Shown in pieces: positions 1 to 64,000 of a DNA stretch of 64,000 nucleotides. Every line of letters starts with the position of its first letter. Position 1 is the stretch's first letter. The stretch lies in the NCBI GenBank assembly GCA_905479995.1, contig CAJQON010000028.1:1-64000 (forward strand), given 5' to 3'. Position numbers and translations under genes: made by a program. This stretch comes from an uncultured Flavobacteriales bacterium. Its GTDB lineage: Bacteria; Bacteroidota; Bacteroidia; Flavobacteriales_E; Vicingaceae. The notes below the pieces were generated by a model. That model searched no databases and was not told where the DNA came from. It worked only from the letters and a program-made list of their open reading frames with translations.

Positions 1-1
1 T

Positions 2-1858
2 CGTTTAATAGATAGAGCATTAAGACCGCTTTTTCCAGATGATTATCATGCTAACACACAAGTTGAATTACAATTAATTTCTCATGATCCTGAAGTTAAA
101 GCCGATGCTTTAGCATGTTTTGCAGCTTCTGCTGCAATCGCTGTATCTGATATACCATTTAACGGACCAACTTCTGAAGTAAGAGTTGCTCAAATTGATG
201 GAAACTGGATTATGAATCCTACTCCTGAGCAAATGGAGCAATCTGACATCGATTTAATCGTTGCTGCAACAGCAGAAAACATTATGATGGTAGAAGGTGA
301 AATGTCTGAAATTTCTGAAGCTACAATGCTAGAAGGAATTAAAGTTGCTCACACAGAAATTAAAAAACAATGTCAATTACAATTAGATTTAGCTGCAGAA
401 ATTGCAACAGCTCAAACTAAAAGAGAATACAATCACGAAAGAAGCAATGAAACATTACAAGCAAATATTAAATCAGCTTGTTACGATAAATGTTATGCTA
501 TTGCAGGAGAAGGTATTGCTGATAAAGCAGTAAGAGGCCAGAAATTTGGTGCTGTAAAAGAGGCATTTGTTGCTACACTTTCTGATGAAGATAAAGGTGA
601 TAATTTCTTAATCAATCAATACTTTAAAGCTGTTCAAAAATCAGCAGTTAGAGATGTAATGTTGAAAGATAGAATTAGACTTGATGGTAGAAAAATGGAT
701 GAAATTCGTCCTATCTGGAGTGAAGTTGATTATTTGCCAAGTGCTCACGGTTCTGCTGTGTTTACAAGAGGTGAAACACAATCTTTAACTACTGTTACTT
801 TAGGTAACGATAGAGATGCTAAAATGGTTGATGAAGTAACTGCTGAAGGATCTGAAAAATTCATGCTACACTATAACTTTCCTTCTTTCTCTACTGGAGA
901 GGCAAGACCAAGTCGTGGAACAAGTCGTAGAGAAGTTGGACACGGTAATTTAGCCTTAAGAGGTATTAAACCAATGCTCCCTACTGGAGAAGATAACCCA
1001 TATACGATTAGAGTTGTTTCTGAGATTTTAGAATCTAACGGATCTTCTTCTATGGCAACTGTTTGTGCTGGAACATTAGCATTAATGGATGCAGGTATTA
1101 AGCTTAAGAAACCAGTTTCTGGTATCGCAATGGGATTAATTACTGAAGGTGGAGCTGGTAACTTTTGTGTATTATCAGATATTTTAGGAGATGAAGATCA
1201 CTTAGGAGATATGGATTTTAAAGTAACTGGAACTCCTGATGGAATTACTGCTTGTCAAATGGACATTAAAGTAGATGGTTTACCATACGAAGTATTAGAA
1301 CAAGCTTTAAACCAAGCTTTAGCTGGTCGTTTACATATATTAGGTGAAATGGCTAAAACAATTGCTACTCCAAATTCTGAATTGAAATCACATACTCCAA
1401 GAATAGTTCAAATAACTATTCCTAAAGAAATGATCGGTGCAATTATTGGACCTGGAGGGAAAATCATTCAAGAAATGCAAGCATCTACTGGCGCTACAAT
1501 TACTGTAGAAGAAGCTGATGGTGTTGGTAAAGTTTCTATTATGACAAATGATGCGGAAGCTAGTGATGCTGCTTTAGGAAAAATTAAAGCCATTACTGCT
1601 GTACCAGAAGTTGGAGAAGTATACAAAGGAAAAGTAAAATCTATTACAAACTTTGGTGCTTTTGTTGAAATAATCCCTGGTAAAGACGGACTATTGCACA
1701 TCTCTGAAATAAACTGGGATAGAGTTGCAAATGTAGAAGATGTACTAAAAGAAGGCGAAATGATTGATGTAAAATTAATCGCAGTTGATCCTAAAACAGG
1801 TAAATTGAAACTTTCAAGAAAAGTATTGTTGGAAAAACCAGCAAAACAAGAAGCATAG
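2..1858 (+). CDS. pnp: Polyribonucleotide nucleotidyltransferase (PNPase), 5'-truncated by window edge
   Basis: Phosphorolytic 3'-5' exoribonuclease of RNA decay. The reading frame is open from base 2, where it reads [16 protein letters not shown], the conserved end of the first RNase PH domain. The first in-frame ATG, at 212, is therefore internal. About 618 residues are visible of a roughly 710-residue family. The order is first PH-domain remainder, helical domain, second PH domain ([21 protein letters not shown]), KH domain with the GPGGKII loop, then S1 domain ([20 protein letters not shown]). The missing N-terminus lies off the left edge. A strong hairpin terminator follows the stop. Confidence 0.97.
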
Positions 1859-1882
1859 TTTTAATTACAATAACCATTTAAA

Positions 1883-1912
1883 AAGTCCCGCTATATGCGG
1901 GATTTTTTTGGT
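1883..1912 (+). terminator. Rho-independent terminator of pnp
   Basis: Perfect 6-bp GC-rich stem TCCCGC/GCGGGA at 1888-1904 with a 5-nt loop, preceded by an A-run and followed by seven T. It starts about 25 nt after the pnp stop and separates pnp from the sigma factor gene. Confidence 0.9.
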
Positions 1913-1995
1913 TAAATAAAATAATATTTTCCATTAATGTAACTTTAAAACAGATGAATCGTAAATTGTTGTAGACAAATCACTAATTTTAGTAT

Positions 1996-2865
1996 ATGAG
2001 GCAACTAAAGATTACGAAACAAGTTACAAATCGAGAGACCATATCGCTCGATAAATATTTACAAGACATTTCAAAGCTAGGTTTAGTTACTGCAGAAGAA
2101 GAAGCTGTTCTTGCTCAACAAATAAGAGACGGTGACAAACTTGCTCTCGAAAAGTTAACCAAAGCAAACCTTCGTTTTGTAGTGTCGGTTGCCAAACAAT
2201 ATCAAAACCAAGGACTAAATCTATCCGATTTAATTAATGAAGGAAACATTGGCTTAATAAAAGCTGCCCAACGGTTTGATGAAACCAGAGGCTTTAAGTT
2301 TATATCTTATGCTGTTTGGTGGATTAGACAATCTATTATGCAAGCCATTGCAGAACAAGCCAGAATAGTTCGATTACCATTGAATAAAATTGGAAGCATT
2401 ACAAAAATAAATAGAACTTTTTCCCAACTAGAACAAGTACACGAAAGAGAACCTTCTGTTGATGAAATTGCTGAATTGTTAGACATCACTACTTCTGAAG
2501 TGAAAGATTCCCTTAAAATATCTGGCAAACATGTATCTGTAGATGCTCCTTTATCAAGCGATGAAGAAAGTAATACCTTACTGGATGTAATGAGTGAAAA
2601 AGATAGCATCCAAAATCCAGATAGAGAATTAATGACAGAATCTTTACGGAATGAAATAGAACGCTCCTTCTCTACCCTATCTTATCGTGAAGCTGAAGTG
2701 CTGCGATTATATTTTGGTATCAACGCAAAATCTGCATTTACCCTCGAAGAAATTGGAGAACAATTTGAATTAACCCGTGAACGGGTTAGACAAATTAAAG
2801 AAAAAGCCTTAAGAAAATTAAAACACTCTTCACGATGTAAGTTATTAAAACCATATTTAGGATAA
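1996..2865 (+). CDS. rpoD: Primary sigma factor RpoD/SigA, short Bacteroidota type
   Basis: Housekeeping sigma subunit of RNA polymerase. The 289-residue length, without the long acidic region 1.1 of Proteobacteria, is normal for Bacteroidota. Visible parts are region 1.2/2 with the region 2.4 helix ([14 protein letters not shown]), a region 3 helix, and region 4 with its helix-turn-helix ([18 protein letters not shown]). The start is the ATG in GTATATGAGG, giving [20 protein letters not shown], the conserved N-terminus of the group. The gene stands alone between two terminators. A TAATTTTA box just upstream is only an approximate -7 element. Confidence 0.97.
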
Positions 2866-2890
2866 TTTTGCTACTACCCAAAACTAAAAG

Positions 2891-2920
2891 AGCGAATGTT
2901 AATAAACATTCGCTTTTTTG
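2891..2920 (+). terminator. Terminator of rpoD
   Basis: Perfect 9-bp stem GCGAATGTT (2892-2900) / AACATTCGC (2905-2913) with a 4-nt loop and a TTTTTT tail. Confidence 0.9.
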
Positions 2921-2943
2921 TTTCCGACCAACTGCTGTTTTTA

Positions 2944-2951
2944 TATTTTTG
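2944..2951 (+). promoter_or_regulatory. Bacteroidota -7 box of rpe
   Basis: TATTTTTG matches the Bacteroidota -7 consensus TAnnTTTG and lies 17 nt before the rpe ATG. No well-spaced TTTG -33 box is seen. Confidence 0.6.
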
Positions 2952-2968
2952 TAACTTAAAATATTATT

Positions 2969-3619
2969 ATGGCTCACATCATTGCTCCTTCAATACTATC
3001 TTCAGATTTTGCTAACCTACAAAGCGAATGCGAAATGCTTAACAACAGCGAGGCCGATTGGTATCACATTGATGTAATGGATGGCGTTTTTGTTCCAAAC
3101 ATTACTTTTGGAATGCCCGTAATTAGCGCCATCAAAAAACACGCTACAAAAACATTCGATGTACATTTAATGATCGTCAATCCTGATCAGTTTATTGAAG
3201 ATTTTGCAGATGCTGGTGCAGATATTTTAACGGTTCACTATGAGGCTTGCCCACACTTACACCGTTCTATTCAACGAATTAAAGCGGCAGGAATGAAAGC
3301 TGGTGTTGCATTAAACCCACATACCAATATTAATTTATTGGAAGACATTATACAAGACATTGATTTAGTTTGCATTATGTCGGTTAACCCTGGATTTGGA
3401 GGCCAATCGTTTATTGAAAACACTTACACGAAGGTTTCTGAATTAAAAGCACTAATTAATAAAAAAGGCTCTAATACATTAATTGAAATTGATGGTGGCG
3501 TTACAGACAAAAACGCAAGAAAACTATTGGACTGTGGTGCAGATGTATTGGTTGCAGGAAGTTTTGTTTTTAAATCTGACAATCCGACTCAAACCATTGC
3601 AAACCTTAAAAAGGTTTAG
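2969..3619 (+). CDS. rpe: Ribulose-phosphate 3-epimerase
   Basis: Interconverts ribulose 5-phosphate and xylulose 5-phosphate in the pentose phosphate pathway; a cytosolic TIM barrel. The 216-residue length is typical. Family landmarks are IAPSILSSDFANL at the N-terminus, WYHIDVMDGVFVPNITFG (metal-binding His and Asp), FDVHLMI, VNPGFGGQSFI, and EIDGGV near the C-terminus, where the phosphate-binding loop continues as VLVAGSFVF. It has its own -7 box upstream, and its last codons form part of a terminator hairpin. Confidence 0.96.
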   Translation: MAHIIAPSILSSDFANLQSECEMLNNSEADWYHIDVMDGVFVPNITFGMPVISAIKKHATKTFDVHLMIVNPDQFIEDFADAGADILTVHYEACPHLHRSIQRIKAAGMKAGVALNPHTNINLLEDIIQDIDLVCIMSVNPGFGGQSFIENTYTKVSELKALINKKGSNTLIEIDGGVTDKNARKLLDCGADVLVAGSFVFKSDNPTQTIANLKKV

Positions 3620-3627
3620 TTTTTTAA
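3601..3627 (+). terminator. Terminator overlapping the rpe stop codon
   Basis: Stem AAACCTT (3601-3607) / AAGGTTT (3611-3617) followed by AGTTTTTT. The right arm runs into the rpe TAG at 3617-3619, so the hairpin is partly coding. Confidence 0.7.
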
Positions 3628-3642
3628 TCAATTTTTTCTTAC

Positions 3643-3650
3643 TATCTTTG
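3643..3650 (+). promoter_or_regulatory. -7 box of the hydrolase operon
   Basis: TATCTTTG is an exact TAnnTTTG match 22 nt before the hydrolase ATG at 3673. No clear -33 TTTG is seen. Confidence 0.6.
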
Positions 3651-3672
3651 GAGTTAATACGAATTGAATCCT

Positions 3673-4665
3673 ATGAAAAAGCTACTTTTTGCTTCAATAA
3701 TCTTATCAATAATTCTATCGAGTTGTGGTTCCTCAGAATCAGGAAATGAAAACAATAACGGTGTAGAATTAAATGAAAGCGAAAATAATATCGAAATCAC
3801 TACTGAAAAAGTTGAGATTAATGGCGTAGAACATTTTATAAAAAAAATGGGGAAAGGAGAACCTATTGTTGTTCTTCATGGTGGTCCAGGAATTTTTCAT
3901 GACTACTTAGTTCCCCACTTTAAGAAAATTGCAGAAAACTATGAAGTAATTTTTTACGATCAACGAGCTTGTGGACAAACAGCTTTTCCTTCAGATACAT
4001 CAAGCATTAATATTGTTTCTTATGTTGAAGATTTAGAAGCAATTAGAACTTATTTGAAAATTGAAAAACTAAATTTACTTGGTCATTCATGGGGAGCATT
4101 ATTGGCCATGAAATATGGTGTAAAATACCCCGATAACTTAAATCGTTTAATGCTTGTGTCTCCAGCTCCAGCTAACACCAACTATTTTGACGAGACATTT
4201 GCTAACATGCAACAAAAAAGATCTGAGGCTGACACAAAAGAATTAATAGAAACAATGATGTCTTCTGAGTTTGCAAACAGAGAAAAAAATGCTTTTAGAA
4301 AAGTGGTTTTATTAGGCGACAAAACAAATTTAGCTGATCAAACTAAGATTGAAGAACTTTATAAACCTATGGAGTTTAGCGAAACTACTGCAAACAGTAT
4401 GCTAATTGTAAATAGCTTATTGGAACGTACCTATTTTAACCTTGACATTACCAATGAAGGATTGAATAAAATCACTTGTTCAACTATTATTATATTGGGT
4501 GACTTAGATAATGTTCCTTTTAATTCTGCACAAGCCATTCAAGATAGCTTTAAAAATTGTAAATTAAAGGTGTTAAAAAAATGTGGGCACTACCCTTTCT
4601 TTGAATCGCCAAAGGAATTCAACACTGCATTGAACGATTTCTTAGACCCTCATTATGATCAATAA
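3673..4665 (+). CDS. Lipoprotein alpha/beta hydrolase, proline iminopeptidase-like
   Basis: A 330-residue exported hydrolase. The start is the ATG at 3673, not the upstream TTG, because it gives a compact lipoprotein signal (MKKLLFASIILSIILSSC, lipobox Cys at 18). An acidic, Asn-rich linker follows, then the alpha/beta fold with oxyanion motif HGGPG near residue 70, nucleophile elbow GHSWG near 139, an Asp-containing strand ILGDLDNV, and a C-terminal GHYPFFE histidine. The HGGPG/GHSWG pair is characteristic of the S33 proline iminopeptidase family, but the substrate cannot be read from sequence. The end overlaps the next gene by 11 nt. Confidence 0.88.
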   Translation: MKKLLFASIILSIILSSCGSSESGNENNNGVELNESENNIEITTEKVEINGVEHFIKKMGKGEPIVVLHGGPGIFHDYLVPHFKKIAENYEVIFYDQRACGQTAFPSDTSSINIVSYVEDLEAIRTYLKIEKLNLLGHSWGALLAMKYGVKYPDNLNRLMLVSPAPANTNYFDETFANMQQKRSEADTKELIETMMSSEFANREKNAFRKVVLLGDKTNLADQTKIEELYKPMEFSETTANSMLIVNSLLERTYFNLDITNEGLNKITCSTIIILGDLDNVPFNSAQAIQDSFKNCKLKVLKKCGHYPFFESPKEFNTALNDFLDPHYDQ

Positions 4666-4879
4666 GGTAGAGGTTATTGAATTTGAACTATCTGAAGAAT
4701 ACATACACCTTATTAAACTGTTAAAACTTTTAGGACTTGTAGAGTCTGGTGCGGATGCCAAAATTGCAGTAGAAGAAGGTGAAGTAAAATTTAATGGTGA
4801 AATAGAATTTAGAAAACGTAAAAAAATAAGATCCGGTGACTCCGTTCTTTTTGGGAATACCCAAATCCAAATAATTTAA
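4655..4879 (+). CDS. S4-domain RNA-binding protein, YbcJ-like
   Basis: A 74-residue protein made almost only of one S4 fold. LLKLLGLVESGADAKIAVEE, then GEVKFNGEIEFRKRKKI and RSGDSVLF, align with the YbcJ family of single-domain S4 proteins. These bind RNA; the exact target is not established. Its ATG lies inside the end of the hydrolase gene (11-nt overlap), and the next gene begins 3 nt after its stop, so translation is probably coupled in an operon. Confidence 0.85.
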   Translation: MINKVEVIEFELSEEYIHLIKLLKLLGLVESGADAKIAVEEGEVKFNGEIEFRKRKKIRSGDSVLFGNTQIQII

Positions 4880-4882
4880 GTT

Positions 4883-5389
4883 ATGCCAGCAGATAGAACA
4901 GTAATATTAAACAACTTCCAAATTACCCAAAAAATTAATCGAATTTCATACCAGATATACGAGGATAATTGCTCCGAAAAAGAGATTGTTATTGTAGGAA
5001 TTGATAAAAAAGGATATTTATTAGCTGAGAAATTAACCGAACGATTAAAAGCTATTTCGGATTGTTCAATTTCGTTAGTTAAACTAACCCTAAACAAAGA
5101 TAATCCCATAGAAAATCCAGGTCAACTAGATGGTGACGAATCAATACTTAACGATAAGGTAGTTATTTTGGTAGACGATGTATTAAATACTGGTAAAGCT
5201 TTAATTTATGGTGTAAAATTCTTGCTAGATTTCCCTATAAAAAAGATGTCAACAGCTGTTTTGGTAGACAGAAACCACAAAAAATATCCTATTGGAACAC
5301 ACTATGTTGGGCTTTCATTATCTACGACTTTACAGAATCATATTTCAGTTAAATTTGAGGTCGATGATATTTGTGCCTATTTGAGTTAA
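4883..5389 (+). CDS. Phosphoribosyltransferase, PyrR-like
   Basis: A 168-residue type I phosphoribosyltransferase. The PRPP loop VVILVDDVLNTGKAL lies near residue 90, and STAVLVDRNHKKYPIGTHYV resembles PyrR (LAVLVDRGHRELPI). PyrR proteins attenuate pyrimidine operons and/or act as uracil phosphoribosyltransferases. No pyr genes are near here, so regulation versus salvage is open. It follows the S4 protein by 3 nt, the last gene of a rightward operon ending at a strong bidirectional terminator. Confidence 0.85.
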   Translation: MPADRTVILNNFQITQKINRISYQIYEDNCSEKEIVIVGIDKKGYLLAEKLTERLKAISDCSISLVKLTLNKDNPIENPGQLDGDESILNDKVVILVDDVLNTGKALIYGVKFLLDFPIKKMSTAVLVDRNHKKYPIGTHYVGLSLSTTLQNHISVKFEVDDICAYLS

Positions 5390-5400
5390 TAAATTATTAG

Positions 5401-5437
5401 AAATAAAAAAAACCGCAATTTGCGGTTTTTTTTATTT
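5401..5437. terminator. Bidirectional terminator between convergent genes
   Basis: Near-perfect palindrome with 18-nt arms and a single-base loop. The CCGCAA/TTGCGG core is flanked by A-runs on the left and T-runs on the right, so it can serve both the rightward phosphoribosyltransferase operon and the leftward SiaBC pair. Confidence 0.9.
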
Positions 5438-5454
5438 CTAATATTTATATTTCA

Positions 5455-5838
5455 CTATTCTTCTTCAACTTCAATCATTTTAAAAGGAACGTTAATTATC
5501 GCTTGATAATCTTCACCCGCTTCTAACATATCCTCATCATCCTCTTCATAATACCAGTTAATAGTAACTTCACTATTTCCAGAATTAATTGCTTCTAACT
5601 TTTTAAATACATCTAAGATACATTTAGAAGAACTAGTATTAAAATACTCTAGTTGAATATCAACTTTAGTATTTGCCTGAGAATTTTGGTTATAAGCCTC
5701 TAAAATTTCAATTAAAGATCTATAAAATTCAATCGAATTTTCAGGAATTGATCTCCCTTTCACCAATAAATAACCAGTACTAGGATTAAATTCAATTGTT
5801 GGTGTTTTAGGTGATCCTTCTATTTTTAACTCTTCCAT
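5455..5838 (-). CDS. SiaC-like regulatory phosphoprotein (DUF1987)
   Basis: A 127-residue protein of the DUF1987/SiaC family, which has a STAS-like fold. In Pseudomonas aeruginosa SiaC is phosphorylated by SiaB and dephosphorylated by the PP2C phosphatase SiaA. The family signature EYFNTSSSKCILDVF is clear, and its threonine is residue 68, matching the reported phospho-acceptor Thr68. The N-terminus keeps the TPTIEFNPSTGYLLVKGRSIPENS strand. It is second in a leftward operon, 10 nt after the kinase gene. No diguanylate cyclase (SiaD, the Pseudomonas partner) lies nearby, so the output is unknown. Confidence 0.88.
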   Translation of the reverse strand: MEELKIEGSPKTPTIEFNPSTGYLLVKGRSIPENSIEFYRSLIEILEAYNQNSQANTKVDIQLEYFNTSSSKCILDVFKKLEAINSGNSEVTINWYYEEDDEDMLEAGEDYQAIINVPFKMIEVEEE

Positions 5839-5848
5839 TATATATTTT

Positions 5849-6391
5849 TTATTGTGCTACTTTTACATTTAAACTAAAAAATGAGAAACCATCTTGAATA
5901 GGTTCAAAGTTATATTCTAACTTCTTCCCAGACTTTCGAGCAATATCAATCATACCCAATCCTCCGCCACCTTTAGCCGACATCTCACCATTATTTAATA
6001 CTTCTTTATAATACAACTTCAACTCATCTCTGTCCATAGCATTAATTCGATCTAATCTTCCTCTCATTAATTCTACATTCCCTTCAGCCATATAGTTACC
6101 AGTCATAATCGAATACTCACCATCAACTTTTCTAATCATAAACAAAGCACTGTTCTCGTTACTCTTAGTTTGTTTATCATCTTCATCAATGTGGTGATAT
6201 AAGTTCTGTAAACATTCTACTAAAATGTTATAAACTTTCTTCTTAATCTTTGGGGGTTCATCTAGAGTCTCCATTTTAGACTCCATAATTTGAAGTATTG
6301 AGGTCAATAAGTCAGATGTAACTTCACCTTTAAAAGATAACATTATATTACCCTCTTCCATTTTATTGTAAAAATCGTGAATATTGTTCAT
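5849..6391 (-). CDS. SiaB-family protein kinase (GHKL fold)
   Basis: A 180-residue cytosolic kinase of the SiaB family, predicted to phosphorylate the adjacent SiaC-like protein. It has a degenerate GHKL ATP site: an N-box-like helix (NILVECLQNLYHHI, with Glu and Asn) and a glycine-rich lid GGGGLGMIDIARKSG near the C-terminus. There is no sensor or dimerisation domain. The start is the ATG at 6391, which gives MNNIHDFYNKM; the codon before it is TTG. It is followed after 10 nt by the siaC-like gene. The switching phosphatase is not adjacent, but two TPR-SpoIIE candidates lie further along. Confidence 0.85.
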   Translation of the reverse strand: MNNIHDFYNKMEEGNIMLSFKGEVTSDLLTSILQIMESKMETLDEPPKIKKKVYNILVECLQNLYHHIDEDDKQTKSNENSALFMIRKVDGEYSIMTGNYMAEGNVELMRGRLDRINAMDRDELKLYYKEVLNNGEMSAKGGGGLGMIDIARKSGKKLEYNFEPIQDGFSFFSLNVKVAQ

Positions 6392-6563
6392 CAACTCTAA
6401 CCTCTTTCAATTATAATTTCAAAGATATTAATTTGAATGAATCTCACAAGTTAAATCTGCTAAATTTTTCGATTAAACCCATATTTTATCGATTAAAATA
6501 AAAGTTTGTTATATGTTAGGAATAATTTACCAGAAAAACTTTCTTAAATACCCTTGCTTAACA

Positions 6564-6571
6564 TACTTTTG
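6564..6571 (+). promoter_or_regulatory. -7 box of methyltransferase/ZIP operon
   Basis: TACTTTTG is an exact TAnnTTTG match 25 nt before the ATG at 6597. Confidence 0.55.
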
Positions 6572-6596
6572 TCTTTTAATAAATAGGGATTAAATT

Positions 6597-7328
6597 ATGA
6601 AAAGTGAGTGGTATATAGATTGGTTTGATTCCCCTTACTATCACGTGCTTTATAAAAACAGAGATGGTATAGAAGCTGAAAAGTTTATCCACGCCCTTAA
6701 TCAATTCTTAGCACCTAAAACGGATGCCATTTTTTTAGATGCTGCATGCGGAAAAGGAAGACACTCCATATTTATTGAAAGCCTCGGATACACTATAGAT
6801 GGATTTGATTTGTCTGAAAATAGTATAGAGGCTGCAAAAAATCATGAAACAGAAAAGCTTAAGTTTTTTGTTAATGACATTCGAATTCCATTAAAAGTAA
6901 TTCATTACGATTTCGTTTTCAACCTATTTACCAGTTTTGGTTACTTTGAAAGCCACGAAGACAATCAAAAAGCAATTAATGCATTGACTGAAAGCTTAAA
7001 GACTAATGGCGTATTAGTCATGGACTTTATGAATTGCAGCAAGGTTATTGATAGATTAAACGTAAATGAGACAAAAGAAATTGATGATATTTCTTTTAAA
7101 ATAAACCGATCTTATAAAGATGGTAAAATACTTAAAGACATTGAGTTTGAAGCCGATAATAAAAACTATAAATTTCAAGAAAGTGTAATGACTATTACAT
7201 TAAATGACTTTAAGACTTACTTTGAAAAGGCCAATTTAAAAATTGAAGCTATCTTTGGCGACTATAATTTAAATCCATTTGATATCGAAGCTTCTGATAG
7301 ACTAATTTTAATCGCACGCAAAAATTGA
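6597..7328 (+). CDS. Class I SAM-dependent methyltransferase
   Basis: A 243-residue soluble methyltransferase. Motif I is FLDAACGKGRHSIFI (residues about 45-60), followed by an acidic strand end GFDLS, motif FVNDIR and motif IV-like DFVFNLFTSFGYF. The N-terminus WYIDWFDSPYYHVLYKNRD is typical of a Bacteroidota family of unassigned function. Substrate is unknown. Its TGA overlaps the TTG start of the zinc transporter gene. Confidence 0.85.
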   Translation: MKSEWYIDWFDSPYYHVLYKNRDGIEAEKFIHALNQFLAPKTDAIFLDAACGKGRHSIFIESLGYTIDGFDLSENSIEAAKNHETEKLKFFVNDIRIPLKVIHYDFVFNLFTSFGYFESHEDNQKAINALTESLKTNGVLVMDFMNCSKVIDRLNVNETKEIDDISFKINRSYKDGKILKDIEFEADNKNYKFQESVMTITLNDFKTYFEKANLKIEAIFGDYNLNPFDIEASDRLILIARKN

Positions 7329-8050
7329 ACTTAACAACTACCTATATCATCTTATTTTGTGCTGCATTTATTAGTGGCTGTGCTGTGCAAATTTTCAAAC
7401 TAAAGTTTACCAAAAGCCTAAGGCTCTTAATTTCTTTTAGTGGAGCTTTTTTGTTGGCTATAAGTGTATTGCATTTAATCCCAGAAATATATACAGGCTA
7501 TACCGAAAAAATAGGCTTATTCATATTATTAGGTTTTCTACTTCAATTACTTCTAGAATTTTTCTCTGATGGTATTGAACATGGACATTTCCACTCACAC
7601 AATAAAACATTGGTGGCTTTCCCTTATGCTATTTTTATCAGTCTTTGTATTCATTCATTTGTAGAAGGAATGGCATTAGTAAGTCCACACGATCATGGGC
7701 ATATGCATGTGCACGACACCAATTTCTCATTGCTTACTGGTATAATTATTCATAAAATACCTATCGCTATTGTTTTGAGTACAATGCTACTCTCAAAAAA
7801 CATTGCTAAAAGCGTTTATTTTATCGCTATATTTTTATTTGCTATTTCAGCTCCTCTAGGCTTATTTTTAGCTACTAACAAATTATTATTAATAGCGGGT
7901 AATGCAAACATTATACTGGCTTTAGCAGTAGGTATATTTCTTCATATATCTACTACCATACTGTTTGAATCGAGTGAGGGACACCGTTTTGACCTAAAGA
8001 AATTCGGAATAATTGTGCTAGGTTTTGCTATAGCCGCATTAACTTTATAA
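7325..8050 (+). CDS. ZIP-family metal transporter
   Basis: A 241-residue inner-membrane transporter, expected to import zinc or other divalent metals. It has about eight hydrophobic helices. The family signatures are HSFVEGMAL in helix 4 and HKIPIAIVL in helix 5, which hold the metal-site histidines and glutamate. Two His-rich loops (HGHFHSHN; HDHGHMHVHD) probably bind metal. The start is a TTG forming a TTGA overlap with the preceding TGA; no ATG fits before helix 1. The nearest relatives are ZIP/GufA type. Confidence 0.88.
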   Translation: MNLTTTYIILFCAAFISGCAVQIFKLKFTKSLRLLISFSGAFLLAISVLHLIPEIYTGYTEKIGLFILLGFLLQLLLEFFSDGIEHGHFHSHNKTLVAFPYAIFISLCIHSFVEGMALVSPHDHGHMHVHDTNFSLLTGIIIHKIPIAIVLSTMLLSKNIAKSVYFIAIFLFAISAPLGLFLATNKLLLIAGNANIILALAVGIFLHISTTILFESSEGHRFDLKKFGIIVLGFAIAALTL

Positions 8051-8051
8051 T

Positions 8052-8086
8052 AAAAAAAAGGCCTTCATTTCTGAAGACCTTTTAGT
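8052..8086. terminator. Bidirectional terminator
   Basis: Hairpin with arms AAAGGCCTTCA and TGAAGACCTTT (one mismatch) between an A8 run and a T-containing tail, located between the convergent ZIP and acyltransferase genes. Confidence 0.8.
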
Positions 8087-8105
8087 TACTTAATTTTTTA
8101 TTGTC

Positions 8106-9350
8106 TTAAAATGTAGCTACACTTTCTGATTTGTAATCTCCATTTTTCAATTTCTCTTGTACTTTTTTAAACGTATCTACTGTATATGCTACATCTTCTA
8201 ATGAGTGCATAGCTGTTGGAATTAATCGTAACATTATTATTCCTTTAGGAACTACTGGGTAAACTACAATAGAACAAAACAAATTGTAATTCTCTCTTAA
8301 ATCTACCGTTAAGTTAGTTGCTTCAGGTATACCTCCATCTAAAACCACTGGAGTTACTTGAGTTGAAGTTGTTCCTGTATTAAAGCCATTGTCTCTCAAC
8401 CCTTTTTGCAAAGCATTCGCAATAGTCCATAATTTCTCTCTAATTTCTGGGCTATTTTTTAATAACTCCAATCTTTTTAAATTTCCAATAACTAAAGGCA
8501 TTGGTAATGATTTTGCATATACCTGAGAACGCATATTGTACCTTAAATAATCTACTACATCTTCATTTGCAGCAATAAAACCACCAATACTAGCCATTGC
8601 TTTGGCAAATGTTCCAAAGTAAATGTCAACGCCATCTTGACAACCTTGCTTCTCTCCTGTTCCTGCTCCCGTTGCTCCCATAGTTCCAAAACCATGCGCA
8701 TCATCAACAAATAATCTAAATTGATATTTATCTTTTAAAGCAACTATAGACTTTAAATTTCCTTCGTTTCCAGACATTCCAAAAACACCTTCAGTAATTA
8801 CCAAAATAGCGCCTTTTGTTTTTTCTACAATTTTAGAAGCTCTTGCCAGCATCTTATCCAAGCTTTCCATATCGTTGTGCTGATATACAAACCTTTTTCC
8901 TTGATGTAATCTTAATCCATCCAAAATACAAGCATGAGATTCAGCATCATATACTACGACATCATTTCTATCCAACAAAGCATCAATTGCTGATAGCATA
9001 CCTTGATAACCGAAATTCAATAAGATAGAATCTTCTTTACTTTCAAATGCCGCTAGTTCTGCTTCCAATTGTTCATGGTACTTTGTGTTTCCAGACATCA
9101 TTCTCGCTCCCATAGGATAAGCTAACCCCCATTCTTTAGAAGCTTCTTCATCTATTTTTCTTACTTCAGGATGATTTCCAAGGCCTAAATAATTATTTAA
9201 ACTCCATTGTAAAACCTCTTTACCTCTAAAAGTCATTTTATTGTTAAGTTCACCTTCTAATTTAGGGAAAGCGAAATAACCATGAGCCTCTTTAGCATAC
9301 TTTCCTAAAGGACCTCTATTCTCTTTTATTTTTTCAAATAAATCTGCCAT
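8106..9350 (-). CDS. Alpha-oxoamine synthase, serine palmitoyltransferase-like
   Basis: A 414-residue PLP enzyme condensing an amino acid with an acyl-CoA. PLP-site features are the histidine in ESHACILDG, the FVDDAHGFG Asp/His pair near 215-219, and the Schiff-base lysine K250 in GTFAKAMASIGGF. In this phylum such proteins are serine palmitoyltransferases (sphingolipids) or cysteate acyltransferases (sulfonolipids); glycine C-acetyltransferase is a third option. No lipid gene lies alongside to decide. It is a single-gene leftward unit with its own -7 box. Confidence 0.85.
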   Translation of the reverse strand: MADLFEKIKENRGPLGKYAKEAHGYFAFPKLEGELNNKMTFRGKEVLQWSLNNYLGLGNHPEVRKIDEEASKEWGLAYPMGARMMSGNTKYHEQLEAELAAFESKEDSILLNFGYQGMLSAIDALLDRNDVVVYDAESHACILDGLRLHQGKRFVYQHNDMESLDKMLARASKIVEKTKGAILVITEGVFGMSGNEGNLKSIVALKDKYQFRLFVDDAHGFGTMGATGAGTGEKQGCQDGVDIYFGTFAKAMASIGGFIAANEDVVDYLRYNMRSQVYAKSLPMPLVIGNLKRLELLKNSPEIREKLWTIANALQKGLRDNGFNTGTTSTQVTPVVLDGGIPEATNLTVDLRENYNLFCSIVVYPVVPKGIIMLRLIPTAMHSLEDVAYTVDTFKKVQEKLKNGDYKSESVATF

Positions 9351-9378
9351 GTAATATCTTTTTCTAATTATTTGGTGG

Positions 9379-9386
9379 CAAAGATA
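9379..9386 (-). promoter_or_regulatory. -7 box of the acyltransferase gene
   Basis: The minus strand reads TATCTTTG, an exact TAnnTTTG match about 28 nt upstream of the start at 9350. Confidence 0.55.
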
Positions 9387-9474
9387 AATATTCTAATAAT
9401 GTAAATTACTACTTGCTTCAAATAAGTTATAGGGTTTGTTAGTTTTTAGTGCTAAAGCCTTATTTTTACCCACT

Positions 9475-10509
9475 ATGCCAAAGCTAATTTCTAATAATAT
9501 TTCTGTTTCAATAGCACTTCTATGCTTAATTGTACTGATTTTGTTTAGTTTAGACTTGTTTTTTGGGCCTGCTAACATCCCTTTTAAGGAAATCTTAAAA
9601 ATTATTTTTAGCAATGATTCTGTAAAAGAAAGTTGGAGTGTTATTATACTGGAATCTAGGTTGCCAAAAGCCATTTCTGCCATACTTTGCGGTAGTGCTC
9701 TTGCTGTGGCAGGACTAAAACTACAGACATTATTTAAAAACCCTTTAGCTGGTCCGTATATTTTAGGTGTAAGCTCTGGTGCAGGTTTGGGAGTAGCTAT
9801 TTTTGTAATGGGTCTAAGTTTTATTGGTATATCTGTCCAAGATATTTCATTTCTCTCCAACTTCGGGGTTGTTTTTGCTTCATTTTTAGGCTCATTTTTG
9901 GTTCTTGGAATATTAATTGCCGTTGTTAATCGCTTAAAAGATATTATGACCGTATTAGTATTAGGTGTAATGATTGGAAGCATAGTTACTGCACTTATAG
10001 GTATTATTCAATATTTCAGTAATGATGTTCAACTCAAGTCTTTTATAATGTGGACCATGGGTGATCTCAGCTCAGTAACCAATACTCAACTATTAACACT
10101 AACACCTATTGTAATCATTGCATTGATATTGTCTTTTTTATTATCAAAACAGCTCAATACTTACTTAATGGGTGAAGAATATGCATTAAGTATTGGCACT
10201 AATATTAAAAAATCAAGAATTTTAGTAATTAGTATTACTGCAATATTGGCTGGAAGTATTACAGCCTATTGTGGCCCAATTGGTTTTATAGGAATTGTTG
10301 TACCTCACTTTGCACGAATGCTAACTCAATCATACGATCATCGTTTACTTATTCCTATTTCTGCATTAATTGGTATTAGCTTATTATTGGTTGCCGACAT
10401 TATTTCTCAAGCATTACAACTCCCTATTAACTCTATAACATCCTTAATAGGTATTCCTTTTATTATTTGGATTATTTTTAAGAACAAAAAAATTACAAAT
10501 CTTAATTGA
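9475..10509 (+). CDS. FecCD-family ABC transporter permease
   Basis: A 344-residue inner-membrane permease for import of iron-siderophore, haem or cobalamin type substrates. The ATG at 9475 (MPKLISNNISVS) places helix 1 immediately after a short N-terminus; the frame opens earlier at 9436, but that stretch is not membrane-like. Family marks are SRLPKAISAILCGSALAVAG, FKNPLAGPYILGVSSGAGLG and the EAA-like CGPIGFIGIVVPHFARM. The next gene is its ATPase, overlapping by 4 nt. No substrate-binding lipoprotein or TonB receptor is encoded nearby. Confidence 0.92.
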   Translation: MPKLISNNISVSIALLCLIVLILFSLDLFFGPANIPFKEILKIIFSNDSVKESWSVIILESRLPKAISAILCGSALAVAGLKLQTLFKNPLAGPYILGVSSGAGLGVAIFVMGLSFIGISVQDISFLSNFGVVFASFLGSFLVLGILIAVVNRLKDIMTVLVLGVMIGSIVTALIGIIQYFSNDVQLKSFIMWTMGDLSSVTNTQLLTLTPIVIIALILSFLLSKQLNTYLMGEEYALSIGTNIKKSRILVISITAILAGSITAYCGPIGFIGIVVPHFARMLTQSYDHRLLIPISALIGISLLLVADIISQALQLPINSITSLIGIPFIIWIIFKNKKITNLN

Positions 10510-11270
10510 ATCAAAACATTAATATATCAAGCCTTAGCACTGGTTACGCCAACAAAGTAATATTGGATGCAGTAGATTTAAGCTCAAAAAAAAATCAGTT
10601 AATTGCTTTAATCGGGAGAAACGGAACAGGAAAGTCAACTTTACTCAAAACATTAGCAGGCTTGCATCCTCATCTAAATGGATCTTTTCATTTTAATGGC
10701 ACTAATATGTTTGATTTATCAAATGATAAACGAGCTCAATTACTTAGTATTGTTTCTACAAAAGCATCCTATATCGACAATATAGTGGTAAAGGATTTTA
10801 TTGGCTTTGGAAGATACCCTTACACCAATTGGTTAGGCATTAAAAACAATACGGATGATTTTTTGATAAATAAAGCCATTTCAATTTGTAGTATTGAGGA
10901 GTTTTCTGAACGGAACTACCAAACTTTAAGTGATGGCGAAAAACAACGTGTAAATATTGCTCGTGCAATTGCCCAAGATACTCCTATTATTTTTTTAGAT
11001 GAACCTACTGCTCACTTAGATCTAGTTAATAAAATAGAAGTATTGAAACTCTTAAAAGAACTAACAAGCAATCAAGAAAAAACAATTATTTACGCTACTC
11101 ACCAAATAGAATACGCGATTCAGCTATCTGATGAGTTATGGGTACTGAACAATTCACAATTAAACAGCTACACTCCTAGCCAACTAATTGAACAAGATAT
11201 CTTGAGTCAAGTAATTGATTCTCCTTCTATTGAATTTGATAAAACTAGTGGTTTCTTTAAAATCCGCTAA
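10506..11270 (+). CDS. ABC transporter ATP-binding protein (FepC/BtuD-like)
   Basis: A 254-residue ATPase partner of the upstream permease. Walker A is GRNGTGKST near residue 38, the ABC signature is LSDGEKQRVNIARAIA, Walker B is IIFLDEPTAHLD, and the switch histidine is in YATHQIEYA. The start is TTG in a TTGA overlap with the permease stop, as also seen at the ZIP gene. Without a binding protein in the locus, iron chelate versus vitamin B12 cannot be decided. Confidence 0.93.
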   Translation: MNQNINISSLSTGYANKVILDAVDLSSKKNQLIALIGRNGTGKSTLLKTLAGLHPHLNGSFHFNGTNMFDLSNDKRAQLLSIVSTKASYIDNIVVKDFIGFGRYPYTNWLGIKNNTDDFLINKAISICSIEEFSERNYQTLSDGEKQRVNIARAIAQDTPIIFLDEPTAHLDLVNKIEVLKLLKELTSNQEKTIIYATHQIEYAIQLSDELWVLNNSQLNSYTPSQLIEQDILSQVIDSPSIEFDKTSGFFKIR

Positions 11271-11327
11271 GCTCTTCTAATTAACAATCCTTAACAATTA
11301 AAAATATGGTTCTAAGGAGTTTATCCT

Positions 11328-11335
11328 TATTTTTG
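11328..11335 (+). promoter_or_regulatory. -7 box before small membrane protein
   Basis: TATTTTTG is an exact TAnnTTTG match 22 nt before the ATG at 11358. Confidence 0.55.
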
Positions 11336-11357
11336 ATATGAACAAAAACTTAAAACT

Positions 11358-11588
11358 ATGTTTAGAAAAGGAATATCAATACTTCTCGCTGTATTAACAC
11401 TATTTTTTACGGTACTATCTATTCTCGGAATTTGGGATATTATTGACATAAAAAACATTGCATCTAGATCAATCTATTCTATTTTGGTCATTTTTGTATC
11501 TGCTGCAATTATGCTCTTTATATTCTCTGTTCTATATAAAAGTGGTGATGACAATCAGTTTACTCCTCCAAATAGCAAAGTAGATTAA
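11358..11588 (+). CDS. Small membrane protein, two helices, unknown function
   Basis: A 76-residue protein I do not recognise. It has a short basic N-terminus (MFRKG), a first hydrophobic helix (residues about 5-25), a short polar loop DIKNIASR, a second helix (about 37-60) and a polar tail. It has its own promoter-like box and is followed by a strong terminator, so it is probably a monocistronic gene. Confidence 0.65.
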   Translation: MFRKGISILLAVLTLFFTVLSILGIWDIIDIKNIASRSIYSILVIFVSAAIMLFIFSVLYKSGDDNQFTPPNSKVD

Positions 11589-11604
11589 AAAAATAAACGC
11601 ATAA

Positions 11605-11637
11605 AAAAAAGAGCTCCGAAATTTCGGAGCTCTTTTT
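11605..11637. terminator. Bidirectional terminator
   Basis: Long perfect palindromic hairpin with core GAGCTCCGAAA/TTTCGGAGCTC, flanked by an A8 run and a T5 run, between the convergent small membrane protein and HU genes. Confidence 0.92.
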
Positions 11638-11654
11638 GTATAAAATAAACTAAA

Positions 11655-11927
11655 TTATTTTACTGTATCAGCTAATGCTTTTCCAGCTTTAAATTTAGCA
11701 ACTTTCTTTGCAGCTATTTTAATAGCAGCTCCAGTTTGTGGGTTTCTTCCAGTTCTTGCAGCTCTTGCAGAAATTGAAAAAGTTCCAAATCCGATTAACT
11801 GTACAGAGTTTCCTTTCTTTAAAGATCCAGATACGTTAGATACGAATGCATTTAATGCTTTTCCAGCGTCAGCTTTTGATAATCCTGCGTCTTTTGCGAT
11901 CGCATCAACTAATTCTCCTTTGTTCAT
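11655..11927 (-). CDS. hup: HU-type histone-like DNA-binding protein
   Basis: A 90-residue nucleoid protein that bends DNA as a dimer. The sequence is canonical [22 protein letters not shown] helices, the [21 protein letters not shown] beta-arm with its conserved RNPQTG, and the [16 protein letters not shown]-terminus. It is a single-gene unit with a long leader and a TAnnTTTG box at 11966-11973. A second, more divergent HU/IHF-type gene lies at 59771-60055. Confidence 0.95.
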
Positions 11928-11965
11928 AGTTTTGTGTTTTTATGTTATTAATTAAATTACTGAAT

Positions 11966-11973
11966 CAAATTTA
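11966..11973 (-). promoter_or_regulatory. -7 box of HU gene
   Basis: The minus strand reads TAAATTTG, an exact TAnnTTTG match about 39 nt before the HU start. Confidence 0.5.
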
Positions 11974-12040
11974 GCACAAAACATTTATCATTTTAAAAGG
12001 TGCTCAGATAGTTATTAACAAGCTATTAACATTGGTTTTG

Positions 12041-12964
12041 CTAAGGATTGCTAACTTTAAAAGTTTCATTTTGTTCGGCAATTTGAGTATTCTCAAAAAC
12101 AGATTTTGCTTCTGACAATAATTCTCCAAAATCTGAATACCGATTTGAGAAGTGTCCGATAATCAGATGTTTAACCTCAGATTTTTTAGCAATTAAAGCT
12201 GCCTGCTTTGCGGTAGAATGTAAGGTTTTACTTGCTCTGTCGCTATGTTCTTCAACAAATGTAGCTTCATGATATAACAAGCTTACCTTCTTAATTATAG
12301 GAATTATTTTTTCATGATAGGCTGTATCAGAACAGTAAGCATAAGAAAATGATGGAAGATTTGGTAAGGTTAAGACATTATTCTGAACAATTTCACCGGT
12401 TTCCTTAATGAAATCTTCACCTTGTTTTAGTTGGTTTATTTTAAATTTAGGTACTTCGTGGTGTAAAATAGCTTTCGAATTAATTCGCCTAGGCTTTTCT
12501 TTCTCCTTAAATAAGAAACCAGTACAAGGTATTTTGTGTTTTAAAGGAATGGTTGAGATTTCTATTTTGTCATCTTCAAAAAAAAGTTCAGTTTCTTTAC
12601 TTCCCATTTCAACATAATGAATAGGATACCTCAAACTACCTCTGTTGTATTTTAAATGAACATCTATAATTTCTTTAATGTTATCACTACAGTATAAATT
12701 TAATTCTGCAACCCGCCCTAACAAGTGCATAGTTTGTAATAAGCCAATTATACCTAAATAATGATCGCCATGGAGATGGCTGATGAAAATATGATGAATG
12801 CGTTGGAGCTTTATTTTATGTTCTCGTAATCTTATTTGCGTTCCTTCTCCACAATCTACCAAAAAGTATTGCTCGTTAATATTAATAAGCTGGGAGGTGT
12901 GATGTCGATTAGGAGTTGGTGCAGCAGATGCGTTACCAAGTATTAATACTTCAAACTTAGTCAT
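12041..12964 (-). CDS. rnz: Ribonuclease Z (tRNA 3'-processing endonuclease)
   Basis: A 307-residue zinc-dependent endonuclease trimming tRNA 3' trailers. The metallo-beta-lactamase motif FISHLHGDHYLG lies near residue 60. Further zinc ligands are CSDTAYH, EATFVEEH and the C-terminal IIGHFSNRY. The N-terminus LGNASAAPTPNRHHTSQLI is characteristic of RNase Z. Its start overlaps the end of the upstream STAS gene by 8 nt, so the two are co-transcribed and probably translationally coupled. Confidence 0.95.
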   Translation of the reverse strand: MTKFEVLILGNASAAPTPNRHHTSQLININEQYFLVDCGEGTQIRLREHKIKLQRIHHIFISHLHGDHYLGIIGLLQTMHLLGRVAELNLYCSDNIKEIIDVHLKYNRGSLRYPIHYVEMGSKETELFFEDDKIEISTIPLKHKIPCTGFLFKEKEKPRRINSKAILHHEVPKFKINQLKQGEDFIKETGEIVQNNVLTLPNLPSFSYAYCSDTAYHEKIIPIIKKVSLLYHEATFVEEHSDRASKTLHSTAKQAALIAKKSEVKHLIIGHFSNRYSDFGELLSEAKSVFENTQIAEQNETFKVSNP

Positions 12965-13340
12965 CTAAATTGTCAACCTTCAAATTACGTTCTATCTCAT
13001 CTATTAAAACAGTGTCGATAGCTTTAGACAAATCGTCTTTAATAGACAGTACATTGTGTAATTGAGAAATAGTAATGAGTTTATCAACGGAAGGCTGAAG
13101 GCCACATAATACATATGACCCACCAGATTCTACACATAAGCGATTGCCTATTAATAGGGCGCTTAAACCCGAAGAGTCGCAATAGCGAACACTTTCCATG
13201 TTAATTATAATGTTTTTAGCTCCTCCTTTATTAATAAGGACTAATTCAGATTTTAAATCGGGTGCAACAATAGCATCTAATTTATCGGTACTAAAGGTAA
13301 TTAAAGTATGCTTCTCGTCCTTTGCAGTATTAAAGCTCAT
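12957..13340 (-). CDS. STAS-domain protein, SpoIIAA-like anti-sigma antagonist
   Basis: A 127-residue single STAS domain. VRYCDSSGLSALLIGNRLC (residues about 68-86) carries the conserved serine that partner-switch kinases phosphorylate in the SpoIIAA/RsbV family. No RsbW-type kinase or sigma factor is adjacent; it is coupled to rnz (8-nt overlap), a common arrangement in Bacteroidota. It could be a substrate of the SpoIIE phosphatases elsewhere in the window, but that is inference. The C-terminal tail after residue 105 is acidic. Confidence 0.85.
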   Translation of the reverse strand: MSFNTAKDEKHTLITFSTDKLDAIVAPDLKSELVLINKGGAKNIIINMESVRYCDSSGLSALLIGNRLCVESGGSYVLCGLQPSVDKLITISQLHNVLSIKDDLSKAIDTVLIDEIERNLKVDNLDD

Positions 13341-13401
13341 GGTATTCGTTTTCGTTTAAAACAAATATATATAAACTCCAACGAATTAACAATTAAGTTT
13401 T

Positions 13402-14352
13402 CTAATCATCCTCACTACTATAAGCTACAATTATTTTCTTGACCAACTGATGTCTTATCACATCCTTTTCATCAAATATTACCATCTTAATGTCTTTAAT
13501 ATCCTTTAAAACTCTAAGTGCTTGAATTAAACCAGAAGGTTGTCTTTTGGGTAAATCTATTTGTGAAGGATCTCCTGTAATAATGAATTTGGCTGATTTA
13601 CCCATTCGGGTTAAAAACATTCTAAACTGACTTTCGGTTGCATTTTGTGCTTCATCTAATATTACAAAAGACTTATCTAAGGTTCTTCCTCTCATAAAAG
13701 CCAAAGGAGCAATTTGTATAATACCACCCTCGAGCATTTCTGCCAATTTTTCTGCAGGGATCATATCTCTTAATGCATCATATAATGGTTGCATATATGG
13801 ATCTAACTTCTCTTTTAAATCTCCGGGTAAAAATCCAAGGTTTTCACCAGACTCAACTGCAGGACGAGTTAGTATAATTCGTTTAACCTCTTTATTTTTA
13901 AGCGCTTTAACAGCCAAAGCGACTGCAGTATATGTTTTTCCTGTTCCAGCTGGTCCAACAGCAAAGGTTAAATCCATTTTTTTACATGATTCTACCAATA
14001 TACGCTGATTGGCTGTTCGAGCTTTTACCACTAAGCCATTGTTGCCAAACAAAATTGTTTCATCATCATGTTGAAGAACTTCACTTTTCTTATCAGATGG
14101 AACTTCATCCATCAATCGTTCTATATTATTTTTAGTGAGCTGTTTATACTTTAAAAAATGTTGTATTAATAAATTGATTTTCTGCTCAAACAATTCAATC
14201 TCATCATCATCACCAATTACTTTTAACAAGTCGCCACGAGCAATAACTTTTAATTTTGGAAAGTAGCGTATAATAACGCTTAGTTTGGCTTCATTAACAC
14301 CAAATAGTTCTACTGGATTAATGCCACTGATTTCTATTGCTTTTTCGCTCAA
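13402..14352 (-). CDS. phoH: PhoH-family ATPase
   Basis: A 316-residue cytosolic P-loop ATPase linked to RNA metabolism. It has an N-terminal KH-like region (FPKLKVIARGDLLKVIGDDDEI), Walker A GPAGTGKTYTAVALAV, the RPAVESGENLGFLPGDLKEK block, and Walker B FVILDEAQNATESQ with the sensor ITGDPSQIDLP. The frame begins at a TTG at 14352 giving MSEKAIEISGINPVELFG, which fits the family N-terminus; no ATG occurs before residue 84. It lies 61 nt upstream of the STAS-rnz pair on the same strand. Confidence 0.93.
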   Translation of the reverse strand: MSEKAIEISGINPVELFGVNEAKLSVIIRYFPKLKVIARGDLLKVIGDDDEIELFEQKINLLIQHFLKYKQLTKNNIERLMDEVPSDKKSEVLQHDDETILFGNNGLVVKARTANQRILVESCKKMDLTFAVGPAGTGKTYTAVALAVKALKNKEVKRIILTRPAVESGENLGFLPGDLKEKLDPYMQPLYDALRDMIPAEKLAEMLEGGIIQIAPLAFMRGRTLDKSFVILDEAQNATESQFRMFLTRMGKSAKFIITGDPSQIDLPKRQPSGLIQALRVLKDIKDIKMVIFDEKDVIRHQLVKKIIVAYSSEDD

Positions 14353-14478
14353 ATATTTACTTTTTAATTTATACCTTTGATTTGTATTCTTCTACGTAAA
14401 TATCGCTATTTGGATACAAATATTGTCAATAGATAACTAACAAATTATTAACTTTTTATTCAAAGTTAACGCGCACAA

Positions 14479-15261
14479 ATGGTTACAATAACATTAACAA
14501 CCGACTTAGGATTAGAAGATTATTACGTAGCTTCGGTTAAAGGCGCTATTCTTAAGGAGCAATCTAATGTTAATATCGTTGACATTACACATGAAATTCC
14601 TGTATTCAATTTGCAAAAAACGGCCTTTGTGGTTAAAAATTGTTACCAAGATTTCCCTGAAGGTACCATTCATATCATTGGTATTAATTCCGATCAAGAT
14701 ATTGAAACTCCACATATTGCATTAAAAGCGAACGGTCATTACTTTATTGGAGCCGACAATGGTATTTTCTCTTTAATACTAGATAATCCACCTGAAAAAA
14801 TTGTGGCGCTTTCTTTTTCTCAAGATACCGATAGAATTACATTTCCCACAAAAGATATTTTTGTTAAAGCTGCCTGCCATATTGCTAGAGGTGGTACACT
14901 AGAAGTTATTGGAAAAGAAAAGTCTGCACTTGCTGAAAGAACCATGTTTAGAGCCGTTTCTGAAAATAACACTATAAAAGGAATGGCCACTTACATCGAC
15001 CATTACGGCAATATTATTACAAACATTACCGAACGCTTGTTTAAAGAATTTGGAAGAGGCAGGTCTTTTAAAATTTTATTTAGAAACGCAGAATACGAAA
15101 TTGATGTGATTAGCATAGCATACAATACTGTTACTGAAGGAGAACGATTAGCGCTATTTAGCTCTACTGGAAACATAGAAATTGCAATTAACAAAGGTAA
15201 TGCTAGCGAACTTTTTGGCGTAAAACAAGGCGATATTTTAAGAATGGAATTTTATGATTAG
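14479..15261 (+). CDS. SAM hydroxide adenosyltransferase (DUF62 family)
   Basis: A 260-residue enzyme of the fluorinase/chlorinase-like family, most members of which hydrolyse S-adenosylmethionine to adenosine and methionine. Landmarks are ITLTTDLGLEDYYVASVKGAIL at the N-terminus, IVDITHEIPVFNLQKTAF, IGADNGIFSL and TFPTKDIFVKAACHIARG, and the C-terminal YGNIITNI strand. It is divergent from phoH (126-nt gap) and overlaps the next gene by 8 nt. The physiological role of these enzymes is not settled. Confidence 0.9.
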   Translation: MVTITLTTDLGLEDYYVASVKGAILKEQSNVNIVDITHEIPVFNLQKTAFVVKNCYQDFPEGTIHIIGINSDQDIETPHIALKANGHYFIGADNGIFSLILDNPPEKIVALSFSQDTDRITFPTKDIFVKAACHIARGGTLEVIGKEKSALAERTMFRAVSENNTIKGMATYIDHYGNIITNITERLFKEFGRGRSFKILFRNAEYEIDVISIAYNTVTEGERLALFSSTGNIEIAINKGNASELFGVKQGDILRMEFYD

Positions 15262-15544
15262 AATGGTCAAACTCACCTTCCATCCAGAACATGTGGAAGC
15301 TTTTTTAGCAAATTTTAATGCCAATAAATTGGCTATTAGAAACTTTAAAGGTGTAGAACACTTAGAACTGCTTAATGACAAAAGTAATTCGAACATCTTT
15401 TTCACCTATAGCATTTGGCAATCAGAACAACATTTAGAGAATTATAGAAATTCCAATTTATTTAAAGGTATTTGGGCAGTTACTAAACCAATGTTTGCTT
15501 CAAAAGCTGAAGCCTGGAGTGTAGATAGTTTAGAAAAACTATAA
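15254..15544 (+). CDS. Antibiotic biosynthesis monooxygenase (ABM)-type small protein
   Basis: A 96-residue dimeric alpha/beta barrel (ferredoxin-like) protein. MIRMVKLTFHPEHVEAFLANF, then GVEHLELLND and FFTYSIWQSEQHLENYRNSNLFKGIW are typical ABM-superfamily strands and helices. Many such proteins are monooxygenases or haem-degrading enzymes, but small ABM proteins are often unassigned. It overlaps the SAM hydrolase gene by 8 nt, so they are co-expressed. Confidence 0.8.
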   Translation: MIRMVKLTFHPEHVEAFLANFNANKLAIRNFKGVEHLELLNDKSNSNIFFTYSIWQSEQHLENYRNSNLFKGIWAVTKPMFASKAEAWSVDSLEKL

Positions 15545-15561
15545 ATGAGTAAATCGAACTG

Positions 15562-15643
15562 ACAAATTCCAAATAACAAAAATCAAATAATAAATCCCAA
15601 ACACTATACACCAAAAACTATACATTAAACACCATAACCCAAT
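15562..15643 (+). repeat. 82-nt G-free low-complexity stretch
   Basis: From 15562 to the A and T of the ATG at 15642 there is not one G on the plus strand, only A/C/T arranged as degenerate AAATTCCAAATAAC and ACACTATACA-like units. It fills nearly the whole gap between the ABM gene and the aminotransferase gene. It resembles degenerate AC-rich intergenic repeats known from Bacteroidota genomes, but the function is unknown. Confidence 0.6.
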
Positions 15644-16820
15644 GACCACTAGAAAAAACACCTTTTTAACCTTGCAGGGACAAACCAACCAAAGTCCCTA
15701 CTTAATAGATGTTGACAAAGCTGAAGGCATTTATATTTGGGATAAAACTGGTAAACGATACATGGACATGATTGCTGGTGTAGCTGTAAACAACATTGGT
15801 CACAATCATCCAAAAGTAGTTAAGTCCATTAAGAAACAATTAGATAAGCATCTTCATGTTATGGTATATGGAGAATATATACAAGATAGCCAACTAGCCT
15901 TAGCCGAAAACCTAGCTTCCATTTTACCAAAAAACTTAAGTTGCTCCTACATTGTAAATTCTGGTACCGAAGCCAATGAAGCTGCAATTAAATTAGCTAA
16001 GCGCTATACTGGAAGACAACAAATAGTTGCTTGTAAAAACTCCTACCATGGTAGCACACACGGTAGTTTAAGTGTTACTGGAAACGATGAAAAGCAAAGT
16101 AGCTATAAACCTTTATTACCAAAAGTTGATTTTATTGAGTACAACAATACAGCATCTTTATCTATTATAACTAACAAAACAGCTTGTGTAATTATAGAGA
16201 CTATACAAGGAGATGCAGGCTTAATAAAACCTACCCAAGAGTTTATTACTGCCTTAAGAGAGACATGTACAGTAAATAGCGTTTTATTAATATTTGATGA
16301 AGTTCAGGTTGGAATGGGCAGAACAGGCAGCATGTTTGCTTTTGAGCACTTCAACGTTGTACCAGACATTTTAACCTTAGGAAAAGCCTTAGGTGGCGGA
16401 ATGCCAATTGGTGCATTCATCTCTTCTTATGATATTATGCAAAGCCTTACCCATAAACCTATGCTGGGACACATTACAACGTTTGGTGGCCACCCAATAA
16501 ATTGTGCCGCTGCCAATGCTTGTATAAATGTATTAAAAGAAGAAAATTGGATCGCTCAAGCTAATGATAAAGGACAATTACTAGAAAACATTTTAATCCA
16601 ATCTACCCAAATAAAAGAAATTAGAAGAGCGGGCTTATTTTTAGCCATCGATTTAGGTTCCTTTGAAAAAGTAGAAAAAGTAGTAAAAAACTGTTTAGAA
16701 AAGGGCCTCATTGGCTTTTGGTTCCTCTCTACCCCTACAGCTTTTAGGCTTTCTCCACCATTATCAATTTCTGAAGAGGAATTGAAAGAAGCTGGAGAGA
16801 TTATTTTAGAATGCTTATAA
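15642..16820 (+). CDS. Class III aminotransferase (acetylornithine aminotransferase-like)
   Basis: A 392-residue PLP enzyme. Motifs include YIVNSGTEANEAAIKLAKRY, the CKNSYHGSTHGSLSVTG block, IFDEVQVGMGRTGSMFAFEH with the cofactor Asp, and the Schiff-base lysine in LTLGKALGGGMPIGAFI (about residue 246). ArgD/ornithine or succinylornithine aminotransferases are the closest broad matches. No arginine genes are nearby, so substrate is unassigned. The stop is followed directly, in the same frame, by a 70-codon remnant (16821-17033). Confidence 0.88.
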   Translation: MTTRKNTFLTLQGQTNQSPYLIDVDKAEGIYIWDKTGKRYMDMIAGVAVNNIGHNHPKVVKSIKKQLDKHLHVMVYGEYIQDSQLALAENLASILPKNLSCSYIVNSGTEANEAAIKLAKRYTGRQQIVACKNSYHGSTHGSLSVTGNDEKQSSYKPLLPKVDFIEYNNTASLSIITNKTACVIIETIQGDAGLIKPTQEFITALRETCTVNSVLLIFDEVQVGMGRTGSMFAFEHFNVVPDILTLGKALGGGMPIGAFISSYDIMQSLTHKPMLGHITTFGGHPINCAAANACINVLKEENWIAQANDKGQLLENILIQSTQIKEIRRAGLFLAIDLGSFEKVEKVVKNCLEKGLIGFWFLSTPTAFRLSPPLSISEEELKEAGEIILECL

Positions 16821-17033
16821 GAAACCACTTATTTACAACCTGTAGAATTCCGATTTAAAGTTGGAAATGGATCGCCCGGAGCTGAAATAGGAACCAATAT
16901 TGATAAAATAGAATTTTGGTCAACTGAAACTAGATATAATCAACTTTATACTGAAGGATTCTACACTTTATCAGATAGTACAACTAAAGAAAATTTACAA
17001 CCTGTTCTATCAGGACTAGAATTTACCTACTAA
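16821..17033 (+). pseudogene. 3' remnant of an unrecognised gene, in frame after the aminotransferase stop
   Basis: Immediately after the TAA at 16818-16820 the same frame is open for 70 sense codons and ends at TAA 17031-17033. The peptide begins ETTYLQPVEFRFKVGNGSPG and ends LQPVLSGLEFTY. It has protein-like composition (alternating polar and aromatic residues as in beta-sandwich secreted proteins) and no start codon. It looks like the tail of a gene whose 5' part was deleted at the junction with the aminotransferase. I do not recognise the family. Stop-codon readthrough is a less likely alternative. Confidence 0.6.
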
Positions 17034-17093
17034 TCCCTTATCTCCGAAGACTAACTTCTGACCTTTGATAATTTCCCCTAAAAAGACTTATTC

Positions 17094-18221
17094 TTAATTA
17101 TTAAAAAGCTCTGCTAATTTAGCATCCAACTCATCGCCTCTTAAATCTTTAGCAATAATAATTCCATCCTTATCAATTAAAACTGAATGCGGTATACTCG
17201 AAACTGCATATAATTTTCCAGGAGCACTAACCCATCCTTTTAGTTCACTAGAATGATTCCATGGTAAATCATCTTCCTCTATAGCTGCCAACCATTTCTC
17301 TTCATCTTTATCTAAAGATATTCCCCAAACTTCTAATCCTTTTTCGTGATACATAGCGTAGGCTTTAACAATATTAGGATTTTCGGCTCTACATGGTCCA
17401 CACCATGATGCCCAGAAATCGATTAACAAATATTTTCCTTTAAAGCTAGCTACAGTTAAAGGGTTTTCAGCTCTATCATTCAACTCAAACTCTGGTGCTG
17501 GTTGACCAATAGCCGATTTTTTTAAGGAAACTATTTTTTCATTTAATTCTTTTCCATAAGAAGTAGCTTTACCTGCTTCAGAAAACGAATTGTAAAAAGC
17601 ATCTAACTGCTCCAAATCATAACGATACGTATTAACATACAATACAAATGGAGTCACAACTGATGTGGCGTTATTGGTAATATAGTCGGTAATAAACAAT
17701 TCTCGAATTGAATCTGCTTCCAAATACTCAGCTTCAGCTTTCTCCATCCCTTCTTTGTCCTCAACCTCTTCTGCTGCATTATACTTTTTTATTGCCACTT
17801 TTAACCCATCATCATAAGAAATATCCTTTTTATTAAAAGCTTCATATTCATCATTTGAAGCAGAACCTTTTATTACTTTTTCCTCATCCAATAAACTTTT
17901 GGCAGCAATGGTAATAGCACTGTTTTCCAAAAACAAATACAACTTACCTTTTACATCATTATTAAATAATACAGTATGCATTTTAGGCGACTCAACTGAA
18001 CCTGAAAAAGTAAAAACTCCACTCGTTACTAAAGCTGAATCTACCTTAACAAAATCTCCCCCTTCATAATAAGATAGATATGCCATAGTAGCATCTAAAG
18101 TATCTATAGTTGCTGAAATAGTATATGATTTACTTTCTTCAACCGTAATTTCTTCAGAATTATTAGAGCAGTTAATTAATGTTAAAGCAATAAGTGGTAA
18201 TAGAATGTAGCTGTATTTCAT
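17094..18221 (-). CDS. TlpA-like thiol-disulfide lipoprotein with DUF4369-type N-terminal domain
   Basis: A 375-residue envelope lipoprotein. The start is the ATG at 18221 (MKYSYILLPLIALTLINC, lipobox Cys 18); the upstream part of the open frame is promoter-like, not a signal. Residues about 30-220 form the domain that precedes thioredoxin in many Bacteroidota lipoproteins (TISATIDTLDATMAYLSYYE). The C-terminal thioredoxin domain has LIDFWASWCGPCRAENPNIV with the CGPC active site and the cis-proline in SSIPHSVLIDKDG. It probably reduces periplasmic disulfides. Confidence 0.9.
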   Translation of the reverse strand: MKYSYILLPLIALTLINCSNNSEEITVEESKSYTISATIDTLDATMAYLSYYEGGDFVKVDSALVTSGVFTFSGSVESPKMHTVLFNNDVKGKLYLFLENSAITIAAKSLLDEEKVIKGSASNDEYEAFNKKDISYDDGLKVAIKKYNAAEEVEDKEGMEKAEAEYLEADSIRELFITDYITNNATSVVTPFVLYVNTYRYDLEQLDAFYNSFSEAGKATSYGKELNEKIVSLKKSAIGQPAPEFELNDRAENPLTVASFKGKYLLIDFWASWCGPCRAENPNIVKAYAMYHEKGLEVWGISLDKDEEKWLAAIEEDDLPWNHSSELKGWVSAPGKLYAVSSIPHSVLIDKDGIIIAKDLRGDELDAKLAELFNN

Positions 18222-18333
18222 AAGATAGTTTTTAGTTACAACGAAAGTACAAAGGTTTTTTTTGTATAAAAAGGGAGGTGTTAAAAAAATATACACCACT
18301 GATTTGCCCCATCCTTTTTTATATCTTTAAGCC

Positions 18334-19170
18334 ATGAATGCATTTTATACAAAAATGAAATTGCTAACGGATGAAGCCTTAATAAAGGTTATCTATTTAA
18401 AAAACGAATACGAACCCGAAGCCGTAGCTGCCGCAGAACAAGTAATAAATGAGCGTAACATTTCTATCGAAAAGACAGAAGAGCTAACCATTAAAATTAA
18501 AAATGAAGCCATTCATGAACAAGAACGAATAAATAGCAAGCAAAAAAAAATTGAAAGCGTTACCAATTTAGCAGCATTATTTACAATAGGCGTTGTGCCC
18601 ATAGAAAATCGAAAAGAAGTTAAACGACTTAAAAATTTTATGTTGCTGCTTTTATTTTATTACGTGGTATTTTGGTACAACAATGCTAGTTTGTACTATT
18701 ATTACGAATTTTTTAACTGGGAAGGACTAGGTTTTATAACAGAATTATTGCTTTATGGTGTATTATTCCCTTATGGTTTATTCCATTTTTCAAAACTTCA
18801 ACACAAAGGTTGGGTTATTATTTTTTACCTAATCTTCACTCGGTTTTTAGGACAGCTCTATATCTTACTTTCTTTTATTCTTTCCGACCTAAACCAATCA
18901 TTTAATGAAGTTAATGGAAACACAACTTTTAGTTTAGCTGAAAATACTGAGTACTTAGAATTTTACGAGACCAATTACTTCATACAATCTCTTGCTTTTC
19001 TTTTCTTTGCTTCTATGGTTTGGTTTTTATTAAAATCTTCTATTCTTAAACTATATAAAATAACGCCTAATCTAAAAGTAAAACACCTCGTTGGCGCCAC
19101 CATTTTTACTGTTGTTTATGCATTTTTATGGACCATTGGTTTTCTTTATTATAGTTTAACAGGTTTTTAA
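18334..19170 (+). CDS. Membrane protein of unknown function
   Basis: A 278-residue protein I do not recognise. The N-terminal 75 residues are charged and helical (LTDEALIKVIYLKNEYEPEA, then EQVINERNI), a stretch also common at the N-termini of other Bacteroidota membrane proteins. Five hydrophobic helices follow, at roughly 100-125, 130-150, 158-182, 205-230 and 250-275. A TATCTTTA box (near-consensus -7) lies just before the ATG. It is followed after 35 nt by the RlmI-like gene. Confidence 0.7.
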   Translation: MNAFYTKMKLLTDEALIKVIYLKNEYEPEAVAAAEQVINERNISIEKTEELTIKIKNEAIHEQERINSKQKKIESVTNLAALFTIGVVPIENRKEVKRLKNFMLLLLFYYVVFWYNNASLYYYYEFFNWEGLGFITELLLYGVLFPYGLFHFSKLQHKGWVIIFYLIFTRFLGQLYILLSFILSDLNQSFNEVNGNTTFSLAENTEYLEFYETNYFIQSLAFLFFASMVWFLLKSSILKLYKITPNLKVKHLVGATIFTVVYAFLWTIGFLYYSLTGF

Positions 19171-19205
19171 ATAAACTTTCGACTGTAAATACCCATCTTT
19201 GCAAA

Positions 19206-20399
19206 ATGGAATTAAAAACGATTATTTTAAATAAAGGCAAAGAGGCATCACTAACCAGAAGACATCCTTGGTTATTTTCTGGAGCTATCAATAGAATTAT
19301 AAGCGACACTGGTGTGGCTCCATTTTCGGGTGAACTCGTAGAAATTGTTGATCACTGGAACAACTTTTTGGCAATTGGCTACTTTAGTGAGGGAACCATA
19401 GCTGTTCGTATTGTATCTTTTGAAAAAGTAACCATAGATCAAGATTTCTGGAATAACAAAATACAAGAAGCCTACAACCTAAGAACTAGTTTAGGACTTA
19501 CCAATAGCGATACAACTAACATGTATCGTTTAATGCATGCCGAAGGAGATGGAATTCCTGGATTGATTATAGATTTTTACAATGGAACAGCCGTTATACA
19601 AACTCATTCTATTGGTATTTACAACTCCATAGAAGAAATTAGCAAAGCCCTACAAACTGTTTATGGTAAAGAACTTGTTGCCATTTACAATAAAAGTGCA
19701 GAAAGCTTAGCGAAGCAAACAAACCAAGAGGTTGATAACGAATACCTTTTCCAAAATGGCGAACCCAATTTGGTAGGTTTAGAATATGGAAATGAATTTA
19801 ATTTAGATTGGATAGGCGGACAGAAAACTGGTTTCTTTTTAGATCAGCGTGAAAGCCGTCAACTCATAGCCAAATTTAGCAAGGACAAAAAGGTTTTGAA
19901 CACTTTTTGTTATTCAGGAGGTTTTTCTGTTTATGCTCTAAAGGCTGGTGCTACAGAGGTACATTCAGTAGACAGTTCTCAAAAAGCAATAGATTTAACA
20001 GACGCTAATATAAAGTTGGGTAAACACAAGAATCACACTTCTTTTTGTGAAGATACCTTGAGTTATTTAAAAAACAATACAATTGATTATGATGTAATTG
20101 TACTGGATCCTCCTGCTTACGCAAAAAACCAGAAAGCAAAACACAATGCGATACAAGGTTATAAGCGTTTAAATGCTATGGCTTTAAAGCAAATTAAGCC
20201 AGGCGGAATACTATTTACCTACTCTTGTTCGCAAGCCATAAACCGCAAAATGTTTTACGACACCATTACTGCTGCTGCTATAGAGGTTGGCCGAAATGTA
20301 AAGGTATTACACCATCTCTCCCAACCTGCTGATCATCCAGTAAATATATACCATCCTGAAGGGGAATACCTCAAAGGATTGGTGCTTTACGTGGAGTAG
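19206..20399 (+). CDS. 23S rRNA cytosine-5 methyltransferase, RlmI-like
   Basis: A 397-residue SAM-dependent RNA methyltransferase. The N-terminal PUA domain (LNKGKEASLTRRHPWLFSGAI) precedes a central domain and a Rossmann methyltransferase domain: FLDQRESRQLIAKFSKDKKVLNTFCYSGGFSVYAL (motif I) and DVIVLDPPAYAKN (motif IV). The catalytic cysteine is in YSCSQAI, as in the RlmI/RlmK-like family. By homology it makes m5C in 23S rRNA. It is the last gene of a two-gene rightward stretch. Confidence 0.88.
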   Translation: MELKTIILNKGKEASLTRRHPWLFSGAINRIISDTGVAPFSGELVEIVDHWNNFLAIGYFSEGTIAVRIVSFEKVTIDQDFWNNKIQEAYNLRTSLGLTNSDTTNMYRLMHAEGDGIPGLIIDFYNGTAVIQTHSIGIYNSIEEISKALQTVYGKELVAIYNKSAESLAKQTNQEVDNEYLFQNGEPNLVGLEYGNEFNLDWIGGQKTGFFLDQRESRQLIAKFSKDKKVLNTFCYSGGFSVYALKAGATEVHSVDSSQKAIDLTDANIKLGKHKNHTSFCEDTLSYLKNNTIDYDVIVLDPPAYAKNQKAKHNAIQGYKRLNAMALKQIKPGGILFTYSCSQAINRKMFYDTITAAAIEVGRNVKVLHHLSQPADHPVNIYHPEGEYLKGLVLYVE

Positions 20400-20459
20400 T
20401 TAGTGGTTGTTTGATTTACTAAAGAATATCAACTAAATTCAAATGTTTAACTTTACTGC

Positions 20460-20996
20460 ATGACCAAATCCTTTATTATTGCATGCATGCTATTTTGCTC
20501 TACTTTTTGCTTTAGTCAAAGTATTGGAGCTGGTGGTTCTGCCATGTGGAATTTCCAATCGGAAAGTATGGGAATTGGTGCTCGCGTTAATTTTTTTCCA
20601 GACAACACTATAAGTTATGTACCACAATTTAGCTATTACTCGTTATTTATTGGCAGCATCTCCGAATGGACTGTTGGTTTAAGCATCGAAGCAAAAATAA
20701 TTCGCGGAAACACTTTCAATTATTACCTCATGGTTCATGGAGGTTATAACAACTGGGGAAACGCTGGTAGTTCTACACTAGAAAATGCAAGTACTGCCAA
20801 TTACAACCTCGAAGGTGGTGTGGGAATAACAACCAATTGGTGCTTACGTCCGTTTTTAGAATACCGATATAACGTTAAATTTCAGGAAACACACTTGCGT
20901 TTGGGATTACTCTATGTGTTTGGTTGCCAGAATGCTGGAACGAGTTATAGAAACCCCGAACGAATAAAAAAGATGTATATTTGCCCAGCCTATTAA
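20460..20996 (+). CDS. Putative outer-membrane beta-barrel protein
   Basis: A 178-residue exported protein with an N-terminal signal (MTKSFIIACMLFCSTFCFSQ, cleavage after FSQ). The rest is alternating beta-strand sequence rich in Tyr, Trp and Gly (GIGARVNFFPDN, YVPQFSYYSLFIG, WTVGLSIEAKIIRG, LRPFLEYRYNVKF, HLRLGLLYVFG), typical of small eight-stranded barrels. It overlaps no gene but lies 10 nt before a lipoprotein gene on the same strand, suggesting an envelope pair. Confidence 0.7.
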   Translation: MTKSFIIACMLFCSTFCFSQSIGAGGSAMWNFQSESMGIGARVNFFPDNTISYVPQFSYYSLFIGSISEWTVGLSIEAKIIRGNTFNYYLMVHGGYNNWGNAGSSTLENASTANYNLEGGVGITTNWCLRPFLEYRYNVKFQETHLRLGLLYVFGCQNAGTSYRNPERIKKMYICPAY

Positions 20997-21006
20997 AATG
21001 ATAATT

Positions 21007-21894
21007 ATGAAAAAACTAAGCCTACTACCATTAACTTTACTGGCCTTACTAACCATAACGTATTCTTGTAAAAAAGACAGGATAGAAACTCCAGAACCAG
21101 AGCAACTAACCGCTTACGAACCTATTAACTCATACTTAGACTCTAAAAAACAACAAGAACAAGAATTTATAATTACACAATCGAGTCCTGATACTATTGT
21201 TGGAAATCAAGGCACCAGAATATATGGCGCCAAAAACTGTTTACAAGATGCCAATTTAGATACGGTAGACTATCCTTTTTCTATTAAATTGGTAGAACTA
21301 TACACTCCCAAAGACATGATATACTGGCAAATGCCTACCATGGCATCGAGTAATGCGTTACAGACTGGTGGAGAAATCAGGTTGTTAGCTGAAAAGAACA
21401 GTCAGCCATTAACACTAAAACCTAGTTGCCCTTACGGAATTGATATGCCTAGTACTGCTCCTGCAAGTGGGATGACGGTTTACTATGGTTCTGACAATGG
21501 AACTTATGTAAATTGGACAAATAGCTCTACTCCTTTTGCTACCAACTCTTACGGTTACCAAGCATACATCAATACTTTGGGTTGGATTAATTGCGACCAA
21601 CCTGCTGGAACTGGAGGACATAGCATTAGCTTCACTTCTACTGTGGATGATTTAAGTAACGTTGGAATATTTATCTATATACCTGCTAGTAAAACAGTTG
21701 TTCAGGCATATGGTCAAACTGCAGCTTCAATACCAAGTGGCTCATCTGTTAAAATTGTATTAATGGCACAAAATAGTAATGGAGATTTATTTTCTTGGAC
21801 AGACACTAGAACCATTAACAATAACACCTCTATAGACATAGTGCTAAACACTACAACTGACGCAGCATTAACTAGTTATTTAAACGGTTTATAA
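21007..21894 (+). CDS. Exported lipoprotein of unknown function
   Basis: A 295-residue protein. The ATG at 21007 is preferred (MKKLSLLPLTLLALLTITYSC, Cys 21 as lipobox); another ATG lies three codons upstream at 20998. The mature part begins with a Lys/Glu linker. The segment around residues 85-135 (IKLVELYTPKDMIYWQMPTM, then GGEIRLLAEKNSQPLTLK) resembles a module repeated in various Bacteroidota surface proteins. The C-terminal half is beta-rich. I cannot assign a function. It is paired with the preceding barrel gene. Confidence 0.65.
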   Translation: MKKLSLLPLTLLALLTITYSCKKDRIETPEPEQLTAYEPINSYLDSKKQQEQEFIITQSSPDTIVGNQGTRIYGAKNCLQDANLDTVDYPFSIKLVELYTPKDMIYWQMPTMASSNALQTGGEIRLLAEKNSQPLTLKPSCPYGIDMPSTAPASGMTVYYGSDNGTYVNWTNSSTPFATNSYGYQAYINTLGWINCDQPAGTGGHSISFTSTVDDLSNVGIFIYIPASKTVVQAYGQTAASIPSGSSVKIVLMAQNSNGDLFSWTDTRTINNNTSIDIVLNTTTDAALTSYLNGL

Positions 21895-21895
21895 A

Positions 21896-21922
21896 AAAAG
21901 AGCCAATTAACAATTGGCTCTT
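21896..21922 (-). terminator. Terminator for the leftward DUF4197 gene
   Basis: Perfect 11-bp stem AAGAGCCAATT/AATTGGCTCTT with a 3-nt loop. The A-run on the left becomes a T-run on the minus strand, so it works mainly leftward. Confidence 0.75.
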
Positions 21923-22010
21923 AATAACTCTGAATTTAGTTTTCTATAAAAGAAGAATAGAATTCTAGTTTTATACTTGTAACCATAAAGGTTGCAAATT
22001 TTTAGTTCGA

Positions 22011-22046
22011 AAAGGTAGGAGCATAAAGCTTCTACCTTTTTTCTTA
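22011..22046 (+). terminator. Terminator for the rightward lipoprotein operon
   Basis: Hairpin AAAGGTAG...CTACCTTT (22011-22039) with inner AGC/GCT pairing and a T6 tail. It overlaps the last bases of the convergent DUF4197 gene. Confidence 0.65.
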
Positions 22047-22814
22047 TTTACCAAAAACTTTCTTTAGCAAGTCCGTACCTCTTGCAGCTGGGTTTTGTCT
22101 AATATTTAACTCTTCTTTAGCTACCTGAACAAACAAGCCATCTAACGCTTTGTTCGTTACATACTCTTCTAAATTTGGATTAATTTTTTTAACCATCGGC
22201 AACTTATTATAAGATCCAAACACAGTTTTCCAATGTTTAGTTGCTCCAACCTTATCTAATGAAACCTTAATTACAGGATTAAACTTTTTTGATAATTCTG
22301 CTCTAGTTGCTTTACTCAAGTATTTAGTGGCAGCGTTGTCCTCTCCTTTTAAAATGCTCATGGCATCAGTTAAAGTCATACCTTTAATAGCTGCTACAAA
22401 AATGTCTTTTGCACCTTCCGCAGCATCCTCAGCAGCTCTATTCATACTTTCAATGGCGTCATCCACCTTTTTACCTTGTCCCAACTTTCTTAACTTATCC
22501 TCAACACTTTTAGCTTCTTTAGGCATTGGAATTTTAATTGCTGCATCCTTAAAATAACCATCCTTTTTATTCAATTGAGTTACCCCTTTTTTTACACCAG
22601 AGTTTAACGCTTCTTTTAAACCACGACCTACTTCATCTTGAGACAGAGCACCAGTTGAGGGTAAGCCAGAAGGCAATCCGGATGGCATTCCAGACTTTTT
22701 AACTTTAGAAGAGCTTTCTTTTGCTTTGTTTTTCAATTTCTTCCAGCTTTGAGCTGATGCATCAACACTAAAAAGCACTGTTGTTGCAATAAATAGGTAT
22801 ACAATTTTTTTCAT
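22044..22814 (-). CDS. DUF4197 family secreted protein
   Basis: A 256-residue exported helical protein with a signal peptide ending SVDASAQ. A basic KLKNKAKESSSKVKK segment and a short MPSGLPSGLPS repeat follow, then the DUF4197 core (LSQDEVGRGLKEALNSGVKKG, AIKIPMPKEAKSVEDKLRKLG, IKGMTLTDAMSILKGEDNAAT, ALDGLFVQVAKEELNIRQNP). The function is unknown. It is the second gene of a leftward pair with the outer-membrane barrel gene upstream (17-nt gap). Confidence 0.88.
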   Translation of the reverse strand: MKKIVYLFIATTVLFSVDASAQSWKKLKNKAKESSSKVKKSGMPSGLPSGLPSTGALSQDEVGRGLKEALNSGVKKGVTQLNKKDGYFKDAAIKIPMPKEAKSVEDKLRKLGQGKKVDDAIESMNRAAEDAAEGAKDIFVAAIKGMTLTDAMSILKGEDNAATKYLSKATRAELSKKFNPVIKVSLDKVGATKHWKTVFGSYNKLPMVKKINPNLEEYVTNKALDGLFVQVAKEELNIRQNPAARGTDLLKKVFGK

Positions 22815-22831
22815 TTGATAGAGTTAAATTA

Positions 22832-23605
22832 TTATTCAATCATTAAGTGAATCCCTACAGAAAACCTTAACACATCTGTTTCAGATTTAAATTCGTTATA
22901 ACCATAAGCACCATCGTTATATAACACCAAACTCGATGGATCCATATTTTTAGTTTCAGTACCATAGAGTTGAGCAACCTTTAAGTTTAAATATAAAAGT
23001 TGATTTCTACTCATTCTTATTTTTACACCACCTCCAAATCCATAACTCCATGAACCGGTTGTGTTGGTATTCGTTTCCGGAGGAAGCTCTGTATCTATAC
23101 TATAAATATAAGTAGATAACTCATGCTCAACAAGAAACAAGCGGAATCCAGCCAGCCCTTCAATGTAAGGTTGTATTGGTGATCTTGTACTTTTTAATGG
23201 ATATAATCTTGCTGTTAAATGAAATGGAACCATACTACCGGAAACTTTTGAATTAATATCATAATCACCAACACCAGGTGTATATAATTCATGTGTAACT
23301 TGAGAATTATTCATAAAATAGTAACCCAATCCAAAACCAACATCTAATGGATTTTTTTTGCCTATTGGAAAAAGAACTGTTCCACCGAAGCCACCCATAC
23401 CAGCCTTAGAGTAAAAGTCTTTAAATTCTCCAGTAGTAAAAGCTGCCCTTACATCAAAATCAATAGTAACCTTTGGTGCAGGTAGCAACTTGGCTTCATC
23501 GGTAAACACTTCTAATGACGGAGCTGTGGTTAAACTATCAGTTTGAGCTGAAACTATCCCTGCAAAGAATCCAAGCAATAAAATAGTAGAGGTCGTTTTT
23601 TTCAT
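22832..23605 (-). CDS. Outer-membrane beta-barrel protein
   Basis: A 257-residue exported protein with signal MKKTTSTILLLGFFAGIVSA. The mature sequence alternates amphipathic strands (VTIDFDVRAAFTTG, FHLTARLYPLKS, GGVKIRMSRNQLLYLNLKVAQ) and ends in an aromatic/hydrophobic strand VLRFSVGIHLMIE, as expected for a porin-like or OmpW-like barrel. The ligand is unknown. The downstream DUF4197 gene is probably co-transcribed. Confidence 0.75.
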   Translation of the reverse strand: MKKTTSTILLLGFFAGIVSAQTDSLTTAPSLEVFTDEAKLLPAPKVTIDFDVRAAFTTGEFKDFYSKAGMGGFGGTVLFPIGKKNPLDVGFGLGYYFMNNSQVTHELYTPGVGDYDINSKVSGSMVPFHLTARLYPLKSTRSPIQPYIEGLAGFRLFLVEHELSTYIYSIDTELPPETNTNTTGSWSYGFGGGVKIRMSRNQLLYLNLKVAQLYGTETKNMDPSSLVLYNDGAYGYNEFKSETDVLRFSVGIHLMIE

Positions 23606-23742
23606 TTTAAATTATTTTTCAAGTGTTTATCAAATTCAATACCAAAAACTCATTTTTTTAAGATAATATTTAACAATTCTAAACTTTATTCAACATCTCA
23701 TTAATTTTTATATCTTTAAGCCTCACAAAAAAATTCAAATAT

Positions 23743-25425
23743 ATGGCTGCAAGTTTCCCTTCAGATATTGAGATTGCTCAAAAAAATGAAATGAATCACA
23801 TCAATAACATTTCGTCTAAATTAAGTATAAATAACGATGATTTAGAATTGTATGGAAAATACAAGGCCAAACTACCACTTAGTATTATTGATGAAAAAGA
23901 AGTTGCTAAAAACAACTTAGTTTTAGTAACAGCCTTAACACCTACACCTGCAGGAGAAGGAAAAACAACTACTTCTATTGGATTGACAGAAGGCTTAAAT
24001 AAAATAGGTAAACAAGCTACCGTAGTTTTAAGAGAGCCATCATTAGGACCTGTTTTTGGTATTAAAGGAGGAGCTGCTGGAGGTGGATATGCTCAGGTTG
24101 TTCCTATGGAAGACATTAACTTACATTTTACTGGTGATTTTTCTGCTGTTGAAAAAGCCAACAATTTATTGTCAGCACTAATTGATAACAACATACAAAG
24201 TAAAACACGTAGCTTAGGAATAGACCCTCGTACCATTGTTTGGAAAAGAGTAATGGACATGAATGATAGGTCTTTAAGAAAGATTACTATTGGTTTGGGA
24301 GGAACAGCCAACGGAATACCAAGAGAAGATGGTTTTAACATAACACCAGCTTCAGAGGTAATGGCCATTTTATGTATGGCTGAAAACTTTGGTGATTTAA
24401 AGAAAAAGCTTGGAAACATTTTTATTGGATACACAATGGATAAGAAGGCCATTTATGCGAGAGATTTGAAAGCTGAAAACGCTATGGCAATACTCTTAAA
24501 AGATGCCATTAAACCAAATCTTGTTCAAACCTTAGAAGAAAATCCGGCAATTATACATGGTGGACCTTTTGCCAATATTGCTCAAGGAACCAATACGATT
24601 ATAGCTACAAAAATGGGGCTATCTTTATCTAACTATGTAGTTACAGAAGCTGGTTTTGGTGCCGATTTGGGTGCAGAAAAATTCTTAGACATTAAATGTG
24701 TTTCTGGTGGATTGAAGCCAAAAGCACTTGTTTTGGTTGCTACAATAAGAGCGCTAAGACATCATGGAGGAGCTAAAAAAGAAGAATACAATACCCCAAG
24801 TACCGAAAAAGTTGGTATTGGGTTTGCTAACTTAGAAAAACACATTGAAAACTGTAAAAAGTTTGGATTAAATCCTGTGGTTGCCATCAATGCTTTCCCA
24901 ACAGACACACAAGAAGAAGTTGAATTAATACAGAAAAGATGTTCAAAAATGGGGGTTCAAGCAATTGTTGCAGAAGGATTTGCTAAAGGTGGAGATGGAA
25001 TGACCAACTTAGCTGAAGCTGTAGTAAAAGAAGTTGAATCTGGAAAAAACAATTTCCAACCTCTATACAACTGGAATTTAACAATTAAGGAAAAAATTGA
25101 AAGAATAGCTAAAGAAATATACGGTGCGGATGGTGTTGAATATTCTAAAATGGCTAACAATGATTTAAAGAAAATTGATGCTTTAGGGCTTCAAGGCTTA
25201 CCAATCTGTATGGCCAAAACACAAAAGTCGTTTTCTGACAACGATACCTTAAGAGGAAGACCAACCGGGTTTACTGTTAATGTTAGAGAGTTTGAAATTG
25301 CTACAGGTGCAGGATTTGTAATTCCTATTTTAGGAAATATGATGCGTATGCCTGGGCTACCAGCTACTCCAGCATCAGAAGGAATGGACATAGATAATAC
25401 TGGAAAGATTTCTGGATTGTCTTAA
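23743..25425 (+). CDS. fhs: Formate-tetrahydrofolate ligase
   Basis: A 560-residue ATP-dependent ligase making 10-formyl-THF for purine and formyl-Met synthesis. The P-loop TPTPAGEGKTTTSIGL is at about residues 66-82. FGIKGGAAGGGYAQVVPMEDINLHFTGDF and TEAGFGADLGAEKFLDIKC are family signatures, and the C-terminal MMRMPGLPATPASEGMDID is conserved. The length is full. A TATCTTTA box lies about 30 nt before the ATG. Its stop abuts the stop of the convergent stress-protein gene with no spacer. Confidence 0.97.
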   Translation: MAASFPSDIEIAQKNEMNHINNISSKLSINNDDLELYGKYKAKLPLSIIDEKEVAKNNLVLVTALTPTPAGEGKTTTSIGLTEGLNKIGKQATVVLREPSLGPVFGIKGGAAGGGYAQVVPMEDINLHFTGDFSAVEKANNLLSALIDNNIQSKTRSLGIDPRTIVWKRVMDMNDRSLRKITIGLGGTANGIPREDGFNITPASEVMAILCMAENFGDLKKKLGNIFIGYTMDKKAIYARDLKAENAMAILLKDAIKPNLVQTLEENPAIIHGGPFANIAQGTNTIIATKMGLSLSNYVVTEAGFGADLGAEKFLDIKCVSGGLKPKALVLVATIRALRHHGGAKKEEYNTPSTEKVGIGFANLEKHIENCKKFGLNPVVAINAFPTDTQEEVELIQKRCSKMGVQAIVAEGFAKGGDGMTNLAEAVVKEVESGKNNFQPLYNWNLTIKEKIERIAKEIYGADGVEYSKMANNDLKKIDALGLQGLPICMAKTQKSFSDNDTLRGRPTGFTVNVREFEIATGAGFVIPILGNMMRMPGLPATPASEGMDIDNTGKISGLS

Positions 25426-26223
25426 TTACTTAAAACGCATTGTTAAAACAGGTTTAAAAGCATCTCTCACCAAACTTTGAGAGGTGCTTTCTTGTAATAG
25501 CTTTTTAAGCACTCCTCTACCGTGGGTCCCAATTGCTATCATATCAATACTATTATCAATACTATAATTCAATATCCCAAACTCTGCTGAAGAATTAGTA
25601 GAAATAGATTTTCTATAAACAATCCCCTCTTCATTCAATTGATGAAACTGAATGAAATCATCCATTTTTGCCTTAGCCTTTTTAGTCAGCACTTCCTTAT
25701 CTGATTTATTTACACTTAATAAATGGATAGAAGCATTAAATGCTTTAGCATAATCCTTAACGGTCTCAAATATACTATTGGCCTCTTTAGAAAAGTCTGA
25801 AGGAAATAAAATGCGATTCAAATCGAATGAAATAATCTCTCTTTTAATTGCTAAAACATTTATTTCTGACCTTCTAATAACATTCTCGGTTGTGCTTCCT
25901 AAAATAATTTCGCCTGTATTATTAGCGCCATTAGAACCCATTACTATTAAATCAACCCCAAGCTCTACCCCTATTTTATTAATTGCTTTACTTATGTTTC
26001 CGCCTTCAACAACAACAAAGTTGGCATTTACTTCTTTTAAATAGGGTTGTTTTTTTAATAGTTCAAATTTTTGATCTATAGCTTCTTGATCAATCTTTTT
26101 TTTATCTATAACAATATGAACTACAGTTAAGCTTCCTTTGTTGAGCTTAGCAAAAAAAGAAGCGTTCTCCAATGCGTAATTAGCATGAAGCGAAAAGTCT
26201 GTAGGAACTAAAATTTTATTCAA
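25426..26223 (-). CDS. Universal stress protein, tandem UspA domains
   Basis: A 265-residue cytosolic protein with two Usp domains. Domain 1 (1-145) begins ILVPTDFSLHANYALENA and has the ATP-type loop GSNGANNTGEIILGSTTENV; domain 2 begins ILFPSDFSKEANSIFETV and has GTHGRGVLKKLLQESTSQSLV. Both carry the G-x2-G-x9-G-S/T type loop, so ATP binding is likely. The start codon is TTG at 26223, directly before NKILVPTDF. It is tail-to-tail with fhs. Confidence 0.9.
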   Translation of the reverse strand: MNKILVPTDFSLHANYALENASFFAKLNKGSLTVVHIVIDKKKIDQEAIDQKFELLKKQPYLKEVNANFVVVEGGNISKAINKIGVELGVDLIVMGSNGANNTGEIILGSTTENVIRRSEINVLAIKREIISFDLNRILFPSDFSKEANSIFETVKDYAKAFNASIHLLSVNKSDKEVLTKKAKAKMDDFIQFHQLNEEGIVYRKSISTNSSAEFGILNYSIDNSIDMIAIGTHGRGVLKKLLQESTSQSLVRDAFKPVLTMRFK

Positions 26224-26293
26224 AATTATTCGTTTTTAAAATATATATTGCAGTAATTTTAACATCAAACAATGACACAAAAATAAACTATAA

Positions 26294-27061
26294 ATGGCTA
26301 TAAATAACCCTTTAATTTTAGTTGTTAACGATGACGGCATAAATGCTCCCGGAATTAGGGCTTTAATTGAGGTGGCTAAAGGTTTGGGAGAAGTTGTTGT
26401 TGTTGCGCCAGATAAAGCGCAAAGCGGTATGGGGCATGCCATAACTATAAACGACACACTACAAGTAGATAAAGTTAATATTGAAGGTACTATAGCTTAT
26501 TCTTGCTCTGGAACCCCAGTTGATTGTGTTAAATTGGCCATTAACAAACTATTACATAAAAAACCTCAATTAATTGTTTCGGGTATTAATCACGGATCTA
26601 ATTCTTCAATTAACGTAGTCTATTCAGGAACAATGTCTGCTGCCTTAGAAGGCTCTTTAGAAGGAATTCCATCTATAGGGTTTTCATTATTAGATCATTC
26701 AATAGAAGCTGATTTTAGTGCAGCACAAATTATTGCCAAACAAGTTATCACTTCTGTACTTAACAATAATCAAGAAAAATCGCTGTGTTTAAATGTAAAT
26801 ATCCCTAAATTAAACACTAAATTAATTGCAGGAATTAAAGTTTGCCGACAAGCTAAAGGAAATTGGCAAGAAGAATATGATGAACGTGTAAACCCTATGG
26901 GAACTATCTATTATTGGCTTACTGGAAAGTTTGTGATTGAAGATGATGGTGAAGATACAGATGAATGGGCTTTAGCAAAAGGTTACGTCTCAATAGTGCC
27001 TGTTCAACCAGACGTTACTGACTACAAGATTAAAAATGATTTAAAGTATTTAGAGTTATGA
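26294..27061 (+). CDS. surE: 5'/3'-nucleotidase SurE
   Basis: A 255-residue metal-dependent nucleoside monophosphatase. ILVVNDDGINAPGIRAL carries the metal-binding Asp pair; VAPDKAQSGMGHAIT, VSGINHGSNSSINVVYSGTMSAALEG and FSLLDHS are family blocks. The C-terminal KGYVSIVPVQPDVTDY is typical. It forms an ATGA overlap with the following small membrane protein gene and lies upstream of lpxB, as often in Bacteroidota. Confidence 0.95.
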   Translation: MAINNPLILVVNDDGINAPGIRALIEVAKGLGEVVVVAPDKAQSGMGHAITINDTLQVDKVNIEGTIAYSCSGTPVDCVKLAINKLLHKKPQLIVSGINHGSNSSINVVYSGTMSAALEGSLEGIPSIGFSLLDHSIEADFSAAQIIAKQVITSVLNNNQEKSLCLNVNIPKLNTKLIAGIKVCRQAKGNWQEEYDERVNPMGTIYYWLTGKFVIEDDGEDTDEWALAKGYVSIVPVQPDVTDYKIKNDLKYLEL

Positions 27062-27357
27062 ATAAAGGGAACATCAAAAAGTTAGATCATATATTACTGG
27101 GTGTTGTGCTCGGAATAATTATCCCAATAATTATAATGCAACTTGTATTAGATTATTATTCTAACTTATCTTTAATGGACATTATAAAAAATCCATTTTT
27201 TAGTGAGATTGTAAATATCTTAAAAGGAGTTATCTTTGTGAACTTGGGAATATTTTTTCTCTTTTATTGGCGAAAAAAAGACAAGTCGGCCCGAGGAGTA
27301 GTTTTAGCAACTTTACTTTATGGCGGTTTCTATGTGTATTATTCCTTTTTTATGTAA
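27058..27357 (+). CDS. Small membrane protein between surE and lpxB
   Basis: A 99-residue protein with three predicted helices (about 10-30, 45-68 and 78-98) and a basic patch YWRKKDKSARG before the last helix. It is translationally coupled to surE by ATGA and ends 6 nt before the lpxB ATG. I do not recognise a domain. The tight linkage suggests a role in envelope or lipid A biology. Confidence 0.75.
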   Translation: MNKGNIKKLDHILLGVVLGIIIPIIIMQLVLDYYSNLSLMDIIKNPFFSEIVNILKGVIFVNLGIFFLFYWRKKDKSARGVVLATLLYGGFYVYYSFFM

Positions 27358-27363
27358 ATCCCT

Positions 27364-28476
27364 ATGAAGTACTATATAATTGCAGGAGAAGCTTCAGGAG
27401 ACCTACAAGCATCTTATTTAGTTAAAGAATTAAAGCTTGCCGATGCTAACGCCAACATTAGGTGTTTTGGAGGTGACTTAATGGAAAAGCAAGGCGCCAC
27501 TCTTGTTAAACATTATAAAGAGATGGCCTTTATGGGCTTTGAGCAAGTTATAATGAACATTAGAACCATTTTTAAAAATATGGCCTTTTGTAAAGATGAC
27601 ATCTTAAATTTTAAACCTGATGTACTTATTCTTGTTGATTACCCTGGCTTTAATTTAAAAATTGCAAAATGGGCTAAAGCCAACAACATTACTATTTACT
27701 ACTACATTTCACCTAAAATTTGGGCTTGGAATGAAAAAAGAGTCCATAAAATAAAGCAAATCATTGATAAGATGTTTGTGATTCTTCCTTTTGAAAAGGA
27801 TTTTTACAAAAAGCATAATGCAACTGTAGATTTTGTTGGACATCCTCTATTAGATTGTATTGCAGATCGCCCAAAAGTAGCGTTATCAGATTTTAAAAGT
27901 GAGCACCGCCTTTCTGACAAGCCTATTATTGCGATACTTCCTGGAAGTAGAAAGCAAGAAATTACAAAAATGCTCAATTTAATGACTTCCATTAAAGATA
28001 AGTATTCAAACTACCAATTTGTAATTGCTGGAGCACCTTCGCAATCTAAGGAGTTTTATAATCAGTTTATTACAGAAGGTACGACTCTAATAGAAAATAA
28101 GACATATGACTTATTAGAACATGCTACAGCTGCAGTTGTGGCTTCGGGAACAGCAACACTAGAAACAGCCTTATTTAAAGTGCCACAAGTAATTTGCTAT
28201 AAAACTGATGGTATATTTTATCAAATTGCTAAGCTGGTTATTTTAGTGAAATACATTTCTTTAGTCAACTTAATTATGGATGACGAAATATGCAAGGAAC
28301 TGATTCAGAGCGAACTAAACACAAACAACTTAAGCTTTGAATTAAATAAAATATTAGTTGGTGATTCTAGAGAAATTATGTTAAACAGCTATGATGAGAT
28401 GCATAAAAAGCTTGGTGGAACTGGCGCTTCTAAAAGAGCAGCAGAATTAATGGTAAACTATTTGCAAAGCAATTAA
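27364..28476 (+). CDS. lpxB: Lipid-A-disaccharide synthase
   Basis: A 370-residue GT19 glycosyltransferase that joins UDP-diacylglucosamine and lipid X in lipid A synthesis at the inner membrane. Signatures are YYIIAGEASGDLQASYLVKEL, FMGFEQVI, LVDYPGFNLKIAKWAK, YYISPKIWAWNEKRV, LPFEKDFY, VDFVGHPLLD, AILPGSRKQEI and VASGTATLETAL. Length and all motifs are intact. Confidence 0.97.
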   Translation: MKYYIIAGEASGDLQASYLVKELKLADANANIRCFGGDLMEKQGATLVKHYKEMAFMGFEQVIMNIRTIFKNMAFCKDDILNFKPDVLILVDYPGFNLKIAKWAKANNITIYYYISPKIWAWNEKRVHKIKQIIDKMFVILPFEKDFYKKHNATVDFVGHPLLDCIADRPKVALSDFKSEHRLSDKPIIAILPGSRKQEITKMLNLMTSIKDKYSNYQFVIAGAPSQSKEFYNQFITEGTTLIENKTYDLLEHATAAVVASGTATLETALFKVPQVICYKTDGIFYQIAKLVILVKYISLVNLIMDDEICKELIQSELNTNNLSFELNKILVGDSREIMLNSYDEMHKKLGGTGASKRAAELMVNYLQSN

Positions 28477-28543
28477 TAATTGATTGTGAATAACTGTCGG
28501 GCTTACCGATTATATTCAATCCCATTAATAATACTTTTACTTA

Positions 28544-29704
28544 GTGATTAAAACACTCGTTATATTCTTAATAGCCTTTCTATCCTATCTTTCGGCTTCT
28601 GCCGAAATGATAAACATTGGGTTATACCACAAATACAAAGTCACATCATTTATATTTCACCCTGAACAAGGGAACTATTCTGTTTTTACTGAAAAAGGCA
28701 AGCTTTTAGAGGCTGATAAAGGTGAAGTATTAGAACTACACTTCTCTTCTAGTGGAATTAGTGTAAAGTCTTTAGACCAAGATTATGGTAGCTTTAAAAA
28801 AGTTAGATTTATTGGCACCGAACCAAGTAACTCCTTTGAAATAAGGGTTCCGTTTAGCAAAAAAACTAGAAAGTATGAAGACAATCTTTTTGTAAACATA
28901 CACAACTACTACAATTACTTTCAGTTAATTAACAATATAGATTTAGACAATTATGTGGCAGGTGTGGTAGAGTCTGAAGTTGGAAGAAATCCTCCTTCTG
29001 AATATTTTAAACTTCAATCTATAATTTGTAGAACTTATGCTTTAAAAAACATAGACAGGCATTCAGTTGAGGGATTTAGCTTATGCCACAAGGTACATTG
29101 CCAAGCATACAATGGCAAGCCTAAATCTGTTTTAATTAAAGAAGCTGCAATAGAAACCAACGGAGTTGTAATAGTTGATAGTGATATAAATTTAATTACT
29201 GCTACTTTTTACTCCAACTGTGGTGGAGAAACAGCCAACTCTGAAGAGGTTTGGAGATCAAAACTCTATTATTTAAGAACCACTAAAGACACTTTTTGCT
29301 TAAAAGAAAATAATGCAGTTTGGACAAAAAAAATAAGTAAAACCAGCTGGAAATCTTATTTAAAAAAGCACCATGCACATGATTCTGATTTAAATTATGA
29401 ATGTGGTACAGAATATTTTCAACTAGATAGAGAGCAATTTTATGAAAAAGACAATGTAAAAATACCTTTTGTAAAAATTCGAAAAGATTTCAAGTTAAAA
29501 TCAGCACAATTTAATGTAATTCCAGATGCAAACTATGTTATACTTAAAGGGAAAGGCTTTGGACATGGTGTTGGACTATGCCAAGAAGGTGCAATGAGAA
29601 TGGCAAAACTAGGTTTTTCATACATCGATATTCTTCACTTTTACTATGAAGATGTACATATGATTAATTTGGAGTCACTTGCTTTTTTTAAAGCCGACTT
29701 TTAA
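28544..29704 (+). CDS. SpoIID/LytB-domain exported protein
   Basis: A 386-residue exported protein. The GTG at 28544 is the only start giving a signal peptide (KTLVIFLIAFLSYLSASAE). The SpoIID/LytB domain is recognisable: LDNYVAGVVESEVGRNPPSEYFKLQ (conserved catalytic-type Glu), the ICRTYALKN helix, SNCGGETANSEEVW, and GKGFGHGVGLCQEGAMRMAK. SpoIID cleaves peptide-stripped glycan strands; homologues in non-sporulating bacteria are thought to act on the cell wall. It is probably in the surE-lpxB operon direction (67-nt gap). Confidence 0.88.
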   Translation: MIKTLVIFLIAFLSYLSASAEMINIGLYHKYKVTSFIFHPEQGNYSVFTEKGKLLEADKGEVLELHFSSSGISVKSLDQDYGSFKKVRFIGTEPSNSFEIRVPFSKKTRKYEDNLFVNIHNYYNYFQLINNIDLDNYVAGVVESEVGRNPPSEYFKLQSIICRTYALKNIDRHSVEGFSLCHKVHCQAYNGKPKSVLIKEAAIETNGVVIVDSDINLITATFYSNCGGETANSEEVWRSKLYYLRTTKDTFCLKENNAVWTKKISKTSWKSYLKKHHAHDSDLNYECGTEYFQLDREQFYEKDNVKIPFVKIRKDFKLKSAQFNVIPDANYVILKGKGFGHGVGLCQEGAMRMAKLGFSYIDILHFYYEDVHMINLESLAFFKADF

Positions 29705-29709
29705 AACTT

Positions 29710-30993
29710 TTACTCTACTTCTAGCTCTATCAATTCGCCATCTTTATGAATAATAACGGCATTTTTCTTTTCTATAATCATGGTTGGAGTACCATCAAAA
29801 TCAGAAACTTTTCCTTTTAACGTAATTTGTTTTCCCTCCCATTTAACCAAAGGATTATAGTCAAAATTAGAAATGTTTTTTTTCCATATTGCAACAGTAA
29901 ATATTTGATTCGGATAGTTTTTATCGAGGTTAATAAATAAATGCCCATTTTTTGATTTACGCCCAGCCACAACAGTTCCTGTAACCGACACTTTTTTATT
30001 AGCTCCCATAAACTCCTTTGCATTTACAGTGTTATATACGCCATAAGGCAAATCAGGCTGGTACGCTGAAGCAACATCGGTTGTTTGTTTTTCTGCAATC
30101 CACCAACCTACATTAAGCTGCTCTTCCATCTCCTCTTCTTTTTCATCTTCTAGCTGGTAAAAGAAATTTATACCTACCTGCTTTTCTACGTCATTAATTG
30201 AAACAGCATAACTACCAAGTGAGTTCGTCAATTCTTTATTGGGCATAATAAACCCTATGGCCTTTTGATTAACTAAATCTAACACCACTTTGAAGTAATG
30301 CTGAGGAATACTAACCTTGTTAATTCCTTGCTCAATTCTGGGTAAGCTATCGTGTAAAATTGGTCCTGTAACCACAAATAGTTGAGTTTCTGGATGATCG
30401 TTAATATATTTTCGAAGTAAACGCTCTAAATCGGCCCACTTCTTTCTATTAAACTCAGGCAATTGTGGCGACATATTTGAATAGAAAAACGATTCTGAAA
30501 GGGCTATTTTACTCCATTTAAAATCTGCTGAAGGAGCCAAATGGCCTCTATCATAGCCAAATCCATTGTAAGTGTATTTAGTTTTTGATCCAGGTTTAAG
30601 TGTTTTAGTGAAATAATCTTTTTCAACAGAACTTCCAGTTAAAACTTTCGGATCTTGCCTAAAGTTATTGGTTCTCTTAACCTTTCCATCAATAATGTCG
30701 GCAGTAATAACGTGGCTTACCCATCTTGCTTGTTCATGCTTTTCAGAATACACCAAACTAATGGCAGAATGATTTATAAGCACTTCTTTTTCTTGTAGCT
30801 CTGGAAGCCCAATTCTATTAATGTCATTTTGAATTTTTTCAAGTTTTAACCCATTAATCTGCAACTGTAGCTGCTCTTTTTCTTTTTCAATGGTTTCTAC
30901 CTTTTGCTCTAAAGCGTTAATTTGAGTATCAACATTTTGAGCCACTAGCAAAAGTGGAAAACTGATTAATAATGTAAATATAAATTTATGCAT
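29710..30993 (-). CDS. Exported DNA/RNA non-specific endonuclease with OB-fold
   Basis: A 427-residue secreted nuclease. It has a signal peptide (FTLLISFPLLLVAQ), a coiled coil at about 25-55, then the beta-beta-alpha-metal NUC domain with YDRGHLAPSADFKW (catalytic His of DRGH) and a downstream FFYSNMSPQLPEFNRKKW (metal Asn). LFVVTGPILHD and HYFKVVLD are further family strands. Residues about 305-420 form an OB-like domain (VSVTGTVVAGRKSKNGHLFI, ITLKGKVSDFDGTP). It probably degrades extracellular nucleic acid. It follows the 31000 gene by 6 nt. Confidence 0.9.
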   Translation of the reverse strand: MHKFIFTLLISFPLLLVAQNVDTQINALEQKVETIEKEKEQLQLQINGLKLEKIQNDINRIGLPELQEKEVLINHSAISLVYSEKHEQARWVSHVITADIIDGKVKRTNNFRQDPKVLTGSSVEKDYFTKTLKPGSKTKYTYNGFGYDRGHLAPSADFKWSKIALSESFFYSNMSPQLPEFNRKKWADLERLLRKYINDHPETQLFVVTGPILHDSLPRIEQGINKVSIPQHYFKVVLDLVNQKAIGFIMPNKELTNSLGSYAVSINDVEKQVGINFFYQLEDEKEEEMEEQLNVGWWIAEKQTTDVASAYQPDLPYGVYNTVNAKEFMGANKKVSVTGTVVAGRKSKNGHLFINLDKNYPNQIFTVAIWKKNISNFDYNPLVKWEGKQITLKGKVSDFDGTPTMIIEKKNAVIIHKDGELIELEVE

Positions 30994-30999
30994 GTATTT

Positions 31000-31539
31000 T
31001 TATTTGTTTTTTCTAGCCGCTTTTTTAGCTTGCTTGGCTGCTACTTTTAATTGTCGTTCCTCTTCCTTTCTTTCGTTATATTCTCTCCTTAATTTTTCCT
31101 CTTTAGTTTCCATTCGTTCAGTTATTTCTGCCTTGTATTTATCCATATTAAAAGACTGAAAATTTGGGCCTAAATTAGAAACCGAAACACCTCCCACGCT
31201 TCCTCCAACTCCAATACTTACTCTACCTTTTGGCTGAGGAGTCACTATTCTTAATGGTTCCTCCTTGTTTAACTCTATTTCACCTGCAACTTCTCCATTT
31301 TTTGTTTTAACTAAAACAACATCTGGAAAAGCCTTAAAGTACCACCTACCGCTAATGTTTTTACCATTTAACTTAGTACTTATTTGCCCTCCTTGTTTTA
31401 CTACATGCCTAACTTCTCCAGCTTTAGTAATAACAATGGTATATATTTTTTTATAAACATCACTAGGATTTTCATTGGCTTGAGAAAAAGCCATAACGCC
31501 CATTAATACAGCAACTAAAAATAAAATATACTTTTTCAT
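31000..31539 (-). CDS. Exported protein of unknown function
   Basis: A 179-residue protein with signal MKKYILFLVAVLMGVMAFSQ. Residues 25-95 look like a small beta domain (YTIVITKAGEVRHVVKQGG, GRWYFKAFPDVVLV). A glycine-rich GVGGSVGGVSVSN stretch follows, and the last 50 residues form a highly charged helix ending KKAARKNK. I do not recognise it. It is first gene of a leftward pair with the nuclease, 6 nt apart, which suggests a shared export-related function. Confidence 0.65.
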   Translation of the reverse strand: MKKYILFLVAVLMGVMAFSQANENPSDVYKKIYTIVITKAGEVRHVVKQGGQISTKLNGKNISGRWYFKAFPDVVLVKTKNGEVAGEIELNKEEPLRIVTPQPKGRVSIGVGGSVGGVSVSNLGPNFQSFNMDKYKAEITERMETKEEKLRREYNERKEEERQLKVAAKQAKKAARKNK

Positions 31540-31623
31540 AGTGAAGTGATTTTTTGGAGTGAATCAAATTTAATAATAATAGCTACTTTTAAACGTTAAG
31601 ATGTACTAAATATTTACCCTGTT

Positions 31624-33732
31624 GTGTTAAATTTTAACCACACGCCCCTAATACGCCTACTTACCCCTTTTTTAGTAGGAATTTTAAGCTCTGTTTATTT
31701 TCAATTAAACAAAGAAGCACTTCTTATTGGCTTATCTACAACTATTCTGCTCCTCTTATTTTTTTACATTTTTTCAAATTTAAATGCTTCGTTTAAATAC
31801 AGGTGGTTATTTGGGAGCTGTTTAAACATTGTTTTGTGGACAGCGGGAGCTTTACTTTGCAATTTACAGTACTACCCTTCAGCCAACACGCAATTAGTCA
31901 CTTCTTCGGCAACAACATTGGTAATTGGAACCGTAAATAAACCAACAACAGAAAGCCCAAACTCTATTAAAGTTAATGTATTGCTAAAAGGAGTTAAAAA
32001 CCATCAAAAGTGGAAACCAATAACTATAGAAACCCTACTCTACCTTGAAAAAGATAGCTCATCAAAAAGCTTAAATCTTGGTGATTTATTGGTTTTTGAA
32101 GCAAAATTAAAAGAAACTAGTCCTCCTTCAAACCCAGATGAGTTTAACTATAAAAGGTATTTATCTTACCATAAAATAAATTACCAAGCCTACCTAACAG
32201 GCAACAATTGGAAAAAACTAAAAGCAACGGAAACCTTTTCTATTGCTAGCTTTAGTAACCAAATAAGATTAAGCTTAATAAATAACTTAAAAGAAAAAGG
32301 CTTAGAACCTAAAGAGTTGGCCGTAGCATCAGCTCTTATTTTAGGTTATAAAGACAACATTGATCCAGACTTAAAAAATGCTTACTCTAGTGCTGGTGCA
32401 ATGCACGTATTGGCTGTCTCTGGACTACATGTTGGAGTAATCTTTTTAATCTTTAGTCAACTTTTAAGTTTTTTAACCAAACTCAAGCATGGAATTTACA
32501 TTAAAAGTGTACTAATTGTTTTAATTCTTTGGATGTACGCTATAACTACCGGTTTATCTCCATCGGTAATGCGTGCAGCTACCATGTTTAGTTTTATTAT
32601 TGTGGCAAAAGCTGTAAACCGTAATTCTAATATTTACAACACTTTAGCAGCCTCAGCTTTTCTATTACTACTTATTAACCCACTCCTTATCATGGAGGTT
32701 GGTTTTCAGCTTTCTTACCTCGCTGTTTTAGGAATTGTAATGATACAACCATGGATAAACAACTGGTTTACCTTTAACAACTGGTTACCTCGTAAAATAT
32801 GGGAAATTAGCGCAGTTTCTATAGCAGCTCAAATAACTACATCTCCTTTAGGCTTATTGTATTTCCATCAATTCCCTAATTATTTCTTACTTTCAAATTT
32901 AATTGTAATTCCTTTAGCCATATCTATTTTGTGTATCGGTATTACAACCCTTTGTTTTTCATCAATTCCTTTAGTAGGTGATTTTTTAGGCTTAATTCTA
33001 AATTATTTGGTAAAAGCCCTCAATTTCTCAGTTAGTTATATTGACAAAATTCCTTATTCATTAACGAGCGATGTTAAATTTAATGTCCTCGACACCTGGC
33101 TTATCTATCTTTTTATTGTGTGCACTTTACTTTTAGTAGCTTATAGAAAGTTTAAGTATTTGTTAATTGGAAGCCTATTATTGTCGACATTTTTAATCCT
33201 AAACCTTGTTTTTAGCTACGGAACAAATAATAATAAAAAACTAATAGTATATAACATTAATAAGCATACTGCAATTGGCTTCATTGATAAAAGCAACAAT
33301 TTCATATTGGGCAATACTGAATTAATTTCTGATGAACACAAACTATTGTTTCATGTACAAAACTATTGGATAAACAATGCTGCTAAACCTTATCAATCAA
33401 TTGACATAATGACAATTGAAAATAAACCACCCTCTGGTAATTTATTTCGTTGTGGGAATTACTTTCAATTTTATAACACTCGACTAGCAGTCATTAACCA
33501 TCATTATAAATCAAGTTCTAACTTAACCAAATTAGAAGTTGACTATTTAATTGTATCAAAAGAGTATAAAGGAAATCTTTTAGAACTCACTCAATTCTTT
33601 AATTTTAAAAAACTCATTTTTGATTCCTCTTGCGGTTTTTACCAACTCAAAAAATGGATAAGTGAGGCTACACAAATGTCATTGCCTTATTTTGACATTA
33701 AGCAACAAGGTGCTTTTGAGGTAGAACTTTAA
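31624..33732 (+). CDS. comEC: ComEC/Rec2-family DNA uptake channel protein
   Basis: A 702-residue inner-membrane protein of the competence family, starting at GTG 31624. It has N-terminal helices, an OB-like DUF4131 region (LGDLLVFEAKLKETSPPSNP), then the competence core with MHVLAVSGLHVGVIF, TGLSPSVMRAATMFSFII, NTLAASAFLLLLINPLLIMEVGFQLSYLAVLGI, and many helices up to about residue 530. The C-terminal 160 residues are soluble but have no HxHxDH metal motif, so the beta-lactamase-like domain is degenerate or replaced. No other competence genes are nearby. Confidence 0.9.
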   Translation: MLNFNHTPLIRLLTPFLVGILSSVYFQLNKEALLIGLSTTILLLLFFYIFSNLNASFKYRWLFGSCLNIVLWTAGALLCNLQYYPSANTQLVTSSATTLVIGTVNKPTTESPNSIKVNVLLKGVKNHQKWKPITIETLLYLEKDSSSKSLNLGDLLVFEAKLKETSPPSNPDEFNYKRYLSYHKINYQAYLTGNNWKKLKATETFSIASFSNQIRLSLINNLKEKGLEPKELAVASALILGYKDNIDPDLKNAYSSAGAMHVLAVSGLHVGVIFLIFSQLLSFLTKLKHGIYIKSVLIVLILWMYAITTGLSPSVMRAATMFSFIIVAKAVNRNSNIYNTLAASAFLLLLINPLLIMEVGFQLSYLAVLGIVMIQPWINNWFTFNNWLPRKIWEISAVSIAAQITTSPLGLLYFHQFPNYFLLSNLIVIPLAISILCIGITTLCFSSIPLVGDFLGLILNYLVKALNFSVSYIDKIPYSLTSDVKFNVLDTWLIYLFIVCTLLLVAYRKFKYLLIGSLLLSTFLILNLVFSYGTNNNKKLIVYNINKHTAIGFIDKSNNFILGNTELISDEHKLLFHVQNYWINNAAKPYQSIDIMTIENKPPSGNLFRCGNYFQFYNTRLAVINHHYKSSSNLTKLEVDYLIVSKEYKGNLLELTQFFNFKKLIFDSSCGFYQLKKWISEATQMSLPYFDIKQQGAFEVEL

Positions 33733-33746
33733 AACATTACTTCAAC

Positions 33747-33809
33747 TTATTTAATCCAACCAACTAGAACAAAAAGTACAAGTATTATAATTAATCTGAT
33801 AGGCTTCAT
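33747..33809 (-). CDS. Possible 20-residue hydrophobic peptide in a 246-nt gap
   Basis: The gap 33733-33978 holds no recognised gene. On the minus strand an ATG at 33809, preceded by AGAAGA, encodes MKPIRLIIILVLFVLVGWIK: a basic start, one hydrophobic helix and a basic end. It lies 170 nt downstream of the phosphatase gene. It could be a membrane micropeptide or chance; no supporting homology is available. Confidence 0.25.
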   Translation of the reverse strand: MKPIRLIIILVLFVLVGWIK

Positions 33810-33978
33810 TCTTCTAATATAGTTGTTTTAAAACTAAAAATTGATGGTCATTATGTAATCGGTAGCACATTTCATTCTATCGGCAAATTAGGTTAATAAC
33901 CCAATACCACTATAGACTTAAAGCATAAGGTCAATCCTTATACAAGCTCAAAATAACATTCGGTTGGTTAACTACACA

Positions 33979-36165
33979 TCATATTCTTACGCCTATGACG
34001 CACACATCATCGAGTTGCTCTAGATTACCTCTCCAGTCTTCAAAAGATTTATTTATAAGTTGATGCTGAACTTCCATACTTTTATCTTGAATGGATAAGA
34101 GTAATTTTTTAAAATTAGCGGTTTTGAGCTTCTTTCCTTTTTCGCCACCAAACTGATCGGCATAACCATCAGAAAAAATGTAAACGCTATCTCCTTTTTG
34201 TAGTTCTATGGCATGTGTTATATATGGTTCAGGATTGTCGAACTGACCAATGGGTTGTTTGTTGGCTTTAGTTTCTAATAGTTCACCTTTACGAATAATC
34301 CATAAGGGATTATGTGCTCCAGCATATTTCAACGTAGTTCCTTCTAAACAACATAGTGCTATGTCCATTCCATCTTTTACTTCTTCATCACTTTTAGCAA
34401 ATTCAGCAATTACTATCTCTCTTGTTTTATCCAATATCTGACCCGGATCTGTTAAACCATGCTCTCTTACACTTCTGTTTAATGCATTATTACACACTAC
34501 ACTTACCATTGCCCCAGGAACACCATGCCCTGTACAATCTGCTGCAGCGAATAACACTTTTTGTGCATCCAGACCATTTGTGTCTGCAGGTACTACCTGC
34601 TCTAACCAATAAAAGTCTCCCGCAACAATGTCTTTAGGTTTATATAAGATAAAACTCTCTTTCAAGTACTCCTTAACTACCTTTGGCGGAGGGAGTATTG
34701 CTGACTGTATCCTCTTGGCGTACTGAATGCTATCAGTTATCTCTTTGTTTCTCTCCTCTAATTCTGCATGGGTTTTCTCAACTGCAACTTTCTGCAATTC
34801 TACTTCTTGCTTCTGTTTTTCAATAACCTGCTTCTGTTTTTTAGTAACGCGCAAACGGTTAAACACAAAAAACAAGAACAATACAACCAACCCTAAACCT
34901 CCTGCTGTTGCTACAGTAAGTATTTGTTGTTTTTCTTTTTCCTCTTGTTCTATTGCTAATAATTTATCATGCGCAGCATCATCCAATACCTTTTGCTTTT
35001 CATATTCATATTTAGCTTGTTGCTTTATTGTTGCTTTTTGTGTTGACTCATTATTCATACTGTCACTCATTTCAATGCTAAGCCTATACATTTCTAATGC
35101 CAACGAACCTTTTCCTTGTTTTTCGTAAATATTACTAAGCAATTTTGATGCATTCTTAATCACATTAGGGTAGCCATACTCTTTACCAATCGCCAAACTT
35201 TTTACCCCATTTTCTAATGATTCATTTATTAAACCCATTTGCAACTGCAACTCACTTATAGTCAATAAAGAGCTTGCCCACCCTATTTTAAAATCCAATT
35301 GCTTGTTTATTTCTAAACTTCTCAACTGATATTCTAGCGATGTAGGTAAATCTCCTTGAGCCTTATAAACTAAACCAATGCTATATAACGAACTTGCTAT
35401 TCCTGAAAGATGTCCTAACTCTTCATATAATTCCAAACTTCGGTTACAATATCTCAGTGCTTCTACCAAATCTCCATTTGCACTATAAAACGCCCCTACA
35501 TTAACAGTTGCACTAGCTTCTCCAGCCTTATCTCCAACCTCCTTATGAAGTTTTATGCTTTTAAGAAAACAACTCAGTGCCCTAGCTTTATCTCCTTGAC
35601 TATTGTATAACGAAGCAAGATTAGTTAGGCTATAAGCTACACCTCTTTTATCGTCAATTTTCTCAAGAAGTTTTAAGCTTTTATGATAAGCACTCAGTGC
35701 TTTAGGTATATCGCCCTGGTTATCATAGATATATCCAATGTTATTTAAACTATTGGCTATACCAAAAACATATTCTATTTCCTCAAATAATTCTAAGCTT
35801 TTATTATTGAGCTCCAAGGACTTCTCAATTTCTCCATGCCCTTGGTAGATAAAAGCAATATTATTATAGGCCGATGCCAATGAGAATTGTAAACTCTTTT
35901 TTTCTGAAATAGTTGGATTGCCTAAAAGCGCCTTTTCGCAAATCACTACCGCCTTTTCACACAAGTACTTTAAGGTGTCTGCACTATTTACATATAATAA
36001 CTCCGCCAATTCAACGTAAGCCAAAGCCAACGAAGTGTCTGGAGTGTTTGGACCTGAAATAATAGTATTTAAACTGTCTTCTTTAAACTGATCTCTTTCA
36101 TTTAAGCTTTGAGCAACCCCTTGAAAGGAGCTTAAAAATAGGAGTATGTAAATGGATTTTTTGAT
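33979..36165 (-). CDS. TPR-SpoIIE/PP2C phosphatase, signal peptide lacking a canonical start codon
   Basis: Sensor-type membrane phosphatase, about 728 residues. The order is signal peptide, tetratricopeptide repeats (to about 375), transmembrane helix (LTVATAGGLGLVVLFLFFVF), coiled coil, then PP2C/SpoIIE domain: DIVAGDFYW, AADCTGHGVPGAMVS, FSDGYADQFGG, LDDVCVIGVRI, with the metal aspartates present. The usual targets are phosphorylated STAS or SiaC-type proteins. The first ATG/GTG/TTG is TTG 36030, but the frame is open and clearly coding to the ATC at 36163-36165, giving KKSIYILLFLSSFQGVAQS. I extend the gene there; the start could be a non-canonical ATC or a mutated ATG. Confidence 0.85.
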   Translation of the reverse strand: MKKSIYILLFLSSFQGVAQSLNERDQFKEDSLNTIISGPNTPDTSLALAYVELAELLYVNSADTLKYLCEKAVVICEKALLGNPTISEKKSLQFSLASAYNNIAFIYQGHGEIEKSLELNNKSLELFEEIEYVFGIANSLNNIGYIYDNQGDIPKALSAYHKSLKLLEKIDDKRGVAYSLTNLASLYNSQGDKARALSCFLKSIKLHKEVGDKAGEASATVNVGAFYSANGDLVEALRYCNRSLELYEELGHLSGIASSLYSIGLVYKAQGDLPTSLEYQLRSLEINKQLDFKIGWASSLLTISELQLQMGLINESLENGVKSLAIGKEYGYPNVIKNASKLLSNIYEKQGKGSLALEMYRLSIEMSDSMNNESTQKATIKQQAKYEYEKQKVLDDAAHDKLLAIEQEEKEKQQILTVATAGGLGLVVLFLFFVFNRLRVTKKQKQVIEKQKQEVELQKVAVEKTHAELEERNKEITDSIQYAKRIQSAILPPPKVVKEYLKESFILYKPKDIVAGDFYWLEQVVPADTNGLDAQKVLFAAADCTGHGVPGAMVSVVCNNALNRSVREHGLTDPGQILDKTREIVIAEFAKSDEEVKDGMDIALCCLEGTTLKYAGAHNPLWIIRKGELLETKANKQPIGQFDNPEPYITHAIELQKGDSVYIFSDGYADQFGGEKGKKLKTANFKKLLLSIQDKSMEVQHQLINKSFEDWRGNLEQLDDVCVIGVRI

Positions 36166-36216
36166 AGCCCAATATACAATCTATTTTTAGTATTCCAATT
36201 GGCACAAAGAGAAAAG

Positions 36217-36224
36217 CAAAGATA
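36217..36224 (-). promoter_or_regulatory. -7 box of the first TPR-SpoIIE gene
   Basis: The minus strand reads TATCTTTG, an exact TAnnTTTG match about 52 nt before the ATC that begins the signal peptide. It supports transcription of the full frame. Confidence 0.55.
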
Positions 36225-36280
36225 AAGTCCGGCTATTAATTGATTCTTTTTATACGATACTTTTGGTACTTAGATTTAGT

Positions 36281-36396
36281 CGTCATTGCTAGTGGAGTTT
36301 AACGAAGCGAAACAATCTCTTTATTTAATAAAAAGATTCCACACTTCAGTTTATAACAAAAACTAGTTTTCGATAAACTATTGTTCTGAATGGCGA
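36281..36396. repeat. Decayed REP-like inverted repeat
   Basis: The left end CGTCATTGCTAGTGG...AACGAAGCGAAACAATCTCTT and the right end AAGATTCC...GTTCTGAATGGCGAT form an imperfect inverted repeat. It resembles the widespread Bacteroidota intergenic element whose intact form starts CGTCATTGCGAGG and contains GAAGCAATCTC. Here it has many substitutions. It occupies the 3' side of umuC, between umuC and the phosphatase promoter. Confidence 0.45.
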
Positions 36397-36477
36397 TATA
36401 AATAAACATTCCCAGTTAGAACGTTAACGAAAGGCAGGGATCCATTTAATGGTTTGTTTTGAGTGAAAGTAAACACC

Positions 36478-37734
36478 TCAAACCTTTATCATTATTATTT
36501 CATCCAGTCTGGTGGTATACCTAGGTGATAATCTTTCTTGGTTCATCTTCCAGGTTCTTCCCAAATCTTGACAAGCTAATTTTAGTTTTTTTTGTCCAAT
36601 GGAGTGATTCATTCTGTCAATAACCTCCATTAAAGCTTCGTGCTTAGGGTTTTCTTTTGTAAACATGTTTAACTGTTTCTCATTCTTTGGAGTAATGCCC
36701 ATTACAATAACTCCAGCTTTTTTATAGTGATAGCCTTCTTTGTAAATTGCTTTCAAACCTTTAACCGCATCGCTAACTATATCAATGCTAGAGTTGGTAG
36801 GATAAGCTGTTTTAACAACAATGCTTCTACTGTACTGTGGCAAATCTTTTCGATGGCCATTGGTATGAACAAATACCATTACCATATTACAGCATGATTT
36901 TTGTTTTCTTAGCTTTTCTGCACAAGTAACTGCAAATGTTGCTACCCGCTCTTGAATGTTAAACAAGTCTGTATGATTTTTTTCAAACGTTCTGGTTGTT
37001 GCAATCCCCTTTTTACGTTTCACATCTTCTAAACCAAGCGTTGGAATGCCTTCTAAATCTCTTTTTAACCTTAATCCTACCACAGCTAAATTCTTTCTAA
37101 CCCAAGCGTCTGGTAGTTGAGTAAAATCATAAGCTGTTCTCACTCCTTTATTCGATAATTTATAAGCATGTCGAGAACCAATACCCCAAACATCACCAAT
37201 TTTAAGCCACTTAAGCGCCTTTACTCTCTTCTCTTCTGTATCTATTACATAAACTCCTTTGGTTTGTTTAGGAAATTTTTTTGAAATTCTATTGGCAACC
37301 TTTGTTAATGCTTTTGTTGGTGCTATTCCAACACTAATTGAAATTCCCGTATGCTTCGTTACCTTCTCGTTAATTTGACTACCGTATTCTTCTAAATTAA
37401 AAAATTCAAAACCATCCAATTTTAAAAATGCTTCATCTATACTGTAAATCTCAATGTCTGGAGAAAATGTAGCTAACGTGTTCATTACCCTACTACTCAT
37501 ATCGCCATACAACGCAAAGTTAGAAGAAAACACACTGATGTTGTTATCAATAAAGGTTTGGTGGTACTTAAATGCTGGAGCACCCATTGGTATAAAAGGT
37601 TTAGCTTCATTACTTCTAGCAATAACACACCCATCATTATTAGATAAAACAACAATTGGCTCCCCTCTAAGGTTAGGACGAAAAAGACGCTCGCATGAAG
37701 CGTAAAAGTTATTACAATCAACAAGAGCAAACAT
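36478..37734 (-). CDS. umuC: Y-family DNA polymerase V subunit UmuC
   Basis: A 418-residue translesion polymerase catalytic subunit. MFALVDCNNFYASCERLFRP holds the first metal Asp, IVVLSNNDGCVIARSNEAK the fingers, and YSIDEAFLKLD the DE catalytic pair. DVWGIGSRHAYKL is the helix-hairpin-helix region, and the C-terminal little-finger and UmuC-specific tail follow. The start forms a TAATG overlap with the umuD stop, so the two are translationally coupled. It acts with cleaved UmuD in damage tolerance. Confidence 0.95.
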   Translation of the reverse strand: MFALVDCNNFYASCERLFRPNLRGEPIVVLSNNDGCVIARSNEAKPFIPMGAPAFKYHQTFIDNNISVFSSNFALYGDMSSRVMNTLATFSPDIEIYSIDEAFLKLDGFEFFNLEEYGSQINEKVTKHTGISISVGIAPTKALTKVANRISKKFPKQTKGVYVIDTEEKRVKALKWLKIGDVWGIGSRHAYKLSNKGVRTAYDFTQLPDAWVRKNLAVVGLRLKRDLEGIPTLGLEDVKRKKGIATTRTFEKNHTDLFNIQERVATFAVTCAEKLRKQKSCCNMVMVFVHTNGHRKDLPQYSRSIVVKTAYPTNSSIDIVSDAVKGLKAIYKEGYHYKKAGVIVMGITPKNEKQLNMFTKENPKHEALMEVIDRMNHSIGQKKLKLACQDLGRTWKMNQERLSPRYTTRLDEIIMIKV

Positions 37735-38183
37735 TAAAATGATTTAATAACATTGGTAACAATTCCCCAAATCAAAAAGTCATTGTCTTTGGTAACTTTT
37801 ATGGGTTGGTAATTTTTATTTTCGGCAATTAGCCAAATAATGTCTTTCGTTATTTTAATCCGCTTAACCGTAAAGTCACCATCAATAAAACAGACCGCAA
37901 TTTTACCATCTTTTGGATCAATGCTTTTGTCAATAACAAGCAAATCTCCATCATGAATTCCAGCTCCGCTCATCGAATCGCCCTTTACTCTTCCATAAAA
38001 AGTAGCATCCTTATTTCTTATCAATGCTTTGTTTAAATCTATTGATGCATCTAGAAAATCATCTGCAGGAGATGGAAATCCAGCACTAATTGTTGTATTT
38101 ACTAGGGGTATAGTAAATTTAGTGGCCATAGAAATTGAAAATACTTTAACCAAACTATAGTTAAGGATAGGGATAGTTTTCAT
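37734..38183 (-). CDS. umuD: UmuD, self-cleaving LexA-like S24 peptidase subunit
   Basis: A 149-residue accessory subunit of DNA polymerase V. The ATG at 38183 (MKTIPILNYSLVKVF) is chosen over an upstream TTG. The self-cleavage site is in TTISAGFPSPADD (Ala-Gly bond). The catalytic Ser is in GRVKGDSMSGAGIHDGDLL and the catalytic Lys in GKIAVCFIDGDFTVKRIK, as in family S24. It is first gene of the umuDC operon. A perfect ACTACA-TTT-TGTAGT dyad sits 36-50 nt upstream as a possible operator. Confidence 0.93.
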   Translation of the reverse strand: MKTIPILNYSLVKVFSISMATKFTIPLVNTTISAGFPSPADDFLDASIDLNKALIRNKDATFYGRVKGDSMSGAGIHDGDLLVIDKSIDPKDGKIAVCFIDGDFTVKRIKITKDIIWLIAENKNYQPIKVTKDNDFLIWGIVTNVIKSF

Positions 38184-38218
38184 TATTACAAAATAAACCA
38201 ATAATATTAGTTTAGCTG

Positions 38219-38233
38219 ACTACATTTTGTAGT
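38219..38233. promoter_or_regulatory. Candidate operator dyad upstream of umuDC
   Basis: Perfect inverted repeat ACTACA-TTT-TGTAGT ending 50 nt before the umuD ATG. Position and symmetry suit a repressor site for a damage-inducible operon; the regulator is unknown. Confidence 0.4.
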
Positions 38234-38736
38234 TACCTAGTATTTGTTCTAAAACATTCTCGAAAGAGAAGCGATCTCATTGACCCTTTTCTATGAAAAG
38301 AAAAAGATGATAAAACCATTCTACAAATCGTAATAGTTCCTTTTTTTTGAATAAAAAAGATGATCTAACCAATCCAAACGGATAATAAATGGTACTTTTG
38401 ATGTGTTAGTATTCAGCTTGTTTGTTGCTGAATATTTATTAGCTAGATTTAGGGATTACCCTTGAGTTTGCACCTTACAATAAAAAAGAAAAAGAGTTAT
38501 CTTAATCTCTATAGAATCACAGCACATATCCATTGAATCGACAACCGATTTTGCACCTGCTCTGGCAGAGAGTGAAAGGATGACCCCCCATCAAATAACA
38601 CAACCTATTCAATTATCGAAAGATAATTTCTTTACGACATGCCTACGGGCTACCAAATACTATTTGAGGTGCTGACTTTATTCACACAATTCAAATAGCA
38701 GATGATTTATAATTTAAAAAAAAATAAAAACACCTT
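38234..38736. other. Structured intergenic leader between umuD and decarboxylase
   Basis: No gene is seen in this stretch of about 500 nt. It contains a fragment (38261-38280) similar to the decayed REP-like element near umuC; two TTTGCACCT copies (38467-38475 and 38550-38558); a small AATCG-ACAAC-CGATT hairpin (38535-38549); a CTCTGGCAGAG hairpin (about 38560-38570); and an 8-bp inverted repeat CTATTTGA/TCAAATAG (38660-38667/38691-38698) shortly before the decarboxylase ATG. The region may be a regulatory leader or repeat debris. Confidence 0.35.
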
Positions 38737-40137
38737 ATGTCCAATATAAATACCGATTTAACCTTATTTAACGAACTCGTAGAGATATTATTAGATGACG
38801 AAAAAAATTATCCAGTAGCTGAGCGAATAGATCCCGCAGAATTATATGAATCCATTGATTTATCGCTAAATGATAATGCTATAGTGGATGAAGAATTCAA
38901 AAATGTACTTCAAAATGTAATTACAGCTACTCCTAAAACAGCAACCAATCTGTTTTTCAATCAATTGTTTGGAGGACGACAAAGTAAGGCTGTACTGGGT
39001 GATTTACTTGCGGTACTGTTAAACAATAGCATGTACACCTACAAGGTTGCAGGTCCTCAGGTAGGTATCGAAAAAGAAATAATAAATCAATCGTGCAATA
39101 TGATTGGTTATGGCCCTGACAGTAATGGAACATTTCCTACTGGAGGTTCTATGAGTAACTTTATGGCCTTGGTTATGGGGCGAGATAGAAAGGCTCCTAA
39201 TTTTAAAAGCAAAGGAATGGCCAAACCGATGACTTTATATACATCGGAAGAATCTCATTACTCCAATGCTAAAAATGCAAGTTTTGCTGGTGTAGGAAGA
39301 GACAATGTACGCTACATCAAAGCAGATGCTGAGGGAAAAATGATTCCTGCTGAATTGGAGGCTCAAATTGTAAATGATATAGCCAATGGATTTGTTCCTT
39401 TTTATGTAAATTCAACTGCAGGAACTACGGTGCTTGGTGCCTTTGACCCTATTGAAGAGATAGCTGATATAACCGAAAAATACGATTTATGGTTGCATGT
39501 AGATGGTGCATATTGTGGAAGTGCCATTTTTAGTAAAAAACGAATGGAACTTTTAAAAGGCATTGAACGGTCGGACTCATTTAGCTATAATGCACACAAA
39601 ATGTTAGGAACTCCATTAATCTGTTCTATTATTTTGGTGAATGACAAAAAACACTTACACAATTCGTTCAGTAATGATGCTACTTACCTTTACCAAACTG
39701 ATCAAGATGATTTCAATCTTGGAAAAACTTCTTTTCAATGTGGCAGAAGAAACGATGCACTTAAATTTTGGACGCTATGGAAATCTGTTGGAACCAATGG
39801 TTTAGAGCAAATTGTTGATCAACAGTTTGACTTGGCCGATGTTGCTAGAGATTATGTGCGTAATCATCCTGATTATACCTTGTATAGTTTTGACGATTCT
39901 ATTTCAATTTGTTTCAATTACAAAGCTATAGATCCTAAAGTATTGTGTACTGCTCTATATGAAAACCAAATTACCATTGTTGGCTTTGGCTCATTTAATA
40001 ACGATACGTTTATTCGATTAGTTACCATAAACGCAACAAACTCTAAAGAAGACATTTTAAATTTCTTTAAAGTATTGGAAGATTACGTAGAGAAGAACAC
40101 TAGCTTAGTTGCACAAAAGGAATTGGCTAATTCTTAA
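38737..40137 (+). CDS. Group II PLP-dependent decarboxylase (glutamate/aspartate/cysteine-sulfinate type)
   Basis: A 466-residue PLP enzyme of the glutamate decarboxylase fold. GTFPTGGSMSNFMALVMGRD, VNSTAGTTVLGAFDPIEEIAD and LWLHVDGAYCGSAIFS contain cofactor-contact residues, and SYNAHKMLGTP carries the Schiff-base lysine. The C-terminal domain ends around VTINATNSKEDILNFF. Substrate cannot be decided between glutamate, aspartate and cysteine sulfinate. It is monocistronic, with a long structured leader and a terminator. Confidence 0.88.
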   Translation: MSNINTDLTLFNELVEILLDDEKNYPVAERIDPAELYESIDLSLNDNAIVDEEFKNVLQNVITATPKTATNLFFNQLFGGRQSKAVLGDLLAVLLNNSMYTYKVAGPQVGIEKEIINQSCNMIGYGPDSNGTFPTGGSMSNFMALVMGRDRKAPNFKSKGMAKPMTLYTSEESHYSNAKNASFAGVGRDNVRYIKADAEGKMIPAELEAQIVNDIANGFVPFYVNSTAGTTVLGAFDPIEEIADITEKYDLWLHVDGAYCGSAIFSKKRMELLKGIERSDSFSYNAHKMLGTPLICSIILVNDKKHLHNSFSNDATYLYQTDQDDFNLGKTSFQCGRRNDALKFWTLWKSVGTNGLEQIVDQQFDLADVARDYVRNHPDYTLYSFDDSISICFNYKAIDPKVLCTALYENQITIVGFGSFNNDTFIRLVTINATNSKEDILNFFKVLEDYVEKNTSLVAQKELANS

Positions 40138-40164
40138 ACCTTAGCTTCTCACCTATTGAATATA

Positions 40165-40198
40165 GGTCCTCAATCAAGTTGAGGATTTGTGTTTTCTG
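40165..40198 (+). terminator. Terminator of the decarboxylase gene
   Basis: Stem TCCTCAA (40167-40173) / TTGAGGA (40179-40185) with a 5-nt loop and a T-rich tail TTTGTGTTTT. Confidence 0.7.
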
Positions 40199-40246
40199 GT
40201 ATTCGTTTTTTTTAAAAACTTATTTAAATTCTCACACCGATAACAC

Positions 40247-40270
40247 CCATTCGACAGGCTCAGGATAAAC
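40247..40270. repeat. Fragment of a REP-like intergenic sequence
   Basis: CATTCGACAGGCTCAGGATA matches one arm of short palindromic elements common in Bacteroidota intergenic DNA. Only one arm is present here, just after the stop of the leftward phosphatase gene. Confidence 0.3.
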
Positions 40271-40276
40271 TGCACA

Positions 40277-42556
40277 TCATATTCTTACGCCTATGACGCA
40301 CACATCATCAAGTTGCTCCAAACTTCCTCTCCAATTATCAAATTCGCAAGCAATTAGTTCTTTCTGCTCTGCCATCGATTTATCTCTTATTCTTAACAAT
40401 AACTTCTTAAAGTTAATGGTTTTCATCTTCTTCCCTTTTTCTCCTCCAAATTGATCAGCATAACCATCAGAAAAAACATAAAAAGTATCTCCTTTATTAA
40501 GTTTTATTTTATGAGTAGTATAAGGTTTAGGAGAATCAAACTTACCAATAGGCTCCTTATTTGCCTTAATTTCTTCAATCTCCTCACTCCCAGATCTTAC
40601 AATCCATAGCGGATTGTGTGCTCCGGCATACTCCAAGTTATTCCCCTCCAAACTACATAGTGCTATATCCATTCCATCACTAACATCTTCCTCAGATTTC
40701 TCAAACTCTTGCACGACTATTTCTCGTGTTTTATCTAAAATTTTACCGGGTTCGGTTAATCCATATTCACGAACAGACCTGTTTAACCCATTGTTACATA
40801 GCACACTTACCATTGCCCCTGGAACACCGTGCCCAGTACAATCTGCAGCAGCAAACAGCACTTTTTTACTCATGGTTTCCATCCAATAGAAATCTCCTGC
40901 AACAATGTCTTTTGGCAAATAAAATACAAATGACTCTTCCAAAAACTCTTTCACCAATTTATCTGGAGGTAAAATGGCAGTTTGAATTCGCTTGGCGTAT
41001 TGAATACTATCAGTAATCTCTTTATTTTTGGTTTCTAGCACTAAGTTTTGGTTCTCAATTTTATCTTTTTGAGCCTCTACTTCTAGCTTCTGAGCTTCTA
41101 CTTCTTGTTTTTGAGTAGCAATAAGAACATTATCTTTTTTCTTTATTCGATAGCTTCTATAAGATACTCCTCCTAGTATTAACACCAACAGAATTCCAAA
41201 AGTAAGTCCATATTTTTGGATTTTTTCTGTTTTTATTTGAGCCTCCTGCTCGCTAATTACAATATCTTTTAATTCTTGAGCTTGCACATTTTTTAAGCTG
41301 TCTTTAAACTGTTGTTTGGCAAAGCCAAACTCCAAGTCTTTTCGAGTAGCAGCGAGATTACGGTCTTCATTAACCAAAGAATCACGAATACCGATAAACT
41401 GCTTGTAATAAGAAAAAGCTTTTCCTTTCTCGCCCAAACCGTCATATGCTTTTGACAAACAACGACAATTCGCTTTTTTAGCACTGAGGTAACCACTTTC
41501 TTTAGATAACTTCAAACCTTCTGCACAAGCTTCTTTACCTTTCTGGTAGTTACCTATTCCCATTAAATTCTCCCCCAAATTACTAAGTGCCTTTGAAAGT
41601 TCTGTTGAAGCATTTAAACCTCTAAGAATTACAATTCCCTTTTCATAAAAATCGATGGCTTTACGGTAATTATCTTGCTTGGAATAAAATCCTCCAATAG
41701 TACAGTAAGCAACTCCTTCCTGACGAACCGCTCCATACTTTTTATAAATCACCAACACTTCATCCATTAATTGAAAAGCCTTATCATAATCCTCTTTATC
41801 AGCATAAATGTTAGCTAAATTAGATTTAACAATGGAAATCCCGTATTCATCCTTAATTTTTTCCTTAATAACCAATGCCTTCTTAAAATACGCTTCGGCC
41901 TGAACAACATCTTCCAACTGATCATAAATGGTTGCAATATTTACATAACAAACTCCTATTCCATGTTCATCGTCTAATGATTCAAATATTTTTAGGGATT
42001 TAAAATACAAATCTAAGGCCTCCAACCATCTCCCTTGATAATCGCGTGTCATAGCAAGTTGATTGTAAACTCGACCCTCCATGGCCGTATCTTTTAGAGA
42101 AACAGCATAACTCATTGCTTCGGTATAAAACTCAAAAGCTTCCTCATATGCTCCCATGTTTAAATAGCTATAAGCAAGATTATTGGTAACATCTCCAAGA
42201 GCACTAGTATCCCCAGAATTGATAAACATGCTGTGACATATTTTATAAGCCTCTACAGATGCAACATTGTTGTTGGCAGTCAATTCGGAATAACCCAAAT
42301 CAAAATATGCCCAACCAATTTTTTTCTTATCACCTACTTTTTTAGCTAGTTCTATCTGTTTGTTCGACAGAATTACTGCACTATCTGGATTACTTTGTTG
42401 ATAGGCTAATATTAGCTTATAATTGGCTTTTAGTTTTAAGGAATCTTCTACCGCTTCATTGTTGCAAATAGTCCATAAACTATCCATATTTTGAGCAGAT
42501 GCTGACCCCAACATTAAAAAGAAGGCCGCTATCAGTAAGATTCTATTTATTAGCAT
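40277..42556 (-). CDS. TPR-SpoIIE/PP2C phosphatase (second paralogue)
   Basis: A 759-residue membrane phosphatase. The ATG at 42556 gives a proper signal peptide (MLINRILLIAAFFLMLGSASAQ). TPR repeats cover roughly 45-430, a transmembrane helix (YGLTFGILLVLILGGVSYRS) and coiled coil follow, then the SpoIIE domain: DIVAGDFYWM, AADCTGHGVPGAMVS, FSDGYADQFGG, LDDVCVIGVRI. It is a paralogue of the 33979-36165 gene, with a 37-nt identical stretch across both stop codons. It is probably the dephosphorylating arm of a partner switch. Confidence 0.92.
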   Translation of the reverse strand: MLINRILLIAAFFLMLGSASAQNMDSLWTICNNEAVEDSLKLKANYKLILAYQQSNPDSAVILSNKQIELAKKVGDKKKIGWAYFDLGYSELTANNNVASVEAYKICHSMFINSGDTSALGDVTNNLAYSYLNMGAYEEAFEFYTEAMSYAVSLKDTAMEGRVYNQLAMTRDYQGRWLEALDLYFKSLKIFESLDDEHGIGVCYVNIATIYDQLEDVVQAEAYFKKALVIKEKIKDEYGISIVKSNLANIYADKEDYDKAFQLMDEVLVIYKKYGAVRQEGVAYCTIGGFYSKQDNYRKAIDFYEKGIVILRGLNASTELSKALSNLGENLMGIGNYQKGKEACAEGLKLSKESGYLSAKKANCRCLSKAYDGLGEKGKAFSYYKQFIGIRDSLVNEDRNLAATRKDLEFGFAKQQFKDSLKNVQAQELKDIVISEQEAQIKTEKIQKYGLTFGILLVLILGGVSYRSYRIKKKDNVLIATQKQEVEAQKLEVEAQKDKIENQNLVLETKNKEITDSIQYAKRIQTAILPPDKLVKEFLEESFVFYLPKDIVAGDFYWMETMSKKVLFAAADCTGHGVPGAMVSVLCNNGLNRSVREYGLTEPGKILDKTREIVVQEFEKSEEDVSDGMDIALCSLEGNNLEYAGAHNPLWIVRSGSEEIEEIKANKEPIGKFDSPKPYTTHKIKLNKGDTFYVFSDGYADQFGGEKGKKMKTINFKKLLLRIRDKSMAEQKELIACEFDNWRGSLEQLDDVCVIGVRI

Positions 42557-42705
42557 GTGTAAAGATTTATGACGTAAAGATAACACTTGTTCTTATATCC
42601 AAACTTAAAACTCGACAAACATCTGTTTCTACACAATTAACAGATCAGTACAACTTAATTACTTCGATAAAGAAAGAATCAGAAAACAAAAAACGGTGTT
42701 GGTAA

Positions 42706-43962
42706 CTATTCCTTTATTAATTTTTTTGACCTTACCCCATTATCGGTGGTAATGGTAATGAAATAAATTCCTGGTTTTAAGTTGTTGAGTTTAGAATTGT
42801 CACCAGTTTTGAGTTCACGTACAATTTGCCCCATTCCATTTCTTATTTGAAAAGGAATTCCTTCGCTTAGCCCAATAAATGAAATTTGATCTACAAAAGG
42901 ATTGGGGTAAACTTCAAAATCTAGAAAAGAACTATTCTCTTTTTCTACCGACAGGAATGTAGAGCAGTTAGTTGATACCGAATCTAACATTAAAGCCGTA
43001 TTGCAAGCACTACAAAACACACTCTTAAAAAAGCAAGATGTTCTATTTACTCTAAGGTTATTTCCTTGTACACCAACCCAAGGACAGTGTTGGCTTGTAG
43101 GGGTGGCCAAATAGTAATTGGTATCGATAGACAGTTCGGTACATACTCCTTCATTACTTAACCAATTGTACATTGTATTGGAACCGAAACCACCGACAAC
43201 AGAAGTATCAATATCTACCAAATGATCGTACTCCTTATGAAAAGCAACAGTTGGTACCATTTCATTTACACTAACATTTAAACCATATATGCTTCCGCAG
43301 TTGTTATACAATCCCTTTATGTCGTAGCCATGTGTAAGGTTATTTCCTGATGTATCTATATCGCCCAAAGTTGAGCTCACCAGAGGAGTTATTGCATCCC
43401 ATTCTGATTGTTGGGTATAAATTAAGCCATGAGAAATTAAAGAACCCGCACTGTAGCCACCAATAAACATCCAAGAAGTATCAATACCGTATGTAGCGGC
43501 ATTGTCAACTACCCATCGCATTGCAGCTCTGGCATCTTGTTCGGCACGGTATTGTCTATTCAGTATTTCTACTCCAGTATCTGAAGCATCGCCCAAGCGG
43601 TATTCTATACTCGCTGTTACATAACCTTTGCGCGCCAGCTGAATACAATCGTAGTGCATCTGTTCTTTTTGACCGATGGTAAATCCTCCACCGTGAATCA
43701 TTAATATAAACGGACGTAATGTAGCTGTATCAAAAGTACTACCAGGATAGAATACATCGATATTCAATTCTTGCATTACACTACTCCTATTGAGTGCATT
43801 CGCATAAACAGCATTTGCCGTAGAGTCTATTTCTAATAAAGCAAAAATATTTACTTCTGTGTATCTATCATCGTTAGTACAATATTGAGCTTGTGTTTTA
43901 AATGCAAAACCTACAATAAGAAGGACTAAAAAAGTGATCTGTTTATATGAATAGTTGAACAT
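42706..43962 (-). CDS. T9SS-secreted alpha/beta hydrolase (carboxylesterase-like)
   Basis: A 418-residue secreted esterase. It has a signal peptide (MFNYSYKQITFLVLLIVGFAFKTQAQ), hydrolase domain with oxyanion motif MIHGGGFTIGQ and nucleophile elbow GGYSAGSL, and a Cys-containing linker. The C-terminal type A sorting domain FEVYPNPFVDQISF...LKPGIYFITITTDNG ends KKLIKE. The domain targets it for type IX export and attachment or release. The substrate is unknown. Confidence 0.9.
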   Translation of the reverse strand: MFNYSYKQITFLVLLIVGFAFKTQAQYCTNDDRYTEVNIFALLEIDSTANAVYANALNRSSVMQELNIDVFYPGSTFDTATLRPFILMIHGGGFTIGQKEQMHYDCIQLARKGYVTASIEYRLGDASDTGVEILNRQYRAEQDARAAMRWVVDNAATYGIDTSWMFIGGYSAGSLISHGLIYTQQSEWDAITPLVSSTLGDIDTSGNNLTHGYDIKGLYNNCGSIYGLNVSVNEMVPTVAFHKEYDHLVDIDTSVVGGFGSNTMYNWLSNEGVCTELSIDTNYYLATPTSQHCPWVGVQGNNLRVNRTSCFFKSVFCSACNTALMLDSVSTNCSTFLSVEKENSSFLDFEVYPNPFVDQISFIGLSEGIPFQIRNGMGQIVRELKTGDNSKLNNLKPGIYFITITTDNGVRSKKLIKE

Positions 43963-44518
43963 TAATATTATTTATATGATTTGAATTCGAAAGTATTAAA
44001 AATAATAGATTAATTTTTTTAATATGAAATAACCCCCATATTTTATTTCCGTTACTTTCTAATAGCTTCTTTTATTTTCGATACAGAATGTAAAGTGATT
44101 TCATATACCCCTTACTACACTTAGCTATAGGTCAACGTTAATAACTCGAATAACAGAATAGTAACACTTTATTTTTACGTGTTTTTTTGCTTGGATAACA
44201 TGTGCATAACATTCTGTCCAAAACTTCGCAATAAATAATGAGGAAAGTGTGAAAATAATATTCTCTTTAGTTTAAATTATTAATCGACTGATTGAAAAGA
44301 ACATAATTGCTAATCTAATTTATTTTAGATTTACGACTAATGTAATAGTTGTATCCGGAGAAGTCATTTGTCAAACTTTTAAACTAATTATTATCATTTA
44401 TCTTTTTAAGTTATGGCTTCTCCTTTATTATTGGTAATCAAGAGTAAAACAAGACTTCAAAACTTAATAGTGGTAATTTCATCAACCCTATTTGCGTACT
44501 GATTTACAAACAAAAGAT
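43963..44518. other. 555-nt gap without a recognised gene
   Basis: Divergent promoter region between two T9SS cargo genes. It is AT-rich, and I see no gene, no hairpin strong enough to call a terminator and no clear exact -7 box. The open frame at 44492 is a TTG extension of the following gene. Confidence 0.4.
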
Positions 44519-46759
44519 ATGAATATCAACACCTTATGCTTATTAATATTGAGTGTTTTTTATTTAAATCCAGCTAAAGCACAGCTAAATTTAATAAGAA
44601 ATAGTACAATTGTTGTTTTAAAAACAAATGGAGACACGCTCAAAAACCCTTGGACTGGGGGATTTAATTCAGTGCAGTTCTCAGAAATAGACCTGAATTT
44701 AGATGGTATAAAAGACCTTATTACATTTGGTAAGACTGGAAATAGATTAAGCCCATTTATTAATAACGGACAACCAAACGTTATTTCATACAAACATGCT
44801 CCTGAATATGCTAAAAATTTTCCAGAAATTAAAAATTGGGTATTATTAAGGGATTACAATTGTGATGGAAAAATGGACATCTTCACTTCGTCAAATGGTG
44901 GGATTAGAATATATAAAAACACTTCAATTAACACTCTTTCTTTTACAATTATAGATAGTTTACTTTTATCCAATATTCAACCTGACTCAACACCTCTATA
45001 TAGTCCTATTTTTGTTCTTAGTTCTGACTTACCTGCAATTGATGACATAGACAATGATGGTGATTTGGACATTTTAACTTTCAACCCTGCAGGTAATTAT
45101 GTAGAATATTATAAAAACGTATCAATAGAAAATTATGGGAATTGTGATAGCCTTAATTTTAAATTAAGTAATAAATGTTGGGGCTTTTTTAAAGAAAACT
45201 TAAATAATAGCATTACTTTATCTGATACATGTGTCAATAATATTAATAACCCTGAATCAGGTAAAAAACATGCTGGATCTACACTTCTAACTATGGATGT
45301 TGACTCTAACGGCACCAAGGAATTAATTCTTGGTGATGTTTCATATAATAACTTAACACTACTCTACAATAGTGATACTAGCCAGTCTTTAACTTCATCA
45401 TTTATTAATAGTACAGATACTACTTTTCCAGCAAATCAAATTAGCACACCAGCAGTAAACATAAATATTTTTCCAGCTGGATTTTATATAGATGTTAATA
45501 ATGATAGTATAAAAGATTTAATTATTTCTCCCAACTGTATAGCTGGATGTAAAGACAAAGAAAATGTATGGCTTTATAAAAATACGAATGCCAACAATAA
45601 CCCAATTTTCGATTATTTAACTGATGCTTTTTTACAAGATGGCTTTATTGAAGTTGGACAAAATGCATTCCCTTCATTTTTTGATTATAATTCTGATGGA
45701 TTATTGGACATCGTAATTGGCAATTATGGCGTTTATGATTCCGCAAACCCATTAAGTTATTCCTCTTCATTATGGCTTTATGAAAACATTGGCACACTTA
45801 ATAATCCATCCTTTAAACTTGTAAACTCTGATTACGCAAACATTTCTAGCTATAATCTAGATCTTTTGGGAAATAAACCCACACTTCGCTTAACTCCTAC
45901 ATTTGGTGATCTTGACAATGACGGAGACCAAGATATGATTATTGGGGATCATAATGGACATTTACATTATTTTGAAAATAATGCTCTACAAGGCAATCCT
46001 GCTAACTTCATCCTCAACCAAGTAAATTACTCTAATATTGATGTCGGAAATAATGCTGCACCTCAATTAATAGACTTAAATAGAGATCTATTACTTGACT
46101 TAGTAATAGGAACAAGAGCTGGCAGTTTTACATATTACCAAAATACAGGCACTAGCAATTCTCCTATTTTTTCCTTTACAACTGATTCTTTAGGCTATAT
46201 AAACACCAAAAGAGATAAAGATTTTTTTGGATATAGTATGCCTTATGTTTATGAAGAGTCAGGTACCTATAAAATGTTATCAGGCTCTATTAGTGGTTAC
46301 ATTTATAATTTCGGAAACATTGAAGGGAATTTAACAGGCACTTTTTCAGTAGACTCTTCCTTTCAAAACATTTGGGAAGGGGCAACTTCTTCAGTTAACT
46401 TAGCTGATATTAATAATGATGGAAAATTAGATTTGTTGGTTGGGAATTATGATGGAGGAATTGCTTGCTATCAGGGAAATAATCAGACAAACATTATAGA
46501 CATCAATCCTTTAAAAACTCTTTCTAAGATTAAAGTATTCCCAAAACCAACCAAAGATTATCTAACCATTGACCTAGGTCTTAACGACATAAGAAATTCT
46601 ACAATAGAAATATACAGTCTATTTGGACATAGAATGTTATTCAAAAAAATAAATACCAAAGTATCAAAGTTAAATATAAGCGACTTTTCACAAGGAATCT
46701 ATTTGCTGAAATTTAAAAATAAGTTTAGCAGTAGCACATATAAAATTATGAAGAAGTAA
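44519..46759 (+). CDS. T9SS-secreted FG-GAP/VCBS repeat protein
   Basis: A 746-residue secreted protein. The ATG at 44519 gives a signal peptide ending NPAKAQ. Many repeats carry calcium-binding Asp loops of the DxNxDGxxD kind: LNLDGIKDL, YNCDGKMDI, IDNDGDLDI, VNNDSIKDL, YNSDGLLDI, LDNDGDQDM, INNDGKLDL, which suggest a beta-propeller. The last 80 residues are a type A sorting domain (IKVFPKPTKDYLTIDLG...FSQGIYLLKF). It is probably a surface adhesin or binding protein. Confidence 0.9.
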   Translation: MNINTLCLLILSVFYLNPAKAQLNLIRNSTIVVLKTNGDTLKNPWTGGFNSVQFSEIDLNLDGIKDLITFGKTGNRLSPFINNGQPNVISYKHAPEYAKNFPEIKNWVLLRDYNCDGKMDIFTSSNGGIRIYKNTSINTLSFTIIDSLLLSNIQPDSTPLYSPIFVLSSDLPAIDDIDNDGDLDILTFNPAGNYVEYYKNVSIENYGNCDSLNFKLSNKCWGFFKENLNNSITLSDTCVNNINNPESGKKHAGSTLLTMDVDSNGTKELILGDVSYNNLTLLYNSDTSQSLTSSFINSTDTTFPANQISTPAVNINIFPAGFYIDVNNDSIKDLIISPNCIAGCKDKENVWLYKNTNANNNPIFDYLTDAFLQDGFIEVGQNAFPSFFDYNSDGLLDIVIGNYGVYDSANPLSYSSSLWLYENIGTLNNPSFKLVNSDYANISSYNLDLLGNKPTLRLTPTFGDLDNDGDQDMIIGDHNGHLHYFENNALQGNPANFILNQVNYSNIDVGNNAAPQLIDLNRDLLLDLVIGTRAGSFTYYQNTGTSNSPIFSFTTDSLGYINTKRDKDFFGYSMPYVYEESGTYKMLSGSISGYIYNFGNIEGNLTGTFSVDSSFQNIWEGATSSVNLADINNDGKLDLLVGNYDGGIACYQGNNQTNIIDINPLKTLSKIKVFPKPTKDYLTIDLGLNDIRNSTIEIYSLFGHRMLFKKINTKVSKLNISDFSQGIYLLKFKNKFSSSTYKIMKK

Positions 46760-46773
46760 CTACCTAGTATTGC

Positions 46774-47835
46774 TTAGTTCTTTATAAATTTAGTCTTATT
46801 AACACCCACATTAGATTCAATCTGTACAAAATACATCCCTTTAGATAAATCATTACAATTGAATGATATATTGTTCAAACCTTTAAGTAAAACTTCATTT
46901 TTACTCATCACTTTTTTTCCTGAAACATTAAATATACTTATGACCATTTTAGTATTTTCCCTTAAAGGATTAAATGAAATATTCAAATCAGAAGTGACAG
47001 GATTAGGATAAAAATTTAAGCCATCAAGACTGAAACAATTCTTAACGGCAACAACCTTAAAATATTCATAACTTCCATTAAAATCTGTTTGTTTCAACCT
47101 ATAGTAGCTAACTCCATTCAAAGATTCGTAATCAACAAAAGTGTAATTATTAAGAATAGAAGAGTTACCTGCGCCATTTAGAACCCCAATCTCTTCAAAA
47201 TTAACAGCATCAATTGAACGCTCAATAGTAAAATATTCATTATTTAGTTCTGCCTGTGTTATCCAATCAATTTTAACGTTTTCTCCTTCACAACTTGCAT
47301 TAAATAAGGCTAATTTAATTGGTAAGGGAGTAAAAACAATGGTTTCACCTCCGCAACCAAAGCCACCATTACCTTCTAAACCTATCACCGTTAAATCTGT
47401 CGGATATCCATTAAATACAATAGTAACTGGAATACAAATACTTTGACATCCTCCAAAAGGATCATATAGAGCCCAATAAAATCCATTATTAGGGTAAAAT
47501 AAAAAATCAGTATAACCTAATGCTGGACCTATAGGATTTGCAGTATAAACAGCAGTAGCAATAAATGGACTTGTAAGAGTCGCTGGATAACTCACCATAG
47601 TAGCTCCATTAACACCAAAACCAAAACTTTGAGTATAATTATCTACACAAAATCCATCAGCTGTACAAAAGTCAAAAGTTACAGAATACTGACCACTACC
47701 AATATTAGTTGGACCAGAAGTTATTGAAATACTTGACCCATCACATGCATTTGCAAATAAATTACTAAATAAAAGTAAGAGACATAAAATTATACATTGT
47801 AAAAAAGTAGTATTTCGATTGAATTTTTTAACCAT
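46774..47835 (-). CDS. T9SS-secreted protein of unknown function
   Basis: A 353-residue secreted protein with a signal ending NLFANA. The N-terminal part (30-175) is Cys-containing and beta-rich. Residues about 180-260 look like a fibronectin-like or VCBS-type sandwich (VKIDWITQAELNNEYFTIER, YYRLKQTDFNGSYEYF) found before many T9SS tails. The type A sorting domain is GLNFYPNPVTSDLNISF...LSKGMYFVQIESNVG with a basic end. It is convergent with the FG-GAP gene. Confidence 0.85.
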   Translation of the reverse strand: MVKKFNRNTTFLQCIILCLLLLFSNLFANACDGSSISITSGPTNIGSGQYSVTFDFCTADGFCVDNYTQSFGFGVNGATMVSYPATLTSPFIATAVYTANPIGPALGYTDFLFYPNNGFYWALYDPFGGCQSICIPVTIVFNGYPTDLTVIGLEGNGGFGCGGETIVFTPLPIKLALFNASCEGENVKIDWITQAELNNEYFTIERSIDAVNFEEIGVLNGAGNSSILNNYTFVDYESLNGVSYYRLKQTDFNGSYEYFKVVAVKNCFSLDGLNFYPNPVTSDLNISFNPLRENTKMVISIFNVSGKKVMSKNEVLLKGLNNISFNCNDLSKGMYFVQIESNVGVNKTKFIKN

Positions 47836-47991
47836 ATTGAAAAGGTTTTCATTAATAGTTATTAAATTACGTCATTCTCATAATGAATGTAAAACTCCTT
47901 AAACCAAACCTTTACATTTTTAAATAAACATTAACTAATCTAAATAGAAAGTCCAATTATTCCGAAAAATCAGTACCATTTTATAAATTTT

Positions 47992-47999
47992 TATATTTG
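47992..47999 (+). promoter_or_regulatory. -7 box of the ATP-grasp gene
   Basis: TATATTTG is an exact TAnnTTTG match 32 nt before the ATG at 48032. Confidence 0.55.
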
Positions 48000-48031
48000 C
48001 AAATGATGAATAATTAGTTAAAATTAATTTA

Positions 48032-48841
48032 ATGACCACAATACTCTATTTAACCGATTTATATTATGACGCAAAAGGGAGAGAATATTATAAAGAAGAT
48101 TTATTTATCACGTCAAAACTAAAAGAGCATTTTAACATCCTTATTGGGAATCCTCAGCAAGCAATTTCTAGCCTAAACTTTGTTGATTTTGTAGTTTTCA
48201 GAAATACAGGAGTGGTATTAGAGTATAGCGACTATTTTCAAAAATTTTTAAAAGAGGTTTCTAAAAACAACATAACAACCTTTAATTCTTTTGATGGTAA
48301 AGCTGATATTATTGGAAAAGAATATTTATTAAACTTAACGGAATTGGGATTCCCTGTTATTCCTACTATTGATAAATTATCTGACATCAATATATTAGAG
48401 AATCCTGAAAAATATGTAGTTAAAATTAAAGATGGCGCAGATTCAATAGGGATGGAAATATTAAATAAAGAAGAGCTATTAGTTAGTGAATTGAAAAATA
48501 AACTTATCCAGCCCTTCCTTGATTTTGAATATGAAATTTCATTCTATTATTTGAATAATGAGTTTCAATATGCTCTTTATGCTCCTGATAAAAATAAACG
48601 ATGGGAACTTAAAGAAATTGAAGCAACCCCTGAAGATATAACATTCGCAGATAAATTTATCACATGGAACAATATTCAACATGGAATTACTCGAGTTGAT
48701 GCATGCAGGCTTAAAAACAATTCACTACTACTAATAGAATTAGAAGATTTGAATCCATTTTTATCACTTGAATTGTTAAGTGGAGAAAAACAAGAGCGAT
48801 TTATATCAAATTTGGTAGAAGCATTCAAAGCTCTTGAATAA
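48032..48841 (+). CDS. ATP-grasp-type protein (RimK/glutathione-synthetase-like)
   Basis: A 269-residue protein. LNLTELGFPVIPTID is followed by YVVKIKDGADSIGMEI, typical of the ATP-grasp nucleotide-binding strand with its lysine and glycine loop. LIQPFLDFEYEISFYYL is next, and RVDACRLKNNSLLLIELEDLNPFL near the C-terminus contains the metal Glu and Asn. The N-terminal pre-ATP-grasp domain is short. Substrates are unknown. It is monocistronic with a palindromic terminator. Confidence 0.75.
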   Translation: MTTILYLTDLYYDAKGREYYKEDLFITSKLKEHFNILIGNPQQAISSLNFVDFVVFRNTGVVLEYSDYFQKFLKEVSKNNITTFNSFDGKADIIGKEYLLNLTELGFPVIPTIDKLSDINILENPEKYVVKIKDGADSIGMEILNKEELLVSELKNKLIQPFLDFEYEISFYYLNNEFQYALYAPDKNKRWELKEIEATPEDITFADKFITWNNIQHGITRVDACRLKNNSLLLIELEDLNPFLSLELLSGEKQERFISNLVEAFKALE

Positions 48842-48926
48842 AAACATGATGCTTTCTTTTTCAATCTTCATTTTACTTCAGAAAGTAAAGCTCCTTATTT
48901 CAATTGATATATAAGAATTCTGGCAA

Positions 48927-48965
48927 CAAAAGAGCCTCACATTTTAAAATGTGAGGCTCTTAAAT
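48927..48965. terminator. Palindromic terminator between convergent genes
   Basis: Perfect 30-nt palindrome at 48931-48960 (15-nt arms AGAGCCTCACATTTT and its complement), A-run on the left, short T-containing tail on the right. Confidence 0.75.
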
Positions 48966-48996
48966 AATTCTATAGTTTAATTATAAACCTGTCTTT

Positions 48997-50325
48997 TTAC
49001 TTTGTGTGCTCACAATTTAGTTTAATCTGACCTGGTGTTATACCAGCAGTGTAAACTTTATTGTAATCACTTCCATTGTATTGTTGTCCAAACACACAAT
49101 AATGGAAACTACACATACCATCAGGGCGTGTCATAACTATTGTACCTCTAATTTCTCTTCTTAAAATAACTCCTGTTTTTTTATGTCTGTAGATATACCA
49201 ATCAGCATCATTAAAATAAGCTTTAGTTACGGTTTCTTTCCATCCCCATTTTGAAGCCCATGCCTTTGCAGCATCTAATGTTTGTCCTTTCAAATTGTCT
49301 ACTACTAATCCTTCTTTAGGTAATCTTTGCTTCGCAATTTTATCTTTTGTTTCTGACGCTCTTCTTTTATCTTCTGATATTTTAATAAGATTACTCCATT
49401 TTTTTAATTTATCATCTAATACCTTTTGTTGACTTTCACTTGTTAAAAGGCCTCTTGCAACTTGCTTGTCCATTGCATACATATTAAAAAGATCATACTT
49501 CCCCCATTCCTGCTTCCCAAGTCCGCTACCTTTGTATTTTGCCCAAACTAAAACTCCAGGTTTATCAATGTAGATGTATTCTTTAAGATGACTTCTACTA
49601 TTTGAATAGATATCTGTTCCAATAAGCTTACTGAATTCACTCATATGCATAAAAGTTTCAGTACTAACACCATCTTTTCCAAGTTTAGTAATTATCTTTT
49701 TTAATGCACCTTCTTCATATGAAACATTTAGTATCTCATAAGATTTCCCAGAAAATTTAACCCCTACTGCTGCATTATAAACACCATCTCCTCCTTTAGA
49801 AGGACCTGAAGTTGATGGAGCTAAGATTTGTTTTGACATTTTTATAGCATAAGCTTCAGCTTTTGCTTTGGTCATTCCTTTAACCTTTGCTGCATCAGCA
49901 CTATAAAAGTTACTAAATCCAAACTTATCCCAAACACCTTTCCCCAATTGTTTAGTTGGCATTACAGATACCCAGCTGTTATCATCGTATTGCAACACAT
50001 AAAGACCTGCAGTATTAAAATACACTTTAATACCGAGTGTTGTACTTGGCTCATCTTGATAAGTATACATCCCACCATTAATTGCCACTATCTTAGTCCC
50101 ATTATTTTCTCCTTCTTCTAATTGTACTTTAGTTTTTCCTCTTTCGGCCTCCAATAAGTAATATGTTGTACCACCAGATGAACTAGGATTAGTTGCGCTT
50201 CCAGCGTTTTTTGCTTTAGCAGCTGCTGCTTTTGCTTTTAATTTATCTTTAAATGATTGTGAATAACAGTCGCTTGATGCTAATAATGTTGCTATCACTA
50301 ATGTTGAAATTAATATTCTTTTCAT
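48997..50325 (-). CDS. Exported protein of unknown function
   Basis: A 442-residue protein with a signal (MKRILISTLVIATLLASSDCYSQ) and an alanine/lysine-rich helix SFKDKLKAKAAAAKAK similar in style to the start of the DUF4197 protein. The middle is beta-rich with WVSVMPTKQLGKGVWDKFG and a Lys/Ala stretch. The C-terminal third (TLDAAKAWASKWGWKETVTK, YIYRHKKTGVILRREIRG, CSFHYCVFGQQY) may be a separate domain. I do not recognise it. An exact -7 box with an embedded dyad precedes it. Confidence 0.65.
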   Translation of the reverse strand: MKRILISTLVIATLLASSDCYSQSFKDKLKAKAAAAKAKNAGSATNPSSSGGTTYYLLEAERGKTKVQLEEGENNGTKIVAINGGMYTYQDEPSTTLGIKVYFNTAGLYVLQYDDNSWVSVMPTKQLGKGVWDKFGFSNFYSADAAKVKGMTKAKAEAYAIKMSKQILAPSTSGPSKGGDGVYNAAVGVKFSGKSYEILNVSYEEGALKKIITKLGKDGVSTETFMHMSEFSKLIGTDIYSNSRSHLKEYIYIDKPGVLVWAKYKGSGLGKQEWGKYDLFNMYAMDKQVARGLLTSESQQKVLDDKLKKWSNLIKISEDKRRASETKDKIAKQRLPKEGLVVDNLKGQTLDAAKAWASKWGWKETVTKAYFNDADWYIYRHKKTGVILRREIRGTIVMTRPDGMCSFHYCVFGQQYNGSDYNKVYTAGITPGQIKLNCEHTK

Positions 50326-50350
50326 GTTTTTTTATTAGATAGTTAGTTTA

Positions 50351-50369
50351 TTTGAATTGTTCAAATATA
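50351..50369 (-). promoter_or_regulatory. -7 box with overlapping dyad upstream of the 442-residue protein
   Basis: The minus strand has TATATTTG (50362-50369), an exact TAnnTTTG match. It overlaps the palindrome TTTGAA-TTG-TTCAAA (50351-50365), so a repressor could cover the promoter. Confidence 0.45.
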
Positions 50370-50408
50370 CAAAACACATTCTCTAAAAATATCATTGAAG
50401 GATACGTT

Positions 50409-50660
50409 CCATTTAAAATAAAAGGTACTTCGTTGAAACTAAACGTTTAGTTCCTTTTACATGATTAATTTTAATATATTAAATGTATGTAGTAGTACAT
50501 TTAATTATGGAGGGGTAGTTTTAAGCTAAAATAAATAGGTTTTGGTTATATATACAAAATACCCCTCCTAGTTTAGATACTGAACGATACAGAAAGTAAA
50601 GAAAATCATAATAACCGCTTTCCGATTGTTTCTTATCCTTAATTGGAAAGTAGCGGTAAC
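50409..50660. other. Cluster of inverted repeats in a 338-nt intergenic region
   Basis: The gap 50326-50663 has no gene. It contains a 16-bp perfect palindrome (50437-50452); a 10-bp perfect hairpin (arms 50478-50487 and 50496-50505, 8-nt loop); a 9-bp G/C-rich inverted repeat GGAGGGGTA/TACCCCTCC (50509-50517 and 50560-50568) with a further AT extension; and an imperfect stem ACCGCTTTCC/GGAAAGTAGCGGT (50614-50657). The last may terminate the old yellow enzyme transcript. The rest could be a small structured RNA or decayed repeat. Confidence 0.45.
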
Positions 50661-50663
50661 AAA

Positions 50664-51749
50664 TTAAGCCCCTAATACCTCCTTATAAAATGGAAAATCA
50701 GTGAAGCCCTCTTCTCCCAAAGTATACCAATTAGTTCTATCTCGAACTGCTAAAGGCCAATCATTTTTAAAACGCTCTACTAAATCTGGATTAGCAATAA
50801 AATCACGTCCAAAAGCAATTAAGTCCGCATCATTGTTTTGTAATGCTTTTTCCGCAGTTTCTTTAGTAAAATCACCACATAATATTAACGCACCAGTATA
50901 ATTAGCACGTAATTCTTCCCATAATTTAAACTTTTTAGGGTCAGGTTCACCCATATGACTTAAGTGTAAATAAGCAAGGTTAAATTGATTGAGCTCTTTA
51001 ATTAAAGTGCTGTAAATATTTAATATTTCTGTTGGTTTTTCTTTAGTATCTGCATAACTAAAAGGAGAAATACGTAAAGCAACTTTATCTGATCCAATTG
51101 CTTGGCATGAACTTTTTATTACTTCTAACAAAAATCGCATTCTATTTTCTATACTACCACCATACTCATCTGTGCGAGTGTTGCTTGATTGATTTAAAAA
51201 TTGGTTAGGAAGATAACCATGTGCACTATGCAATTCTACCCCATCAAAACCAGCCTCTATTGATAATCTACAACAATTAACATATTCTTCGACAGATGTT
51301 TTTATTTCATCTATAGTCATGGCTCTAGGAACAGTATAAGGTTGCTTATCAAAATCATAAGTACTTAACTCTCCTTCTTGACTAATTGCTGAAGGACCTA
51401 ATATGATTCCCCCTTTATCCAAATTGTTAACATGCCCAACACGACCAGTATGCATTAACTGCAAATATATTTTTCCACCTTTATTGTGTACAGAGTTTGT
51501 TATTGGAAGCCAAGCCTCTTTTTGTTCATCATTATACAACCCTGGCATATTCGCATAACCAGCACCATTTACTGAAGGAGAACAACCTTCTGCAATAATT
51601 AAACCCGCACTTGATCTTTGGGAATAATAATCTACCATTATCGGAACAGGAACGTGAGTCCTTGTTGACCTTCTTCTTGTTAACGGAGCCATAATAACTC
51701 TAGAAGAAAGTGATAATCCTCTTAAGTTAAATTTATCTAATAATTTCAT
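50664..51749 (-). CDS. Old yellow enzyme family NADPH alkene reductase
   Basis: A 361-residue FMN flavoprotein reducing activated C=C bonds. VIMAPLTRRRSTRTHVPVPIMVDYYSQRSSAGLIIAEG, LMHTGRVGH, and GVELHSAHGYLPNQFLNQSSNTRTDEYGGSIENR are family blocks. The catalytic pair is His-His (HSAH), as in PETN reductase/NemA, rather than His-Asn. It is 11 nt downstream of the glutathione peroxidase gene and shares its promoter, placing it in an oxidative or electrophile-stress response. Confidence 0.94.
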   Translation of the reverse strand: MKLLDKFNLRGLSLSSRVIMAPLTRRRSTRTHVPVPIMVDYYSQRSSAGLIIAEGCSPSVNGAGYANMPGLYNDEQKEAWLPITNSVHNKGGKIYLQLMHTGRVGHVNNLDKGGIILGPSAISQEGELSTYDFDKQPYTVPRAMTIDEIKTSVEEYVNCCRLSIEAGFDGVELHSAHGYLPNQFLNQSSNTRTDEYGGSIENRMRFLLEVIKSSCQAIGSDKVALRISPFSYADTKEKPTEILNIYSTLIKELNQFNLAYLHLSHMGEPDPKKFKLWEELRANYTGALILCGDFTKETAEKALQNNDADLIAFGRDFIANPDLVERFKNDWPLAVRDRTNWYTLGEEGFTDFPFYKEVLGA

Positions 51750-51760
51750 AATAGCAACTA

Positions 51761-52312
51761 TTATAGTATCTCTACAATTTTTTCACTTAATGGCTTTGTG
51801 TTTGACATAAAGTAATCTATCATTTTCCCATCCTCATCTATAAGATATTTTTGGAAATTCCATTTAACTCCAAAATCAACTTTACCATTCATATTTTTAT
51901 TAGTTAACCATTTATATAAAAGATGCTGTCCATCTCCTTTAACCTCAATTTTTTCAGTAATTAGAAATTTAACTCCGTAATTTTTTTCGCAAAATGTCAC
52001 AATCTCACTAGAAGTGCCAGGCTCTTGATTTCCGAACTGATTACAAGGCAACCCGATAACAACAAGCTTGTTCTTAAACTTATCAGAAAGCTCCTGTAAA
52101 CCTTTATATTGAGGTGTGAAACCACATTTAGAAGCAACATTTACAAACAACACCTTCTTACCTTTAAAACTTGATAAATTTATTATTTCACCATCTATAG
52201 ATTTTATTGATACATCTATTTCGTAAAGTGATGTTAGGTTTTGAGAAGATGTTTTTGTGAGTAAACTGAACATAAATAGAATTGATAAAATTATTGATAA
52301 TGTATATTTCAT
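51761..52312 (-). CDS. Exported glutathione peroxidase, cysteine type
   Basis: A 183-residue thiol peroxidase with a signal peptide (MKYTLSIILSILFMFSLLTKTSSQ), so probably periplasmic. The active site is NVASKCGFTPQYKGLQ (Cys in place of selenocysteine), with GLPCNQFGNQEPG and the KWNFQKYLID tryptophan/asparagine completing the tetrad. It is first in an operon with the OYE gene, from a strong consensus promoter with two operator-like sites. Confidence 0.93.
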   Translation of the reverse strand: MKYTLSIILSILFMFSLLTKTSSQNLTSLYEIDVSIKSIDGEIINLSSFKGKKVLFVNVASKCGFTPQYKGLQELSDKFKNKLVVIGLPCNQFGNQEPGTSSEIVTFCEKNYGVKFLITEKIEVKGDGQHLLYKWLTNKNMNGKVDFGVKWNFQKYLIDEDGKMIDYFMSNTKPLSEKIVEIL

Positions 52313-52327
52313 ATTGTTTTTATTAAA

Positions 52328-52366
52328 TGTTTAAACAAACATAATAAAGATTAAACATAATTCAAA
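52328..52366 (-). promoter_or_regulatory. Consensus promoter of the gpx-OYE operon with paired TGTTTAAACA-type sites
   Basis: The minus strand has TTTG (52363-52366), then exactly 19 nt, then TATGTTTG (52336-52343): a full match to the Bacteroidota TTTG-N19-TAnnTTTG promoter. Two candidate regulator sites bracket the -7: TGTTTAATC (52349-52357) and the perfect palindrome TGTTTAAACA (52328-52337), offset 20 bp. Confidence 0.75.
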
Positions 52367-52517
52367 ATCATTTAAATTAATATATACCTTAAAATTTATA
52401 AAGACTATATAGGTCAATTATAAAATAATTAACCTATTCATATGTGTAAAAGAACAAGTCAAGCAAGCAGCTAGCATATCCTTTAATTCATCTCCATTAT
52501 AAAAAAACAAAAAATAT

Positions 52518-52555
52518 TTTCATATTGTTTAACATTTCTGTATATTTGTTAAACA
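52518..52555 (+). promoter_or_regulatory. Promoter of the divergent operon with paired TGTTWAACA sites
   Basis: TTTC (52518-52521), 19 nt, then TATATTTG (52541-52548), one mismatch from the Bacteroidota consensus. Sites TGTTTAACA (52526-52534) and TGTTAAACA (52547-52555) lie 21 bp apart, in nearly the same positions relative to the -7 box as in the opposite promoter. Confidence 0.7.
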
Positions 52556-52580
52556 TTATTAATCAGTCAAAAAAAACAAA

Positions 52581-52748
52581 ATGCAATTCATTGAAAAATA
52601 TTACCCAGCCCTACTATCTCTAATTAGTTTTATTCTATCTGTTTCATTATGGTTTAACGGGGACAAAGAGACAGGCTTATATGTCGGTTTGTGGGTACCA
52701 TCAATTCTGTGTTTTGGAATATTTATAAAATTGACAAAAAACCAATAA
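52581..52748 (+). CDS. Small two-helix membrane protein (55 residues)
   Basis: A short gene with ATG at 52581, 33 nt after the -7 box. It encodes MQFIEKYYPALLSLISFILS, a polar turn NGDKETG, then YVGLWVPSILCFGIFIKLTK, that is, two hydrophobic segments. It ends 2 nt before the next small gene. The promoter, coupling and sensible hydrophobic pattern support it. The role is unknown. Confidence 0.7.
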   Translation: MQFIEKYYPALLSLISFILSVSLWFNGDKETGLYVGLWVPSILCFGIFIKLTKNQ

Positions 52749-52750
52749 TC

Positions 52751-52915
52751 ATGGAAAATTTAGCAGCATTTATAGCAGGGTCATTAATATTTATTACTTA
52801 CATGTTTTTTTTACTAAGAATGATTTACAAACAACATAAGATTCAAGAAAAAAGTGATACCCGAATAATTCACATTTCCAAAGAGAAGCTGAAGAATGAG
52901 AAAATTGCATCATAG
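52751..52915 (+). CDS. Small membrane protein (54 residues)
   Basis: The ATG at 52751 lies 2 nt after the previous stop. The product has one hydrophobic helix (MENLAAFIAGSLIFITYMFF) and a charged cytosolic tail ending KLKNEKIAS. The frame is open further upstream, but that would overlap the preceding gene. It is followed by the SDR gene after 81 nt. I do not recognise a family. Confidence 0.65.
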   Translation: MENLAAFIAGSLIFITYMFFLLRMIYKQHKIQEKSDTRIIHISKEKLKNEKIAS

Positions 52916-52996
52916 CAAATTATTAAGAATACATGCTTAGGAATATATTTCTAATTCCTTGTTTAAGTTAGTACAGCTTTAAAATAATTTTATAAA

Positions 52997-53695
52997 ATGA
53001 AGAATTATGTCATAATAGGCGGATCCTCTGGAATTGGAAAAGAGTTAGTCGAACAAATAGAGACACAAGGAGAAAATTTAATAGCTACCTATAACACAAA
53101 CCTTATAAAAGATAGAGAAAATGTTAAATATATAAAATTTAATGCCCTTGAAGACACTCTAGACCTAGACCTTTTCCCAGATAAAATTCATGGCTTAGCT
53201 TATTGCCCAGGTAGTATTAATTTAAAACCTTTTCATCGCTTTAAAGAAGAAGATTTTATTGATGATTTCAAACTCCAAGTTATAGGTGCCACTAAAGTTT
53301 TGAAACAACTTTTAGGTAAGCTAAAACAAAGTGAGTTCTCTTCAATTCTTTTATTTTCAACTATTGCTGTCCAAAAAGGTTTTAATTTTCATTCTCAAGT
53401 AGCAATGTCTAAAGGTGCAATTGAAGGCCTAACAAGATCATTAGCAGCTGAACTATCTCCTAAAATCAGAGTTAATGCCATAGCCCCATCTATTACAGAT
53501 ACAAATTTGGCCAATAGATTTTTAAATTCTCAATCAAAAATTGATTTACAAGAAAAAAACAACCCTTTAAAAAAAATTGGCGATCCAAAAAACATTGCTG
53601 AAGCTGCTGCATTTTTGCTAACTCAAAAATCATCATGGATTACAGGTCAAATAATACATATAGATGGAGGATACTCCTCTATAAACATTACTTAA
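52997..53695 (+). CDS. SDR-family protein lacking the catalytic tyrosine
   Basis: A 232-residue Rossmann protein of the short-chain dehydrogenase family. The NAD(P) loop is IIGGSSGIGKELVEQ; the active-site region reads FSTIAVQKG...SQVAMSKGAIEGLTRSLAAEL, where the usual Tyr of YxxxK is Val. RVNAIAPSITDTNLANRF and the C-terminal SWITGQIIHIDGG are otherwise normal. In many marine bacteria a similar SDR sits in photolyase/cryptochrome clusters with TIGR03643 and CIA30 genes, as here. Confidence 0.85.
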   Translation: MKNYVIIGGSSGIGKELVEQIETQGENLIATYNTNLIKDRENVKYIKFNALEDTLDLDLFPDKIHGLAYCPGSINLKPFHRFKEEDFIDDFKLQVIGATKVLKQLLGKLKQSEFSSILLFSTIAVQKGFNFHSQVAMSKGAIEGLTRSLAAELSPKIRVNAIAPSITDTNLANRFLNSQSKIDLQEKNNPLKKIGDPKNIAEAAAFLLTQKSSWITGQIIHIDGGYSSINIT

Positions 53696-53719
53696 CAATA
53701 AATAAAAACTATACTTAAG

Positions 53720-53989
53720 ATGACATTAGTTGAATTAGATAGAATAATAGAAATGGCCTGGGAAGACCGAACTCCTTTTGAAGCAATTAAATTTCAGTTT
53801 AACCTATCTGAATCCGAAATAATAAAATTAATGCGCAAGGAATTAAAAATTAAATCTTTTAAGTTATGGAGAAAAAGAGTTCATAGTAGAATAAGCAGCA
53901 AGCACCTCCATAAAAGAAACCAAGATATTAAACGTTTTAAATCATCTCGTCAAAAAGATATTTCTCACAATAAAATTTCAAAACGATGA
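53720..53989 (+). CDS. TIGR03643 (DUF2805) family protein
   Basis: An 89-residue basic protein. MTLVELDRIIEMAWEDRTPFEAIKFQF, ESEIIKLMRKELKIKSFKLWRKRV and the Lys/Arg-rich tail are characteristic of this family, which contains a short helix-turn-helix-like region. Members lie next to photolyase, SDR and CIA30 genes; function is unknown. It overlaps the CIA30 gene by ATGA. Confidence 0.85.
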   Translation: MTLVELDRIIEMAWEDRTPFEAIKFQFNLSESEIIKLMRKELKIKSFKLWRKRVHSRISSKHLHKRNQDIKRFKSSRQKDISHNKISKR

Positions 53990-54516
53990 AAAACTTAATT
54001 TGTCTATCAGTAATAATGGCACTATCAACCACATACACCATTTTTGATTTTAACAGTAAGTCTGATATAAAAAATTGGAGAATTATTAATGATGCTGTTA
54101 TGGGGGGCGAATCCACAGGCTCAGTTGGATTAAACTTAGATGGACATGCTATATTTAAAGGGGAAGTTTCACTTGCTAACAATGGAGGATTTTCTTCATT
54201 ACGTTATAATTTTAAAAAAATTAAACTCAATAATTACAGTAAAGTAATTCTAAAAATTAAAGGTGATAACAAAAACTATCAGTTTCGATTAAAATCCAAG
54301 TCCACCAACTACTATTCATACATTAAAAGCTTTTCAACAAATGGAAAATGGCAGGAAATCGAAATTCTCCTAAGTGATATGTACCCATCATTTAGGGGGC
54401 GAAAGCTAGATAAACCGAATTTTTCTGAAGACCATATTGAAGAGATTGCTTTTTTAATCGGAAACAAAAGCAATGAAAGTTTCGAGTTGTTAATTGATGA
54501 GGTAAGGTTAAATTAA
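53986..54516 (+). CDS. CIA30-family protein
   Basis: A 176-residue exported protein with a signal-like N-terminus and a CIA30 (NDUFAF1-like) beta-sandwich: WRIINDAVMGGESTGSVGLN, FKGEVSLANNGGFSSLRYNF, LKIKGDNKNYQFRLKS, and IGNKSNESFELLIDEVRLN. Bacterial members are carbohydrate-binding-like and unassigned. It is the last gene of the rightward cassette, coupled to the previous gene by ATGA. Confidence 0.85.
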   Translation: MKNLICLSVIMALSTTYTIFDFNSKSDIKNWRIINDAVMGGESTGSVGLNLDGHAIFKGEVSLANNGGFSSLRYNFKKIKLNNYSKVILKIKGDNKNYQFRLKSKSTNYYSYIKSFSTNGKWQEIEILLSDMYPSFRGRKLDKPNFSEDHIEEIAFLIGNKSNESFELLIDEVRLN

Positions 54517-54668
54517 ATCTTTAATCGTCAAGAATGAATTTAATTCTAGACACACTTCACAAAGTACTCAGAAAGTAAAACTCACCTCTCTTATTGATTT
54601 AGAAGAATTCGAGTCACAAAATAGTACCACTTTCTGGTTTGATTAATTAAGATGGAGTAATAGTGGAT

Positions 54669-56057
54669 TTATTTTCCGATACAAAACTTACTAAAGATGT
54701 TATCTAGTAAATCATCCGTAGAAATGTCTCCAGTAATGAGCGATAAATGATGTAAAGCCTGACGGATGTCCATGGCCAAGAAATCGCCAGTAATGTTATT
54801 GCCCAAACCTTCTAGTACCTTTTGTAAAAATTCATCTGCTTGGCTTAAGGCATCATAATGCCGTGCATTGGTAACAACTGTATCGTTGTTTGGCATGGCC
54901 CCACCCTGTACAAAAGCATACAATTGCTCTTTAATGGCCTCTATGTTCTCCCCTTCTTTAGCCGAAGTAAATATAGTGTTGCCAATCCCCTCAAACTTTT
55001 GTTGAATGGTCTTTTTATCACCTTGGTCAATTTTGTTAGCAATAACAATTAAACGCTTATTCTTCCCCTCTATTCTATCGTTAATGTGCTTAACATCAAG
55101 TACCAATTGGGCCTTTTTAATTTGTGCGGAATCTACCAATAATAGCACAACCGAGGCTTGATCTATCTTTTCGTAAGATTTTTTAATTCCTAAGCTTTCT
55201 ATCTCATCTGTGGTTTCTCTAATTCCTGCCGTATCTATAAATCGGTAGGCAATGCCTTTAATTACAATTTCATCTTCTATAACATCTCTAGTAGTTCCTG
55301 CAATGTCAGATACAATTGCTCGGTCTTCATTGAGTAAAGCATTTAGCAAGGTAGATTTACCAACATTGGGTTCTCCAACAATGGCAACAGGTACGCCTGT
55401 TTTAATTACATTACCGTAATCAAATGAATTAATCAATTTGTACAACGCTTTGTGTAATTTCTCAACGAGTTCTTTTAAATCGTCTCTATCAGCAAATTCC
55501 ACATCTTCTTCTCCAAAATCCAACTCTAACTCTATTAATGATGCAAAATGGATCAATTCCGCTCTTAGTTGTTGAATTTCTGTACTAAACCCACCTCGCA
55601 TTTGATCCATGGCCAATTCATGCGATGTTTCAGAGTTGGCAGCAATTACATCTGCTACAGCTTCTGCTTGCGACAAATCCATTTTACCGTTAAGAAAAGC
55701 CCTTAAGGTGAATTCTCCTGGTCCTGCCGAAACAGCTCCATTCTTTAATAACAGTTGTACTACTTGCTGCTGTATATAAGGTGATCCATGCGTAGAAATT
55801 TCTACAGCATCTTCGCCAGTAAAGGATTTCTTGTCTTTAAAAACACTCACCAATACTTCATCTACTATCTTATCACCATCTCTAAGTGTACCAAAATGTA
55901 AGGTATGTGTATTTACTTGACTTAAATCTTTGCCATGAAATACTTTGTTACAAATAGCAATGGCATCGTTACCTGATAAACGGATTACTGCTATGGCTCC
56001 AATTCCGGGAGCAGTAGCTAATGCGCAAATAGTTGATGTAGAATAGTTGTTTTGCAT
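54669..56057 (-). CDS. mnmE: tRNA modification GTPase MnmE
   Basis: A 462-residue GTPase which with MnmG makes cmnm5U34 in tRNA. ICALATAPGIGAIAVIRLSG starts the folate-binding domain; the G domain has GEPNVGKSTLLNALL (G1), VSDIAGTTRDVIED (G2), DTAGIRET (G3), and NKID (G4). The C-terminal FSKFCIGK motif is intact. All domains and length are normal. It precedes, on the same strand, nothing obviously related. Confidence 0.97.
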   Translation of the reverse strand: MQNNYSTSTICALATAPGIGAIAVIRLSGNDAIAICNKVFHGKDLSQVNTHTLHFGTLRDGDKIVDEVLVSVFKDKKSFTGEDAVEISTHGSPYIQQQVVQLLLKNGAVSAGPGEFTLRAFLNGKMDLSQAEAVADVIAANSETSHELAMDQMRGGFSTEIQQLRAELIHFASLIELELDFGEEDVEFADRDDLKELVEKLHKALYKLINSFDYGNVIKTGVPVAIVGEPNVGKSTLLNALLNEDRAIVSDIAGTTRDVIEDEIVIKGIAYRFIDTAGIRETTDEIESLGIKKSYEKIDQASVVLLLVDSAQIKKAQLVLDVKHINDRIEGKNKRLIVIANKIDQGDKKTIQQKFEGIGNTIFTSAKEGENIEAIKEQLYAFVQGGAMPNNDTVVTNARHYDALSQADEFLQKVLEGLGNNITGDFLAMDIRQALHHLSLITGDISTDDLLDNIFSKFCIGK

Positions 56058-56078
56058 GAGACTGCAAATGTATTTATT

Positions 56079-56378
56079 TTATTGATGATTCATCAAATTG
56101 AAAACAAACACTTTGTTGTTTTGAATAATTCGACATTGAGCACAATGAGAAATGTAAGTGAATTGATAGGGCCCATTAAGGTTAAATTGTCCTTCCTCTA
56201 TACTAAACAAGCCTTCACAGTCTAGATTCCCGGCAGACGAATAACGTTTTATTTGGTAGTTATTTTCTTCTGCAGAGATGGTAAACCAAACTCCAGCTCC
56301 TTGCCCACCCAACCATTGTGCATTTTTCGGTACACTTTGAGGTTTTTCTGGTGCGATACTGTTAGATTCTCCAGCCAT
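56079..56378 (-). CDS. Small protein of unknown function downstream of putative cysteine hydrolase
   Basis: A 99-residue protein. The ATG at 56378 (MAGESNSIAPEKPQS) lies 1 nt after the upstream stop; a longer frame to 56429 would overlap the upstream gene. The content is LGGQGAGVWFTISAEENNYQIKRYSSAGNLDCEGLF, then FTYISHCAQCRIIQNNKVF, i.e. a small beta domain with a CxxC pair. Unrecognised; co-transcribed with the upstream gene. Confidence 0.65.
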   Translation of the reverse strand: MAGESNSIAPEKPQSVPKNAQWLGGQGAGVWFTISAEENNYQIKRYSSAGNLDCEGLFSIEEGQFNLNGPYQFTYISHCAQCRIIQNNKVFVFNLMNHQ

Positions 56379-56379
56379 A

Positions 56380-57105
56380 TTAAGCTGTTTTTGGGATATG
56401 AGCTGAATCCATTTGATGAAGACAGTCACTCGTTCCTCCCGTCATTAATTTTCTAAACCAGTAGGATTTATTTTTATGCTGACTAACTCCACCTTTTACT
56501 ACTTCATAGTAAAATGGCTCACTGTTTAATACTTTTTTGTTTGATCGTGGTGTTGCAGAAACGGTATAAGGCACCATTATTAATAACTTGGTAAACCAAC
56601 AATTGCTACTTGCTAAAACTACCTTAGCAACCAAACGAGAACAGGTAGATCCATCCAATTGAAACGGACCATAAGGAATAGCTTCTCTTTGTTGCATATC
56701 CTTCACCTTAGTATAGGCTTTAGCGTAATCGATATCTTTTACAATAACAGCTGTTAACATTCCTTCTCCATGACATGATTTGTTATTGTATCGGTCTAAT
56801 AAAATTTCTTCCAAATTCTGAATCTCACCATTCGCAATTACAGCGTTGAGTTGAACTGCCACATCTGGGTCGGTAACTTGATCTCGTACTCTGCCAAATT
56901 GATAAGGCGTATGGTAACGTCCAAAATCGAAATACTGAATGTCATTGGTTGTATGATTCACCAATAAAAAAGCAGCATGTCCGGCAGTATAATATCCATT
57001 CTTTATAAATCCTAACCATTCCATAGGTTTGTCATACCACTTGCCTTCTTTCACTACCTTAGTGTCTGGCCATGCTATTGCTACTATGGTTGATTTATTT
57101 TGCAC
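56380..57105 (-). CDS. Putative permuted NlpC/P60-like cysteine hydrolase (DUF6695-like)
   Basis: A 241-residue protein, GTG start at 57105. The segment GHAAFLLVNHTTNDIQYFDFG (His43) precedes DGSTCSRLVAKVV (Cys155), the His-before-Cys order of permuted papain-like hydrolases such as YiiX/LRAT. It resembles a Bacteroidota domain-of-unknown-function family I believe is DUF6695. The two catalytic-type residues and a conserved GRYHTPYQFGRVRDQV stretch support an enzyme; the substrate is unknown. Confidence 0.6.
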   Translation of the reverse strand: MQNKSTIVAIAWPDTKVVKEGKWYDKPMEWLGFIKNGYYTAGHAAFLLVNHTTNDIQYFDFGRYHTPYQFGRVRDQVTDPDVAVQLNAVIANGEIQNLEEILLDRYNNKSCHGEGMLTAVIVKDIDYAKAYTKVKDMQQREAIPYGPFQLDGSTCSRLVAKVVLASSNCWFTKLLIMVPYTVSATPRSNKKVLNSEPFYYEVVKGGVSQHKNKSYWFRKLMTGGTSDCLHQMDSAHIPKTA

Positions 57106-57229
57106 TTTTGGATTTATAAATGGTTTTGAATTTCAATTAAATTATTAAAGGTATAAATGTAGCGAAAACTACGGTTTAGTCCTGTCTGTAATTAGACAGA
57201 AAATGTATTTACCAAATTAAGAATTAAAA

Positions 57230-57931
57230 TTAAGCAGTAGTCAATCGTGCTAAATAATCAAAATTCGCACCCTCTTTTATCAATTCACACTTCAAACCGC
57301 ATCCTCCTGCAACTTCAGTAAGTTTTTGAAAATCTACAAAAAGCCAATTAAAAGAATCTGTCTTAGAATCCTTATAAGCCATTTGATAAGACACCTCTCC
57401 GTAATACAACGTATTTAAATCCATCCAAAAAGAGCCATCCTCTTCCTCATACAAATACTTTATATCCGAAGAATCCAGCAGAATTTGTCCCCCAGTATTT
57501 AATAAGGATTTGGCTTTAGTTAAAAATTGAGGTAAATCATTTAATGTGCCAGCTATACCAACACCATTCATCAAAAACAGTAACGTATCATATTGTTTTT
57601 TAATGGCGTAAAAGTCAATTACTTGAGCTTTTATTCCTTGCGCCTTCATTACCTGAACAGCCCCTTCAGAAACATCTATAGCCTCAACATCAACACCTCT
57701 CTTATTCAATTCCAAACTATGGCAACCACCTGCAGCACCAATATCTAATACTTTTCCTTTACACAATTGAAGTGCCTTTTGCTCTAATTCAGGCATGTTT
57801 TTAAAACGCCTAAATAAATAAGGTGTAGGAATTATATCGTCTTCTGAAACAGAAGATTGAACCTCAATATTAGTTACATCTTTATTGTTATAGTAACCCA
57901 ATAAAGCTTCGCCAATAACATCTTTCGACAT
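57230..57931 (-). CDS. Class I SAM-dependent methyltransferase
   Basis: A 233-residue methyltransferase. The ATG at 57931 (MSKDVIGEALLGYYNNKD) is preferred over an upstream TTG because it begins 4 nt after the RNase G stop. Motif I is KVLDIGAAGGCHSLEL, followed by EAIDVSEGAVQVM, the QYDTLLFLMNGVGIAG motif IV region, and a LLDSSDIKYLY strand. The substrate is unknown. It is in an operon with the RNase G gene. Confidence 0.85.
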   Translation of the reverse strand: MSKDVIGEALLGYYNNKDVTNIEVQSSVSEDDIIPTPYLFRRFKNMPELEQKALQLCKGKVLDIGAAGGCHSLELNKRGVDVEAIDVSEGAVQVMKAQGIKAQVIDFYAIKKQYDTLLFLMNGVGIAGTLNDLPQFLTKAKSLLNTGGQILLDSSDIKYLYEEEDGSFWMDLNTLYYGEVSYQMAYKDSKTDSFNWLFVDFQKLTEVAGGCGLKCELIKEGANFDYLARLTTA

Positions 57932-57935
57932 GAAA

Positions 57936-59498
57936 CTAGTTGGTTTTAATTTCTTCTCCTTTGGTATCAATAAAATGGAAATCTAAAAACCCTAAAACAT
58001 TGGTAGGAAATATTTCTATTGTACAGTTGTATTTCTTTTGCCAGTCTTTTCGCATAGAACCAAACAACCCCGTTTTCTTATTTAAGAATGCCTCCACATA
58101 AGGGTGAACATTAATTCTTACTTTCTTATGATTAAGCTGTTTAACAATATGACGTAAGTTCCCTTCTATTTCATCCACCAACAATATGGTAGAGTGAACT
58201 TCACCATCTCCACCACAACAAGGACACTTTTCAGCAGTTTTAATGTCCATTTCTGGTCTAACTCGTTGTCGTGTAATTTGTATTAATCCAAATTTACTTG
58301 GAGGAAGAATATTGTGCTTCGCTCTGTCATCCTTCATAAACTCTTTAAGTTTTTCAAACAACAGTTTTCTATTTGCAGCTTCTCTTAAATCAATAAAATC
58401 AACCACCACTATTCCGCCCATATCTCTCAACCTTAATTGACGAGCTACCTCTTCGGCTGCTTCAAGATTTACTTCTAATGCGTTTTCTTCTTGAGTTTTA
58501 TCCTTTTTCTTACCTCTTTGACCACTATTTACATCAATTACGTGTAAAGCTTCTGTGTGCTCAATAATAAGATAAACACCCGTTTTTAAAGTTACATTTT
58601 TTCCAAAAGCCGATTTAATTTGCTTGTCAACCCCAAAATTCTGAAATATAGAAACGTTCCCAGAAAAGTGCTTCACAATATTTTCTTTGTCTGGAGAAAT
58701 ACTTTTTATAAACAACTTAATTTCATTGAAAAGCGCCTCATCATTAACATGAATATTGCTAAAATCTTTATTTAAAATGTCTCGTAATAATGCAGATGTT
58801 CTATTAAGTTCTCCCAATAATTTTGTAGGAGCATGTGCATTTTTAAGACTCTTATAACAAGCATCCCATCGAGCAATCAATTCGCTCATATCACCATGCA
58901 AATCAGCTACTTTCTTATTCTGAGCAACCGTTCTAATAATAACACCAAAACCTTTCGGCTTAATACTTCTTATTAATCGAATTAATCGGTCTTTCTCGTC
59001 AGTATTTTTTATTTTTTGAGAAATGGAAACCTTCTCGGAAAAAGGTACCAATACAATGTATCTTCCAGCTAAAGAAATCTCAGAACTTAATCTAGGTCCT
59101 TTAGTAGAAATAGGTTCTTTAGCAATTTGAACCATGATATTTCTATTAGACTTAAGGGTTTTTTCAATTTTCCCAGTCTTTTCAATTTCAGGTTCAAATT
59201 TAAAATCTAAATCAGAGCTATTTAAGCCTCCGCCAGCAATGCCTTTGGTATATTTTTCGAATGATTTAAATTTTGGTCCTAAGTCCAAGTAATGCAAAAA
59301 TGCATCCTTTTCGTAGCCTACATTAACGAAGGCTGCATTCAACCCTGGCATAATCTTTTTAACCTTACCAAGGTAGATATCTCCAACGGAGAAATTATTA
59401 TTGCTGTTTTCTTTATGCAACTCCAACAGTTTTCCATCTTGGAGTATGGCAATAGTAACTTCCTTTGGTGAAGAATCAATAATTAGTTCTACACTCAT
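57936..59498 (-). CDS. rng: Ribonuclease E/G family endoribonuclease
   Basis: A 520-residue RNase G type endonuclease for rRNA/mRNA processing. The ATG at 59498 gives MSVELIIDSSPKEVTIAIL, the family N-terminus. An S1-like domain (VGDIYLGKVKKIMPGLNAAFVNVG) comes first, then KEPISTKGPRLSSEISLAGRYIVL, the DNase I-like catalytic region with HVIDVNSGQ and GGIVVVDFIDL (metal-binding Asp residues), and the zinc-link CPCCGGDGEV. It lacks the long RNase E C-terminal scaffold. Confidence 0.95.
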   Translation of the reverse strand: MSVELIIDSSPKEVTIAILQDGKLLELHKENSNNNFSVGDIYLGKVKKIMPGLNAAFVNVGYEKDAFLHYLDLGPKFKSFEKYTKGIAGGGLNSSDLDFKFEPEIEKTGKIEKTLKSNRNIMVQIAKEPISTKGPRLSSEISLAGRYIVLVPFSEKVSISQKIKNTDEKDRLIRLIRSIKPKGFGVIIRTVAQNKKVADLHGDMSELIARWDACYKSLKNAHAPTKLLGELNRTSALLRDILNKDFSNIHVNDEALFNEIKLFIKSISPDKENIVKHFSGNVSIFQNFGVDKQIKSAFGKNVTLKTGVYLIIEHTEALHVIDVNSGQRGKKKDKTQEENALEVNLEAAEEVARQLRLRDMGGIVVVDFIDLREAANRKLLFEKLKEFMKDDRAKHNILPPSKFGLIQITRQRVRPEMDIKTAEKCPCCGGDGEVHSTILLVDEIEGNLRHIVKQLNHKKVRINVHPYVEAFLNKKTGLFGSMRKDWQKKYNCTIEIFPTNVLGFLDFHFIDTKGEEIKTN

Positions 59499-59626
59499 AT
59501 AAAAGTATTTTGTACCAAAACGCAATCAACCTGTTTATCAGGAGAAAAGTATGCTATAGAAAAGATAAAAGCTTCTCTTGGTAGAACACCAAAAGAAGCT
59601 ATACAGTTTTTAACTAAAAAAAAGAA

Positions 59627-59719
59627 TCACTTCTTCTTTTTATGTCTGTTTTTTCTTAATCTCTTTTTACGCTTATGCGTAGCCATTTTATGTCTTTTTC
59701 TTTTCTTACCGCTTGGCAT
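59627..59719 (-). CDS. 30-residue AURKAIP1/COX24-type ribosomal protein
   Basis: A 30-residue highly basic protein (ATG 59719, TGA 59627-59629): it begins MPSGKKRKRHKMATHKRKKR and ends in RHKKKK. This is the Bacteroidota form of the AURKAIP1/COX24 (mS38/bS22-like) domain family of small ribosomal proteins. Nearly every codon is Lys, Arg or His. It lies between the RNase G and IHF-like genes. An annotation with a longer minimum ORF would miss it. Confidence 0.85.
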   Translation of the reverse strand: MPSGKKRKRHKMATHKRKKRLRKNRHKKKK

Positions 59720-59770
59720 AACTTTTTGATTTATGTTTTAATATTCTTTTTTAATTCTTTATTCAATTCC

Positions 59771-60055
59771 TTACTTAATGTTCTTCTTTACTTTTTCTAC
59801 AAATGATTTTGCAGGTTTAAAAGAAGGGATAAAATGTTCTGGAATGATAATAGTTGTATTTTTTGAAATGTTTCTTCCTGTTTTTTGTGCTCTTTTCTTT
59901 ACCACAAAACTTCCAAAACCTCTTAAGTATACATTCTCACCATCCTCAAGACTCTTTCTCACTGACTTCATAAACTCTTCTACTGCAGTTTGAACTGCCA
60001 CTCTCTCTATTCCTGTTTTGTTTGAAATCTTCGTTACTATATCTGCCTTTGTCAT
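59771..60055 (-). CDS. HU/IHF-family DNA-binding protein
   Basis: A 94-residue nucleoid protein more divergent than the HU at 11655. MTKADIVTKISNKTGIERVAVQTAVEEFMKSVRKS, then LRGFGSFVVKKRAQKTGRNISKNTTIIIP beta-arm and the PSFKPAKSF C-terminus. RNISKNT replaces RNPQTG at the arm tip, in the style of IHF-like Bacteroidota proteins. It is upstream of the COX24-type and RNase G genes on the minus strand. Confidence 0.92.
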   Translation of the reverse strand: MTKADIVTKISNKTGIERVAVQTAVEEFMKSVRKSLEDGENVYLRGFGSFVVKKRAQKTGRNISKNTTIIIPEHFIPSFKPAKSFVEKVKKNIK

Positions 60056-60194
60056 TTTAAAAATACCTTTTTAACTATTTATATTTCAATTATTTATCCT
60101 TAAGGGCAGCAAATATACAAGTTTTAATTAGAAACCAATAAAAACATTATCTTATTTTAGCTGAAAAAGGAATTAACATCGATTAGTTAAGTAT

Positions 60195-61229
60195 ATGAGG
60201 TTTTCAATTGAATTAATTGAATGGTATAATCACAATAAAAGAGATCTTCCTTGGCGAAAAACAAAAGATCCCTACCTCATTTGGTTATCTGAAATTATTC
60301 TTCAGCAAACCAGAGTTGACCAAGGGTTGTCATATTTTCAAGAATTTTCAGAACGTTTCCCTACAGTTAACGATTTAGCAACTGCCAATGAAGATGAAGT
60401 TTTAAAATTATGGCAAGGTCTAGGTTATTATTCTAGAGCGAGAAACCTACATTTTACAGCAAAAGTAATTGCCAAAGACTACCAAGGGGTTTTTCCTTCT
60501 AACTACACCGAAATTTTAGCTTTAAAAGGTGTCGGAGAATATACTGCTGCCGCTATAGCCTCTTTTTCCTTTAAACTTCCCTATCCTGTTATAGATGGAA
60601 ATGTTTACCGTGTACTCTCTCGAATTTTCGGAATAGAAACACCTATTGATAGCAGTATTGGAAAAAAAGAGTTTAAATTACTGGCAAATGAACTGATTGA
60701 CAAAAAAAATCCTGCAACTTATAATCAAGCAATAATGGAGTTTGGTGCGTTAAATTGCACTCCAAAATTACCCAATTGCGAAAACTGTATTTTTAATTTA
60801 GAATGCAATGCTCTTAAAAATAATTTAGTAAACGTATTACCAAAAAAAGAAAAGAAAATAAAACAGCGACACCGCTATTTTAACTATATCGTAATCCGAA
60901 ACGCTCAATACATTTACATTAAACAACGTTCCGAAAAAGATATTTGGCAAGGACTTTATGATTTTCCTTTAATCGAAACTGTAAAAGAAATTGGTACCAT
61001 AGCAGATCTAAATCTTAAAGAATTAATTCCTCAAAATTTCTCTTTAAAAAATCAATCCGTTCCAATAACACATATATTAAGCCACCAAAAAATACACGCT
61101 ACGTTTTGGCAAATAGAATCAAAAACAGCACCTATAAACAGTAAAAACTACTTTAAAATTGATATTAACAATTTAAGCGAATATCCTGTTCCTAAATTGA
61201 TTGAAAATTATATAAAATCAATGTTTTAA
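60195..61229 (+). CDS. mutY: A/G-specific adenine glycosylase
   Basis: A 344-residue base-excision repair enzyme removing A opposite 8-oxoG. WRKTKDPYLIWLSEIILQQTRVDQG (catalytic Glu), the helix-hairpin-helix LKGVGEYTAAAIASFSF, and the catalytic Asp in VIDGNVYRVLSR are present. The iron-sulfur cysteines are CTPKLPNCENCIFNLEC (C-x6-C-x2-C-x5-C). A C-terminal NUDIX-like domain recognises 8-oxoG. It is first in the mutY-ssb-gldE-gldD order conserved in Flavobacteriia. Confidence 0.96.
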   Translation: MRFSIELIEWYNHNKRDLPWRKTKDPYLIWLSEIILQQTRVDQGLSYFQEFSERFPTVNDLATANEDEVLKLWQGLGYYSRARNLHFTAKVIAKDYQGVFPSNYTEILALKGVGEYTAAAIASFSFKLPYPVIDGNVYRVLSRIFGIETPIDSSIGKKEFKLLANELIDKKNPATYNQAIMEFGALNCTPKLPNCENCIFNLECNALKNNLVNVLPKKEKKIKQRHRYFNYIVIRNAQYIYIKQRSEKDIWQGLYDFPLIETVKEIGTIADLNLKELIPQNFSLKNQSVPITHILSHQKIHATFWQIESKTAPINSKNYFKIDINNLSEYPVPKLIENYIKSMF

Positions 61230-61234
61230 TTTCT

Positions 61235-61242
61235 TATTTTTG
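61235..61242 (+). promoter_or_regulatory. -7 box before ssb
   Basis: TATTTTTG is an exact TAnnTTTG match 16 nt before the ssb ATG, suggesting ssb has its own promoter inside the mutY-gldD cluster. Confidence 0.5.
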
Positions 61243-61258
61243 ATAGAAACAATTTAAC

Positions 61259-61720
61259 ATGGCAGGAATTAACAAAGTAATACTAGTAGGTAATGTTGGA
61301 AAAGATCCAGAAGTAAGATATTTAGAAGGTGGAACAGCTGTTGCTAACTTTTCTATTGCAACCTCAGAAAACTTTAAAGACCGTAATACTGGTGAGAAAA
61401 AATCAACTACAGAGTGGCACAACGTTGTACTTTGGAGAGGATTGGCTGAAATTGCTGAAAAATATGTTAAAAAAGGCATGCAAGTTTACATTGAAGGAAA
61501 ATTAAAAACTAGACAGTGGCAAGATAAAGAAGGAGCTACACGCTACTCTACTGAAATTGTTGGAGACAACCTGCAAATGTTAGGAAGAAAAGATGACAAT
61601 GCTCAAAACTCAGCACCATCTAACCCTTCCACTCCAGCTGCAAAACCTGAAGCTCAAAAACCTGCCGCAACTTTAAAGACAGAAGAATCTCCCAATGAGG
61701 TAGATGATTTGCCATTTTAA
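61259..61720 (+). CDS. ssb: Single-stranded DNA-binding protein
   Basis: A 153-residue SSB with an OB-fold ([77 protein letters not shown]), a Pro/Ala-rich linker, and the acidic tip DDLPF that recruits repair partners. The start and length are standard. It is followed after 11 nt by gldE. Confidence 0.97.
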
Positions 61721-61731
61721 TATTTAACTAA

Positions 61732-63075
61732 TTGGACGACCCCGGACCCTTATTCGATTTTATTTTATTAGCTGGTTTTGTTAATTCCATAGGAATTGGA
61801 TTAGTAATATCATACTTAACATTACTCCTCTTATTAATTTTATCTGCCCTAATTTCTGGTTCCGAAGTAGCTTACTTTTCAATAAACCCTAATGAAAAGG
61901 AAATTTTAAATACTTCCGAAGACAAGAAGCACATTGCTGTAAATACATTACTTAACAATCCTAAGCGACTTTTAGCTACCATATTAATATCGAACAACTT
62001 TGTAAATGTTGCCATCATTATTATTTCTACATATGCAATAAGCAATTCATTTGACTTCACTTCTATACCCAACTGGCTAAACCTATTAATTCAGGTTGTA
62101 GGAATTACCTTTATGATACTTTTATTTGGTGAAGTAATCCCGAAAATTTACGCTACAAAACATGCTTTAAAGCTTGCCACATTAATGGCTAAACCACTTC
62201 TTATTTTAAAAAAAGTTTTTAAACCATTTAGCTCACTACTTATTTACTCTACCAGTATAATAGATAAAAAAATAAAGAAAAAAGGGCTTGATGTTTCAAT
62301 AGAAGAACTTTCAATGGCTCTAGATTTAACAGAAGATATTCCTGAAAACAAAGACGAACACAAAATATTAAAAGGCATTGTTAAGTTTGGTGAAACAAGC
62401 GTAAAACAAGTTATGAAACCAAGAGTAGATGTTGTTGCACTAGATAAAAACATTCCTTATAATGAAGTTATTGAAATAATTTTAAGTTGTGGACATTCTC
62501 GAATTCCCATTTATGAAGAATCGTTTGATAATATTTTAGGACTTCTTTATGTGAAAGACCTTTTATCACACATTAATGAAAAGCCAACATTTGAATGGCT
62601 GAACCTAATACGAAATCCATTTTTTGTTCCAGAAAACAAAAAACTCGATGACTTGTTAGAGGATTTTCAAGAGAAAAAAATACATTTGGCAATAGTGGTA
62701 GATGAATACGGTGGAACATCAGGCATTATTACACTAGAAGATGTATTAGAAGAAATTGTTGGGGAAATAAGTGATGAGTTTGATACTGAAGACATTTCCT
62801 ACTCTAAAATTGATGAAAATACCTATGTCTTTGATGGAAAAACTGCCTTAAATGACTTGCCAAAAATAATAGACATTGAAGATGAATCGGTTTTTGAAGA
62901 AGTTGCTAAAGAAGCAGACACTCTTGCTGGATTAGTTATTGAAATTGCAGGGAAAATTCCTCAAAAAAATGAAAAAGTTACTTTTAAAAACTTCACCTTT
63001 ATAATTGAAGCTGCTGACAAAAGAAGAGTAAAAAGAATTAAAATAATTAAATCTATTGAAGTAAATGAAACATAA
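61732..63075 (+). CDS. gldE: Gliding motility-associated protein GldE (CNNM/CorC-type)
   Basis: A 447-residue inner-membrane protein. The TTG at 61732 gives [15 protein letters not shown], fitting the GldE N-terminus. It has a DUF21 region with about four helices (residues 15-170), then a CBS pair ([33 protein letters not shown]) and a CorC/HlyC C-terminal domain ([27 protein letters not shown]). It is needed for gliding in Flavobacterium, with a proposed overlap with GldD. The gldD ATG lies inside its end (11-nt overlap). Confidence 0.93.
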
Positions 63076-63640
63076 ATTACTACTTACTTTAGCTACCATT
63101 TTCACGCTTTATAGCTGTGGTGACGATTCGTTTACACCAAAGCCTACAGGATATTTCAGAATTGATTTACCTAAAAAAGAATATCAACCACTTCAAAAAG
63201 ATTGCCCATTTTCATTTGAAGTTCCGAGCTATACTACCATTAAAAAAAACGCCAACAATCCACTAGAAACCTGTTGGTTTGATATTCAGTTTGAACAATT
63301 AAACGCGAATATTTACATTAGTTACAAAACTGTTGATACAAACGTAAACCAATACTTAGAAGATTCACGAACCCTAGTTTACAAACACACAGTTAAAGCA
63401 AACGACATAGATCAACAGATTATAAGAATGCCCGAAAAGAAAGTTTATGGAGTTGTATATTCAATTGAAGGTAATGCAGCATCATCGTATCAGTTTCATT
63501 TAACAGACAGTACCAATCACTTTATTCGTGGATCATTGTACTTTAACAATGCACCAAATCAAGATTCAATTCAGCCGGTATTAAATTTTATTAAAACCGA
63601 TATTGAACACCTCATTAATACTTTTGAGTGGAAAAATTAA
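63065..63640 (+). CDS. gldD: Gliding motility lipoprotein GldD
   Basis: A 191-residue lipoprotein with signal [18 protein letters not shown] (Cys 18). The conserved PKPTGYFRIDLPKKEY and LETCWFDIQFEQLNANIYISYK blocks identify GldD. It is required for gliding motility and the T9SS-linked apparatus in Flavobacterium johnsoniae. It overlaps gldE at the start and shares a TTAA stop overlap with the convergent heme A synthase gene. Confidence 0.94.
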   Translation: MKHKLLLTLATIFTLYSCGDDSFTPKPTGYFRIDLPKKEYQPLQKDCPFSFEVPSYTTIKKNANNPLETCWFDIQFEQLNANIYISYKTVDTNVNQYLEDSRTLVYKHTVKANDIDQQIIRMPEKKVYGVVYSIEGNAASSYQFHLTDSTNHFIRGSLYFNNAPNQDSIQPVLNFIKTDIEHLINTFEWKN

Positions 63641-64000
63641 GCTGATTTTCTAAAGCTTGACATTGCATAAACAATTGCGCCAAGCAATAAAAAAGCCCCC
63701 AATTGATGCGCAACGCCCAAGGCAACAGGAACAGAAAAAAGCAATGTAAACACTCCTAATGCAAACTGAACAACCACAACTCCAAACAGCCAATACAAAC
63801 CTTTTTTTTGCATTTTGCTCAATTCAAACTTATTGCTCATAAGCAGTAAATAAAATATTATACCTACTACTACATACGCCATATAGCGGTGTATAAATTG
63901 AACCCCTCCTATTCCATCAATAAAATTAACCCAAAATGGTTTCATTGCAGTAACAGATTCTGCTATCCATATCTCACCCATTTTAGGCCAAGTATTCATA
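63637..64000 (-). CDS. Heme A synthase (COX15/CtaA type), truncated by window edge
   Basis: The last 120 residues or so of a multi-helix membrane protein. GVQFIHRYMAYVVVGIIFYLL and GVAHQLGAFLLLGAIVYAM carry the conserved histidines of the COX15/CtaA family, which oxidises heme O to heme A for cytochrome oxidase. The start lies off the right edge; the ATG at 63999 is internal. It converges on gldD with a 4-nt overlap. Confidence 0.85.
   Translation of the reverse strand, partial: MNTWPKMGEIWIAESVTAMKPFWVNFIDGIGGVQFIHRYMAYVVVGIIFYLLLMSNKFELSKMQKKGLYWLFGVVVVQFALGVFTLLFSVPVALGVAHQLGAFLLLGAIVYAMSSFRKSA

Follow-up and report, generated by a model that had tools for sequence, protein, structure and literature searches.

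According to the CarH model, the AdoCbl-bound form of the protein represses in the dark and is released by light (PMC8156234). The CarH operators of Thermus thermophilus and Bacillus megaterium are made of 11-bp direct repeats (nAnnTnnACAn), three or four in tandem. The carB operon of Myxococcus has an operator of approximately 55 bp, extending from -70 to -19, and CarA is relieved by the antirepressor CarS (PMC8156234). Class II LitR proteins are devoid of one of the two B12-binding domains; among them, Pseudomonas PplR1/PmlR2 recognize the site T(G/A)TACA-N12-TGTA(C/T)A, and PmlR2 is under the control of a LOV partner (PMC9758184). A carotenoid cluster with a MerR gene has been described in Nonlabens, with no operator given (PMC11855829). 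We found no published report of the operator presented here, in a literature search that fell short of most subscription journals, so this absence is not proof.

The window analysed here (the whole stretch of DNA, 64,000 nucleotides in length) carries a 30-bp inverted repeat, TGTTTAA-N16-TTAAACA, at two promoters, where it is perfect and has an identical gap. One of these promoters belongs to a minus-strand operon that begins with a glutathione peroxidase family gene (gpx) and continues with an old yellow enzyme gene (OYE), and the other to a plus-strand operon in which two small ORFs are followed by SDR, DUF2805 and CIA30 genes (Table 1). We give a probability of roughly 0.87 to the reading, made from sequence comparisons, that this element is the operator of a CarH/LitR-type, B12-dependent, light-released repressor, and that both window operons fall in its photoprotection regulon.

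This class of regulator is already known, and much of what characterizes it would recur here. The likeness to CarH of Thermus and B. megaterium extends to the MerR domain, the two-part cobalamin region, the Wx9EH and ExH motifs, the linkage to carotenoid genes and the overlap of the operator with the promoter. Myxococcus CarA/CarH at the carB operon are likewise MerR-B12 repressors of carotenoid genes with a large operator lying on the promoter (PMC8156234). With PplR1/PmlR2, the present system shares a two-arm, fixed-gap operator placed over promoters that are light-induced in Pseudomonas, where the regulon includes photolyase and folE genes (PMC9758184). The Bacteroidota operator itself differs from both published types of site. 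Where the published CarH operator has direct repeats, this one has a pair of TnnACA-bearing arms in opposite orientation separated by N16, often with a second operator in tandem about 44 bp away, and an array of at least three direct repeats spaced at 11 bp was not found in it. Compared with the PplR1 site, the arms, the gap and the length are all different (24 bp for PplR1, 30 bp here); TGTACA arms separated by N12 are not what is found, and a gap of 12 is not enriched in the 80 Bacteroidota loci analysed below. The putative regulon is also larger than that of Thermus or B. megaterium CarH, as it would include rhodopsin, ECF sigma factor, gpx and fasciclin genes.

An inverted repeat shared by the two window promoters

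The sequence-only reading had described each window promoter as carrying two TGTTWAACA-like sites 20-21 bp apart, and had predicted from this that a single dimeric regulator represses both operons. The promoter sequences that it quoted are all present at the positions claimed, TGTTTAACA being found at 52526, TGTTAAACA at 52547 and TGTTTAAACA at the gpx promoter. The bases of the paired sites are thus confirmed, but not their register: the fourth site, TGTTTAATC, misfits TGTTWAACA, and the spacing has to vary between 20 and 21 bp. As the direct-pair form thus requires a spacing that varies and a fourth site that fits badly, the inverted-repeat register is to be preferred, and TGTTTAA-N16-TTAAACA is a better reading of the shared element than pairs of TGTTWAACA. 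The prediction of one regulator gains strong support from the element and its gap being the same at both promoters, which hold two of the four perfect copies of the genome.

Table 1. Coordinates of the genes, predicted promoter elements and operators discussed in the text
Feature	Position	Strand	Remarks
Old yellow enzyme / N-ethylmaleimide reductase-like flavoprotein	50664..51749	-	PF00724, E=6.7e-83
Glutathione peroxidase family protein (gpx)	51761..52312	-	First in minus-strand operon; PF00255, E=4.5e-38
Operator 2	52328..52357	.	Perfect TGTTTAA-N16-TTAAACA; straddles -7 box of gpx-OYE operon
Predicted -7 box TATGTTTG	52336..52343	-	Starts at position 15 of operator 2
Predicted -33 element TTTG, gpx-OYE operon	52363-52366	-	N19 before TATGTTTG
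Predicted -33 element TTTC, 52581 operon	52518-52521	+	N19 before TATATTTG
Operator 1	52526..52555	.	Perfect TGTTTAA-N16-TTAAACA; straddles -7 box of 52581 operon
Predicted -7 box TATATTTG	52541..52548	+	Starts at position 16 of operator 1
First small ORF, 55 aa, hydrophobic	52581..52748	+	Opens plus-strand operon; no family
Second small ORF, 54 aa, hydrophobic N terminus	52751..52915	+	No family
SDR-family oxidoreductase	52997..53695	+	PF13561, E=4.4e-38
DUF2805 / TIGR03643 protein	53720..53989	+	Present in 26 of 80 related genomes
CIA30-domain protein	53986..54516	+	PF08547, E=1.1e-39
MerR/CarH-type gene, 305-aa ORF	C27:11949-12866	-	Divergent from carotenoid operon
Tandem operators in own genome	C27:12967 and 13010; C33:3118 and 3160

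No family match was found in Pfam or NCBIfam for the small ORFs at 52581-52915, and an Rfam scan of the window returned no RNA family. Of the two small ORFs that open the SDR-DUF2805-CIA30 operon, at least the first is mostly hydrophobic.

The 3.1-Mb genome was scanned by pattern searches, with the reversed pattern as a control. It contains exactly four perfect copies of TGTTTAA-N16-TTAAACA and none of the control pattern. Beside the two copies of the window, one is found at C27:13010, before a SOUL-crtI-crtB operon, and one at C33:4326, before a photolyase gene. From the rate of control matches in 80 related genomes (nine in all), the probability of finding at least four copies in the genome is about 6e-6. 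Four copies with a single mismatch are also of note: one at C27:12836, just upstream of the likely start of a MerR gene, one at C27:12967, between this MerR gene and the crt operon, and two before a gene for a secreted DUF4397-like protein that neighbours the C33 photolyase gene. When up to two mismatches are allowed, there is no excess of the inverted repeat in the window (3 matches versus 2.98 expected in shuffles) or in the genome (98 versus 91). Only the perfect copies and some of the near-perfect ones stand out from the background.

Two other patterns were dropped: the direct-repeat form TGTTTAACA-N12-TGTTTAACA, which matches the genome 28 times at up to three mismatches against 25 times for its reversed control, and the word TAnnTTTGTTNAA, composed of a -7 box plus a site, with 66 genomic matches against 71 for the control. 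The sequence-only reading had staked its claim on the motif pair being more frequent than at random; this is borne out for the inverted-repeat form, whereas the direct pair stays at control level.

A candidate regulator of the CarH type

Only two genes of the genome match the MerR_1 family. The operon divergent from the MerR gene at C27 reads SOUL, crtI, crtB, a small ORF, idi, crtZ and a lycopene-cyclase-like gene, the crt names being assigned by reading ORFs and SOUL by Pfam. The likely start of the MerR protein is the internal Met13, which is aligned with the starts of relatives, and the protein is probably 293 aa rather than 305 aa long. It has an N-terminal MerR domain (PF13411, E=2.9e-15) and a B12-binding_2 domain (PF02607, E=1.9e-7), and it matches the solved CarH structures 5c8d and 3whp at E values of about 1e-16, in an alignment that enters both the cobalamin-binding helix bundle and the Rossmann domain. 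Two points count against the assignment: PF02310, the second half of the cobalamin domain, is weak in this protein (E=0.071, scoring below the cut-off), and His132 of Thermus CarH is replaced by Ser. Each of the 17 aligned relatives has PF02310 at E<=1, the best value being 9.9e-7. W154-x9-E164-H165 (Wx9EH) and H202 are invariant in 17 homologues, and E200, which together with H202 forms ExH, is nearly so. The ExH motif, a cobalt ligand, is a signature feature of CarH proteins. The same is true of Wx9EH and of the cobalamin-binding motif (PMC8156234). A gene for a cobalamin adenosyltransferase of the PduO type (PF01923, E=1e-60) is likewise present in the genome. Judged by sequence, the C27 MerR protein qualifies as a CarH/class I LitR protein.

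The C27 MerR protein could be the regulator and yet answer to a signal other than light read through AdoCbl, be it redox, B12 status or a partner photoreceptor, as in the case of class II LitR with LOV. Myxococcus CarA and class II LitR do operate with no sensing of light through B12 (PMC8156234, PMC9758184), gpx and OYE would suit oxidative or electrophile stress equally to light, and the weakness of PF02310 in this protein can be read in the same way. This alternative seems unlikely, being opposed by the retention of Wx9EH and ExH in all or nearly all of the 17 homologues, and by the combination of carotenoid, photolyase and rhodopsin targets with an adenosyltransferase gene.

Association of the element with the candidate regulator in the Bacteroidota

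The motif was read from the intergenic regions of the candidate regulator in this genome and in its genus, and then tested elsewhere. The independent test was made on 80 named Bacteroidota loci surrounding regulator homologues, including those of Dyadobacter, Algoriphagus, Roseivirga, Marivirga and Pontibacter. For gaps ranging from 4 to 30 in these loci, 56 pairs of exact arms are separated by N16 and 6 by N17, with one at most at any other gap, and the reversed control gives a single match in all. It could be argued that the likeness between sites is due to chance, as AT-rich promoters in which TAnnTTTG is followed by A/T runs would yield TGTTTAA-like words, and loose versions of the motif do occur at control frequency. 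The gap histogram refutes a chance origin of the perfect copies, and the sharp single gap, the near-empty controls, the placement of the sites and their gene content together reduce this explanation to a negligible probability.

The presence of the element also follows that of the MerR protein. In a set of 392 phylum genomes, 63/90 of those with the MerR protein and 7/302 of those without it contain the element (Fisher p 7e-43). As sites in related genomes cannot be counted as independent events, the association was also tested within the class alone, where it holds (59/76 with MerR versus 2/29 without, p 2e-11); class-level phylogeny is thus no explanation for it. The 80 nearest genomes give a similar picture (38/48 with the regulator versus 6/32 without). 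Against the association, 27 of the 90 MerR-bearing genomes have no perfect copy, and may have degenerate sites or another operator. This phylum-wide association, along with the copies that adjoin the MerR/CarH-type gene and precede carotenoid and photolyase genes, speaks further for one regulator acting on both window operons. The sequence-only reading had left this regulator unnamed; its proposal of tests under light was apt.

The great majority of distinct perfect sites (109/113) fall outside ORFs of at least 120 aa. Each site was assigned to the closest ORF up to 250 bp away, and a site flanked by divergent genes may act on either of them. With this definition, the families found downstream are ECF sigma factors (19), fasciclin (14), TetR (7), DUF4397 (7), bacterial rhodopsin (6), photolyase (4), gpx (3) and 6-pyruvoyl-tetrahydropterin synthase (PTPS, 3), and FAD oxidoreductases reading as CrtI are also found downstream of sites. 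The operator recurs before gpx relatives in L162 and L280, which are 60 and 70% identical to the window gpx.

Given that sites precede ECF sigma (19) and TetR (7) genes, and that an ECF gene often adjoins the MerR gene, the operator could belong to another member of the regulon, a TetR-type regulator or an ECF sigma factor, the CarH-type gene being merely one of its targets. We consider this very improbable. In the genome studied here, the element lies between the MerR gene and the SOUL-crt operon and no ECF gene is found there, while across the phylum it is the MerR gene that its presence tracks. Its arms hold the TnnACA core known from CarH half-sites (PMC8156234), and it is a dyad lying over the -7 box in several helical phases, which is not how a promoter signal for a sigma factor would look. 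In many Bacteroidota (L163-L242, e.g. L171, L189, L191 and L193), the ECF sigma gene directly follows the CarH-type gene, with one or two operators between them, so that the CarH-type repressor may release a sigma cascade.

The recurrence of rhodopsin among the downstream families suggests that rhodopsin in Bacteroidota is under light/B12 control. Genes matching or resembling rhodopsin are preceded by the operator at L157, L160, L249, L252, L255 and L311.

DUF2805 is found in 26 of the 80 related genomes, and 24 of these 26 also carry a CarH-type gene (p 3e-5). Footprinting of the DUF2805 loci of relatives revealed a convincing operator only in the same-genus genome G011, from which it follows that the control of DUF2805 would be locally conserved or exerted via distant operon heads. 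At L277, in a same-genus genome, the operator precedes DUF2805 and the neighbouring genes read as photolyase/cryptochrome genes.

Promoter phasing, tandem operators and the proposed regulon

Of the 125 sites that could be oriented, 50 have a TAnnTTTG box overlapping the operator on the strand that reads towards the gene, as opposed to 4.8 expected from shuffles and 4 on the antisense strand. The -7 boxes start preferentially at operator positions -5, 5 and 15/16, approximately one helical turn apart. The window promoters, with boxes starting at 15 and 16, are among these preferred phases, and the -7 boxes of the crt and photolyase promoters, which start 6 bases ahead of their operators, belong to the -5 class. 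A similar regularity is seen in tandem operators, whose start-to-start spacings cluster at 33-35, 42-45, 53-55 and 62-64 bp, with roughly 10 bp from one cluster to the next (R=0.82, null 95% 0.44; with each spacing counted once, 0.69 versus 0.63). The inverted pair at N16 is the dominant arrangement of the arms (78 cases), direct pairs being found mainly at gaps of 36-37, which are tandem-operator distances, and in the sequence logo nothing between the arms stands out as a third strong repeat. Phased boxes and spacings of this kind suggest that the protein lies over the -7 box on one constant side of the helix and is able to occupy two adjacent operators, which would be in keeping with a dimer- or tetramer-forming repressor. 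The regulator predicted by the sequence-only reading was dimeric, whereas the CarH proteins known so far bind as tetramers.

By analogy with CarH, we infer that the C27 MerR protein binds the element, represses in the dark and is released in the light. In the dark, the AdoCbl-bound repressor would sit on the inverted arms straddling the -7 box and exclude RNA polymerase from the promoter. Light would cleave the Co-C bond and the repressor would leave the DNA, upon which the gpx-OYE and SDR-DUF2805-CIA30 operons would be switched on alongside the carotenoid operon, the photolyase gene and the gene of the repressor itself. A broader reading, which we consider reasonably probable, is that of a phylum-wide B12-dependent light regulon of the Bacteroidota with an operator design of its own, marked by the rigid N16 dyad, the tandems set at helical turns and the TAnnTTTG phasing. 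Rhodopsin, ECF, photolyase, gpx and DUF2805 operons would all be subject to one CarH-type oligomer bridging operators.

The two window promoters would then be an entry to a regulon readable from sequence across the Bacteroidota, as any genome with a CarH-type gene can be scanned for TGTTTAA-N16-TTAAACA. This suggests how a light signal might be passed on to rhodopsin, carotenoid, photolyase and antioxidant genes in this phylum, and may point to a second mode of DNA reading by a CarH-type protein. The compact operator might also serve as a component of B12/green-light switches in these bacteria. The DUF2805, fasciclin and DUF4397 proteins would gain a testable setting.

Genes for secreted fasciclin and DUF4397 proteins rank among those most often found behind the operator (L272, L291, L155, L134 and others). 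G011 carries three copies of the CarH-type gene, two of which are interrupted by stop codons within the matched region, together with ten perfect operators.
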